The notes under the pieces are model-generated. The model was given only the letters and a program-made list of their open reading frames with translations. It was not told the DNA's origin and made no database searches. DNA of 40,034 bases from an uncultured bacterium (GTDB lineage Bacteria; Cyanobacteriota; Vampirovibrionia; Gastranaerophilales; Gastranaerophilaceae). Position numbers and translations under genes: made by a program. Where the stretch lies: assembly GCA_948433295.1 (NCBI GenBank), contig CAOJDT010000008.1:1-40034 (forward strand), in the 5' to 3' direction. This document shows positions 1 to 40,034 of the stretch, piece by piece. Numbering within the stretch: the first letter of the stretch is position 1; every line of letters starts with the position of its first letter.

Positions 1-148
1 TAACCAGATATTCGAGAAAAACTCCACAATCAAAAATGAGGCTCTTCAAGAAAATATTTTTGGGAGTTTCGACAAAAATTTCGATTATTTACATTTTTTT
101 ATATTTTTACTATTTATTTCCAATATTTATTTCCCCCTTTATTTTTCC

Positions 149-172
149 AGCGACCCAATGGTCGCTTTTTTG
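149..172 (+). terminator. Rho-independent terminator for a gene left of the window
   Basis: A perfect 7-bp stem, AGCGACC (149-155) with GGTCGCT (160-166) around a CAAT loop, is followed by a T run on the plus strand. No convincing plus-strand gene lies before it in the window, so it probably ends a gene beyond the left edge. Bases 1-148 hold nothing else I can support. Confidence 0.75.
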
Positions 173-213
173 TTTTGTAAAACATTTGCAAGCACAAATA
201 ATGTCAAACTCAC

Positions 214-628
214 CTATTTCCACGGATAATCATTTTTTAAAAGGGACTCGACTATTTGGGGCAGTAAAAGTATGCCCGCTGCTATTTCCTGCAATAGTTT
301 TATAAGGAGAGTTTGATTTATGACCACATTCAGAATATGTTTCACATGATTTAAGAATTTTAAAACGAGGATACCAGTATTTTTCATAGTATTCTTTAAC
401 AACTGTATCTTTACCGGCATAACCTGTACTCCAATGTTCGTAAGGTCCAAATTCAGCTTCAGACAAACGCATTGCCTGATTCAGCGATGTATAAACCTTC
501 TTCAAATGTGCAACCGTTTGTTGCTTTCTATATTTTGTTATAAGAGTCGGAAGTGTCATTGCTGCAACTACCCCAATTATCGCAAGCGTAATCAAAACCT
601 CTGCCAATGTAAATGCTTTATTTTTCAT
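214..628 (-). pseudogene. Truncated, frameshifted type IV pilin-like gene
   Basis: The ATG at 628 follows a good Shine-Dalgarno (AAAGGAGAG). It opens MKNKAFTLAEVLITL, a short class III (prepilin) leader cut before F, then the hydrophobic N-terminal helix seen in the other pilins here. The first frame stops at 230 after 132 residues, well short of the 200-plus residues of its relatives. The family's C-terminal signature (here LLKNDYPWK; compare WEFKDDYPYKL in the other copies) is present but in another frame, ending at 214, beyond an AAAAAA run. The central part of the protein also looks missing. I read this as a decayed copy with an internal deletion plus a frameshift. A sequencing indel could explain the frameshift but not the short middle. 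Confidence 0.7.
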
Positions 629-640
629 AAACTCTCCTTT

Positions 641-694
641 TTGCATGCGTGCAAATTTTAAACACATATTACCATTAAAATTGCATATATGCAA
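641..694. promoter_or_regulatory. Paired operator-like palindromes between pilin gene and XRE gene
   Basis: Two copies of TTGCA-N4-TGCAA lie 40 bp apart centre to centre, about four helical turns: TTGCATGCGTGCAA at 641-654 and the perfect palindrome TTGCATATATGCAA at 681-694. The first lies by the expected start of the minus-strand pilin transcript (a TAAAAT -10-like hexamer at 660-655). The second overlaps the ATG of the XRE regulator at 689. The arrangement fits autoregulation by that regulator together with repression of the divergent pilin gene. The repeats are directly visible; the binding protein is inferred. Confidence 0.65.
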
Positions 695-910
695 GAAACA
701 GATTTAATAAATCTTCAAAAACTGGGGGACAGGATTAAAACACTGAGAAAAACCAAAAAGTTTACTCTGTGTGAATTATGTTACAAAAACGGGCTTGAAC
801 CCTCGACTTTGTCCAGAATAGAACAAGCCATTGTTGAACCTAAATATCTGACTTTAGTTAAAATCGCAGCTGCATTTAATATGAGCGTCAGCGAATTATT
901 GGATTTTTGA
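689..910 (+). CDS. Small XRE/Cro-C1-type HTH regulator
   Basis: This 73-residue protein is almost entirely one Cro/C1-type helix-turn-helix domain. Residues 11-70 contain LGDRIKTLRKTKK, then the recognition region EPSTLSRIEQ, then a final helix ending VSELLDF. It probably binds DNA as a dimer and has no room for a ligand or protease domain. No Shine-Dalgarno precedes the ATG, but a TAAAAT hexamer sits at 676-681, seven bases upstream, so a leaderless transcript is plausible. A TTGCA-N4-TGCAA palindrome overlaps its start codon and a second lies toward the divergent pilin gene, suggesting autoregulation. Confidence 0.85.
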   Translation: MQETDLINLQKLGDRIKTLRKTKKFTLCELCYKNGLEPSTLSRIEQAIVEPKYLTLVKIAAAFNMSVSELLDF

Positions 911-983
911 TAAAATATAAAGAACTTGTAAAGACACGCTAATCATGTGGTAAACTTGTATTATAGGAAAAAAGGAGAGAAAC

Positions 984-2108
984 ATGATTCCAATTTTAGA
1001 TTCAAAACGTCAATACGCCACTATCGGCGCGGAAGTTGAAAAAGCGGTTTGTGAAGTTTTACGCTCGGGTTCTTATATTTTAGGACCGAATACAAAAGCT
1101 TTCGAACAGGAAATGGCAGATTTTTACGGCTGCAAATACACTGTTGGTCTTAACTCTGGTACTGATGCACTCCACCTCGCTTTAAGAGCTTTGAACATCG
1201 GTGCGGGTGATGAAGTTATTACGGTTGCATTTACCTTCGTTGCTACAACAGAAGCAATCGGTATCGTAGGTGCAAAACCTGTTTTTGTTGATATTGATTC
1301 TGAAACATTCAACCTTGACGCTTCTAAATTGGAAGCAGCTATCACTTCAAAAACTAAAGCAATTATTCCTGTTCACCTTTACGGTCAACCTTGTGATATG
1401 GACAAGATTATGGAAGTTGCTAAAAAACATAACCTTCACGTAATTGAAGATTGCTGTCAGGCTGTAGGTGCGTTATACAAAGGCAAAATGGTCGGTACAT
1501 TCGGCGATTTCGGTTGCTTGAGCTTCTACCCTACCAAAAACCTTGGAGGCATGGGAGACGGCGGCTTAATCATGACTAACGATGAAAAATTAAAAGACAG
1601 AGTAATAGCTCTCAGAAACCATGGCGGTGCAATCCGTTACCACCACGACGAAATCGGTGTTAACAGCAGATTGGACGAAATTCAATCCGCAATCCTTCGC
1701 GTAAAACTTCCTCACATTAAAGAATGGAACGAAGCAAGACGTAAACACGCATACTATTACAATGAATTATTCAAAGATTGTGCAGATGTTCAAACACCTG
1801 TTGAACTTGATGATACATACTGTGTTTACCACCAGTACACCGTAAAAATCCCTAATCGTGATGAAGTACACAAAATGCTTCAAGAACGTGGTATCGGCGC
1901 TATGTTGTACTATCCGATTCCGCTTCACTTGCAAAAAGTTCATGAATACCTCGGCGTAGGTAAAGGCTCTTTGCCTGTATCTGAAAAAAATACAGAACTT
2001 GTTGTATCGCTTCCAATGTTCCCTGAATTAACGGAAGAAGAACAAAGAACCGTTGCAAGCACTCTGATTGATTGCATTGAAAAATCTAAATCACTTGTAA
2101 AAGCGTAG
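984..2108 (+). CDS. DegT/DnrJ/EryC1/StrS-family sugar aminotransferase
   Basis: A PLP-dependent aminotransferase of the nucleotide-sugar family, 374 residues, the usual length. It would make an amino sugar for LPS or another surface glycan from a keto-sugar nucleotide. Visible family features are the GLNSGTDALHLAL phosphate/PLP motif (about 55-67), VIEDCCQA with the PLP-pyridine Asp at about 156, and FYPTKNLGG with the Schiff-base Lys at about 185. The C-terminal half ends in the typical LPMFPELTEEE. The start follows a strong AAGGAGAG site. The closest named types are WecE/FdtB/WbpE-like enzymes, but the exact sugar cannot be read from sequence. It stands alone and is followed by a strong terminator. 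Confidence 0.92.
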   Translation: MIPILDSKRQYATIGAEVEKAVCEVLRSGSYILGPNTKAFEQEMADFYGCKYTVGLNSGTDALHLALRALNIGAGDEVITVAFTFVATTEAIGIVGAKPVFVDIDSETFNLDASKLEAAITSKTKAIIPVHLYGQPCDMDKIMEVAKKHNLHVIEDCCQAVGALYKGKMVGTFGDFGCLSFYPTKNLGGMGDGGLIMTNDEKLKDRVIALRNHGGAIRYHHDEIGVNSRLDEIQSAILRVKLPHIKEWNEARRKHAYYYNELFKDCADVQTPVELDDTYCVYHQYTVKIPNRDEVHKMLQERGIGAMLYYPIPLHLQKVHEYLGVGKGSLPVSEKNTELVVSLPMFPELTEEEQRTVASTLIDCIEKSKSLVKA

Positions 2109-2127
2109 ATTAAACTCCAACAATAGC

Positions 2128-2160
2128 AAAAAGCCTCTCCAAACTTCGGAGGGGCTTTTT
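2128..2160. terminator. Bidirectional Rho-independent terminator
   Basis: AAAAAGCC(T)CTCC pairs with GGAG(G)GGCTTTTT around AAACTTC. The stem has A on one flank and T on the other, so it can end both the aminotransferase (plus) and the convergent hypothetical gene whose stop codon begins at 2161 on the minus strand. Confidence 0.85.
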
Positions 2161-2569
2161 AACAGGCAATGTTTAAGCTTCTACCCTGCTGAATCATAAC
2201 ATTAAATTTCATTCCGTCCTGTTCAATTTCCTGATAAGGCTTACCAATCTGGTGAGTTCCGTTAAACATATCCAAACCGCTTCCGTAAGTAGTATGCGCA
2301 ACCCTGTCAGCACTAAAAAGCTGAGACAAAGGCATTCCTGCAGTCAACGCTCCGAAACTGTTAATTGCTTCATATCCTGTTTGATATTTCTGCGTATTAT
2401 CATTTTTACGAACATTGGTTGTTGTATTAATATCAGTAGGTCTGGTTCCCTGTTCACCTTGAACAGCAGAGTTTTTGACCGCTGCTGCGGCTTCATAACT
2501 CGGTATCGAATCAGTCATTTCTGATTTAGGCATTCCGACTTTATTTATTGCCATATCATTGGGAGCCAT
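2159..2569 (-). CDS. Hypothetical protein, 136 residues
   Basis: I do not recognise this protein. It is soluble-looking, with no signal peptide or membrane segment. The N-terminal half is low-complexity and polar/Ala-rich (residues about 28-60, with NTTTN). The C-terminal half is better conserved in appearance: GYEAINSFGALTAGMPLSQLF, then a Gly-rich YGSGLDMFNGTHQIGKPYQEIEQDG. An AAGGAA site precedes the ATG. It is monocistronic: a convergent terminator lies at its 3' end and a long AT-rich intergenic region at its 5' end. Probably lineage-restricted. Confidence 0.65.
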   Translation of the reverse strand: MAPNDMAINKVGMPKSEMTDSIPSYEAAAAVKNSAVQGEQGTRPTDINTTTNVRKNDNTQKYQTGYEAINSFGALTAGMPLSQLFSADRVAHTTYGSGLDMFNGTHQIGKPYQEIEQDGMKFNVMIQQGRSLNIAC

Positions 2570-2852
2570 TTTGTAATTCCTTTTTCTTGTATGAAGCTAT
2601 AACTGCCAAATAAAGGTAGTCATAGTCCATATCGACTTACGCCGCTTTATACTCTTATATATATAAAGTATATACTATTAGAAAAATTGCCTTTTATGTT
2701 TCCGAGCAGTTAACATTTATTAACATATATCCCTTACATGTCCCATACCCAAAAATCATAACAAATTAACCATATATTAAGTTTTGTAAAGTGTAAAATC
2801 TACACTATATAAGCGTTTTTAAGATTTTGCAAAAATTTATTAAAACATATTA

Positions 2853-2881
2853 TTGACATTTAAAGCTGTTTGGTGCATAAT
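2853..2881 (+). promoter_or_regulatory. Sigma-70-type promoter of a candidate small RNA
   Basis: TTGACA (2853-2858), a 17-bp spacer and CATAAT (2876-2881) form one of the best promoters in the window. No protein gene follows on this strand; a strong terminator does, about 120-145 nt downstream. Confidence 0.65.
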
Positions 2882-2887
2882 AATTAC

Positions 2888-3028
2888 ATAAGATTTAAGT
2901 GTAGTCGAAACACTAAATATAAATAGATTCATTAACCCCAAAAACATATAAACTCCTAAATAATAAACACTAAAAGAGACCATTAGGATGCAGAAAACGA
3001 CCCACTCAGCAATGAGTGGTTTTTTTTT
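2888..3028 (+). ncRNA. Candidate small RNA, about 140 nt
   Basis: A consensus promoter at 2853-2881 and an intrinsic terminator (stem CCACTCA/TGAGTGG with GCAA loop, 3002-3019, then nine Ts) enclose about 140 nt with no convincing reading frame. The 5' part can form a hairpin, AGTGT (2898-2902) with ACACT (2910-2914). The middle is A-rich and apparently unstructured, and contains ACTCCT (2952-2957), which could pair with Shine-Dalgarno sequences. Hairpin, single-stranded ACUCCU and terminator hairpin resemble the layout of cyanobacterial Yfr1, but I see no clear homology. Bases 3029-3102 are unexplained. Confidence 0.45.
3002..3028 (+). terminator. Intrinsic terminator of the candidate small RNA
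   Basis: A perfect 7-bp stem CCACTCA/TGAGTGG closed by a GCAA tetraloop is followed by nine Ts. Confidence 0.8.
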
Positions 3029-3102
3029 GCACAAGCGAGTAAGGATTTTTGCTAGGGCGAGACCGGTCAAAATAAGTGAAGACAAGGACACCATCGCTAA
3101 AC

Positions 3103-3124
3103 AATTAAGTGACCCCACTTAATT
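3103..3124. repeat. Perfect inverted repeat at the stop codon of the GNAT-like gene
   Basis: AATTAAGTG (3103-3111), ACCC loop and CACTTAATT (3116-3124) form a perfect 9-bp stem that includes the stop codon of the minus-strand gene ending at 3123. It has no T run on that strand, so it is a weak terminator candidate or an mRNA 3'-end stabiliser. Confidence 0.5.
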
Positions 3125-3851
3125 AAACCTTATAATCTATTTTATGCTTAGCAAATAACTTATTATAGAAATTTGCATTTGATTGTACATCGTTTTTTGT
3201 CAAAACCATATCTACACCCTCGCCAAAAAGTTTTGAACCCGCGATTATTCTATGAGATTTTATATAATTATCCAGAATACCATTAAGTTTGTGACGTATT
3301 GAAGCATCAAGACAACCATTATTATAAATATCATCAAGCAAATCTTTGGCTTGCGTAGAAAAAGAATCTTCATAATTCTGACTTTCCAACATTTTTAATA
3401 TTTCAATAATATCCGAATCTTTTTCTACATTTGGACGAAAACCGTATTTATGATGAAATTTTATAGCTTCTGGCAGCGAAAAAATGTTCATTTTATAAGA
3501 ATCATTTTCTTTCATTTCAATAATACTGGCTAGTCTCAAAATTTCACCCAAACCTTGATGACGCCTATTGGGAAGTGAATGCATATATGTTCCGTAGATT
3601 TCACCAAGCAAATTATATACATCATAATTGTTATATGCAATTTTTTTGTTAAAAGAATCATATAATGCAGTTTCGGCTTTAGTTGAACCGTTCAGCGGCT
3701 TTGATTCAAGATATACAATATCATTTTTAGCCTGAACCGGCATTCTTTTTATATATTTGCGTCCATTATGTTCAAACATTTCAACGCTTACAGGATTTAT
3801 TTTTTGTTTGAAAAGATTTAAAACATTAATCTTAAACATATATGCACCCAT
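3123..3851 (-). CDS. GNAT-like hypothetical protein, copy 2 of a tandem pair
   Basis: 242 residues with no named family I can assign firmly. The middle contains RRHQGLGEILRLASIIE, matching the GNAT acetyl-CoA signature R-x-x-G-x-G, followed by IFSLPEAIKFHHKYGFRP, which looks like the GNAT C-terminal strand/helix. The C-terminal third is helical and ends FYNKLFAKHKIDYKV. The upstream paralogue shares GEILRL, the F-H-x-KY-x-x-RP block and the ending KHDFDYRI, so the two arose by duplication. The start ATG overlaps the TAA of the upstream gene (TAATG), indicating translational coupling. Acetyltransferase activity is inferred. Confidence 0.7.
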   Translation of the reverse strand: MGAYMFKINVLNLFKQKINPVSVEMFEHNGRKYIKRMPVQAKNDIVYLESKPLNGSTKAETALYDSFNKKIAYNNYDVYNLLGEIYGTYMHSLPNRRHQGLGEILRLASIIEMKENDSYKMNIFSLPEAIKFHHKYGFRPNVEKDSDIIEILKMLESQNYEDSFSTQAKDLLDDIYNNGCLDASIRHKLNGILDNYIKSHRIIAGSKLFGEGVDMVLTKNDVQSNANFYNKLFAKHKIDYKV

Positions 3852-4603
3852 TAAATCCTATAGTCAAAATCATGTTTTTCAAAAAGAGTATTAAAAAAAT
3901 CCTTATTTTTAAGAACAGCTTCCTTGTCAATATACATACTTACATCCTGAAACAATTCCAAACCTCGAGAATGAAGCCCGGATTTCCAGGGGAGATGTTT
4001 ATCCTCAACCGTTTGCAAATATTCATTCAGCAGCTTAATCGTCTCCTTTTGATAGTTATGTTTAGCACCAAAACCCTGCCCATCCATGAAGTAATCATTA
4101 AACAAAGCCGAGGCTTTATTACGAACTTGCGCAAGTTCGGGCGCTTTTACTGCGGAAAGCCTGTCTAAAAAAGATTCAGTCTCTTCATAAGTAATCTGCG
4201 GTCTTAATTTATATTTGTAATGAAAAAGCACGGCTTGACTTTTAGCAAAAATCGCAATTCTGTTCAAATTATTCTCCAGCAGTTCAATGACGCTTGAAAG
4301 TCTTAGTATTTCACCGTAACCATTTTTCATCCGCTCTTCCGGATTGTTAACTTTCATCTTGTGCCCGTTAAAAATTTGTGTTTGCTGATTTATGTTAAAA
4401 CTGTTGTATGCTTTAAAATTTTTTCCGGAATCAAACAAATAAGTTGTAAAAACTTTATCGTTGTATTCATCCTCTGCTGAGAATGTTTCCAGAAAAACTT
4501 TTTCTCCTTTTGAAGAACGAAGTTCAGCAGAGCGTATAAGTTTATAATTATCAATGATATCTATATTTAATTTTTTTGGCATGAATTGTAATGGGGTAGT
4601 CAT
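3851..4603 (-). CDS. GNAT-like hypothetical protein, copy 1 of a tandem pair
   Basis: 250 residues, paralogous to the next gene downstream. It keeps GYGEILRLSSVIE and LFHYKYKLRP, but the Arg/Gln expected in the acetyl-CoA loop is shifted (ERMKNGYG), so catalysis is less certain than in its neighbour. No Shine-Dalgarno precedes the ATG; the upstream bases are purely AT-rich, so the transcript may be leaderless or the gene weakly translated. It is the first cistron of a two-gene unit and lies 33 bp after rsmG on the same strand. Function unknown. Confidence 0.68.
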   Translation of the reverse strand: MTTPLQFMPKKLNIDIIDNYKLIRSAELRSSKGEKVFLETFSAEDEYNDKVFTTYLFDSGKNFKAYNSFNINQQTQIFNGHKMKVNNPEERMKNGYGEILRLSSVIELLENNLNRIAIFAKSQAVLFHYKYKLRPQITYEETESFLDRLSAVKAPELAQVRNKASALFNDYFMDGQGFGAKHNYQKETIKLLNEYLQTVEDKHLPWKSGLHSRGLELFQDVSMYIDKEAVLKNKDFFNTLFEKHDFDYRI

Positions 4604-4636
4604 ATAAAATTTAAAACAAGTAAAAAAAATTTTTGC

Positions 4637-5230
4637 TTATTTTTTTCGAATTATTACGAGATTTCTAATATGATTTTCTTCCAGAGGAAGCTCATACTCA
4701 ATTATATCAACTATTTGTGCGTTATACTTTTTCAAAACGTTCTGAGCGGCGGCAATTTCTTCCTGAACCTTTTTGGATTTATAAGCTATAAAATACCCAT
4801 TATCATTGAGGTGAGGCAGGGCGTACCCGACAATTTTGTCCAAAGCTGCAACCGCACGCGAAGTTACGATATCAAATTTACCTTCAACAGCTTCAACCCT
4901 TGCGCATACAGGGATAAGATTTTTTATATCAAGTTCATCTCTCATCACAGAAACAGCATTAATTTTTTTTCTTATGCTATCGACAGCAGTAACCGAAATT
5001 TCAGAATATGCAAGCGCTACTGGCACTGACGGAAAACCTCCGCCTGTTCCGAAATCAAGCATTGTTTTAAAATCCGTTCCGTATTTTTCAAAAAACTTTT
5101 CAATAGAAAGACTGTCAAAAATATGCTTTTCCCACAAAAACTTTTCATCGTTTTTGGAAATAAGGTTCAGCATAGAATTCTGTTTTAAGAATACATTTAT
5201 ATAATTTTCAAAAAAATCTTTATTTTTCAT
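4637..5230 (-). CDS. rsmG: 16S rRNA (guanine527-N7)-methyltransferase RsmG
   Basis: A Rossmann-fold SAM methyltransferase that modifies G527 in the 530 loop of 16S rRNA. About 197 residues from the ATG at 5230, a usual length. Motif I is MLDFGTGGGFPSVPVAL, followed by VTAVDS (motif II acidic residue) and FDIVTSRAVAALDKIV, the GidB-type motif IV. I chose MKNKDFF at 5230 because the longer in-frame start at 5266 would overlap the upstream gene further. At 5230 it overlaps the end of the TPR-ATPase gene by 11 bases, so the two are probably co-translated. Loss of RsmG is known to give low-level streptomycin resistance. Confidence 0.93.
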   Translation of the reverse strand: MKNKDFFENYINVFLKQNSMLNLISKNDEKFLWEKHIFDSLSIEKFFEKYGTDFKTMLDFGTGGGFPSVPVALAYSEISVTAVDSIRKKINAVSVMRDELDIKNLIPVCARVEAVEGKFDIVTSRAVAALDKIVGYALPHLNDNGYFIAYKSKKVQEEIAAAQNVLKKYNAQIVDIIEYELPLEENHIRNLVIIRKK

Positions 5231-7625
5231 TTTTAATCTCATTTTCCAGTTCTTCAAATTTATCACCGAGTCGAATTTTCAAATCGTTCAATCTTCTTTC
5301 GACTTTTTTAAGCATATCTGCGTTACCTATAGCGGAAGTTTTGGCATTAAGATAATACTTTAAAGCATGCTTAATCTTTTTATGATTCATATAAAAATCA
5401 CCACACTCCAAATTTGCGGAAACTATATAAAGTGGATCATTCAATACAGCGGAGACTTTTATTGCTCTATGATAATATTCTGCGGCTTTTTCGGGAGATT
5501 TTCGGGAGAAAAGTTCTGCAAGCTTCATAGCCGAAACAAAAATTCCGTTATTATTCTTATTTTTTTCATCTATATCAATACTTTTCAGATAATATCTTAC
5601 CGAAAGTTCTGTCATGCCTGTTTCATCAAAAATGAGTGCAAGATTTGAGAGCGCGGAAGAAAGATGTGGATTATTCTTTTCAATTTCACAACATTTGCGG
5701 TAATAAATAACGGCATTTTCGGTTTCATCAGCATCATCACAGCATAGAGCATATTTGAAGTAAAGTTCTGCCAACAGGGTTTTGTCACTGACAGAATGGC
5801 TTAAATCCACCGCTTTTTTATAATCCGAATAAGCTTTAAGAATATCGTCGCCGCTTAATATTGCAGAAAACATATACGCCTTAATTTTAAGTTCGGCAGA
5901 AATATCACTAACCGAAAGAATATCTTCAATGAGAAGCTTTGCCTTGTCGTGTTTGAAGGTTATGTAAAAAATATTAGCAATATTAAGTTTAATCTCATTG
6001 ATTTTTTCGCTGTCACCCGCAGAGGTATAGAATTCAAGCGCTAAATCGTAGAACTTGAGAGAATTAAACCAGTCAGAAAGTTTCGTATAACACTCTGCGA
6101 GTTTTGTATAAACAACGGGTAGAAATGTGTAAAAATCATCGTCATCTTTCTGTAACAACGCTCTTTGATAAAATGCCACAGCTTTTTTGTAATTATACTC
6201 ATTTTCTTCTTTTTTTGCAGAATTTATAAGTTCAGTAAGCGAAAGCTTTGTTTCGGCATCAGAAAGTGTTTTATTGGAATAATCAATAAATTTGTTTATT
6301 GAATTTGCGATTTCCGACATAATTTTTTGTTCATCTTCTTCGGTGTCAAAAATAAATGAAATATTTTGAAGTGTTTCAACATTTTCATCAGAAGACTCTT
6401 TCTTTTCCTGAATATTGGCAATCGCTTCCGACGAATATTCAACAGAATTAAGCGTTGTCGTGTTAACAGGCGAAATATTCGGTTTATGAGGAATAAACAT
6501 ACCGTGGTATTCAATTTCGCTTCTCATAGTCTGTCGTGAAATAAGCAAATCACGTTCAAACGGCTTCAACGGCAACTGAGTATTATACAAATCCGCGCAA
6601 GCTCTGTGTAATTTGACAAAAACCGTATCAGGAATAGAGTTTGCCGAAATTTCTTTGTAATAATCCTGAAGATAAATCATGTTCATATTCATATCTTCGG
6701 AAAGAATCATATTATTTAAGAAAAACCGAACTTTCTCTTCATCATAAAGATTAAGAGTCTTCAAGAGGTTAACACTGACAGGGTGGCGCATTGCCGTCAG
6801 AAACCTGAACAAATGTCCGCTTATCGGATCAACAAACGCAAGCGCTTCTCTCAAAATAAAATCATTATAGGAAAGAAAACTCTTTGTATAACCTTTTAAA
6901 AAGTCTACAAGTGATAAATTATGAGCTTTCATAACCATTACGGACAGCATCGTATAAAAGAAATAACCTCTGGAATATTTATACAATTCGTCGGAAACCG
7001 GTCCGATAAGCTTTATTCCCTCAAACCGCAGCAGCTTTTCAAATATAGACTTGCTCAATGCCAGCACTGTCATCTGCTCATAAGATACGGAAGAAAATTC
7101 TTCATAATCAAAACTTCGTGCAATTACAATTATTTTAATATTTGATCGTTCCGCAAGGTGAAACAAAAAATCCAGAATTTCCTGCCTGTTATCCTTTAAA
7201 ACACTCTCAAAAGAATTCAACACAATAACAACAGGATTTTCTACTGCAGAAAAATAAGCATCTATCTTTTGAGTAAAATTATCAAACTTCGCTTTTGGTT
7301 GTTTAATTACATTCTGAACAGTAAGCCTTTTAAAATCGTCAAAAAACGACAAAAGAATATCATCCAGAATCGTAGTTTCATAACAATTATAAGCGAGCAC
7401 AACCGTTCTTGCAGGCAAAAAAGAAAGTGCATAATTTACGACCCGTGTTTTTCCCGTGCCTAAAAAACCGTTAACCAGAAGAACTGAAGAATTTGAACAT
7501 AAAAACTTTTGCACGTTCTCAATTTGGTTAACATTATTTTCAAGAAGGAATTGATTAATAAATCCGTTTTCGTTCTTTAATAAAATCTTTTTATCTGTAA
7601 TTTCATCCAAAAAAGCTGCACTCAT
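5220..7625 (-). CDS. STAND-like P-loop ATPase with C-terminal TPR repeats
   Basis: 801 residues from the ATG at 7625. The N-terminal domain has a Walker A loop GFLGTGKT (about 53-60), a Walker B-like strand VVIVLNSFE with Asn in place of the usual Asp, and a following IKIIVIARS strand, as in AAA/STAND ATPases. A helical region follows. From about residue 460 to the end there are seven or eight TPR-type helix pairs (for example AVAFYQRALLQ, ENAVIYYRKCCEIE, SVRYYLKSIDID, KHALKYYLNAKT). This layout is typical of signal-transducing STAND proteins, whose TPR region senses a partner. The longer in-frame TTG at 7661 lies inside a -35 element, so it is not the start. Its job is unknown; linkage with rsmG suggests a housekeeping or lineage-specific role. 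Confidence 0.8.
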   Translation of the reverse strand: MSAAFLDEITDKKILLKNENGFINQFLLENNVNQIENVQKFLCSNSSVLLVNGFLGTGKTRVVNYALSFLPARTVVLAYNCYETTILDDILLSFFDDFKRLTVQNVIKQPKAKFDNFTQKIDAYFSAVENPVVIVLNSFESVLKDNRQEILDFLFHLAERSNIKIIVIARSFDYEEFSSVSYEQMTVLALSKSIFEKLLRFEGIKLIGPVSDELYKYSRGYFFYTMLSVMVMKAHNLSLVDFLKGYTKSFLSYNDFILREALAFVDPISGHLFRFLTAMRHPVSVNLLKTLNLYDEEKVRFFLNNMILSEDMNMNMIYLQDYYKEISANSIPDTVFVKLHRACADLYNTQLPLKPFERDLLISRQTMRSEIEYHGMFIPHKPNISPVNTTTLNSVEYSSEAIANIQEKKESSDENVETLQNISFIFDTEEDEQKIMSEIANSINKFIDYSNKTLSDAETKLSLTELINSAKKEENEYNYKKAVAFYQRALLQKDDDDFYTFLPVVYTKLAECYTKLSDWFNSLKFYDLALEFYTSAGDSEKINEIKLNIANIFYITFKHDKAKLLIEDILSVSDISAELKIKAYMFSAILSGDDILKAYSDYKKAVDLSHSVSDKTLLAELYFKYALCCDDADETENAVIYYRKCCEIEKNNPHLSSALSNLALIFDETGMTELSVRYYLKSIDIDEKNKNNNGIFVSAMKLAELFSRKSPEKAAEYYHRAIKVSAVLNDPLYIVSANLECGDFYMNHKKIKHALKYYLNAKTSAIGNADMLKKVERRLNDLKIRLGDKFEELENEIKNEK

Positions 7626-7632
7626 ATACTTT

Positions 7633-7661
7633 AATATATACGATTCAGGGATATTTTGCAA
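7633..7661 (-). promoter_or_regulatory. Promoter of the TPR-ATPase gene, giving a leaderless mRNA
   Basis: On the minus strand TTGCAA (7661-7656), a 17-bp spacer and TATATT (7638-7633) precede the ATG at 7625 by seven bases. The predicted transcript would start at or one base before the ATG, which also lacks a Shine-Dalgarno. Confidence 0.6.
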
Positions 7662-7678
7662 ATTTTATTTTACAATAA

Positions 7679-7707
7679 TTGCACTTTAGTTTTTTTAATA
7701 GTAATAT
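7679..7707 (+). promoter_or_regulatory. Promoter of the envelope operon
   Basis: TTGCAC (7679-7684), a 17-bp spacer and TAATAT (7702-7707) lie 28 bp before the start codon of the small membrane protein. It is the only clear promoter before the closely packed genes that run to 13803. Confidence 0.6.
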
Positions 7708-7735
7708 GTATAGTAGTAAAGATGAGGGGAAATAT

Positions 7736-7840
7736 ATGGATTTTTTCAGAAAACATCAAAAATTAATCGTTGGTATAATCGCACTTACTTTTATCGCCTG
7801 GACTGTCGGTTTAATGATGATACCTCTTGTAATTAAATAA
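7736..7840 (+). CDS. 34-residue single-pass membrane peptide
   Basis: ATG at 7736, TAA ending at 7840, with a good GAGGGGA ribosome site six bases before the start. The product has a basic N-terminus (MDFFRKHQK) followed by one long hydrophobic segment to near the end (LIVGIIALTFIAWTVGLMM) and a final Lys. It resembles the N-terminal membrane anchor of SurA/PpiD-type foldases but nothing follows the anchor. It lies 9 bp before the M23 peptidase gene and directly after the operon promoter, so it is the first cistron of the envelope operon. The function is unknown, but spacing, promoter and ribosome site make it a real gene. Confidence 0.7.
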   Translation: MDFFRKHQKLIVGIIALTFIAWTVGLMMIPLVIK

Positions 7841-7849
7841 GAATAGCCT

Positions 7850-8974
7850 ATGTATAAATTCCTGAAAAAAATATCTTTATATATATTATCTGCAATTATG
7901 TTGACAACCGCACTGTCAACTACTGCGTATTGCTCGAATTTAAAAACAATTAATCAGAAAATGAAAACTACGCAGGAAAAAATTAAAACGCTTAAAATTA
8001 AAGAAAACCAGGAGAAAAGTAAACTGGTTAAAAACCAGAAAAAACTGGAAGAAAATAGGGTTAATAGCGAAGCTTCACAAAAAAAATATTCTAATATGGA
8101 TTCCAGACTCAGACAAATGGAAGCCGAATATAATTCCGCCATAACAGAATACAACAATGTCGATACCCAATTAAAAAACAGAATTCGACAGGTTTATAAA
8201 ACGCAAAGACGAGGCATGTTTGAACTAATTCTGTCTGCAAAAGATTTAAACGGGCTTCTTGATGTAATATATTTTGAACGAATCATTATAAAAAATGACT
8301 ACAAACGGATGATTACATTGAGAGAAAAATCTGCTAAGCTTGCTAAAATGAAGAAAGATATTGAAGCCCAAAAAGCTTATCTTGCTCAGGCAATCAAGGA
8401 TATAAATTCTCAAAAATTATCTATCCAACGTGCAATTGCCCAAAATGAAAACATGATTAACAAGCTTAAAACCGACCGCCACGCATACGAACGTTCAGAA
8501 AGAGAACTCGCACGACAGTCGGCAAGCCTCCAGAGTATGATAAGCAAAAGTTACAGTAATTCTTCTGTAAAAGTTTCCTCGGCAGGTTTTCTGAAACCTA
8601 TTGCAGGAAGAATAACCTCCCCGTTCGGTTGGAGAACACACCCTATATTTAAAAGCAGAACTTTCCACTCGGGTGTGGATATCGGAGGTCCGAACATGGG
8701 AAGTATTAAAGCCTCAAATTCCGGTAAAGTAATTTATTCGGGATGGTACGGAGGTTACGGAAAAGTAGTTATTATCGACCACGGAAACGTCAACGGACAC
8801 CCTACAACTACACTATATGCTCACATGTCAGTAACGAAAGTTAGTCAGGGTCAAACAGTTTCTAAAGGTCAGGTAATAGGTCTTGAAGGCTCTACCGGTT
8901 ACAGTACGGGGCCTCACTGTCACTTCGAAGTACGAATTAACGGAAAACCGAACAACCCGTTAAATTATATCTAG
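7850..8974 (+). CDS. Secreted coiled-coil M23 peptidase (EnvC/NlpD-like)
   Basis: 374 residues. A signal peptide (residues 1-28, ending TTAYC) precedes about 200 residues of charged coiled coil, then a linker and a C-terminal M23/LytM domain (about 245-374). The domain has the zinc-site motifs HSGVD and HCHFE and the core GRITSPFGWRTHP, so it looks catalytically intact. This architecture matches EnvC/PcsB-type proteins that hydrolyse peptidoglycan cross-bridges or activate amidases during division. It is the second cistron of the envelope operon, 9 bp after the small membrane peptide and 16 bp before the LptD-like gene. The Cys at the end of the signal region could make it a lipoprotein, but no clear lipobox is seen. 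Confidence 0.9.
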   Translation: MYKFLKKISLYILSAIMLTTALSTTAYCSNLKTINQKMKTTQEKIKTLKIKENQEKSKLVKNQKKLEENRVNSEASQKKYSNMDSRLRQMEAEYNSAITEYNNVDTQLKNRIRQVYKTQRRGMFELILSAKDLNGLLDVIYFERIIIKNDYKRMITLREKSAKLAKMKKDIEAQKAYLAQAIKDINSQKLSIQRAIAQNENMINKLKTDRHAYERSERELARQSASLQSMISKSYSNSSVKVSSAGFLKPIAGRITSPFGWRTHPIFKSRTFHSGVDIGGPNMGSIKASNSGKVIYSGWYGGYGKVVIIDHGNVNGHPTTTLYAHMSVTKVSQGQTVSKGQVIGLEGSTGYSTGPHCHFEVRINGKPNNPLNYI

Positions 8975-8990
8975 ACATAAGGAAGATATT

Positions 8991-11216
8991 TTGAAAAAAT
9001 ACGTAATTTTATCTTTAATAACTTTAATGATTGGAACTCAAGCTTTTGCTGAAAACACTCAAGAAGCAAGCAAAAAGATTCTTTCTGATATGGAAAAACT
9101 TCAGGATTCACTTTTTATGGCACCCGTTATTCCGTTGCCGGAAGTTAATTATGAAGTAACTGAAGAAGAAGATATGAAAGGTATGGAAAAGTGGACAAAA
9201 ACAAAACACGGCACTCCGCTTTTCAAAAAAATGCGTATTCGAGTCCAAAATTACTACAGACTTAAAGAACACGAAGACCAAATTAGAGAAGCTCAAGAGG
9301 CGGAAGAAGAATTAAAACGACTGGAACAGGGCGATATAGAGGAGCCGGAAGCTAAGCCTCGGGCTAAATTCTCATTCTTTAAAAAGAAAAAAACAGAAGA
9401 GATTCAAACAAAACAGGAATCAGAAGAAAACGAAGAACTTCAAAAGAATCCTGATACAATAGAATTAAGCGGAAATGTTCAGGAACAGGTCGCCCCGAAA
9501 GATGTTCAGCTTGATTGCGATATTGTTCAATATTATGAAGAACGAAATGAAGTAGAAGCCACAGGTCACCCGGTTTTATACTTCCCGCCTCAGGATATTA
9601 CGCTCAAAGCTGATAAAATCGTTTACAATTCAACGTCTAATATAATTAAGGCTTACGGTAATGTAGAAATTATAAAAGACGGAAGCTCAATATTCGGTGA
9701 TTTTATACAGGTTAACCTCAATGAAGAAACCTCTTTGATGACCAATATCACAGCCGATAAAATGAAAATGATTATCCGTGCAAAAAATGCAAAATCAGGA
9801 GATAACCAAATAGTTCTTGAAGATGGTGATATGCACGCATCAGAACCTTATATCGCACGTTTCAAAACAAAAATGCTCGGTGTTAATTTTCAAAGCATGA
9901 TGATTGATGAAGACGACCGTTCTTACCTGGATAAAGCCGGCACTGCAAAAATTGATTTGACTACGGATGAAATTACAGTAGATGCAGAAAAGCAACATAA
10001 TATTATGACGCTTAAAAATGCAGACTTAAACTATAATGACAAACATCTCATACATTTTGACAAATTAAAAATATATACAAACAAAAATAACGAATATTTT
10101 GAAGCCAATTACCCTGAATTCGGTTCACGTTCAAGACTAGGAGCATTTGCAGGCCCGGGCTTTGTGTTCAAAACCCCTTTTGATTCCACGGTAAAACTCA
10201 TTCCGTTTGTAAACTATAAAGGCGGTTTTGGCATCGGCGGAGCTGTCAAATACCAAAGTGCCACCAACTACACAGAAGCAATGTACGGTTCGGCCGATGA
10301 TATCTTTATCGCAAGAGGTAAACAACAGTTTGACGATAAATTCTACATGCAATACGGCGTAAACTCATACGTTGACGACTGGTGGATGGGTAATCGTATG
10401 GCGAAATATTCGGCAGAACTTGTTTATAATGACGGGAAACGTATCAAAAATTTCTTCGGACCTAAAAAAGATTTGTCGTTCAAAAACAGAATCAGTGCAG
10501 GATACATGGAAGACAACGACAAAGCCCGCTATGATTCTAAAAATATGACCTCTACGGGCATGGGTACAACAAGATTCAAGTATATGGCAGAAGCTTTACA
10601 AACAATATACGACTATAAAAATGAAGAAAAACTCCGCGCCCTTAATTTGGCTATTGCAATGCAGGGAAGTGCCGCATTATACGGAAACGGAGATACTCAG
10701 TTTGTAGGAAGAATCGGACCGAGATTACATACTCAGTACAGATATTGGATGCAGGATATAGGATATTACATGTCAGCATATCAGGATGATTCTCCAATGC
10801 CTATGTTTGACGCATACAGATACGGTCATGCCAATATTTACATAAAAGAAGCATTAAGAGTTAACAAATACCTTACGGTTGCATATTCAACCTCTATTAA
10901 CCTTACAGACGACGCTCCTAACAAAAAACACTGGCAGGAAAATGCGTTCATCATAGCTGTAGGTCCTGATGATTTTAAAGTAAACCTAGGCTACGATTTT
11001 CTCCGCCAGAACACCTATTTTGGAGTAAATATTGCTCTTGATACAAAGAAAACTCACGTTGATTTTGATAAAATGGTTATAAAAAATCCTGACAGACTTG
11101 CAAATAATGAAAAAGAGGTCAGAGAAATTTCTTTTGAGCAAAAACCTGCTCAAAAAATCAACAGAACGTACGCAAAAGTTATAGAAATAGAAGATCCTGA
11201 CAGAGAACAATTATAA
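8991..11216 (+). CDS. lptD: LptD/OstA-like outer-membrane LPS assembly protein
   Basis: 741 residues starting at a TTG preceded by AAGGAAG. A signal peptide (MKKYVILSLITLMIGTQAFA) is followed by an acidic, charged stretch (about 25-165). An OstA_N/LptA-like beta-jellyroll (about 165-340) comes next, with the repeated pattern LKADKIVYNSTSNIIKAYGNVEI, and then a beta-barrel-like C-terminal half rich in aromatic residues. It would receive LPS from the periplasmic bridge and insert it in the outer leaflet. Odd points: I see only one Cys, so the disulfides of Escherichia coli LptD cannot form, and the C-terminus is a charged tail (EDPDREQL) instead of a final aromatic strand. It is shorter and more divergent than classical LptD. 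Its stop overlaps the next start. Confidence 0.8.
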   Translation: MKKYVILSLITLMIGTQAFAENTQEASKKILSDMEKLQDSLFMAPVIPLPEVNYEVTEEEDMKGMEKWTKTKHGTPLFKKMRIRVQNYYRLKEHEDQIREAQEAEEELKRLEQGDIEEPEAKPRAKFSFFKKKKTEEIQTKQESEENEELQKNPDTIELSGNVQEQVAPKDVQLDCDIVQYYEERNEVEATGHPVLYFPPQDITLKADKIVYNSTSNIIKAYGNVEIIKDGSSIFGDFIQVNLNEETSLMTNITADKMKMIIRAKNAKSGDNQIVLEDGDMHASEPYIARFKTKMLGVNFQSMMIDEDDRSYLDKAGTAKIDLTTDEITVDAEKQHNIMTLKNADLNYNDKHLIHFDKLKIYTNKNNEYFEANYPEFGSRSRLGAFAGPGFVFKTPFDSTVKLIPFVNYKGGFGIGGAVKYQSATNYTEAMYGSADDIFIARGKQQFDDKFYMQYGVNSYVDDWWMGNRMAKYSAELVYNDGKRIKNFFGPKKDLSFKNRISAGYMEDNDKARYDSKNMTSTGMGTTRFKYMAEALQTIYDYKNEEKLRALNLAIAMQGSAALYGNGDTQFVGRIGPRLHTQYRYWMQDIGYYMSAYQDDSPMPMFDAYRYGHANIYIKEALRVNKYLTVAYSTSINLTDDAPNKKHWQENAFIIAVGPDDFKVNLGYDFLRQNTYFGVNIALDTKKTHVDFDKMVIKNPDRLANNEKEVREISFEQKPAQKINRTYAKVIEIEDPDREQL

Positions 11217-11839
11217 TGAATTTACAAGACATCAAAAACGAAATAATTGAATATGGAAGACTTTGCGGGGTAAAAAACTTTACACCGGGAACTTCCGGAA
11301 ATATTTCCGCAAGATTTGGCGATAAAGTCGTTATAACCAGTTCTGGTTCAGCAAACGGCTACTTAAACACTGATGAATTTTCCGTAATAGATTTTAACGG
11401 CAATGTAATTGAGGGTCATCCGAAACCGTCAAGTGAAAAAATGATGCACATCGAAATCTACAAAAAAAGACCCGATATAAATTACATAATCCATGTTCAT
11501 CCTATATATTTAAGTTCATTTGCAACCTGTAATAAAGCACTTGATGAACCGCTTATGCCCGAAATAGTCTATTATTACGGACAGATTCCGCTTGCAGAGT
11601 ACGGACTTCCTTCGTCAATGGATTTAGCAGAAAAAACAGCTAAACATTTCGATAAATATGATGCGGTTTTGATGGCTAATCACGGTTTTATAGTTGGAGA
11701 TAAAACAATTAAAGAAGCTTATTTAAAACTTGAAATGGCAGAAAGCTACGCTCAAGTTGTTATAAATACCAAAATACTCGGCGGCGCGGTTTTATTAAAC
11801 AACGCTCAGGTCGAAGAAATAAATGCCTTAAAAGGCTGA
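11216..11839 (+). CDS. Class II aldolase/adducin-family protein (FucA/AraD-like)
   Basis: 207 residues, full length for the family. Visible are FTPGTSGNISAR (phosphate-binding loop), the SSGSANGY loop, PSSEKMMHIEIY with the catalytic Glu, the zinc ligands HVHP and a third His in MANHG. Family members are fuculose-1-phosphate aldolase, ribulose-5-phosphate 4-epimerase and methylthioribulose-1-phosphate dehydratase; the substrate cannot be chosen from sequence. The start codon shares one base with the LptD-like stop (TAATG). Its place inside an LPS operon hints at a role in making or recycling an LPS sugar, but that is inference only. Confidence 0.88.
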   Translation: MNLQDIKNEIIEYGRLCGVKNFTPGTSGNISARFGDKVVITSSGSANGYLNTDEFSVIDFNGNVIEGHPKPSSEKMMHIEIYKKRPDINYIIHVHPIYLSSFATCNKALDEPLMPEIVYYYGQIPLAEYGLPSSMDLAEKTAKHFDKYDAVLMANHGFIVGDKTIKEAYLKLEMAESYAQVVINTKILGGAVLLNNAQVEEINALKG

Positions 11840-11863
11840 CAAATAGAAAAGAGGAATACAACA

Positions 11864-12685
11864 GTGTCATTAATGTTAGAAAATAAACAGGGATTAATAG
11901 CAGGAGACGGTACTTTGCCTGTAAAAATGGCTCAGTACGCAAAAGAAAACGGTTTTGAAGTAGTATGTATATCTTTTTCAAAAGATAATTTATCACAATT
12001 AAAAAAATATTGTTCGAAAGTATATTCCTGCCATCCGGGTGAAATAAATAAAATCGAAGGGATATTAAAATCAGAAGAAATAAAACAGTTGACTTTTTTG
12101 GGAAAAGTTAACAAAAGCGTTCTTTTAAAACTCTACAAATTTGACTCAAGAGCAATTGAGATTCTAAAATCCGTAAAACGCTTGAACGATGATGAAGTAA
12201 TGCTTTTAATCGTGAAAGAAATGGAAAAACTTGGAATTACCGTACTTGACCAGACAATATTTATCAAGAATCTTATGATTCCGGCAGGCGTTCTCGGCAA
12301 ACATAAGCCGACGAAAGAACAACTTGAAGACGTCAATTACGGATTCTGGCTTGCTAAAGAAATGGGCAAAGTCGATGTAGGTCAATCTGTTGTAATTAAA
12401 GATAAAATGGTTATGGCTGTTGAAGCAATTGAAGGAACAGATAAATGTATCCGTCGCGGCGCAAAAATGGCAAGAAAAAACGCCTGCGTGGTGAAAGTTG
12501 CAAAACCAAATCAGGATAAACGTTTTGATATACCGACGGTTGGTTTGAGAACGCTTCGCACAATGAAAAGATATAAATCAAACCTTCTTGCGGTTGAAGC
12601 AAACGAAACAATCATTGTCGAACAGGAAAAAGTTATCAAATACGCAGATGACAATAATATCGTAATTATGGCAGTAAGCTTATGA
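11864..12685 (+). CDS. lpxI: UDP-2,3-diacylglucosamine pyrophosphatase LpxI
   Basis: 273 residues, typical for LpxI (formerly DUF1009). It hydrolyses UDP-2,3-diacylglucosamine to lipid X and UMP, the step before LpxB. The start GTG lies 8 bases after GAGGA; the ATG three codons later is too far from that site. The N-terminal half has the LIAGDGTLPVKMAQYAK nucleotide-binding loop. The C-terminal half has DVGQSVVIKDKMVMAVEAIEGTD and PTVGLRTL, both characteristic of the family. It replaces LpxH of Gammaproteobacteria. It overlaps lpxB by four bases (ATGA). Confidence 0.93.
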   Translation: MSLMLENKQGLIAGDGTLPVKMAQYAKENGFEVVCISFSKDNLSQLKKYCSKVYSCHPGEINKIEGILKSEEIKQLTFLGKVNKSVLLKLYKFDSRAIEILKSVKRLNDDEVMLLIVKEMEKLGITVLDQTIFIKNLMIPAGVLGKHKPTKEQLEDVNYGFWLAKEMGKVDVGQSVVIKDKMVMAVEAIEGTDKCIRRGAKMARKNACVVKVAKPNQDKRFDIPTVGLRTLRTMKRYKSNLLAVEANETIIVEQEKVIKYADDNNIVIMAVSL

Positions 12686-13803
12686 AAAAACTATTTATCG
12701 TAACAGGAGAACATTCGGGCGATATACATGCCGCAAAAGTTGTCGAAGAAATAAAAAAAAGTTATCCTGACATTGAAATAGAAGGCATCGGTGGCGAAAA
12801 CCTGAAAAATGCAGGCGTAAAACTGTTAAGCGACCAAAAAAAAATGGGCGCGGTAGGGCTTACTCCAAAAATTATATTCGACCATTTTATCCTCGGTCGT
12901 CAGGTCGTAAACTATTTAACTAAAGAATACAAACCCGATTTGGTTCTTTTAATCGATTACGGGGCTTTTAATTTAAGTATATCCAAATTCTTAAAAAAAG
13001 CCGGAATAAAAGTTTTTTATTATATTCCGCCACAAGTCTGGGCTAGCCGACCTTGGCGCCTAAATACCATCAAAAAAAACATAGACGAGGTACTTTGTAT
13101 TTTTCCGTTTGAAAAAGAATTATATGAAAAACATGGTATAAAAACTCATTACTGCGGACATCCGCTCGTGTCTCAACTGCCGCCAAAAGCCGACAGGGAA
13201 ACTTTTTTCAAAAAACACGGCTTTGATACAGAAAAAAAACTCGTCTCTATTTTTCCGGGTTCAAGAGTTTTTGAACTCCAACAATTGATGGGAATCTTTA
13301 TAAAATCGGCAAAACTTTTACAAAAAAAACACCCTGAATTACAGTTCTGTATTTCTCATGCACCGAATCTTTCAGATAAAAACTATAATAAATATTTAAA
13401 AAACACGGATATAAAGGTTATTAAAGGTGAAAATCAGGCGCTTTTGAGTGTTTCCGACGCTCTGATTCTTGCATCGGGGACGGTTGCTCTTGAAGCTGCA
13501 CTCTACACAACCCCTATGATTATCGCATATCGCGGTCCCTGGTTCTTTTACTTTATATATCTGATTGTAAGATGTATAAAAATGGTTTCTCTGCCAAATA
13601 TAATAAGTAAAAAACTGATTGTTCCCGAAATTATTCAAGCACAGGTCAATAAAGATAACATTGTTTATAATATTGAAAAAATACTATACGACAACGATTA
13701 TAGAAAAAAATATATAGAAGAACTTTGCGTAGTAAAACATCTTCTCTCTGATAAAATTGCATCAAAAGAAGTTGCAGAAGAAATAATAAAACAAATAAAA
13801 TAA
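12682..13803 (+). CDS. lpxB: Lipid-A-disaccharide synthase LpxB
   Basis: A GT19 glycosyltransferase of 373 residues, the usual size, joining lipid X and UDP-diacylglucosamine into the lipid A disaccharide at the inner membrane. Visible are the N-terminal TGEHSGDIHAAKVV, the conserved YIPPQVWASRPWR segment, the CGHPLV block and the donor-site FPGSR followed later by ASGTVALEAAL. It is translationally coupled to lpxI by an ATGA overlap and is the last cistron of the envelope operon. Only about 75 bp separate it from the downstream tRNA, which has its own promoter. Confidence 0.95.
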   Translation: MKKLFIVTGEHSGDIHAAKVVEEIKKSYPDIEIEGIGGENLKNAGVKLLSDQKKMGAVGLTPKIIFDHFILGRQVVNYLTKEYKPDLVLLIDYGAFNLSISKFLKKAGIKVFYYIPPQVWASRPWRLNTIKKNIDEVLCIFPFEKELYEKHGIKTHYCGHPLVSQLPPKADRETFFKKHGFDTEKKLVSIFPGSRVFELQQLMGIFIKSAKLLQKKHPELQFCISHAPNLSDKNYNKYLKNTDIKVIKGENQALLSVSDALILASGTVALEAALYTTPMIIAYRGPWFFYFIYLIVRCIKMVSLPNIISKKLIVPEIIQAQVNKDNIVYNIEKILYDNDYRKKYIEELCVVKHLLSDKIASKEVAEEIIKQIK

Positions 13804-13808
13804 AAATC

Positions 13809-13836
13809 TTGATATTTTTTTTGTTTCTGTTATGAT
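13809..13836 (+). promoter_or_regulatory. Promoter of tRNA-Leu
   Basis: TTGATA (13809-13814), a 16-bp spacer and TATGAT (13831-13836) lie about 40 bp before the tRNA. GATAAT at 13834-13839 is an alternative -10. Confidence 0.55.
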
Positions 13837-13877
13837 AATTAAGCGGGTTGAAAAACTCATAAAAAACTAAATAATGA

Positions 13878-13961
13878 GCCGAAGTGATGAAATTGGTAGA
13901 CGTGCTAGACTCAAAATCTTGTGTGGGCAACCACGTGCCGGTTCGAGTCCGGCCTTCGGCA
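13878..13961 (+). tRNA. tRNA-Leu (anticodon CAA, reads UUG)
   Basis: 84 nt with acceptor stem GCCGAAG/CTTCGGC and discriminator A. The D arm is ATTGGTAGAC, the anticodon loop is CTCAAAA giving CAA, the variable arm is long (GTGGGCAACCAC region) and the T arm is GCCGGTTCGAGTCCGGC. The long variable arm and the discriminator A are class II tRNA-Leu features. The 3' CCA is not encoded. The anticodon stem CTAGA/TCTTG contains one U-U mismatch at its second pair (28-42). Confidence 0.94.
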
Positions 13962-13964
13962 AAT

Positions 13965-13993
13965 AAAAAAGAGGTATAAAATACCTCTTTTTT
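13965..13993. terminator. Bidirectional terminator after tRNA-Leu
   Basis: AAAAAAGAGGTAT pairs with ATACCTCTTTTTT around AAA. It ends the tRNA transcript and, from the other strand, the GNAT-like gene whose stop begins at 13994. Confidence 0.88.
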
Positions 13994-14591
13994 ATTTGCG
14001 TATTGGAACATTTTGAATAATAAAGTCTATACCTACAGATTCTTTATATCTTTTTGTTTTAAAAAAAGTCGTATCCAAAAATTTGTCAACTTTTACAGTC
14101 ATGAAATAAACTTTTTCGATATTGATTAAATTATCAATCTTAAAACCAAGATTTTCGTAATTTTTTCTAAGTTTTCTTTCTATTGCAAAAACAAACAAAC
14201 TCAACTCATCCGCTTTATTTTTTATGGCAGTTTTTTTTATGTCAGTATAAACATCTGTCATAATTTCTTTTGAATTTTCATTATTGACATCTCTTGCAAA
14301 ACCGTCAATATACATATTGGGCTTACCCAAAGTCGTTTTTCTCATATTATAGGTATAACCTGCTAGAAAATTACCATTAGCGTCTTTAAAAGTTTTTACG
14401 CGGCAATTAGATAAAAAAGAATGCATTGAATATTCAAAATTCCTTAACCTTGAAAGGTTTTCTTTTCTGGAAGATATATAAACATCAAAAAACTTCATCA
14501 TATCCAGAATGGATGCCGAATCTTTTACCACAGGTTTGTTAACGGGTTTTGGAATGTATATTAAATTGTGAGACATTTGTTTTATGTTCAT
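13992..14591 (-). CDS. Hypothetical protein, distantly GNAT-like
   Basis: 199 residues. I do not recognise a named family. The central part has a beta-strand pattern (FLAGYTYNMRK, then PNMYIDGFARDV), an amphipathic helix (EIMTDVYTDIKKTAIKNKADELSLFVF) and then LRKNYENLGFKI, which reads like a GNAT C-terminal region, but the acetyl-CoA loop R-x-x-G-x-G is absent. It overlaps the upstream phosphoribosyltransferase-like gene by 53 bases from the first ATG (38 from the Met at 14576), so the two are translated as a unit. Function unknown; the fold assignment is tentative. Confidence 0.62.
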   Translation of the reverse strand: MNIKQMSHNLIYIPKPVNKPVVKDSASILDMMKFFDVYISSRKENLSRLRNFEYSMHSFLSNCRVKTFKDANGNFLAGYTYNMRKTTLGKPNMYIDGFARDVNNENSKEIMTDVYTDIKKTAIKNKADELSLFVFAIERKLRKNYENLGFKIDNLINIEKVYFMTVKVDKFLDTTFFKTKRYKESVGIDFIIQNVPIRK

Positions 14592-15501
14592 AGCCTTTAA
14601 AATTTTCTATATCTAACATACAAAATTGTAACATTCTTGATTTTTCGGGATAAGCAGGTTTTAACGCTTGATTTACTAATTTAAGCCTTCTGACGTCCAA
14701 CTTTCCGACAGAAGCGACTTCATCAAAACGTTGAGCTCTAAGGTAATCAATAAAAATATAAATTTTAGAATTGAGACGCGTGTTATTGCTGCAGATTTTC
14801 GTAAGAACCTTATTTATATTAATAAAGGAATTATTTTTGGATTTTAGTCCGACTTCAGAAGATTCAATAATATTTTTAAATGTTTTTAAAGTTCTACCGC
14901 TACAGCAATAATCACAAAAAACAAGTTTTTTATCTTTGTAATTTGAGCATTGTTCACGCAAAAACTTTGCATATTCATCGAAACCTTCTTGATTAGTGAT
15001 TTTTTTCAAATCAGGAGATTCAAAAATAGAATGCACTCCGGAAAAAGGGATGCTTTTAGACTCGACACCCATAAACTCCAAACATTTTGCGGTTGCAGAC
15101 AATGAACGTCCGACCGATATAAAAACATAATTATCTTTTCCATATTTATTATCAAAAATATTTTTTATTATTTTAGCATTATCGGTAATAACTTCTGCAG
15201 TTTCCAAAAAATCCAACGGAATACGGTCTCTTACAGATTCTAAAACCGAAGGATTTAATTTTTTGTATTCATTTTGCGTAAACGGTCTTTTAAGCTGTAA
15301 TAAAATTCTTGCCAACTCGCGAGATGAAGCATCAGAATTACCTGAATAAGTACGATCTATTTTATCCGAATAGCTTTCTTTGCAGAATATATCGTAACTT
15401 TCGGTAAATTTAAATCGTGTATCGGGGTATAACCTGTTTTCTACACGATTAAGATACTTGTTAAAAGAAGTTTTAATCGTTGATATTTTCGGGATTTTCA
15501 T
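14539..15501 (-). CDS. Phosphoribosyltransferase-like hypothetical protein
   Basis: 320 residues. The core (about 105-215) looks like a type I phosphoribosyltransferase fold. YVFISVGRSLSATAKCLEFMG would be the first strand and helix, and KLVFCDYCCSGRTLK sits where the PRPP-binding loop belongs. That loop normally reads D-D/E-x-x-x-T/S-G-x-T; here it is CDYCCSGRT, with the acidic pair reduced, so PRPP binding is uncertain. The N-terminal 100 residues are basic and helical. No Shine-Dalgarno precedes the ATG at 15501, and a TATAAA hexamer lies seven bases upstream, so the message may be leaderless. It is the first cistron of a pair with the GNAT-like gene. Confidence 0.62.
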   Translation of the reverse strand: MKIPKISTIKTSFNKYLNRVENRLYPDTRFKFTESYDIFCKESYSDKIDRTYSGNSDASSRELARILLQLKRPFTQNEYKKLNPSVLESVRDRIPLDFLETAEVITDNAKIIKNIFDNKYGKDNYVFISVGRSLSATAKCLEFMGVESKSIPFSGVHSIFESPDLKKITNQEGFDEYAKFLREQCSNYKDKKLVFCDYCCSGRTLKTFKNIIESSEVGLKSKNNSFININKVLTKICSNNTRLNSKIYIFIDYLRAQRFDEVASVGKLDVRRLKLVNQALKPAYPEKSRMLQFCMLDIENFKGYEHKTNVSQFNIHSKTR

Positions 15502-15554
15502 TGCATTATTTATAATACCCGTAAAATTATTTTTTGCATCCTAAGCATATAATC

Positions 15555-15568
15555 TTTACAATTGTAAA
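15555..15568. promoter_or_regulatory. Perfect 14-bp palindrome in a divergent intergenic region
   Basis: TTTACAATTGTAAA lies between the phosphoribosyltransferase-like gene (minus) and the uridine-kinase-like gene (plus). Size and position fit a dimeric regulator's operator. There is no further support. Confidence 0.35.
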
Positions 15569-15678
15569 TGGTGTTAAGAAATTTGAATTTTTTGTAATAA
15601 GTGAGTCAAATTTTATCATGTTTGTGGTTTATTAAAGTAAAACTGGAAGCAGTAAAGCAATAAATAAGGATTTATAAA

Positions 15679-16563
15679 TTGCAAAATATTATAACAAATA
15701 CCTTTTCAACAAGACAGAAAACGTCTCTCAAATGTTTGGGAAATGACGAAAAAAATCTTCTTTTATATATTGAAAAAAGGTTAAATAAAATTTTTCAGGA
15801 AGAAATAGACTCTTATGATTCTATTTTTTGTAAAGTTTCTGAACGTGTAATCCATAAAATGGCATTGTTTTTATCTGGAATAAAAACCCGCTCTTGCTCA
15901 ATCGGGATTGCGGGCGAAACCGCAAGCGGCAAGTCCACTATTGCCCTTGATATTATCAACACGTTAGAGACGTTTGCACAGGAATACTGCGTTGATAATT
16001 TGATTACCAGAATCAATACCGACGATTATTATTATGACCGTTCGGATATGGTAAAAGCGGCAGGAAGTTTCGCCGAATTTGCAAAACATTACGATCTTGA
16101 TGTTCCTGAGGCACTTGAACTTTCATTAATGAAAGAACATATAAAACAGCTTCTTGACGGTGATACCGTTTATCTTCCGAAATATGATATGTCAGGTACA
16201 GCAATAAGAACAGATAACGTTACACGAGCAGTTCCGGCTAAAATTATTATCTCGGAAGGTTTATTTACACTCACTGAAAAAGTCGTTGATGCATTTGATT
16301 TCAAAATTTATGTTGATGTTTCTGCAAAAACACAAAAAGAAAGATTTTATAAAAGAGCAGCAGAGAGAAATTTAGGCGCTTCTACTGATGAAGTATATAA
16401 AAATGCTTCAGGAAAAGCCAAAATTTATATTCATCCGACAATAGAAAACGCTGATGTTATCCTTTCAGGAGAAGCAGACAGAGAAGCATACAAACATTTT
16501 GTGAATAAAATCTTAAACCTTGTAAGAGAAATTCATTTTAAAAGTGTTCTTCTTTATTCATAA
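15679..16563 (+). CDS. Uridine kinase/phosphoribulokinase-family P-loop kinase
   Basis: 294 residues from a TTG start eight bases after AAGGA. Residues about 70-90 hold IGIAGETASGKSTIALDI with the Walker A GETASGKST. TDDYYYDRSDM is the uridine-kinase substrate loop. LPKYDMSGTA and IIISEGLFTL match the base-binding and Walker B regions, and KERFYKRAAERNLGAS matches the lid. The N-terminal 65 residues are an extension. The substrate could be uridine/cytidine or another small molecule such as pantothenate; the family alone does not decide. A hypothetical gene follows 14 bp downstream. Confidence 0.82.
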   Translation: MQNIITNTFSTRQKTSLKCLGNDEKNLLLYIEKRLNKIFQEEIDSYDSIFCKVSERVIHKMALFLSGIKTRSCSIGIAGETASGKSTIALDIINTLETFAQEYCVDNLITRINTDDYYYDRSDMVKAAGSFAEFAKHYDLDVPEALELSLMKEHIKQLLDGDTVYLPKYDMSGTAIRTDNVTRAVPAKIIISEGLFTLTEKVVDAFDFKIYVDVSAKTQKERFYKRAAERNLGASTDEVYKNASGKAKIYIHPTIENADVILSGEADREAYKHFVNKILNLVREIHFKSVLLYS

Positions 16564-16577
16564 TCAGTGAGGTCATA

Positions 16578-17270
16578 ATGGACGAATTTAAAATTATGCC
16601 TGTTAATTCGGTAACGATTAACAAAATTTTGACGTCTCAGGAACTAACAGACAGTCAAAAAGCATTATTTTTAAGAAACAATGCTAAAGAAATTAAGGAC
16701 GTAATGAAAGTTGAAATCAGCAAGTCTGAATTTTCTGCAATGATGCAAAATCGTCCACTGCAAAGATTTCGACCTTTAAAAAACTCATTTACAAAACAGG
16801 GAGACAAAATCCTTCTGGCACAATCGCTTGGTGTCTCATTTAAAGATATCAATAAATATATTGAAAATATAATCAATAATCATTTTGAGCTTACACATAT
16901 TTCGCCTGATAATGCTGAAAAAGTTAAGACCTATGTTTATCGTCACGGTTCAAAGGCTCAGGTGATTGAGTTTCTTGACTATGAACTTTCTAAAGTTGAA
17001 ACAGTTCTTGAAAAATTATATAAAACTCTTGAAGATAATTCAGGCGGATTGGCAGATTATTTTTCCAGACCGATTCACAGAATGGACGATATTACATTGT
17101 CAAAATTATACAATACAATTGACAAAAACTTACGACGAGCCGAAAAAGCAGGTGTAATAACTTCTGACAAATGTAATTCTACGGCAGAATGGGCGCTTGT
17201 AAGAATTTATCAAATCCAAAATAATTCAAAAGTAATCCGCGCTTATGATAAATATAAATCCATGCTTTAG
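16578..17270 (+). CDS. Hypothetical protein, 230 residues
   Basis: I do not recognise this protein. It is basic, soluble and mostly helical, with no signal peptide or membrane segment. Recognisable stretches are LTDSQKALFLRNNAKEIKDV near the start and a long helix FLDYELSKVETVLEKLYKTLEDN (about 131-153). It is translated from an ATG with GAGGT upstream, 14 bp after the uridine-kinase-like gene, so the two form an operon. A new promoter follows before the phosphohexomutase. Confidence 0.65.
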   Translation: MDEFKIMPVNSVTINKILTSQELTDSQKALFLRNNAKEIKDVMKVEISKSEFSAMMQNRPLQRFRPLKNSFTKQGDKILLAQSLGVSFKDINKYIENIINNHFELTHISPDNAEKVKTYVYRHGSKAQVIEFLDYELSKVETVLEKLYKTLEDNSGGLADYFSRPIHRMDDITLSKLYNTIDKNLRRAEKAGVITSDKCNSTAEWALVRIYQIQNNSKVIRAYDKYKSML

Positions 17271-17278
17271 CAAATTTC

Positions 17279-17307
17279 TTTACTTAGAGGCTTGTTTTTT
17301 GTATAAT
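17279..17307 (+). promoter_or_regulatory. Promoter of the phosphohexomutase gene
   Basis: TTTACT (17279-17284), a 17-bp spacer and a perfect TATAAT (17302-17307) lie 23 bp before the start codon. Confidence 0.6.
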
Positions 17308-17330
17308 TACGCTGTAAGAAAGAGGGGATT

Positions 17331-18722
17331 ATGTCAGAAATCAAGTTTGGAACAGACGGCTGGAGAGCTGTTGTAGGAAAAGATTTTAACGAAGAAAATG
17401 TTGCACTTGCGGCAAATGCTATAGGAAAATACGTTTACGAAACGTTCGGTGCAGATAAAAAAATCTTAATCGGTTATGACCCGCGAAATATGGCGGATGT
17501 TTTTTCGTATCAAACTGCAAAAATCCTTGCAGATGCAGGTTTTGAAGTATTGTACAGTGAAAAAATAATTCCTACACCTATTCTTGCATACAATGCAAAA
17601 GAATTAAACGCGTGTGCATTGATGTTCACGGCATCCCACAATCCGCCGGAATATCTGGGGATAAAATTCATTCCTGATTACGCAGGACCGGCGACAAGCG
17701 ATATTACAGATAAAATAGTTGCTAATATTGGACAATCCGTTAATAAATTTGCAGACGGTAAAATCATTAAAACCGATTTCCGACAATGTTATTACGACCA
17801 TCTTTCGAAATTAATTGATTATGAAAAAATTCGCTCCTATATTAAAACAAGCGGAGAAGAAGTAATCTTCGACGGACTGTATTCCGCATCCATCGAATAC
17901 TTCTCGGAACTTTTGGAAAATTATGTACAGATTCCGTATAAATCTTTACACATGAAACACGACATTAATTTCGGAGGAGGAATGCCCGAACCGAAACCTA
18001 AATATATGTCAGAATTGATTAAAACAATTAAAAATTCCCAAAAATCAATCGGTATGGCAAACGACGGCGACGGCGACAGGTTTGGTGTTATAAACGAAAA
18101 AGGAGAATATGTATCGCCAAATGAAATTATCTCAATACTTCTTATGCATTTGAAAGAAAACAAATCTGTTGACGGCTGCCTTGTAAAAACTGTCGGCGCA
18201 AGTCTTTTATTGGATAAAATCGCAGCAAAAACCAGAGTTGAAGTAATTGAAACACCTGTTGGGTTTAAACATGTCGGAGAGGCAATGCGTAAATACAACC
18301 CGATTATTGCAGGAGAAGAAAGCGGAGGACTGAGCATTCAAGGACATATTCCCGAAAAAGACGGGCTTTTGGCGAACTTACTTATACTTGAAGCAATGGC
18401 TTATTACAATTCTACACTCTGCGGGCTTCAAGAAAAACTATACGAAATTGTTGGCGAACATTTTTACAATGACCGAATTGACTTAAAACTTCAAAATCAG
18501 GATGAAGTCAAACCTGTTCTTGAAAAAGTAAAAACCTTACAAACAGTCGGAAATTACGGTGTGAAAAAAACTGATACCAAAGACGGTGTAAAATTATACC
18601 TTGATGATAATTCAAGTTGGATTCTTGTTCGTCCGAGCGGCACAGAACCGCTTCTGAGAATCTATTTTGAAAGCAGCAGTATTGAAAAAATCGAACAATT
18701 AAAAACTGCTTTTAAAATTTAA
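17331..18722 (+). CDS. Phosphoglucomutase/phosphomannomutase-family enzyme
   Basis: 463 residues, a complete alpha-D-phosphohexomutase. The four domain landmarks are all present: the N-terminal FGTDGWRAVVG; the catalytic phosphoserine in FTASHNPPEYLGIKF; the magnesium loop NDGDGDRFG; the sugar-recognition loop GEESGGLS; and the phosphate-binding RPSGTEPLLRIYFE near the C-terminus. It interconverts hexose 1- and 6-phosphates. Whether it prefers glucose, mannose or glucosamine is not clear, so no symbol is given. A strong AGAGGGGA site precedes the ATG and a TATAAT promoter lies just upstream, so it is transcribed on its own. Confidence 0.92.
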   Translation: MSEIKFGTDGWRAVVGKDFNEENVALAANAIGKYVYETFGADKKILIGYDPRNMADVFSYQTAKILADAGFEVLYSEKIIPTPILAYNAKELNACALMFTASHNPPEYLGIKFIPDYAGPATSDITDKIVANIGQSVNKFADGKIIKTDFRQCYYDHLSKLIDYEKIRSYIKTSGEEVIFDGLYSASIEYFSELLENYVQIPYKSLHMKHDINFGGGMPEPKPKYMSELIKTIKNSQKSIGMANDGDGDRFGVINEKGEYVSPNEIISILLMHLKENKSVDGCLVKTVGASLLLDKIAAKTRVEVIETPVGFKHVGEAMRKYNPIIAGEESGGLSIQGHIPEKDGLLANLLILEAMAYYNSTLCGLQEKLYEIVGEHFYNDRIDLKLQNQDEVKPVLEKVKTLQTVGNYGVKKTDTKDGVKLYLDDNSSWILVRPSGTEPLLRIYFESSSIEKIEQLKTAFKI

Positions 18723-18743
18723 TAGAACAATTTTCAAATCTTT

Positions 18744-18822
18744 TTGTATATTTATACAATTATAAGAATATTCTTAATAAATAAAACAGCGGATAATTTT
18801 TAAATCTGCCGTAAGATTTAAA
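18744..18822. promoter_or_regulatory. Three consecutive palindromes upstream of a secreted-protein gene
   Basis: TTGTATA-TT-TATACAA (18744-18759), TAAGAATATTCTTA (18763-18776) and a 9-bp hairpin TTTAAATCT-GCCGTA-AGATTTAAA (18799-18822) lie in the 126-bp gap before the gene starting at 18849. The first two could be operators and the third an mRNA leader hairpin. Confidence 0.4.
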
Positions 18823-18848
18823 ATCTCATTACAATCAAAAGAGGTTTT

Positions 18849-19625
18849 ATGAAAAAATTAAGTATATTCTTGCTAATGCTTTTTATAACATCGGCATCGG
18901 TTAACGCTGAAGCGCTGACAGGCGGAGTTTCTACAGTCGGACTCGGAAATAAAGTTGTGGATGCAAATACAAACAAGCCTATTCCAAACGCACAAATAAC
19001 GCTTCCCAAAATACAATTTTCAACCAAATCCGATGAAAACGGAAACTTTAACCTTAATGCAAACTTCAACGGTGAAACGATTATGTCTGTAGAAAAAGAA
19101 GGATATAAACCGTTCTCCCTTACAATAAACGAACAAATCGCCGCAAAACCTATGTTACTCGGAATTCAAAAAAGTGAGGGTAAAGAAGTAGTTATTGAAA
19201 CAGAAATGCTTCATCTCGGGGATAATAATTTCTCGGCAGGCTCCGCCAATTCCAGCCAGTTTACACTAAAAGCAATAGGTCCGTTTTATACAAAAGCATT
19301 CAAAATGAGTGCGAACACCATCGGATTGAAAAATTTTCTCGTAATCGGTTCAATAATAGGGATTGATACTGCAATGGCTCGTTCTATGAAACAAAATTCC
19401 ATAAGAAATGCATTCTCCAGCCCTCCTGAAGTTTACTTTAACGGAACCAAAATCGCAGAAATTCACCTAAACGGTGATAATCAAAAGATACCACTCCCGA
19501 ATAAACTTATACGAGCAGACCAGATTAACGAAATTACCATCCAAACAGGAAAAAATCTTACTCAACGTGCTTATGTTGATTATGATGACATCGAGATTAT
19601 GAACCTTTCCATTCAAACAGAGTAA
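18849..19625 (+). CDS. Secreted protein with a carboxypeptidase-regulatory-like beta domain
   Basis: 258 residues. A clear signal peptide (1-21, ending SVNAEA) leads to the periplasm or surface. Residues about 35-95 read VVDANTNKPIPNAQITL, FSTKSDENGNFNLNANF and MSVEKEGYKPFSLTI, the pattern of a CarboxypepD_reg-like (Ig/transthyretin-like) beta-sandwich. The rest is beta-rich and contains one hydrophobic stretch, FLVIGSIIGIDTAMA (about 164-178), that could be a membrane segment. Role unknown; adhesion or glycan contact is possible. An AAGAGG site precedes the ATG. It is followed 76 bp later by a glycosyltransferase. Confidence 0.75.
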   Translation: MKKLSIFLLMLFITSASVNAEALTGGVSTVGLGNKVVDANTNKPIPNAQITLPKIQFSTKSDENGNFNLNANFNGETIMSVEKEGYKPFSLTINEQIAAKPMLLGIQKSEGKEVVIETEMLHLGDNNFSAGSANSSQFTLKAIGPFYTKAFKMSANTIGLKNFLVIGSIIGIDTAMARSMKQNSIRNAFSSPPEVYFNGTKIAEIHLNGDNQKIPLPNKLIRADQINEITIQTGKNLTQRAYVDYDDIEIMNLSIQTE

Positions 19626-19701
19626 GCTTGTATATATTTATTAACATTAATAGATATTTTTTCTTATTTTAAATAAAATAAAATAAGGGAGATGTGAAAA
19701 G

Positions 19702-21264
19702 ATGGAAATAATTCTCGATATTTTATTTATTTTTGTAAGTTTATATACGCTGTATTTTTTGGCGCTTTCGCTCAGAAACCTTAATGACAGAGTGTTTGAA
19801 AAAGAAAAACGTTATGCTCAGTTTGAAGAAAAAGACAATCTCGCTGTTGTTATTTATGCGCACAATAATAAAAAAACACTTGCCAACTTAATTAAAGAAA
19901 TAAAGTCTCAAGATTATCCTATTAACAGTTTCAAAGTATACGTAATCCTTGATAACTGTTCAGACGGTTCTCAGGAATTATTTGTTGAAGAAAACTTCAT
20001 CCACGTAATTGACGTAAAAGATATCGGTACTATCGGAAAAGACCAGGCTGTTTCTTTGATTCTGGAAAGACTTTCGGAAAATCAACTTATTGATTCTTAT
20101 GTTTTTCTTGACGCTGACAGAAGTATCGCACCTGATTTTCTGACTACAGTAAACAGCGCCCTGCTTAAATCTTCTGTCATCAGCGGCGAAACTCTGATTG
20201 ATTTAAATAACCTCGGACCGATTGACAGAGTAAAAGCCGCATACCAGAAATATCATATGAATTTTATGAGAAAAGCACGCTCCCTCTTCGGGCTTGCGGC
20301 TCAGGCTGATTCCGGTGTTTTCATAATTAAAAAAGATATTGTTGATAAAATTGGTGAAGTCGATTTCAAAAATATTGATACCGAATTAAAATACAGCATT
20401 TTGCTTTCAAAAATTAATTTCAAATGTTCTTATAATCCAAACATTCAAACTTTTGTCGATACAGCAAATTACAGTTTCCGAAAACCGAGACTTTCTCAAA
20501 GATTAATCTTATTTAAAAATTGTTTCACTCAAATTTTTAAAAACAATTTTGTATTCGGAGAACACGTAATATCTCTTATTTATCCGAATATATGGGTTGT
20601 AATGCTCATTTACGCAGGACTTTTGAAGCATTCGCTTTACTATCAATTTATGGTTGATTTTAAAATTGTATTGCTGTCTTTCATTACACTTCTTATCGGA
20701 TTCGGATTAAGTTTGATAAACGCAAAAATTACAATAAAAGAAATCGGATATCTATGCCTGTATCCGCTTTATTCACTTTGCCATATAGTCAATAATTTTC
20801 CGCTTGTAAGAATGGTTAAAAACAAAATCCGCGGAGTTGAAGACCTTCCTGAAGGCACCGAAAAAATGTCAGTTGATGTTGTTGTTATGGCAGGAAACAA
20901 AGACCTTAACTGTAAACTTGAATTTATTTCCGAAAAAGGACTTTCTAAAGTAAGATTTATATTTAAGAACAAAAAATTTACAACATCTACGCACATCAGA
21001 ATGATTGACGCTTTGCAGGAATTAAAAATGAAACTTGACGAACATGGTTTTATATTAAAAATTTGTAACTGCTGTTCTTATTTCCAATCAAATGTAGACG
21101 GCTCAACCAATATGCTGAAAGGATTTTGTACAAGTGATTATCCTGCGCCGTCGCTCGCAGAACCGAAAAATACAATCATTTGGAACACCTGTACAAATTT
21201 CACCCCTGCAAAGTTAAACAATATAATTTCAGAGATGATTAACCAAGGTAGTGACGAGGAATAA
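19702..21264 (+). CDS. Membrane-bound family 2 glycosyltransferase with Cys-rich tail
   Basis: 520 residues. An N-terminal membrane helix (about 3-25) is followed by a GT-A domain: LAVVIYAHNNKKTLANLI, VYVILDNCSDGSQE and the DxD-like FLDADRS. QADSGVFIIKK and a downstream TDIE-like site (NIDTELKYS) place it among processive-type GT2 enzymes related to hyaluronan/cellulose synthases. Two or three membrane helices lie at about 290-370. The last 130 residues are unusual, with Cys at ICNCCSYF, GFC and WNTC that could bind metal. Substrate unknown. Its end overlaps the convergent folC gene by 26 bases. Confidence 0.82.
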   Translation: MEIILDILFIFVSLYTLYFLALSLRNLNDRVFEKEKRYAQFEEKDNLAVVIYAHNNKKTLANLIKEIKSQDYPINSFKVYVILDNCSDGSQELFVEENFIHVIDVKDIGTIGKDQAVSLILERLSENQLIDSYVFLDADRSIAPDFLTTVNSALLKSSVISGETLIDLNNLGPIDRVKAAYQKYHMNFMRKARSLFGLAAQADSGVFIIKKDIVDKIGEVDFKNIDTELKYSILLSKINFKCSYNPNIQTFVDTANYSFRKPRLSQRLILFKNCFTQIFKNNFVFGEHVISLIYPNIWVVMLIYAGLLKHSLYYQFMVDFKIVLLSFITLLIGFGLSLINAKITIKEIGYLCLYPLYSLCHIVNNFPLVRMVKNKIRGVEDLPEGTEKMSVDVVVMAGNKDLNCKLEFISEKGLSKVRFIFKNKKFTTSTHIRMIDALQELKMKLDEHGFILKICNCCSYFQSNVDGSTNMLKGFCTSDYPAPSLAEPKNTIIWNTCTNFTPAKLNNIISEMINQGSDEE

Positions 21265-22408
21265 CTTCACTTATCATATAAAGTGAACCGCAAACTACAG
21301 TTATTGTATTTTTCTGTTGAGGCAATTCTTCAATAGAAGAAAATTCTTTTGCCTCAAATTCACAGGCTTTTTGCAATTCGTCAAAAGTCGCAGAATTCTG
21401 ATGAGAAAAATGATTGAGATAAATCTCGTCGCCTTTTTGAAAAAGGATTTCCATCATCTTTGCGTAATCTTTATTTTTTAAACAGCCGAAAACGAATCTG
21501 CGTTTGAAATTTGGATAATAAAAATCAAGACTTTCCCTTAAAGCAAGCGCACCGTTCGGATTATGCGAACCGTCTACGATAATATTTTTATCCTCAATAA
21601 ACTGAAATCGACCAATATGTTTGACTTTTCTTAACCCTTCTTTTATTACATAAGGTGAAATCTGCGGATAAACAAGTCTGATTGCCGCAAGCGCCAACGA
21701 AAGATTTTCCTGTTGATAAGTTCCTTTCAAAGCAAGACCTTCCATATCCTCAAAAGGCGCAATCATCATCAATAGAGAATCACACTCATCTGCTCTGTCT
21801 CTTATTGCCTCATAACCTTCACTCGCGACAACGGGACAATTCGGTTTTATAATGCCTGCTTTTTCGAACGCTATTTCATCTTTTGTATTTCCGAGACGTT
21901 CGGTGTGGTCAAGATCAATATGCGTAACAACTGCACAAAGATTTTCTTTAATTACGTTTGTTGCGTCATATCGTCCGCCGAGCCCTGTTTCCAATACAAC
22001 AACCTCAACATTTTGTTCAGAAAAATATTTGAACATTACTACAGTCAAAATTTCAAACTCAGTGAGGTGGATATTATTTTTCTCCGCAAGTTCACAAACC
22101 TCAAACACGAGGCGTGCAAAATCATCTTCATGGATAGGGCTTCCGTTAATCTTAATCCTCTCCGTATAATCAAAAATATGCGGGGAGGTATAGAGTCCGA
22201 CTTTTTTCCCTGCTTCTTTTAATACCGAAGCAATAATTGAACAAACCGAACCTTTGCCGTTGGTTCCTGCGACATGAAAATATTTCAGTCTGTCTTGCGG
22301 ATTACCGAGCAAATCCAGAACAGCCGAAACTCTTTCCAGTCCGAGATTTATATAAAATTTTCCCTGCGAAGTCAAAAGCTCCACTGCATCTTTGTAACCT
22401 TTTTCCAT
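21239..22408 (-). CDS. folC: Folylpolyglutamate synthase / dihydrofolate synthase
   Basis: 389 residues, slightly short for FolC (usually 420-430). It adds glutamate to folates, and often to dihydropteroate, in the cytosol. The P-loop is AGTNGKGSVCSIIA; LYTSPHIFDYTERIKING and ETGLGGRYDATN are hallmark blocks. HIDLDHTERLG carries the metal ligands, and FQFIEDKNIIVDGSHNPNGA is the C-terminal domain linker. The reduced length comes mostly from a compact C-terminal domain. No Shine-Dalgarno precedes the ATG. It overlaps the convergent glycosyltransferase by 26 bases at the 3' end. Confidence 0.92.
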   Translation of the reverse strand: MEKGYKDAVELLTSQGKFYINLGLERVSAVLDLLGNPQDRLKYFHVAGTNGKGSVCSIIASVLKEAGKKVGLYTSPHIFDYTERIKINGSPIHEDDFARLVFEVCELAEKNNIHLTEFEILTVVMFKYFSEQNVEVVVLETGLGGRYDATNVIKENLCAVVTHIDLDHTERLGNTKDEIAFEKAGIIKPNCPVVASEGYEAIRDRADECDSLLMMIAPFEDMEGLALKGTYQQENLSLALAAIRLVYPQISPYVIKEGLRKVKHIGRFQFIEDKNIIVDGSHNPNGALALRESLDFYYPNFKRRFVFGCLKNKDYAKMMEILFQKGDEIYLNHFSHQNSATFDELQKACEFEAKEFSSIEELPQQKNTITVVCGSLYMISEVIPRHYLG

Positions 22409-22463
22409 AATATTAAATTAAATCAAAAGGCAGTAATTATCAAGTTATTAGTTATGCCTCCTA

Positions 22464-23169
22464 TTAAAGCTTATACGGATAATCATCTTTGAATTCCCAG
22501 TTATCTAATCTCAAAAGTCGTCCGCAATATAAAACAGAACTATATTTACAAAGTTTTAAAACATTATCACGGTCATTTAAATTACTTGTTACAGGAGTTA
22601 CACCTTCAGGTAAATTTTTGTTTGTACTACTAATAGTATCATACTCAAACCACCAATAAGGCGAAAAATTTGCACCACGAGAAAGTAAAGAAATTCTGTC
22701 TCTACCTACCTGATTAGGGCCTTTATCTCCATTAAAATCAAAATATGCATCTAAAATAGCCCCACCTTTCCACATCATTAAACATGAACCGTCAGAAAAA
22801 TATACATAAAATATTGAAAAATGCTTTTTTGTTTTAACAACATTTTTAAAATAAGGGGCATAATAAGTATTCCAAAATATTTCAACTCCTTCTGAACCTT
22901 CTACTTTAGGAATTACCCAATCTGAATTTGATGTATTATTTTCAGCATTATACATCATTACGGCTTGCGATATAGTACTGTTAAACTTTTTAAGCCTGGT
23001 TGAATATTCGTGTTTTTTATATTTTTGAATCAGCGCCGGCAATGTCATAGCGGCGACAATGCCAATTATACCAAGGGTTATCAAGACTTCCGCAAGCGTA
23101 AACCCTTTCCCTGAGAGGAATCTAGTTTGCCCCCCCCCCCGTTTTTTCAAGTATAGCAATGTTTTTCAT
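22464..23169 (-). CDS. Prepilin-like protein with poly-G leader, out of frame as assembled
   Basis: The ATG at 23169 is preceded by a perfect GGAGG five bases away. It encodes MKNIAILEKT, then a run of 11 Gs (23140-23130), then CAA. With 11 Gs the reading frame shifts and stops after about 29 codons. With 10 or 13 Gs it continues as GGGQTRFLSGKG, cleavage, then FTLAEVLITLGIIGIVAAMTLPALI and a 210-residue pilin-like body ending NWEFKDDYPYKL. The long open frame itself can only be entered from a TTG at 23159 that has no suitable ribosome site. I read this as a contingency locus caught OFF, or a one-base homopolymer error. The leader of 22 residues fits a class III signal peptide. Role: minor pilin/pseudopilin or secreted pilin-like protein. 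Confidence 0.82.
23130..23140 (-). repeat. Poly-G (11) homopolymer in a prepilin leader
   Basis: Eleven consecutive Gs on the coding strand, placed exactly 29 nt after the A of the ATG and followed by CAA. Tract length sets whether the Shine-Dalgarno-linked start is in frame with the pilin (10 or 13 in frame; 11 or 12 not). Confidence 0.9.
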
Positions 23170-23237
23170 AGTTTCCTCCGTTCTTCATCTCTAGTGCATT
23201 ACTACTTAATATTGAAGTGCTTTAGTCTCATTATAAC

Positions 23238-24344
23238 TTATTCTGACAGATTACGCAACTGTCCGACAATTTTTTCAACACCGTCATATTTTGAAAGTTT
23301 GATTGCTGAACCCTGCAAAGTTATAAGTTTTTCTTTATCCGTAATCAACAGAGTCAAAGATTCCAAAAGTGTCTTTTCATTAACATCCGAATCTTCCAAA
23401 TAAAGTGATGCACCCTGTTCCACCATATATTTAGCATTTTTACGTTGATGGTCCGCCGCTGCATGAGGATATGGAACAAGAATTGATGCAATTCCGCTTG
23501 CACAAATCTCTGACAAACTCAAAGAACCTGCACGGGATACAGCAATATCTGACGCTTTCAAGACCGTAACCATGTCATCAAAATAAGGTTTTATAAGTAA
23601 GTTTTTGTCGGTTTCATATTCGGGATAAATTTTTATTAACTGTTCGATAACACGTTCAAAATTCTTCTTACCTGTCTGGAAAATCACTTGAACATCATAT
23701 TTGTTGGTAAGAGTTTTAATAACTTCGACAGCCGCATCATTAATTGCTCTGGCGCCCTGTGAACCACCCATAATACAAACAGTATGCTTGTTTTCCAAAC
23801 TCAAATTTTTACGCGCTTCTGGTTTTGATAAATCCCTGAACTGCGGACGAATAGGATTACCGTTGATGTAAATATTTTTATTATTTATCGAATTTTTAGC
23901 GCATTCAAAGGCTAGCGAAACAGCGCGGGCTTTCGGCGCAAGTTTTCTTGTCACAAGCCCCGGCTGTGCATCACAATCGTGAAGCATATATGGAACTTTT
24001 TTTATAATACAGGCAATCAAAATCGGAGCCGAAACATAGCCCCCCGTACCGAAAACAGCATCAGGTTTATATTTTTGTAAATAGCCGATACATTTTAAAA
24101 CCGCGGCACTCAATTGCATTCCCCATGTAAACAAACCAAATCCGATTTTTCTCGGCATACCTTTTACGTTTACTGGAAGAAACTTATAATCTTTTTCTTT
24201 AATAATTTCGGCTTCCAAATTGTGCGGATTTCCGATATAAAAAACATTCTCTCCCTGATTTGCAAGTGCGTCTGCAACTGCTACCGCAGGATAAATATGT
24301 CCGCCTGTTCCTCCTCCTGTTATAAAATATGTTTTATCAGACAT
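23238..24344 (-). CDS. murG: UDP-GlcNAc:undecaprenyl-P-P-MurNAc-pentapeptide transferase MurG
   Basis: A GT28 glycosyltransferase of 368 residues from the ATG at 24344, making lipid II from lipid I on the inner face of the membrane. Visible are the N-terminal GGGTGGHIYPAVAVADAL, FGTGGYVSAPILIA, the donor-binding IMGGSQGARAIN, and SRAGSLSLSEICASG with VPYPHAAADHQ. I chose the ATG at 24344 because AAGGA lies nine bases upstream inside the end of ftsW. The two genes overlap by eight bases. Last gene of the murF-mraY-murD-ftsW-murG cluster. Confidence 0.96.
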   Translation of the reverse strand: MSDKTYFITGGGTGGHIYPAVAVADALANQGENVFYIGNPHNLEAEIIKEKDYKFLPVNVKGMPRKIGFGLFTWGMQLSAAVLKCIGYLQKYKPDAVFGTGGYVSAPILIACIIKKVPYMLHDCDAQPGLVTRKLAPKARAVSLAFECAKNSINNKNIYINGNPIRPQFRDLSKPEARKNLSLENKHTVCIMGGSQGARAINDAAVEVIKTLTNKYDVQVIFQTGKKNFERVIEQLIKIYPEYETDKNLLIKPYFDDMVTVLKASDIAVSRAGSLSLSEICASGIASILVPYPHAAADHQRKNAKYMVEQGASLYLEDSDVNEKTLLESLTLLITDKEKLITLQGSAIKLSKYDGVEKIVGQLRNLSE

Positions 24345-25518
24345 TTTCAACATTCCTTATTTTCTTAATTCTCTTTTTAGATATATTCAACAAAATTCCT
24401 ACCATACATAAAGAAACAATAATAGACGAACCGCCGTAGCTTATAAACGGAAGCGGAACACCCGTTGTAGGGAAGAATGAACTTGCAACACTGATATTCA
24501 AAAATGCCTGAAAACCGATTGAAAAAGTTATTCCGACTGCGAGAAGTTTTCCGAACATATCAGGACAACGCGATGCAATCATAAAACCTCTGTGGATTAA
24601 AGTCCAGAATAATCCGATTACGAGAACACATCCCACCCAGCCCATTTCTTCTGCAACAATTGCAAAAATAAAGTCAGTGTGACATTCAGGCAAATATGAA
24701 AGTTTTTGTATTGAGCCGCCATACCCTACCCCCGTAAAACCGCCTGATGCAAATGCGATTAACGATTGAATAATGTTATATCCCGCGCCCTGAGGATCAA
24801 GTTCGGGATGCTGCCAGGTTCTTATACGCTGCATTTGATATGGTTTAATAATTGTTGTCGCAGCAATAACAACGGTAGTAACCATAAAAGTCAAAGTTCC
24901 CATAAAAAGTTTCATAGAGCCGCCTGCTGCCATATACAACACAACTGTTGTCAAGCCCAGAAGAATTACCATACTGAGGTTCGGCTGATGAAAAATCAGT
25001 CCCAACATTACTAAAATTGGAATAAACGCATTCACCCATTTTTTCTGGTCAATAAGATTAGCGTCTTGTCTGAATATAGATGCAAGTAAAAGGACCACCG
25101 CAGGTTTAGCAAATTCAGACGGCTGAAGCTGAAATCCAAGAAGGGAAATCCATCTTTTTGCACCGTTAACGGTAACCCCGAGAGGAGTAAAGTCGACAAG
25201 CAAAAGCAGGACAATTATCACTCCCGCAAAAATCACACTCCAATCAGCAAGTTTTTTATAATCATAATTGGTAAAAAATGCGAGACCGAAACCGCCTACT
25301 GCAAAGCATGCCAGTTGTTTAAAAAGAAACTGAGCGGGATTACCGCCTTCTTCAATACATTTTGGTGCGGAGGCGGAAAATATTGCCATAAACCCTATAA
25401 TTACCAGAAATGCAACCGTAATCAACAGCGCCTTGTCCGGAGCCGAAACAATTATACTCTGAATAGGATTTTGATATTTGTATGAATTATCTCTATCTTC
25501 CAAGCCTTGATAAGACAT
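24337..25518 (-). CDS. ftsW: SEDS-family peptidoglycan glycosyltransferase FtsW
   Basis: 393 residues from the ATG at 25518, with about ten membrane helices. FtsW polymerises lipid II at the division septum together with a class B PBP. The family signature FPTTGVPLPFISYGGSS is complete near the C-terminus, and the PSEFAKPAVVLLLA and AIVAEEMGWVG blocks are present. The gene position between murD and murG argues for FtsW over RodA. The ATG at 25518 lies inside the end of murD (26-base overlap). AAGGA sits unusually close to it, so the exact start is uncertain; the longer frame from 25575 adds an unlikely N-terminal extension. Confidence 0.94.
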   Translation of the reverse strand: MSYQGLEDRDNSYKYQNPIQSIIVSAPDKALLITVAFLVIIGFMAIFSASAPKCIEEGGNPAQFLFKQLACFAVGGFGLAFFTNYDYKKLADWSVIFAGVIIVLLLLVDFTPLGVTVNGAKRWISLLGFQLQPSEFAKPAVVLLLASIFRQDANLIDQKKWVNAFIPILVMLGLIFHQPNLSMVILLGLTTVVLYMAAGGSMKLFMGTLTFMVTTVVIAATTIIKPYQMQRIRTWQHPELDPQGAGYNIIQSLIAFASGGFTGVGYGGSIQKLSYLPECHTDFIFAIVAEEMGWVGCVLVIGLFWTLIHRGFMIASRCPDMFGKLLAVGITFSIGFQAFLNISVASSFFPTTGVPLPFISYGGSSIIVSLCMVGILLNISKKRIKKIRNVENV

Positions 25519-26851
25519 ATTCCTTGAAAACCTTTCCTCTTTCCTCGTAACCGCTAAACATATCGAAACTTGCACATGCCGGCGAAAGCAATACTACATC
25601 AGGGTTTAATGAGATAGATTTATCAATCGCACTCTGCATGGTTTCTTCTTTTATTATATTATTAAATCCGTTATTTTTCAGATTTTCTTCAAAACGTTCG
25701 GTTGCCTCTCCGATTAAAACAACGGTCGTAATATGTTTATTTATGGCATCACAGAACTCTTTCAAATCCGTGTTTTTGTCACGTCCGCCTGCAATAAGAA
25801 CGACATTTTGATTATTGAAAGAATTTATTGCAACAAGCGATGCCTCGGGATTTGTAGCCTTTGAGTCATTGTAATAGGTTATTCCATCTTGTTCTGCAAC
25901 TTTTTCGAGCCTGTGTTCGGGAACTTTGAATGACATGATGGCTTCTTTAATATGTTCATTTGAAATACCCTCAAGTTTTGCACAGATTACGGAGCATTCA
26001 ACGTTCTGGTAATTGTGTTCGCCGATTAGAGGGCAGTCTTTTAAATCAATAATATGTTCTTCGTTTCCGCGGCGTTTGTAATAAATAGCTTCATTTTTAA
26101 CAAAACAGCAATTTTCTCCGACTTCATCTCCGAACATAAAAACTTCTCCCGCGGCTTCTTTTGAAAACTCAAGAAGTTTTGCGTCCTTTGCGTTAAGGAT
26201 TGAAAATGCAGGTGATTGAGGATTTTTGAAAATTCTGGCTTTTGCTTTGAAGTAATTTTCAAGACCTTTATGCCAATCTATATGGTCGGGAGTAAAATTT
26301 GTCCAGAGGGAAATTTGCGGCTGAAACGCAGGAGAATATTCCAGTTGAAAAGAACTGCATTCACAGACAAAATAATCAATATTTTTGTCATCAATCAAAT
26401 CGCAAGGAGGTTTTCCGTAATTTCCGCACGGTTCGGCTTTATATTCACTGTTGAGAATATGTGCAACGAGCGCGGTTGTTGTGGTTTTGCCGTTGGTTCC
26501 CGTAATCGCGATAAAAGGTTTTCCCGTTTGAGAAGACGCAAGTTCGATTTCAGAGATAACAGGAATATTTTCATCCGCAAGACGTTTCATAATATCACTG
26601 TGCGGAGGAATCCCCGGGGAAGTTACTGCAAGATACGCATCTTTTATAAATTCGTCACTGTGTCCGCCGAATTCCACATTTATTCCAAGTTCCGTAACTT
26701 CATCAATCTTCTCTCTGTCTTCAGGCTTTTCCTCTCTATATTCCGTAATAAAAACATCCGCGCCATGAGCGTTCAAATACTTTGCCGCCGCAATTCCGCT
26801 TTTTGAAAAACCTAATACAAGAACCTTTCGGTCAAACCAGTTTGTTAACAT
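25493..26851 (-). CDS. murD: UDP-N-acetylmuramoylalanine--D-glutamate ligase MurD
   Basis: 452 residues, normal for MurD, which adds D-Glu to UDP-MurNAc-L-Ala using ATP. The N-terminal Rossmann-like domain has LGFSKSGIAAAKYL. The ATP loop is GTNGKTTTTALVAHIL. NFTPDHIDWH and the central-domain block EHNYQNVECSVICAKL follow, and the C-terminal domain has HRLEKVAEQDGITYYNDSKATNPEA and IAGGRDK. It starts one base after the mraY stop region and overlaps ftsW, consistent with a single operon. Confidence 0.96.
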   Translation of the reverse strand: MLTNWFDRKVLVLGFSKSGIAAAKYLNAHGADVFITEYREEKPEDREKIDEVTELGINVEFGGHSDEFIKDAYLAVTSPGIPPHSDIMKRLADENIPVISEIELASSQTGKPFIAITGTNGKTTTTALVAHILNSEYKAEPCGNYGKPPCDLIDDKNIDYFVCECSSFQLEYSPAFQPQISLWTNFTPDHIDWHKGLENYFKAKARIFKNPQSPAFSILNAKDAKLLEFSKEAAGEVFMFGDEVGENCCFVKNEAIYYKRRGNEEHIIDLKDCPLIGEHNYQNVECSVICAKLEGISNEHIKEAIMSFKVPEHRLEKVAEQDGITYYNDSKATNPEASLVAINSFNNQNVVLIAGGRDKNTDLKEFCDAINKHITTVVLIGEATERFEENLKNNGFNNIIKEETMQSAIDKSISLNPDVVLLSPACASFDMFSGYEERGKVFKEYVLSRLGR

Positions 26852-26852
26852 T

Positions 26853-27833
26853 TTATATTACACCTCTTGCCGTCAAATAAAATAAAGTTAATGCCAGTAC
26901 AGACAAAATCGCTGAGACTAAGGCAAAAACAATTACAATTTTCTTTTCGCTCCATCCGCAAAGTTCAAAATGATGATGGATAGGTGACATTTTGAAAACC
27001 CTTTTACCTGTTGTTTTAAAACTTATTACCTGAATAATTACGGATAAAGTTTCCATAACAAAAACACTGCCCAAAACAACAAGAAGGACTTCGAATTTGC
27101 TGACTACAGCAAGAGTTCCAAGAAGCCCGCCGATTGCAAGCGAACCTGTATCGCCCATAAATACCTGCGCCTTAGGTTTGTTATATCTTAAAAATCCGAA
27201 CAAAGCACCTGCAACAGCCGCCGCAATAAGGGCAACTTCTGGATGTCCGCTGAAAAGCGAAATAATTGAAATTGCCGCAAACGGAAAAATACCCGTAGAT
27301 GCCGCAAGTCCGTCCAATCCGTCGGTAAGATTATAAGCGTTAGATGCCCCTGTAATTACAAACACTGCAAACACAGGATAAAGCCATTTTAAATTAATTA
27401 CATACGAACCTATAGAAATATCTGTTCCGTGAGAATAACTCATCATAACATAAATTGTCGGCAGCAAACCGATAGCAATCTGTCTTAAAAGTTTTCCGCG
27501 TGCAGAAAGCCCGTCATTTGCCTTGCCTTTTATTTTCAGATAATCATCCTGAAATCCCGCAAATGTATAAAAGATTAAGGTAATAAGTATAATAATTGCC
27601 TCGGTGGTAAACCTTTGCGAAAGTAAAAGCGCAATAACAGAAGCCACGATTATCGCAAGAATTATAAATACACCGCCCGTGGTGGGAGTTCCCTGTTTTT
27701 TTGCATGAGCCTCGGGCGCACAGTCTTTAACATATTGCCCTATCATTTTCTTTTTCAAAAAATCTATATACGGCACGCCGAACAGCAAACATAAAATCAT
27801 TGCCAACAAAAATGCCACTGCCAACATTATCAT
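26853..27833 (-). CDS. mraY: Phospho-N-acetylmuramoyl-pentapeptide-transferase MraY
   Basis: 326 residues with about ten membrane helices. MraY transfers phospho-MurNAc-pentapeptide to undecaprenyl phosphate, giving lipid I. All family motifs are visible: the TPTTGG block, FQDDYLKI with the adjacent Asp pair, NAYNLTDGLDGLA, FMGDTGSLAIGG and the histidine loop PIHHHFELCGWSE. The start overlaps the murF stop by four bases (ATGA); the second Met two codons on is also possible. Confidence 0.96.
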   Translation of the reverse strand: MIMLAVAFLLAMILCLLFGVPYIDFLKKKMIGQYVKDCAPEAHAKKQGTPTTGGVFIILAIIVASVIALLLSQRFTTEAIIILITLIFYTFAGFQDDYLKIKGKANDGLSARGKLLRQIAIGLLPTIYVMMSYSHGTDISIGSYVINLKWLYPVFAVFVITGASNAYNLTDGLDGLAASTGIFPFAAISIISLFSGHPEVALIAAAVAGALFGFLRYNKPKAQVFMGDTGSLAIGGLLGTLAVVSKFEVLLVVLGSVFVMETLSVIIQVISFKTTGKRVFKMSPIHHHFELCGWSEKKIVIVFALVSAILSVLALTLFYLTARGVI

Positions 27834-29167
27834 ATCTTCACTTCTCCCTTAATTTTTTCGATTATCTCTTCAAATTTCATACTTCTTGAAGCCTTTAAGA
27901 ATATTGTATTCCCTGCATTTATATTCGCAAGCACAAATTTAGAAACTTCCTCATTATTTTCAAAATTCTTTACAAAAAATCCTTTTGCAGCAAGCTGTGC
28001 GCCAATCTCTCTCGAAAGCCTGCCCACAGTAAGGAATTTAGAACTTTTTGGCGAAAGTTCGGCAAGATAATCTCCGACACCGCGGTGAAGTTCTACTTCA
28101 GCCTCCCCGAGTTCTCCCATATCACCGAGAATTACGACAGGATTTTCATAAAGCTGCAAAAACGTTGAAACAGCTGCTTTCATGGATTCAGGGTTCGCAT
28201 TATAGCTGTCATTTATAATCTTATACCCGCCGATTTCCTGAATTTCCCAGCGTTTCTCGATAGGCTTGTATGCCGCAAGCCCGCGTTTAATCTCTTCATA
28301 AGACATATTGAGTTTATACCCGAGATTAATCGCCGAAAGCGCATTCTCAACGTTATAATCTCCTTCGACATTGAGTTCGTATTCTTTTCCGTCATAAATA
28401 AATTTAGAATAAGAAGGTTTTCGTTCAAGAATTTCAACATCGGCAAGAGAATAATAAATCTTTTCGCCCTCAAAATTTGCAAACTTTTTAATTCTCTCAT
28501 TATTTTGAGAAATAAATACGCCGTCTTTTTTAAGCCCCGTCACGATTTCGGATTTGGCTTTTGCGATATTGTCAAGGCTTCCGAGGCGTCCGATGTGAGC
28601 GGAACCCGCGTTTGTAATAATAGCGTAATCAGGTTCGGCATATTTTGACAAAAGTTCAATTTCGCCTAAAGCGCGCATTCCCATCTCAATAATCAAAACT
28701 TCACAATCATCAGGCATTGAAATAACCGTCTGACAAAAACCTATTTCGTTATTATGATTTGAAAAAGTTTTGTGCGATTTAAATTTTTCGCTCACAACAG
28801 AATAAACAAGTTCTTTTGTGGTAGTTTTACCCGAACTTCCCGTAATCGCAACGACCTTAGGGTTATGAGCCCGACGGGTATAATTTGCAAGACTCATATA
28901 AGCCTTTAAAGTATCCTCAACTTTCAAAACAATCTGCGCGTCTTCAGGGTAATCTTCCCCCGTTATAAAACATCCGCATGCACCCGCTTGAACAGCTTGA
29001 GAAAGAAACTTTTCACCGTCAAAACTTGCACCCTTTAATGGCAGATACAGCTCCCCGCCCTTAATTGTTCTGGTATCAGTAGAGATAAAGTAATCATCAC
29101 CGCAACGATTTCCTTTTATTAATTCGGCTCCCGTTGCCTTCAAAATTTCATCTAATTTAAACATCAT
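27830..29167 (-). CDS. murF: UDP-MurNAc-tripeptide--D-Ala-D-Ala ligase MurF
   Basis: About 445 residues. MurF adds D-Ala-D-Ala to complete the muramyl pentapeptide. Visible are STDTRTIKGGELYLPLKGASFDG (N-terminal uridine-binding domain), the ATP loop ITGSSGKTTTKELVYSV, HNNEIGFCQTVI, the EMGMRALGEI block, and NDSYNANPESMKAAV in the C-terminal part. I chose the ATG pair at 29167/29164; the frame extends to 29185. There is no Shine-Dalgarno, and TATCAT lies six bases before 29167, so a leaderless message is possible. First gene of the cell-wall cluster, divergent from rplU. Confidence 0.93.
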   Translation of the reverse strand: MMFKLDEILKATGAELIKGNRCGDDYFISTDTRTIKGGELYLPLKGASFDGEKFLSQAVQAGACGCFITGEDYPEDAQIVLKVEDTLKAYMSLANYTRRAHNPKVVAITGSSGKTTTKELVYSVVSEKFKSHKTFSNHNNEIGFCQTVISMPDDCEVLIIEMGMRALGEIELLSKYAEPDYAIITNAGSAHIGRLGSLDNIAKAKSEIVTGLKKDGVFISQNNERIKKFANFEGEKIYYSLADVEILERKPSYSKFIYDGKEYELNVEGDYNVENALSAINLGYKLNMSYEEIKRGLAAYKPIEKRWEIQEIGGYKIINDSYNANPESMKAAVSTFLQLYENPVVILGDMGELGEAEVELHRGVGDYLAELSPKSSKFLTVGRLSREIGAQLAAKGFFVKNFENNEEVSKFVLANINAGNTIFLKASRSMKFEEIIEKIKGEVKI

Positions 29168-29225
29168 ATAATAATGATACGTCAAAAAATCACGAGGTAA
29201 AAAAGTTAATAAATATTAATACTAC

Positions 29226-29254
29226 TTGACATGCGGCTTTCACTATCCGATAAT
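29226..29254 (+). promoter_or_regulatory. Promoter of rplU-rpmA
   Basis: TTGACA (29226-29231), a 17-bp spacer and GATAAT (29249-29254). The transcript would begin near 29261, leaving a leader of about 146 nt before rplU. Confidence 0.75.
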
Positions 29255-29260
29255 ACATGT

Positions 29261-29406
29261 ACGTATTACTATGGGTAAATCGTCTATAAAGTTTGGATGC
29301 AGGTGCCGGGGCGAATACGTCAAGGAACTCACAGATGAGTAAATCCCCAAGGTGTATCTCGAACATCTGCACAACTACGAAACCCGACAATTGAAAGGAA
29401 AAACAC
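29261..29406 (+). promoter_or_regulatory. Structured 5' leader of rplU
   Basis: The leader is richer in G+C than its surroundings and holds complementary segments, for example ACGTATT near 29262 with AATACGT near 29315, and GGATGCAG with a later ATCTGCAC. Such leaders often carry ribosomal-protein autoregulation in bacteria, including L21 leaders. Whether this one matches a known leader class needs a covariance search. It ends in a GAAAGGA ribosome site before the ATG. Confidence 0.45.
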
Positions 29407-29760
29407 ATGTACGCAATTGTAGAAACCGGCGGAAAACAATACCCCGTTGAAGAAGGTCGTTACATCGACGTTGAATTACTTGATGCTGACAAAGACAGCA
29501 AAATTGTTTTTGACAAAATCATCATGATTGTTAACGGTAAAAAATCTAAAGTAGGTCAACCTTATGTTGCAGGTGCATCTGCTGAAGGTACTGTTTTGGC
29601 TCACGACAAAGCAAAAAAAGTTATCGTTTTCAAACAAAGACCTAAAAAAGGTTACAGAAAAAAACAAGGTCACAGACAAGGCTTTACAAGAGTTATGATT
29701 AACAAAATCAGAACTTCTGCTCAGAAAAAAGCTGAAACTACAGAAAACGCTGAAGCGTAA
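29407..29760 (+). CDS. rplU: 50S ribosomal protein L21
   Basis: 117 residues. The opening MYAIVETGGKQYPVEEG and the C-terminal KKGYRKKQGHRQGFTRVMI are diagnostic for bL21, which binds 23S rRNA and sits near L20. A short Ala/Glu-rich tail follows (AETTENAEA). It is transcribed from a strong promoter with a long leader and is paired with rpmA as in most bacteria, but 190 nt of apparently structured, non-coding sequence separate the two. Confidence 0.97.
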   Translation: MYAIVETGGKQYPVEEGRYIDVELLDADKDSKIVFDKIIMIVNGKKSKVGQPYVAGASAEGTVLAHDKAKKVIVFKQRPKKGYRKKQGHRQGFTRVMINKIRTSAQKKAETTENAEA

Positions 29761-29950
29761 GCTTCAACCCAAAGACAGGTGCGAGGGATAAGTTTCAAAA
29801 AATACTTTCAGTATTAAAGAAAATACCCGAGTGCATGAGTCAAATAAAGCCGGAGATAAAAATACCGGCACAGGTTACAAAATTGTATGTAGGCGAAATT
29901 ACAATAAACGTAAGTTATACCTACGTACGTAGTACAAGGAGAAATGAAAA
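29761..29950 (+). promoter_or_regulatory. Structured spacer between rplU and rpmA
   Basis: 190 nt without a reading frame. Hairpin GCCGG (29849-29853)/CCGGC (29865-29869) is followed by GTATGTAGG (29885-29893) pairing with CCTACGTAC (29920-29928), one G-U pair, just before the AAGGAG site of rpmA. A 12-bp palindrome CTACGTACGTAG lies at 29921-29932. No ysxB/Prp gene sits here. Confidence 0.45.
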
Positions 29951-30205
29951 ATGGCACATAAGAAAGGTATGGGATCTACCCGTAACGGTCGTGACTCCGA
30001 AGCGAAGCGTTTAGGCGTTAAAAAATTCGGCGGAGAAATCGTTAAAGCCGGTAACATCTTAGTTCGTCAACGCGGAACTAAAGTTCACCCTGGCAACAAC
30101 GTTGGTATCGGTTCTGATGACACTTTATTCGCTCTTATCGACGGTAAAGTTCAATTCGAATCTCACAGACGTGACAGAAAACAAGTTAGCGTTTACGCTG
30201 TATAA
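29951..30205 (+). CDS. rpmA: 50S ribosomal protein L27
   Basis: 84 residues. [29 protein letters not shown] and [12 protein letters not shown]-type motifs identify bL27, whose N-terminus reaches the peptidyl-transferase centre. The protein starts directly at MAHKKG, with no cleavable N-terminal extension of the Firmicutes/Fusobacteria type, which agrees with the missing Prp protease gene between rplU and rpmA. A strong AAGGAG site precedes it and a terminator follows. Confidence 0.97.
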
Positions 30206-30223
30206 GTTTTCTAAAAAGATAAC

Positions 30224-30256
30224 AAAAAAGCTCTCGTATTTTACGGGAGCTTTTTA
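30224..30256. terminator. Terminator after rpmA
   Basis: AAAAAAGCTCTCGT pairs with ACGGGAGCTTTTT (one G-U) around ATTTT. It also lies just past the stop of the convergent GNAT gene and may serve both. Confidence 0.85.
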
Positions 30257-30266
30257 TTATTTATGT

Positions 30267-31259
30267 TTAATTAGCAGAAACTTTATTATCGCTAAAGAGA
30301 AAGACCTGAAAGGCATTTTCCGTTTGTTTCACGGGTTTATAAAAATCTTTTACCAGCACATGTTGGGTTTGAATACAGTTAAACCCGCGTGATTTCAGAT
30401 AAACTTCAAAATCATCTGCGGTTTTGGTGTATTGTTTGTGCTTGATAAATGCGTAAAATTCTGTTTTACGCATAGAAATTTCTTTCATGGCAAAATAGAG
30501 GATTTCGTCGTACGAAAGATTATACCCCTCGTTAACAGACAAATCCAGAATAAAATTGATATTGTCAGTCGTGGTTATTGAAAGATAAGCAATAATCCGT
30601 TTTTTCTGAGGTTCTTCAAGAACATATCTGTTTTTATAAAAATTTGTCAATCCCGTAAAAAACGGCTCTTTATATTCATTTTTATTGCGCTCAAGTGAAG
30701 GACGAAAAAGAGATTTTAATTCACCGTTAAACAAGCGGCTTACCTGTTTTGCATCGGAATTCTGACAAGGTCGAAAGTTTGCGGCATGGACATTTTCGGG
30801 TTTAAAGTTTTCTATTTTCCACAAATTTTCATAAGAACAATGCCTAAACCCGCAGCCGTCCGAAAACAAATGCAACAATTCATCATGAGACTGGTCTACG
30901 GTCACGCAAAAAGATGTTGCGCCTTTAGCTCCGAATCTGGCAATTACGAATTCAACAAGCTGCTTACCCGCATCATAATAATTATTCCCGAAAATAAGAC
31001 GTGAAATATTAATTTTAAAGGGGTTTCCCATCGTAGGGATTACGGTAATCAACCCGAGAATCTCTTTACCTTCACATAACACATAAGATTCGGGAAGAAA
31101 TTTATACTTCAAAGGCAACATCGTATGCAGCAGTGTCATCGCCTCATTTTTCAAGGCTTGAGTAAACTTATAATTATCTTTATTATCAAGATATTCAATC
31201 ATTTTCTCTATTTTTGGAATATCAAGACAAGTTAATCTTCTTATTCGTGCCATATACAT
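30267..31259 (-). CDS. Tandem GNAT-fold hypothetical protein
   Basis: 330 residues that appear to hold two GNAT-like halves. The first (about 5-160) starts ARIRRLTCLDIPKIEKMI, has a strand LGLITVIPTMGNP, and ends in the GNAT-like FSDGCGFRHCSYENLWKI. The second (about 165-310) starts NFRPCQNSDAKQVSRLFNGE and ends YLKSRGFNCIQTQHVLVK. The canonical acetyl-CoA loop is not clear in either half (the first has FGNNYYDAGKQLVEFVI), so activity is uncertain. Double-GNAT proteins include MshD-like and FemX-like enzymes, but I cannot assign this one. It is monocistronic and convergent with rpmA. Confidence 0.72.
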   Translation of the reverse strand: MYMARIRRLTCLDIPKIEKMIEYLDNKDNYKFTQALKNEAMTLLHTMLPLKYKFLPESYVLCEGKEILGLITVIPTMGNPFKINISRLIFGNNYYDAGKQLVEFVIARFGAKGATSFCVTVDQSHDELLHLFSDGCGFRHCSYENLWKIENFKPENVHAANFRPCQNSDAKQVSRLFNGELKSLFRPSLERNKNEYKEPFFTGLTNFYKNRYVLEEPQKKRIIAYLSITTTDNINFILDLSVNEGYNLSYDEILYFAMKEISMRKTEFYAFIKHKQYTKTADDFEVYLKSRGFNCIQTQHVLVKDFYKPVKQTENAFQVFLFSDNKVSAN

Positions 31260-31274
31260 ATTATATAATTTTTT

Positions 31275-31303
31275 TTGCAGGTTCGCAAGTTTTATGTTAA
31301 AAT
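31275..31303 (+). promoter_or_regulatory. Promoter of the dehydrogenase pair
   Basis: TTGCAG (31275-31280), a 17-bp spacer and TAAAAT (31298-31303) lie 18 bp before the first dehydrogenase start, with GAGAGGCGAA serving as the ribosome site. Confidence 0.5.
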
Positions 31304-31321
31304 TTAATCGAGAGGCGAAAT

Positions 31322-32305
31322 ATGAACATAGCAGTTATTGATAATGATAAAATTTCCGTTACACAAACGGAAGATTTAAAATTAAACGGCAAAAAAGGTG
31401 CCATAGTAAAAGTTCTGGGCTGCGGATTATGCGGCTCGGATATCGTAAAATTCCGCGAACATATCTCGAAAAACGGAACCGTTCTCGGTCACGAAATAGT
31501 CGCTCAAATATCCGAAATTGACTCGGATACAAATTTTCAAATCGGCGACAAAATAGTAACATCTCACCATATACCTTGCGGAAAATGCAATTTTTGCAAA
31601 CACGGAAACGTTTCAATGTGCGAACATTTTAAAAGCACAAACATTAAACCTGGCGGATTTAGCGAATACGTTTATCTCTCGGAAGAACATTTACAAAATG
31701 TCGCACATCTTATGCCCGAAAATCTTACAGAAGTAGAAGCATCCTTCTATGAGCCTCTTGGATGCTGCGTCAGAGCAATAAAACGAGCAAATTTGATGAA
31801 TGACTCTAAAGTTCTCGTCATAGGGCTCGGCTCAATCGGAATCCTTATGTCACAAGCATTGAAAGCTTTTGGAATGAAAGTTACCGGATGTGACCTTCTG
31901 CCTGAGAGAATTAAATTCTTAAAGAATTTAGGCATTGAATCGCTTGATTCCCGAGAACTCGCACAAAATCAGGAATTTGACGCCGTATTTATGACTTCGG
32001 GCGCAGATAAGGCGATTGACGTCGCATTAAAAAACATTCGAAGCGGCGGCACAATCCTCGTGTTCTCAAGTACGCCTCAAAATAAGGGTTACGCGAATAA
32101 CGAAATTTATTACAGAGAACTTACCGTTATGGGAAGTTATTCTCCGTCACCTGCCGATTTGAAAGATTCTCTTGAACTTCTTAGAAACGGAAAAGTGAAT
32201 GTTAAGAATATGTCGACAATTTATAAATTAAATGATATACAAAAAGCTTTTGATGATACAATTAACAACAGAATTATGAAAGCTTATATAAAAATCAAGG
32301 ATTAA
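31322..32305 (+). CDS. Zinc-type medium-chain dehydrogenase, copy 1
   Basis: 327 residues. Catalytic-zinc motif GCGLCGSDIVKF and GHEIVAQI are followed by the four-cysteine structural-zinc lobe PCGKCNFCKHGNVSMCEHF. EPLGCCVRAI supplies the third catalytic-zinc region, and VLVIGLGSIGILMSQALKAFG the NAD(P)-binding GxGxxG. This is the sorbitol/threonine/galactitol dehydrogenase branch of the MDR superfamily. It would oxidise a polyol or similar alcohol; the substrate is unknown. It is followed two bases later by a paralogous dehydrogenase, and both share one promoter and terminator. Confidence 0.87.
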   Translation: MNIAVIDNDKISVTQTEDLKLNGKKGAIVKVLGCGLCGSDIVKFREHISKNGTVLGHEIVAQISEIDSDTNFQIGDKIVTSHHIPCGKCNFCKHGNVSMCEHFKSTNIKPGGFSEYVYLSEEHLQNVAHLMPENLTEVEASFYEPLGCCVRAIKRANLMNDSKVLVIGLGSIGILMSQALKAFGMKVTGCDLLPERIKFLKNLGIESLDSRELAQNQEFDAVFMTSGADKAIDVALKNIRSGGTILVFSSTPQNKGYANNEIYYRELTVMGSYSPSPADLKDSLELLRNGKVNVKNMSTIYKLNDIQKAFDDTINNRIMKAYIKIKD

Positions 32306-32307
32306 AA

Positions 32308-33345
32308 ATGCGAGCAATACAATATTACGGACCACAAAATATAAAACTTGAAAACGTTATGGTAAAACCGCCTGAAGAAGGCGAAGTTGTAGTAAAAGTA
32401 ATGTCAGCCCTGACTTGTGGTACTGACGTGAAAACTTTTCGCCGCGGACATCCTGTTTTAATAAAAAGCATACCATCAGGCTTTGGTCACGAATTTGCAG
32501 GCATTGTAGAAAAAATCGGACGCGGCGTAGAAAACCTAAAAGTCGGAGACCGTGTTGTTGCGGCAAATTCGGCGCCTTGCGGAGAATGTTTCTTTTGCAA
32601 ACGTGAAGAATATAATCTTTGCGAAAACCTTAATTTACTAAACGGTGCTTATGCGGAATACATAACCGTTCCCGCAAGAATCGTAAAGAAAAATATGCTT
32701 ATTCTGCCTGAAAATTTAAGCTTTGATAAAGCCGCGTTCTGCGAACCTCTAGCCAATGTGGTTCACGGTGTGGAAAGAACCGAAATTAAAGCGGGGCAGA
32801 CTGTCGGAATTATCGGAATCGGCCCTATAGGATTGATGTTTGCAAGACTTGCAAAACTCAAAGGCGCAAAGGTAATCGTTGCAGGCAGAAACCCTCTAAA
32901 ATTAAAAATGGCGGAAGAATTCGCGCTCGCTGATGAAATTGTGGATTTGAACAAGTATCCGAATCCCGAAAAAATCTTCAAAGAATTTACAGATGAACAC
33001 AAAGGGCTTGATGTGGCTGTAGAATGTGTAGGATTACCCGAAATTTGGGAGAGAATTTTCTCCTGCGTACGTCCGGGCGGCACCGTACACTTCTTTGGAG
33101 GATGTAAATCAGGCTCAACTGTAAGTTTCGACACAACAAAAATGCACTACGGCGATATAAAATTAATGAGCGTATTCCACCATACTCCGAAATATTTCAG
33201 AATGGCACTTGATTACATAGCTTCAGGGGACGTAGAGGTTGAAAAACTCATAACCGATACAATCGGGCTCGACAAAATCGAATGGGCTATGCAGCAACAT
33301 ATTGAGGGGAAAGCGATTAAGTTTCTCGTAAAACCGCAAAAATAA
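32308..33345 (+). CDS. Zinc-type medium-chain dehydrogenase, copy 2
   Basis: 345 residues with the same architecture as its upstream neighbour but clearly diverged. SALTCGTDVKTFRRGHP and GHEFAGIVEKIGRGVENLKVGDRV come first, then the structural-zinc Cys set PCGECFFCKREEYNLCENL, EPLANVVHGVE, and the Rossmann loop VGIIGIGPIGLMFARLAK. The C-terminus resembles threonine/sorbitol dehydrogenases. Two consecutive enzymes of this type suggest successive steps of a sugar or polyol pathway, or one enzyme made of two related subunits. A bidirectional terminator follows directly. Confidence 0.88.
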   Translation: MRAIQYYGPQNIKLENVMVKPPEEGEVVVKVMSALTCGTDVKTFRRGHPVLIKSIPSGFGHEFAGIVEKIGRGVENLKVGDRVVAANSAPCGECFFCKREEYNLCENLNLLNGAYAEYITVPARIVKKNMLILPENLSFDKAAFCEPLANVVHGVERTEIKAGQTVGIIGIGPIGLMFARLAKLKGAKVIVAGRNPLKLKMAEEFALADEIVDLNKYPNPEKIFKEFTDEHKGLDVAVECVGLPEIWERIFSCVRPGGTVHFFGGCKSGSTVSFDTTKMHYGDIKLMSVFHHTPKYFRMALDYIASGDVEVEKLITDTIGLDKIEWAMQQHIEGKAIKFLVKPQK

Positions 33346-33376
33346 AAAAAGTCCCTTACATACAGGGACTTTTTTT
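33344..33376. terminator. Bidirectional terminator between dehydrogenase and prepilin
   Basis: AAAAAAAGTCCCT pairs with AGGGACTTTTTTT around TACATAC. It lies at the stop of the plus-strand dehydrogenase and eight bases past the stop of the minus-strand prepilin, so it can serve both. Confidence 0.9.
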
Positions 33377-33383
33377 ACGAATA

Positions 33384-34370
33384 TTACAACTTGTACGGAT
33401 AGTCATCCTTAAACTCCCAGCCGTCAAATTCTAAAAGTTTAGAACAAGCTAGAGCGTCAGACTTACACTTGGAAATAATGTCATCCCTGCCTTTTTTCCA
33501 AGCTAAATTATAATAAGGACCCCATTTCGCATAAGATTGGGGATGCCAAGGACAAAACAAAAAATAAAACGTATCTCGCCCGCCACTGTTTGATGCTTTA
33601 ATACCGTTTACAAAATAAGTCCAATCTACACACATACCTAGTTTTATACGCACAACACTTCCGTCTGCAAAAAATATTGTGGTATATTTTCTCCCATTAC
33701 TATAAGGAAGAGCTTTTTCAATTTTAGAATATTTTATATACGGGGCAAAATATCGCATTATAAACGGATACGTAAATTCTATACCTTTATTATCATCATA
33801 CTGCTCATTACCATTTTCATCACGAATTAAATCGCCATTTTCATCTTTGAGTAAGTAATCGTTGCTTTTCTCCCAATACTTTGAATCCCCGTTTTCAACT
33901 TCGGACAACATAATTGCCTGAGTCATAACAGTATTAAATTTCTTTAAACGCGTTGCCGTTTCTTTTTTCTTGTAATTTGCTATTAAAGCCGGCATAGTCA
34001 TTGCAGCGACTATTCCGATTATGCCGAGTGTGATTAAGACCTCTGCCAAGGTAAAAGCGGCTTTTGCATTGTCATTCTGAAACGTGGACTGTTTCATACA
34101 ACATAAATTGTTACTGTTCAGAATCTCTGTTTCTTTCTCGTTTGTCGTTTGAGATCCTGAAATAAATTCAGGATGACCTGGATAGTTTTGCATTTTTGTG
34201 TCAGGGTGATGTGGCTCAGCCACCGTGCTTAGTGATTCTACAAGGTTCTTTCCAGAGTAGTGCTCAGACTCATAGCCAGTCAGTTCCCGTGCCTCATCGC
34301 TTTTTAGTGTCAGGGTGCTGCAACTCAGTTGCCCCCCCCCCGCAAATGCAGTCATATCAATGGTTTTCAT
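33384..34370 (-). CDS. Prepilin-like protein with poly-G tract and very long repeat-built leader
   Basis: 328 residues from the ATG at 34370. It begins MKTIDMTAFA, then GGG from a run of 10 Gs, then Q: the same 29-nt, poly-G, CAA layout as the prepilin at 22464-23169, here in frame. The pilin helix FTLAEVLITLGIIGIVAAM begins only at residue 106, so the leader is about 105 residues, far beyond a usual class III leader. Residues about 14-101 are encoded by palindromic repeats (for example GHPEFISGSQ and FQNDN). The mature part ends GWEFKDDYPYKL and has a central FADGSVVRIKLG. An internal Met at residue 92 would give a 14-residue leader but lacks a ribosome site. A weak AAGGAAAG precedes the chosen start. 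Confidence 0.78.
   Translation of the reverse strand: MKTIDMTAFAGGGQLSCSTLTLKSDEARELTGYESEHYSGKNLVESLSTVAEPHHPDTKMQNYPGHPEFISGSQTTNEKETEILNSNNLCCMKQSTFQNDNAKAAFTLAEVLITLGIIGIVAAMTMPALIANYKKKETATRLKKFNTVMTQAIMLSEVENGDSKYWEKSNDYLLKDENGDLIRDENGNEQYDDNKGIEFTYPFIMRYFAPYIKYSKIEKALPYSNGRKYTTIFFADGSVVRIKLGMCVDWTYFVNGIKASNSGGRDTFYFLFCPWHPQSYAKWGPYYNLAWKKGRDDIISKCKSDALACSKLLEFDGWEFKDDYPYKL
34071..34177. repeat. Palindromic repeat element translated within the prepilin leader
   Basis: Outer ends GTCAT (34071) and ATGAC (34177) match the free-standing element at 34826-34887. Each half is itself a hairpin: ATTCTGAA...TTCAGAAT (34073-34124, long loop) and ATCCTGAA...TTCAGGAT (34154-34174), with internal CTC/GAG junctions at 34125-34127 and 34151-34153. 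It is open in the pilin frame and contributes about 35 residues. Confidence 0.7.
34194..34341. repeat. GTGTCAGGGTG direct repeat with interchangeable hairpin, ending at the poly-G tract
   Basis: GTGTCAGGGTG-A-TG at about 34198 and GTGTCAGGGTG-C-TG at about 34309 are each followed by a 13-nt hairpin with the same TCA centre but different paired arms: GTGGC-TCA-GCCAC and GCAAC-TCA-GTTGC. The second hairpin runs straight into the ten-base poly-C/G tract. The stretch is translated as part of the prepilin leader. Confidence 0.65.
34332..34341 (-). repeat. Poly-G (10) homopolymer in a prepilin leader
   Basis: Ten Gs on the coding strand, 29 nt after the A of the ATG at 34370 and followed by CAA. 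This length keeps the downstream pilin in frame. Confidence 0.9.
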
Positions 34371-34460
34371 ACTTTTATTCTTTCCTTTCTTTTCGATTGT
34401 AAAATTTCTGCAGCTCTGCCGCTTAGGCTTATTATAAACTATTTTCAAATATTTTTCAAC

Positions 34461-34491
34461 AAAAAGACCGATTTTAAAAATCGGTCTTTTT
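34461..34491. terminator. Bidirectional terminator after the CxxC small protein
   Basis: AAAAAGACCGATTTT pairs with AAAATCGGTCTTTTT. On the minus strand it ends the small gene at 34525-34680, and it isolates it from the prepilin gene downstream. Confidence 0.88.
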
Positions 34492-34524
34492 CTAAAGCTC
34501 TCTAATCTTTTGACTTTCGCGCAC

Positions 34525-34680
34525 TTACTTAACCGCAGAAAGCCCTGTTTTAATCCCTGCATCCGCATTAATGCTTTTTGCAGAGGTAATCGCCATATTG
34601 CGGCGTTTTCTCGCTCCTCTTAATATAAATTCCACACTGTCGCATACATTACACGAAGGTGATACAATCTTTTTTAACAT
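34525..34680 (-). CDS. 51-residue CxxC small protein
   Basis: The ATG at 34680 lies nine bases after a perfect AAGGAG; the TAA is at 34527-34525. The product begins MLKKIVSPSCNVCDSVEFIL and continues with a basic segment RGARKRRNMAITSAK. One CxxC pair (Cys10, Cys13) could bind metal or be redox-active, but a single pair would need a partner. It has no signal peptide. It has its own terminator and upstream palindromes, so it is probably a free-standing, regulated small gene. Function unknown. Confidence 0.65.
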   Translation of the reverse strand: MLKKIVSPSCNVCDSVEFILRGARKRRNMAITSAKSINADAGIKTGLSAVK

Positions 34681-34708
34681 TTATAAAATTCTCCTTAAAT
34701 TTCTGATT

Positions 34709-34772
34709 CTATTACCCATATCGGTAATAGGTAATAAAAACTTTAATAAAACAGTTCAAAATGTAACATTTT
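34709..34772. promoter_or_regulatory. Operator-like palindromes upstream of the CxxC small protein
   Basis: CTATTACC-CATATC-GGTAATAG (34709-34730) has perfect 8-bp arms and is followed by a further GTAATA. AAAATGT-A-ACATTTT (34758-34772) is a second palindrome. Both lie 30-95 bp upstream of the start at 34680. Confidence 0.45.
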
Positions 34773-34825
34773 TTTACACATAAATCGGGAATAATATACA
34801 AATATGCTCCAAATATAGCTCTAAT

Positions 34826-34887
34826 GTCATTCCGAACTTGTTTCGGAATCTCTCGATTATGAGACCCTGAAACAAGTTCAGGGTGAC
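34826..34887. repeat. Free-standing double-hairpin palindromic repeat
   Basis: 62 bp. The outer ends GTCA/TGAC are inverted, and each 27-bp half folds on its own: ATTCCGAA-CTTG-TTTCGGAAT, and CCTGAA...TTCAGG. The halves are reverse complements of each other except at the stem positions, where both sides of a hairpin change together. It resembles small mobile palindromic elements (REP/MITE- or Rickettsia RPE-like). It shares its ends with the copy inside the prepilin leader. Confidence 0.7.
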
Positions 34888-34940
34888 AATTTTAGCTGTT
34901 TTCTGGTGTAATTCACTATATAAATCACATTAAATTTAAA

Positions 34941-34970
34941 TTGAATTCTTTTTCACCTTTGTGTTAAAAT
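34941..34970 (+). promoter_or_regulatory. Promoter of ilvC
   Basis: TTGAAT (34941-34946), an 18-bp spacer and TAAAAT (34965-34970) with an upstream TGTGT extended element, 34 bp before the ATG. Confidence 0.55.
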
Positions 34971-35004
34971 CAGATGACGGAATATAAATAAGAAAAGAGG
35001 TCTT

Positions 35005-36030
35005 ATGCAAGATTTGAAAATATATTTGGACAAAGATATTGATAAAAACCTGATTAAAACCAAAACAATCGCGGTTATCGGCTTCGGCTCACAGGGTTAC
35101 GGACAATCAACAAACCTCAAAGATAGCGGCTGCGACGTAATCATTGGTCTTCGTACGGGAAGTAAGTCCGAAGTTAAGGCTCAGGAATACGGGCTACGAA
35201 CAATGTCTATTAAAGATGCCGTTCAGAGCGCAGATATAGTTCAAATACTGATTCCTGATGAAATCCAAGCAAAAGTTTACGAGGAAGAAATAAGACCTTA
35301 TATGAGAAAAGGTCAGTATTTAATGTTCTCTCACGGGTTCAATATACATTACAAAAAAATTATTGCACCCGAAGATATAAACGTAATTATGGTCGCACCA
35401 AAAGGACCGGGTCATACGGTCAGAAGCGAATATTTGGAAGGCAAAGGCGTTCCGTCATTAATCGCAATTTATCAAGACCCGACGGGAGATTCAAAAGAAG
35501 TAGCACTTTCTTACGCATCGGCAATCGGTGCAGGACGCGCAGGAATAATTGAAACAACTTTTAAAGAAGAAACCGAAACAGATCTTTTTGGAGAACAGGC
35601 TGTAATTTGCGGCGGAGTTTCGGCTCTTATAAAAGCAGGATTTGAAACACTCGTTGATGCAGGATATTCTCCATATATGGCATATTTTGAAGTCCTTCAT
35701 GAAATGAAACTTCTTGTTGATTTAATGAATCAGGGCGGGCTTGCCGATATGAGATATTCAATCTCAAATACAGCCGAATACGGAGATATGACTCGCGGAC
35801 CGAAAGTTATAGGTGAACAATCCCGTCAGGCAATGAAAAATTTACTCAAAGATATTCAAAGCGGCGCGTTCGCAGATGAATTCATTAACGAAATGAATTC
35901 AGGCTGTAAAAAATTCAACGAGTTGCGACAGGAAAACGCAAATCACCTCATAGAAAGGGTTGGAGAAGAAATCCGTACGTCATTTGTATGGGGGAATAAA
36001 AACAAGATTGTAGACAGAACAAAAAATTAA
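35005..36030 (+). CDS. ilvC: Ketol-acid reductoisomerase (class I) IlvC
   Basis: 341 residues, the short class I form. It converts acetolactate or acetohydroxybutyrate to the dihydroxy acid in valine, leucine and isoleucine synthesis, using NAD(P)H and magnesium. Visible are VIGFGSQGYGQSTNLKDSG (dinucleotide fold), the cofactor-specificity loop GLRTGSKS, APKGPGHTVR, ETDLFGEQAVICGG with the magnesium-binding Asp and Glu, and FEVLHEMKLLVDLMNQGG. The ribosome site AAGAGG precedes the ATG. No other branched-chain biosynthesis gene lies beside it in this window. Confidence 0.97.
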   Translation: MQDLKIYLDKDIDKNLIKTKTIAVIGFGSQGYGQSTNLKDSGCDVIIGLRTGSKSEVKAQEYGLRTMSIKDAVQSADIVQILIPDEIQAKVYEEEIRPYMRKGQYLMFSHGFNIHYKKIIAPEDINVIMVAPKGPGHTVRSEYLEGKGVPSLIAIYQDPTGDSKEVALSYASAIGAGRAGIIETTFKEETETDLFGEQAVICGGVSALIKAGFETLVDAGYSPYMAYFEVLHEMKLLVDLMNQGGLADMRYSISNTAEYGDMTRGPKVIGEQSRQAMKNLLKDIQSGAFADEFINEMNSGCKKFNELRQENANHLIERVGEEIRTSFVWGNKNKIVDRTKN

Positions 36031-36108
36031 ATCTAAAATAATATTATGTTAAATTTATTCTTTGTGCTAAAATTTATATAAGGAGTATAAATTATAAAGG
36101 ATATTATA

Positions 36109-36945
36109 ATGTTTAGCACAGAAGTAAATTATGAAGTAGTAACATTCTCAATCGGTGACACTAAAGCCGGTACAAAAATGGGAAAACTACAACTCAAAAA
36201 TACGGAAAATAACACTGTTTTAAACTGCATATTGTGGGAAGAAACTCTTAACCGAATCGACAGCAAAGTTTTTCGCAGCGGAAATATTTTGCGACTTGTA
36301 ACCGCATCATTTAACGAAAAATTTAACAATTGTCTTGTTACGGCAGTTTCGCTTATTAAGGAAGCAAAAACAGGACTTGACGAAAGCGAAAGAGAAAAAG
36401 TTTACGCAGAACTGACTTCTTATTTTGACAAAATTCAAGACGAAAAATTGAACTCCTTTCTGACAAAATTCTTTATGGAACATAAAGACAGAATAAAAGT
36501 AATGCCTGCGGCAAAAGTTATGCATCACAACTATATTGGCGGCTTGATGGTTCATACACTTGAATGTCTCAAATATGCCGAAATCAATATGGATAATTCA
36601 AATTACAAATTTAATCGAGACCACATTTTAGCGGCGTGTATACTTCACGATATCGGTAAAATTTTTGAATACACAATAGATACCGAATCGGGAATTATAG
36701 ATTATGATGAAACCTTCCGTAAAGAATGGCTTACACACTCACAATACGGTTTCACAATATGTATGGCAGAAGGATTTAAAGAAATTGCCAAAATGATTGC
36801 GGCACACCACGGCAGAAGCGATTGGGGCGCAATCATCGACTTAGACCAGCGTGATTTGGAACCCGAACTTTATTTTATACACCTTGTAGATAATTTATCG
36901 GCAAAATTCGGGAAAATCAGCGCAGCCCAACTTGAAGAAAATTAA
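36109..36945 (+). CDS. OB-fold/HD-domain 3'-5' exoribonuclease (YhaM-like)
   Basis: 278 residues. An N-terminal OB-fold-like half (about 1-90, GKLQLKNTENNTVLNCILWEE) is followed by an HD phosphohydrolase domain. Its metal ligands are visible: HHNYIGGLMVHTLECLKYA, ACILHDIGKIFEY (the HD pair), HSQYG and IAAHHGRSDWG. This order matches YhaM/CBF1 exoribonucleases, which trim RNA in low-GC bacteria; it is a little shorter than the usual 310-320. Its stop lies inside the ribosome site of the first thymidylate-kinase-like gene, so the three genes are probably one operon. Confidence 0.88.
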   Translation: MFSTEVNYEVVTFSIGDTKAGTKMGKLQLKNTENNTVLNCILWEETLNRIDSKVFRSGNILRLVTASFNEKFNNCLVTAVSLIKEAKTGLDESEREKVYAELTSYFDKIQDEKLNSFLTKFFMEHKDRIKVMPAAKVMHHNYIGGLMVHTLECLKYAEINMDNSNYKFNRDHILAACILHDIGKIFEYTIDTESGIIDYDETFRKEWLTHSQYGFTICMAEGFKEIAKMIAAHHGRSDWGAIIDLDQRDLEPELYFIHLVDNLSAKFGKISAAQLEEN

Positions 36946-36955
36946 GGAGAAAAAA

Positions 36956-37630
36956 TTGGGAAGACTCACGGAAAAACATAATTTAAAAGGAACACTTGTT
37001 TGCGTAGAAGGGATTGACGGCTCCGGAAAATCTACACAACTTGCACTTTTGCGCGATTGGCTGAAATCAATCGGTCAGGACGTAATATTTACCGAATGGA
37101 ATTCCTCTGAATTAATCAGCCAAACAACTAAGTTAGCCAAAAAGAAAAATATGCTTTCTCCGAGAACATTCTCACTTTTGCACGCGGTAGACTTTGCAGA
37201 TCGCGCAAAACAGGTTATTGCCCCTGCGCTGAAAGCAGGATTTATCGTACTTGCAGACAGATACGCATACACAGCCTTTGCACGAGATGTAGCGAGAGGC
37301 GTTGACGCTAATTGGGTGAGAAAAGTTTATGACTTTGCCTATAAACCCGATTTGGCGGTGTATTTCGATATTGACCCTAAAACATCGCTGGAAAGAATCT
37401 GTTTTAACAGAAATCCTAAATTCTACGAAGCAGGTATGGATTTGAAACTAAGCAGCGATCCTTACGAAAGCTATATGATTTTCCAGGGCAGAGTTATTAA
37501 CGAATACAAAAAAATGGTCGACGAATTCGGTCTTGTTCAACTTGACGCAAATGATTCTATACATTCAAAACAGGTCAAAATCAGAGAACTGCTGAAGGAG
37601 GTTCTTCGCGAAAAAGGGATTGAGGTGTAA
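36956..37630 (+). CDS. Thymidylate kinase-like protein, copy 1
   Basis: 224 residues from the TTG at 36956, which sits six bases after AAGGAG. The longer TTG start at 36932 has no ribosome site and lies within the previous gene. P-loop VEGIDGSGKSTQLALL, then FIVLADRYAYTAFARDVARG with the DR-Y/F motif of dTMP kinases, and YFDIDPKTSLERI. dTMP kinase makes dTDP. The substrate-side residues differ from classical Tmk (EWNSSELISQTTKLAKKK). A diverged second copy follows two bases after the stop, so one may use another nucleotide. No symbol is given because either copy could be the true Tmk. Confidence 0.85.
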   Translation: MGRLTEKHNLKGTLVCVEGIDGSGKSTQLALLRDWLKSIGQDVIFTEWNSSELISQTTKLAKKKNMLSPRTFSLLHAVDFADRAKQVIAPALKAGFIVLADRYAYTAFARDVARGVDANWVRKVYDFAYKPDLAVYFDIDPKTSLERICFNRNPKFYEAGMDLKLSSDPYESYMIFQGRVINEYKKMVDEFGLVQLDANDSIHSKQVKIRELLKEVLREKGIEV

Positions 37631-37632
37631 AA

Positions 37633-38301
37633 ATGGAACATAAAACAAAAAACGGCTACGAAGGACTTTTAATCGTAATCGAAGGAACCGACGGCTCAGG
37701 GAAATCGACACAACTTGAACTTTTGAAAAAATCTATTCAGGACAAATCCTACGGGGTTATGGTGTCGGAGTGGAAAACATCACGATTAATCGCAAATGTA
37801 ATTGATGATGCAAAAGACCGAAACCTTTTAAATGCAACAACTTACAGCTTATTGTATGCGGCAGATTTCGCAGACCGTCTGGAAAACCAGATTATTCCGG
37901 CTTTAAAATCAGGGTTTATAGTACTTCTGGACAGATATTTTTATACTGCGCTTGCGCGAGATGTTGTTCGCGGACAAGACATTGAATGGGTAAAAAATCT
38001 TTACGAATATGCGCCCGAACCTGATTTGGTTTTTTATCTTGATATGCCTGTTGATGTACTCTTAAAACGCATCATCGGCACGACAGGACTGGACTTTTAC
38101 GAAAGCGGAAGAGACGTCGGATTTTCTACGGATTTCTACAAAAGCTTTGAAATCTATCAGAACAAATGCCTCGAACAATACGACAAAATGAAATCAGAAT
38201 ACAATTTCATAAGCATTGACGGAACAAAACAAATCAAAGATATCCATAAAATTATGAACGATGAAGTCCAAAAATTATTGGATTCGGGAATTCTTGCATA
38301 A
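37633..38301 (+). CDS. Thymidylate kinase-like protein, copy 2
   Basis: 222 residues, paralogous to the upstream gene. P-loop IEGTDGSGKSTQLELLKK, then EWKTSRLIANVIDDAKDRN, and FIVLLDRYFYTALARDVVRG, which keeps the DRY motif. YLDMPVDVLLKRI and the final IDGTKQIKDIHKIM resemble dTMP kinases. Both copies share the unusual EW-x-(S/T)-S block and the ADFADR helix, marking a recent tandem duplication in one subfamily. GGAGG within the end of the first gene, plus a two-base gap, suggests tight coupling. Confidence 0.85.
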   Translation: MEHKTKNGYEGLLIVIEGTDGSGKSTQLELLKKSIQDKSYGVMVSEWKTSRLIANVIDDAKDRNLLNATTYSLLYAADFADRLENQIIPALKSGFIVLLDRYFYTALARDVVRGQDIEWVKNLYEYAPEPDLVFYLDMPVDVLLKRIIGTTGLDFYESGRDVGFSTDFYKSFEIYQNKCLEQYDKMKSEYNFISIDGTKQIKDIHKIMNDEVQKLLDSGILA

Positions 38302-38442
38302 AAAATCAATTAGTCAAAATACTATCGTTACAATAAAAAATAAAAATTTACTTTATGAAACATTTTGATTTTTTCGGCATGGTTTGTGCTAAATTAAAGG
38401 TATCAAAGGTTAAAAACACATAGAGTTTAAGGAGATTAATGA

Positions 38443-39150
38443 ATGTCTGAATACTTGAGCAAAGAAGAGATAAAACAATGGAGAAGCTCATTAGAAAAGA
38501 TTACTTTGGAAGAATTTGCAGCTAAGTTGGGAAAGAAAATTGAAGAAGCAAAACCTACCAATGATTTAATTGATATAGTATTGCAAGGAAAACCGGTTAT
38601 GTCTACCGAAGATAACTGGATGCAGACAAAAGGCGAAAGAATCAGCACTATTGCTCAACGTGCGTATGAAAGAGAACAAGACATCGCACCGTCTCCTTTC
38701 TCAGTTTCAAAATTGAAACTTGACGCGGATGTTGAAATTTCTAAACCGATAAAAAAAGCTGAAGAAAAAGCTCCTGTCAAAACTATTAAACCTGCAAAAA
38801 CTAAAACAGAAAAATCTGTAACGAAAAAAGCAGCACCTAAAGCTACGACAACAAAAACAAAAACGGCAAGGACAAAAGCAAACGTAAAAGCAGTTAAAGC
38901 AGAAATCGAAGCAGATGCACTTAGAGAAGAAGTAAGAGTTGTATTTAAAAAAGCACTTACAGACAGAGAACAAAAAGTTTTTGATCACTTTGCAAAAAAT
39001 AAAAATCAGGTAGTATACGCAAAAGATTTGGCAGGGCTCTTAGACTTGCCGAGAGATTACGTATACAAATATATCAAAAACCTTCGCGCTAAAATCGAAG
39101 GAGATAAACTTGAAAACGCTGAAAAAGGCGGTTTCGTTCTACACGTATAG
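38443..39150 (+). CDS. Lys/Ala-rich protein with C-terminal winged helix
   Basis: 235 residues. The N-terminal 100 residues are helical and unrecognised (EEFAAKLGKKIEEAKPTNDLID). Residues about 100-150 form a low-complexity, strongly basic Lys/Ala/Thr linker like histone H1 or HU tails (TKKAAPKATTTKTKTARTKA). The last 75 residues look like an OmpR-type winged helix: VFDHFAKNKNQVVYAKDLAGLL, DYVYKYIKNLRAKIEG, then GGFVLHV. It is likely a DNA-binding, perhaps nucleoid-associated, protein. An AAGGAGATT site precedes the ATG and a terminator follows. The binding target is unknown. Confidence 0.75.
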   Translation: MSEYLSKEEIKQWRSSLEKITLEEFAAKLGKKIEEAKPTNDLIDIVLQGKPVMSTEDNWMQTKGERISTIAQRAYEREQDIAPSPFSVSKLKLDADVEISKPIKKAEEKAPVKTIKPAKTKTEKSVTKKAAPKATTTKTKTARTKANVKAVKAEIEADALREEVRVVFKKALTDREQKVFDHFAKNKNQVVYAKDLAGLLDLPRDYVYKYIKNLRAKIEGDKLENAEKGGFVLHV

Positions 39151-39180
39151 CATCAAAAATCAAATAATTAAGAATAGCTA

Positions 39181-39212
39181 AAAAAGCGGAGTTTAAATAA
39201 CTCCGCTTTTTA
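39181..39212. terminator. Bidirectional terminator between winged-helix gene and prepilin
   Basis: AAAAAGCGGAGTT pairs with AACTCCGCTTTTT around TAAAT. It ends the plus-strand gene and lies next to the stop of the convergent prepilin. Confidence 0.9.
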
Positions 39213-39214
39213 TT

Positions 39215-40034
<820 letters not shown>

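Follow-up and report, generated by a model that had tools for sequence, protein, structure and literature searches.

A probable slipped-strand phase-variable prepilin family, mostly out of frame, in a Gastranaerophilales genome

In this study, we report a very large family of prepilin genes in a genome of the Gastranaerophilales, which is probably phase variable through slipped-strand changes in a leader G tract and which, in the assembly consensus, is mostly OFF (out of frame with the pilin). One gene of the 40,034-nucleotide stretch analysed, hereafter called the window, is among the few ON copies. Support for a switching family comes from the gene architecture, the repertoire in genome and family, the coding ON frame, the shortage of ON copies and a slippage-like bias in tract length. 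The Gastranaerophilales are gut bacteria related to cyanobacteria, represented in this analysis by metagenome-assembled genomes only, and a search of the open-access literature found no earlier description of such a family in them.

According to the proposed mechanism, a shared leader, consisting of a Shine-Dalgarno site, a start codon and about ten codons, would lead into a tract of 8-15 Gs, behind which the pilin could be read from a single frame. If a slipped-strand event added or removed one G, the ribosome would shift into or out of that frame. At the in-frame length (G10 in the window gene) the prepilin would be made, and with one extra G (G11, the commonest state in the source genome) translation would yield a mini-ORF, usually ending a few codons past the tract. 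Under this mechanism tract lengths would change within populations, ON genes would make pilins, and selection, whether by phage or host recognition or through the cost of many pilins, would hold most copies OFF in most cells.

The window gene and its neighbours

The window gene lies on the minus strand, with its ATG at 34370-34368 and a tract beginning 29 nt from the A of the ATG. The ten Gs (34341-34332) are followed by CAA, the whole ATG-29 nt-G10-CAA arrangement occupying 34370-34329, and are in frame with a type IV prepilin starting at FTLAEV, as the earlier note had described. From ATG 34370 the reading frame stays open as far as the stop at 33384 (328 aa and the stop codon) and reads MKTIDMTAFAGGGQLSC...NAKAAFTLAEVLITLGIIG...DDYPYKL, NAKAAFTLAEVLITLGIIG being part of the prepilin. 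The same open frame extends further upstream to ATG 34568; 34370 is the likely start, since ATG 34568 lies beyond a perfect inverted repeat and a TTGAAA-17-TATAAT site (Table 1). The promoter argument is one of position and not of count, because shuffled sequence gives about as many sites in the scan. Palindromic repeats of the HPEFISGS type, of which similar stretches occur in other leaders, sit between tract and pilin and leave the ON frame unbroken; they resemble the in-frame repeat insertions known from Rickettsia.

Table 1. Features of the prepilin genes in the window (strand "." where none applies)
Feature	Position	Strand	Basis or remark
Likely promoter, TTGAAA-17-TATAAT	34431..34459	-	11/12 consensus matches
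Perfect inverted repeat upstream, likely end of preceding transcription unit	34461..34491	.	inverted-repeat structure
Leader, start codon plus 29 nt up to tract, MKTIDMTAFA	34342..34370	-	32 homologous places in genome
G10 tract, ON length for window gene	34332..34341	-	sequence
Putative translated stretch from tract to pilin, 276 nt, open in ON frame only	34056..34331	-	contains palindromic HPEFISGS-type repeat near 34150-34180
Mature prepilin, 223 aa from FTLAEV	33387..34055	-	stop 33384-33386
Inverted repeat with T-rich arms, 3' of gene, likely terminator	33343..33377	.	inverted-repeat structure
Leader of second tract-bearing copy, MKNIAILEKT	23141..23169	-	sequence
G11 tract of second copy, ON length plus one G	23130..23140	-	sequence
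Mature prepilin of second copy, 212 aa, reachable from ON frame only	22467..23102	-	sequence
Further family prepilin, leader lost at contig end	39215..39976	-	sequence

A second copy on the minus strand shows the same order (ATG 23169, 29 nt, G11 at 23140-23130, CAA) and is out of frame with its own FTLAEV, which agrees with the earlier observation of an OFF copy of identical spacing. Runs of 8 Gs are expected 0.16 times in the window, so that the tracts are beyond chance. At the right end of the window stand 52 Gs in a row (39983-40034), upstream of a prepilin whose coding strand there would be C; this run is probably a sequencing artefact, dark cycles having been called as G once sequencing reached the tract, and comparable C runs stand at the start or end of many contigs.

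The window protein carries a class III signal (G/A before FTLAEV) and a hydrophobic helix; singly it falls just below the Pfam cut-off, and PF07963 was matched at the genome level. An AlphaFold model (mean pLDDT 89.5) predicted a helix at residues 3-55 and a beta-rich head. Sequence search matched pilins over the helix, and a Foldseek comparison of the model with the PDB gave no significant match. In an alignment of 36 paralogues the N-terminus was nearly invariant and the head variable. Among the parts of the assembly machinery, PF00437 was searched and four such ATPase genes were found in the genome.

Repertoire in the genome and the family

The pattern ATGAAA-23-G7 occurs at 32 places in the 1.96 Mb genome (Candidatus Gastranaerophilales) and nowhere in the reversed control. 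The PF07963 profile identified 138 prepilin-type matches, upstream of which a tract of 7 or more Gs was found in 57 (two of them, C66 and C122, in contig-edge sequence of artefactual look), none was visible near contig ends in 38, and none was present in 43. The survey covered the stretches around pilin and leader matches, and at least one further tract-bearing prepilin (C2:52531) was missed by the PF07963 model. The leaders fall into several classes, whose starts lie about 19-36 nt ahead of the tract and nearly always have a recognisable Shine-Dalgarno site. Twelve of 13 genomes in the genus hold further copies, as do 56 of the 146 family genomes sampled; in other genera the leaders are unrelated, the design is alike, and they likewise stand before prepilins. 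The genome-wide family proposed in the earlier note is thereby borne out, with its 57 tract-bearing prepilins, its 32 places with the 29-nt leader and its copies in genus and family.

In relatives, the same kind of leader also precedes a few glycosyltransferase-like genes, in frame at L228 and L235 and before genes with their own start at L237 and L293. Directly after the tract, many copies of the source genome carry near-perfect short palindromes with differing arms (CAGACTGAGTCTG, CTGACTGAGTCAG, CAACTGAGTTG), a hint of a hairpin adjoining the tract. An Rfam search of seven loci gave no match.

The sequence separating tract and pilin, at most 454 nt long, has the properties of coding sequence in one frame. 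Across 56 copies the pilin frame held 4 stops in 2,729 codons, all in one copy, as against 232 in 2,677 and 251 in 2,702 in the other two frames (together 483 in 5,379). Of 24 such stretches of at least 150 nt, 23 were stop-free in the pilin frame and none in either of the others. The ON frame thus appears, from its stop content, to be really translated, and because no internal Shine-Dalgarno start was found in the pilin frame in 50 of 57 copies, translation most likely enters through the tract. The tract accordingly is a repeat lying within the reading frame, past the start codon and ahead of the pilin, as in translational phase variation.

Across the genome, leader class does not track pilin similarity. 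The window pilin is 68% identical to the pilin at C6:15831, whose leader class differs, and many other pilin pairs of more than 55% identity also mix leader classes, which suggests that leaders and pilins recombine. The neighbouring genes L255 and L256 of genome G005 have almost identical promoters, leaders and pilin N-termini, with differing bodies and with tracts of G12 and G10.

Frame states and tract lengths

For the state calls, the start codon of each copy was picked by Shine-Dalgarno score. A miscalled start codon was considered and rejected: the Shine-Dalgarno-ATG arrangement is consistent, and in the classes checked by eye no other frame leads open into the tract. All lengths are those of the assembly consensus, the named relatives being metagenome-assembled, and minority states are hidden in them; so read, 5 of 55 copies in the source genome were ON, the window gene included, 47 had the ON length plus one G and 3 plus two. 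The earlier note had expected tract length and state to vary among copies in the genome and its relatives, and a count per copy found this, with lengths mostly of 9-12 Gs in the source genome and both in-frame and out-of-frame states present (5 ON and 50 OFF in the genome; 18 ON and 173 OFF across the family). The split is uneven: in-frame copies are rare and the window gene is an exception.

Among 191 fused copies in 15 genomes of the family, the 18 ON copies (9%) compare with 37.7 ± 4.2 after shuffling of lengths within genomes (G005, G006 and G009 pooled), and none of 5,000 shuffles gave a count as low as 18; the copies are related by descent and leaders have been exchanged, so that these counts overstate independence. 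The claim that the tract is under selection is supported, on other grounds than the note gave: the stop-free ON frame and the shortage of ON copies favour it, and the spacing shared to the base, on which it had leaned, does not, the leaders being homologous. Shared spacing as a sign of convergent selection was dropped as the main argument, since homologous leaders reflect mainly the shared descent of one cassette.

The bias towards one G over was also present in G007 (21 of 26), G001 (17 of 20) and others of the genus, and in G033, of another genus, all 13 copies were one G short. Should ON lengths be avoided, a tract would be left to move within the pair of OFF lengths flanked by ON lengths. 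Counts for these pairs (shorter:longer) were 0:11 for 8/9 Gs, 6:21 for 9/10, 12:6 for 10/11, 80:4 for 11/12, 20:1 for 12/13 and 10:1 for 13/14, OFF copies favouring the OFF length nearest about 10 Gs. In Campylobacter jejuni tracts, insertion is favoured at G8-9 and deletion at G10-11 (PMC8224891), and C. jejuni slippage rates predict the order of our counts, closely for the longer gaps and more poorly for the shorter. The lean towards about 10 Gs fits slippage that lengthens short tracts and shortens long ones, a reading formed post hoc, after the data. Such a bias accounts for changes in direction that a fixed frameshift would not give, but not for the choice of gap by leader family, and it leaves the near-uniform G11 of the leaders of G010 and G011 (45 of 48), which precede pilins with their own start, unexplained. 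In some genomes, as in these leaders and in G033, the offset is more uniform than simple random switching would lead one to expect, which counts against the phase-variable reading.

A different reading, which we regard as unlikely, holds that selection favours the out-of-frame length as the working state, with dozens of pilins in each cell expressed at a low and noisy level through G-tract slippage or gated by the mini-ORF. If true, it would be a new mode of control for a large surface repertoire, and not classical phase variation. Its first form, a shade less probable again, takes the out-of-frame length as normal and has ribosomal frameshifting or slipping of RNA polymerase produce low, noisy expression of many pilins at once. 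In its favour, a near-uniform OFF state within several genomes goes together with an ON frame free of stops. A universal +1 rule, and with it programmed frameshifting, was suggested by the genus and weakened by the -1 offset in other genera; the direction differs by genus and by leader class within one genome (G078, G049), where programmed frameshifting would have one fixed direction at a defined slippery site. Two-way transcript slippage is compatible with the differing directions.

In the second form, which we consider distinctly improbable, the OFF-length mini-ORF would itself be selected, as a leader peptide or as a ribosome-position switch over the downstream pilin. At L197-L226 and L258-L286, in G010 and G011, pilins that have a start of their own follow a G11 mini-ORF, a hairpin and a CCTCCG lying 39 nt past the tract. 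When this anti-Shine-Dalgarno CCTCCG was blocked in folding, the predicted access of the pilin's site rose from 0.16 to 0.66 (41 of 43), which suggests that the hairpin would hide the pilin's ribosome site and that the arrangement is possibly a ribosome-position switch; a codon-position test on these leaders gave no support for a coding long frame. Most pilins of the source genome, however, are without a start of their own, and nearness of the OFF-frame stop after the tract, also considered as a selected trait in its own right, does not decide the state.

That assemblies miscall tract length by a constant amount and most genes are truly ON is very improbable: sequencing does fail at tracts, many contigs ending there in long C or G runs that we infer to be two-colour sequencing artefacts, but offsets of +1 and -1 occur in different leader classes of the same genome, lengths of 9, 10, 11 and 12 each hold the same offset from their own frame, separate assemblies agree, and two glycosyltransferase-like genes behind such tracts are in frame.

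Known systems and significance

The poly-G/C loci of C. jejuni are alike in having intragenic G tracts, of 7-13, that switch frame with the length-dependent biases given above, and each strain has 12-29 such genes, linked to modification of the cell surface (PMC8224891); in a large set of C. jejuni and C. coli genomes the ON share is close to the neutral-drift expectation (PMC6321876). The source genome differs in its at least 57 tract genes, nearly all prepilins with shared leader cassettes, and only 9% of copies are in frame in the family. Neisseria meningitidis likewise has many repeat-bearing genes in one genome, with length variation supported for 115, but these genes serve a mixture of functions, and the majority of their repeats are expected to modulate expression or change isoforms and not to switch translation on and off (PMC5084427), whereas the Gastranaerophilales tracts are predicted to switch translation of one family.

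Compared with known type IV prepilins and pseudopilins (PF07963; DUF6613, PF20318), the present proteins share the processing motif and long N-terminal helix and differ in the long pre-sequences, reaching about 150 codons, that follow the tract and are predicted to be translated, and in a head lacking a significant PDB match. The pilE/pilS system of Neisseria also keeps many variant pilin sequences within a genome, and in it promoterless silent copies recombine into one expression locus. Each tract-bearing copy in our family, in contrast, has its own Shine-Dalgarno site, start and tract and so is not a silent copy of that kind, though leaders are exchanged between pilins. The picture is as if of a silent library of pilin genes, few of them switched on.

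If the phase-variable reading is true, few repeat-switched repertoires of a single gene family would be as large, and this one would belong to a lineage distant from the pathogens studied for such loci. The parallel copies would then constitute a natural experiment, in which a single assembly shows both ON depletion and length bias, so that the balance of slippage and selection may be estimated without culture.
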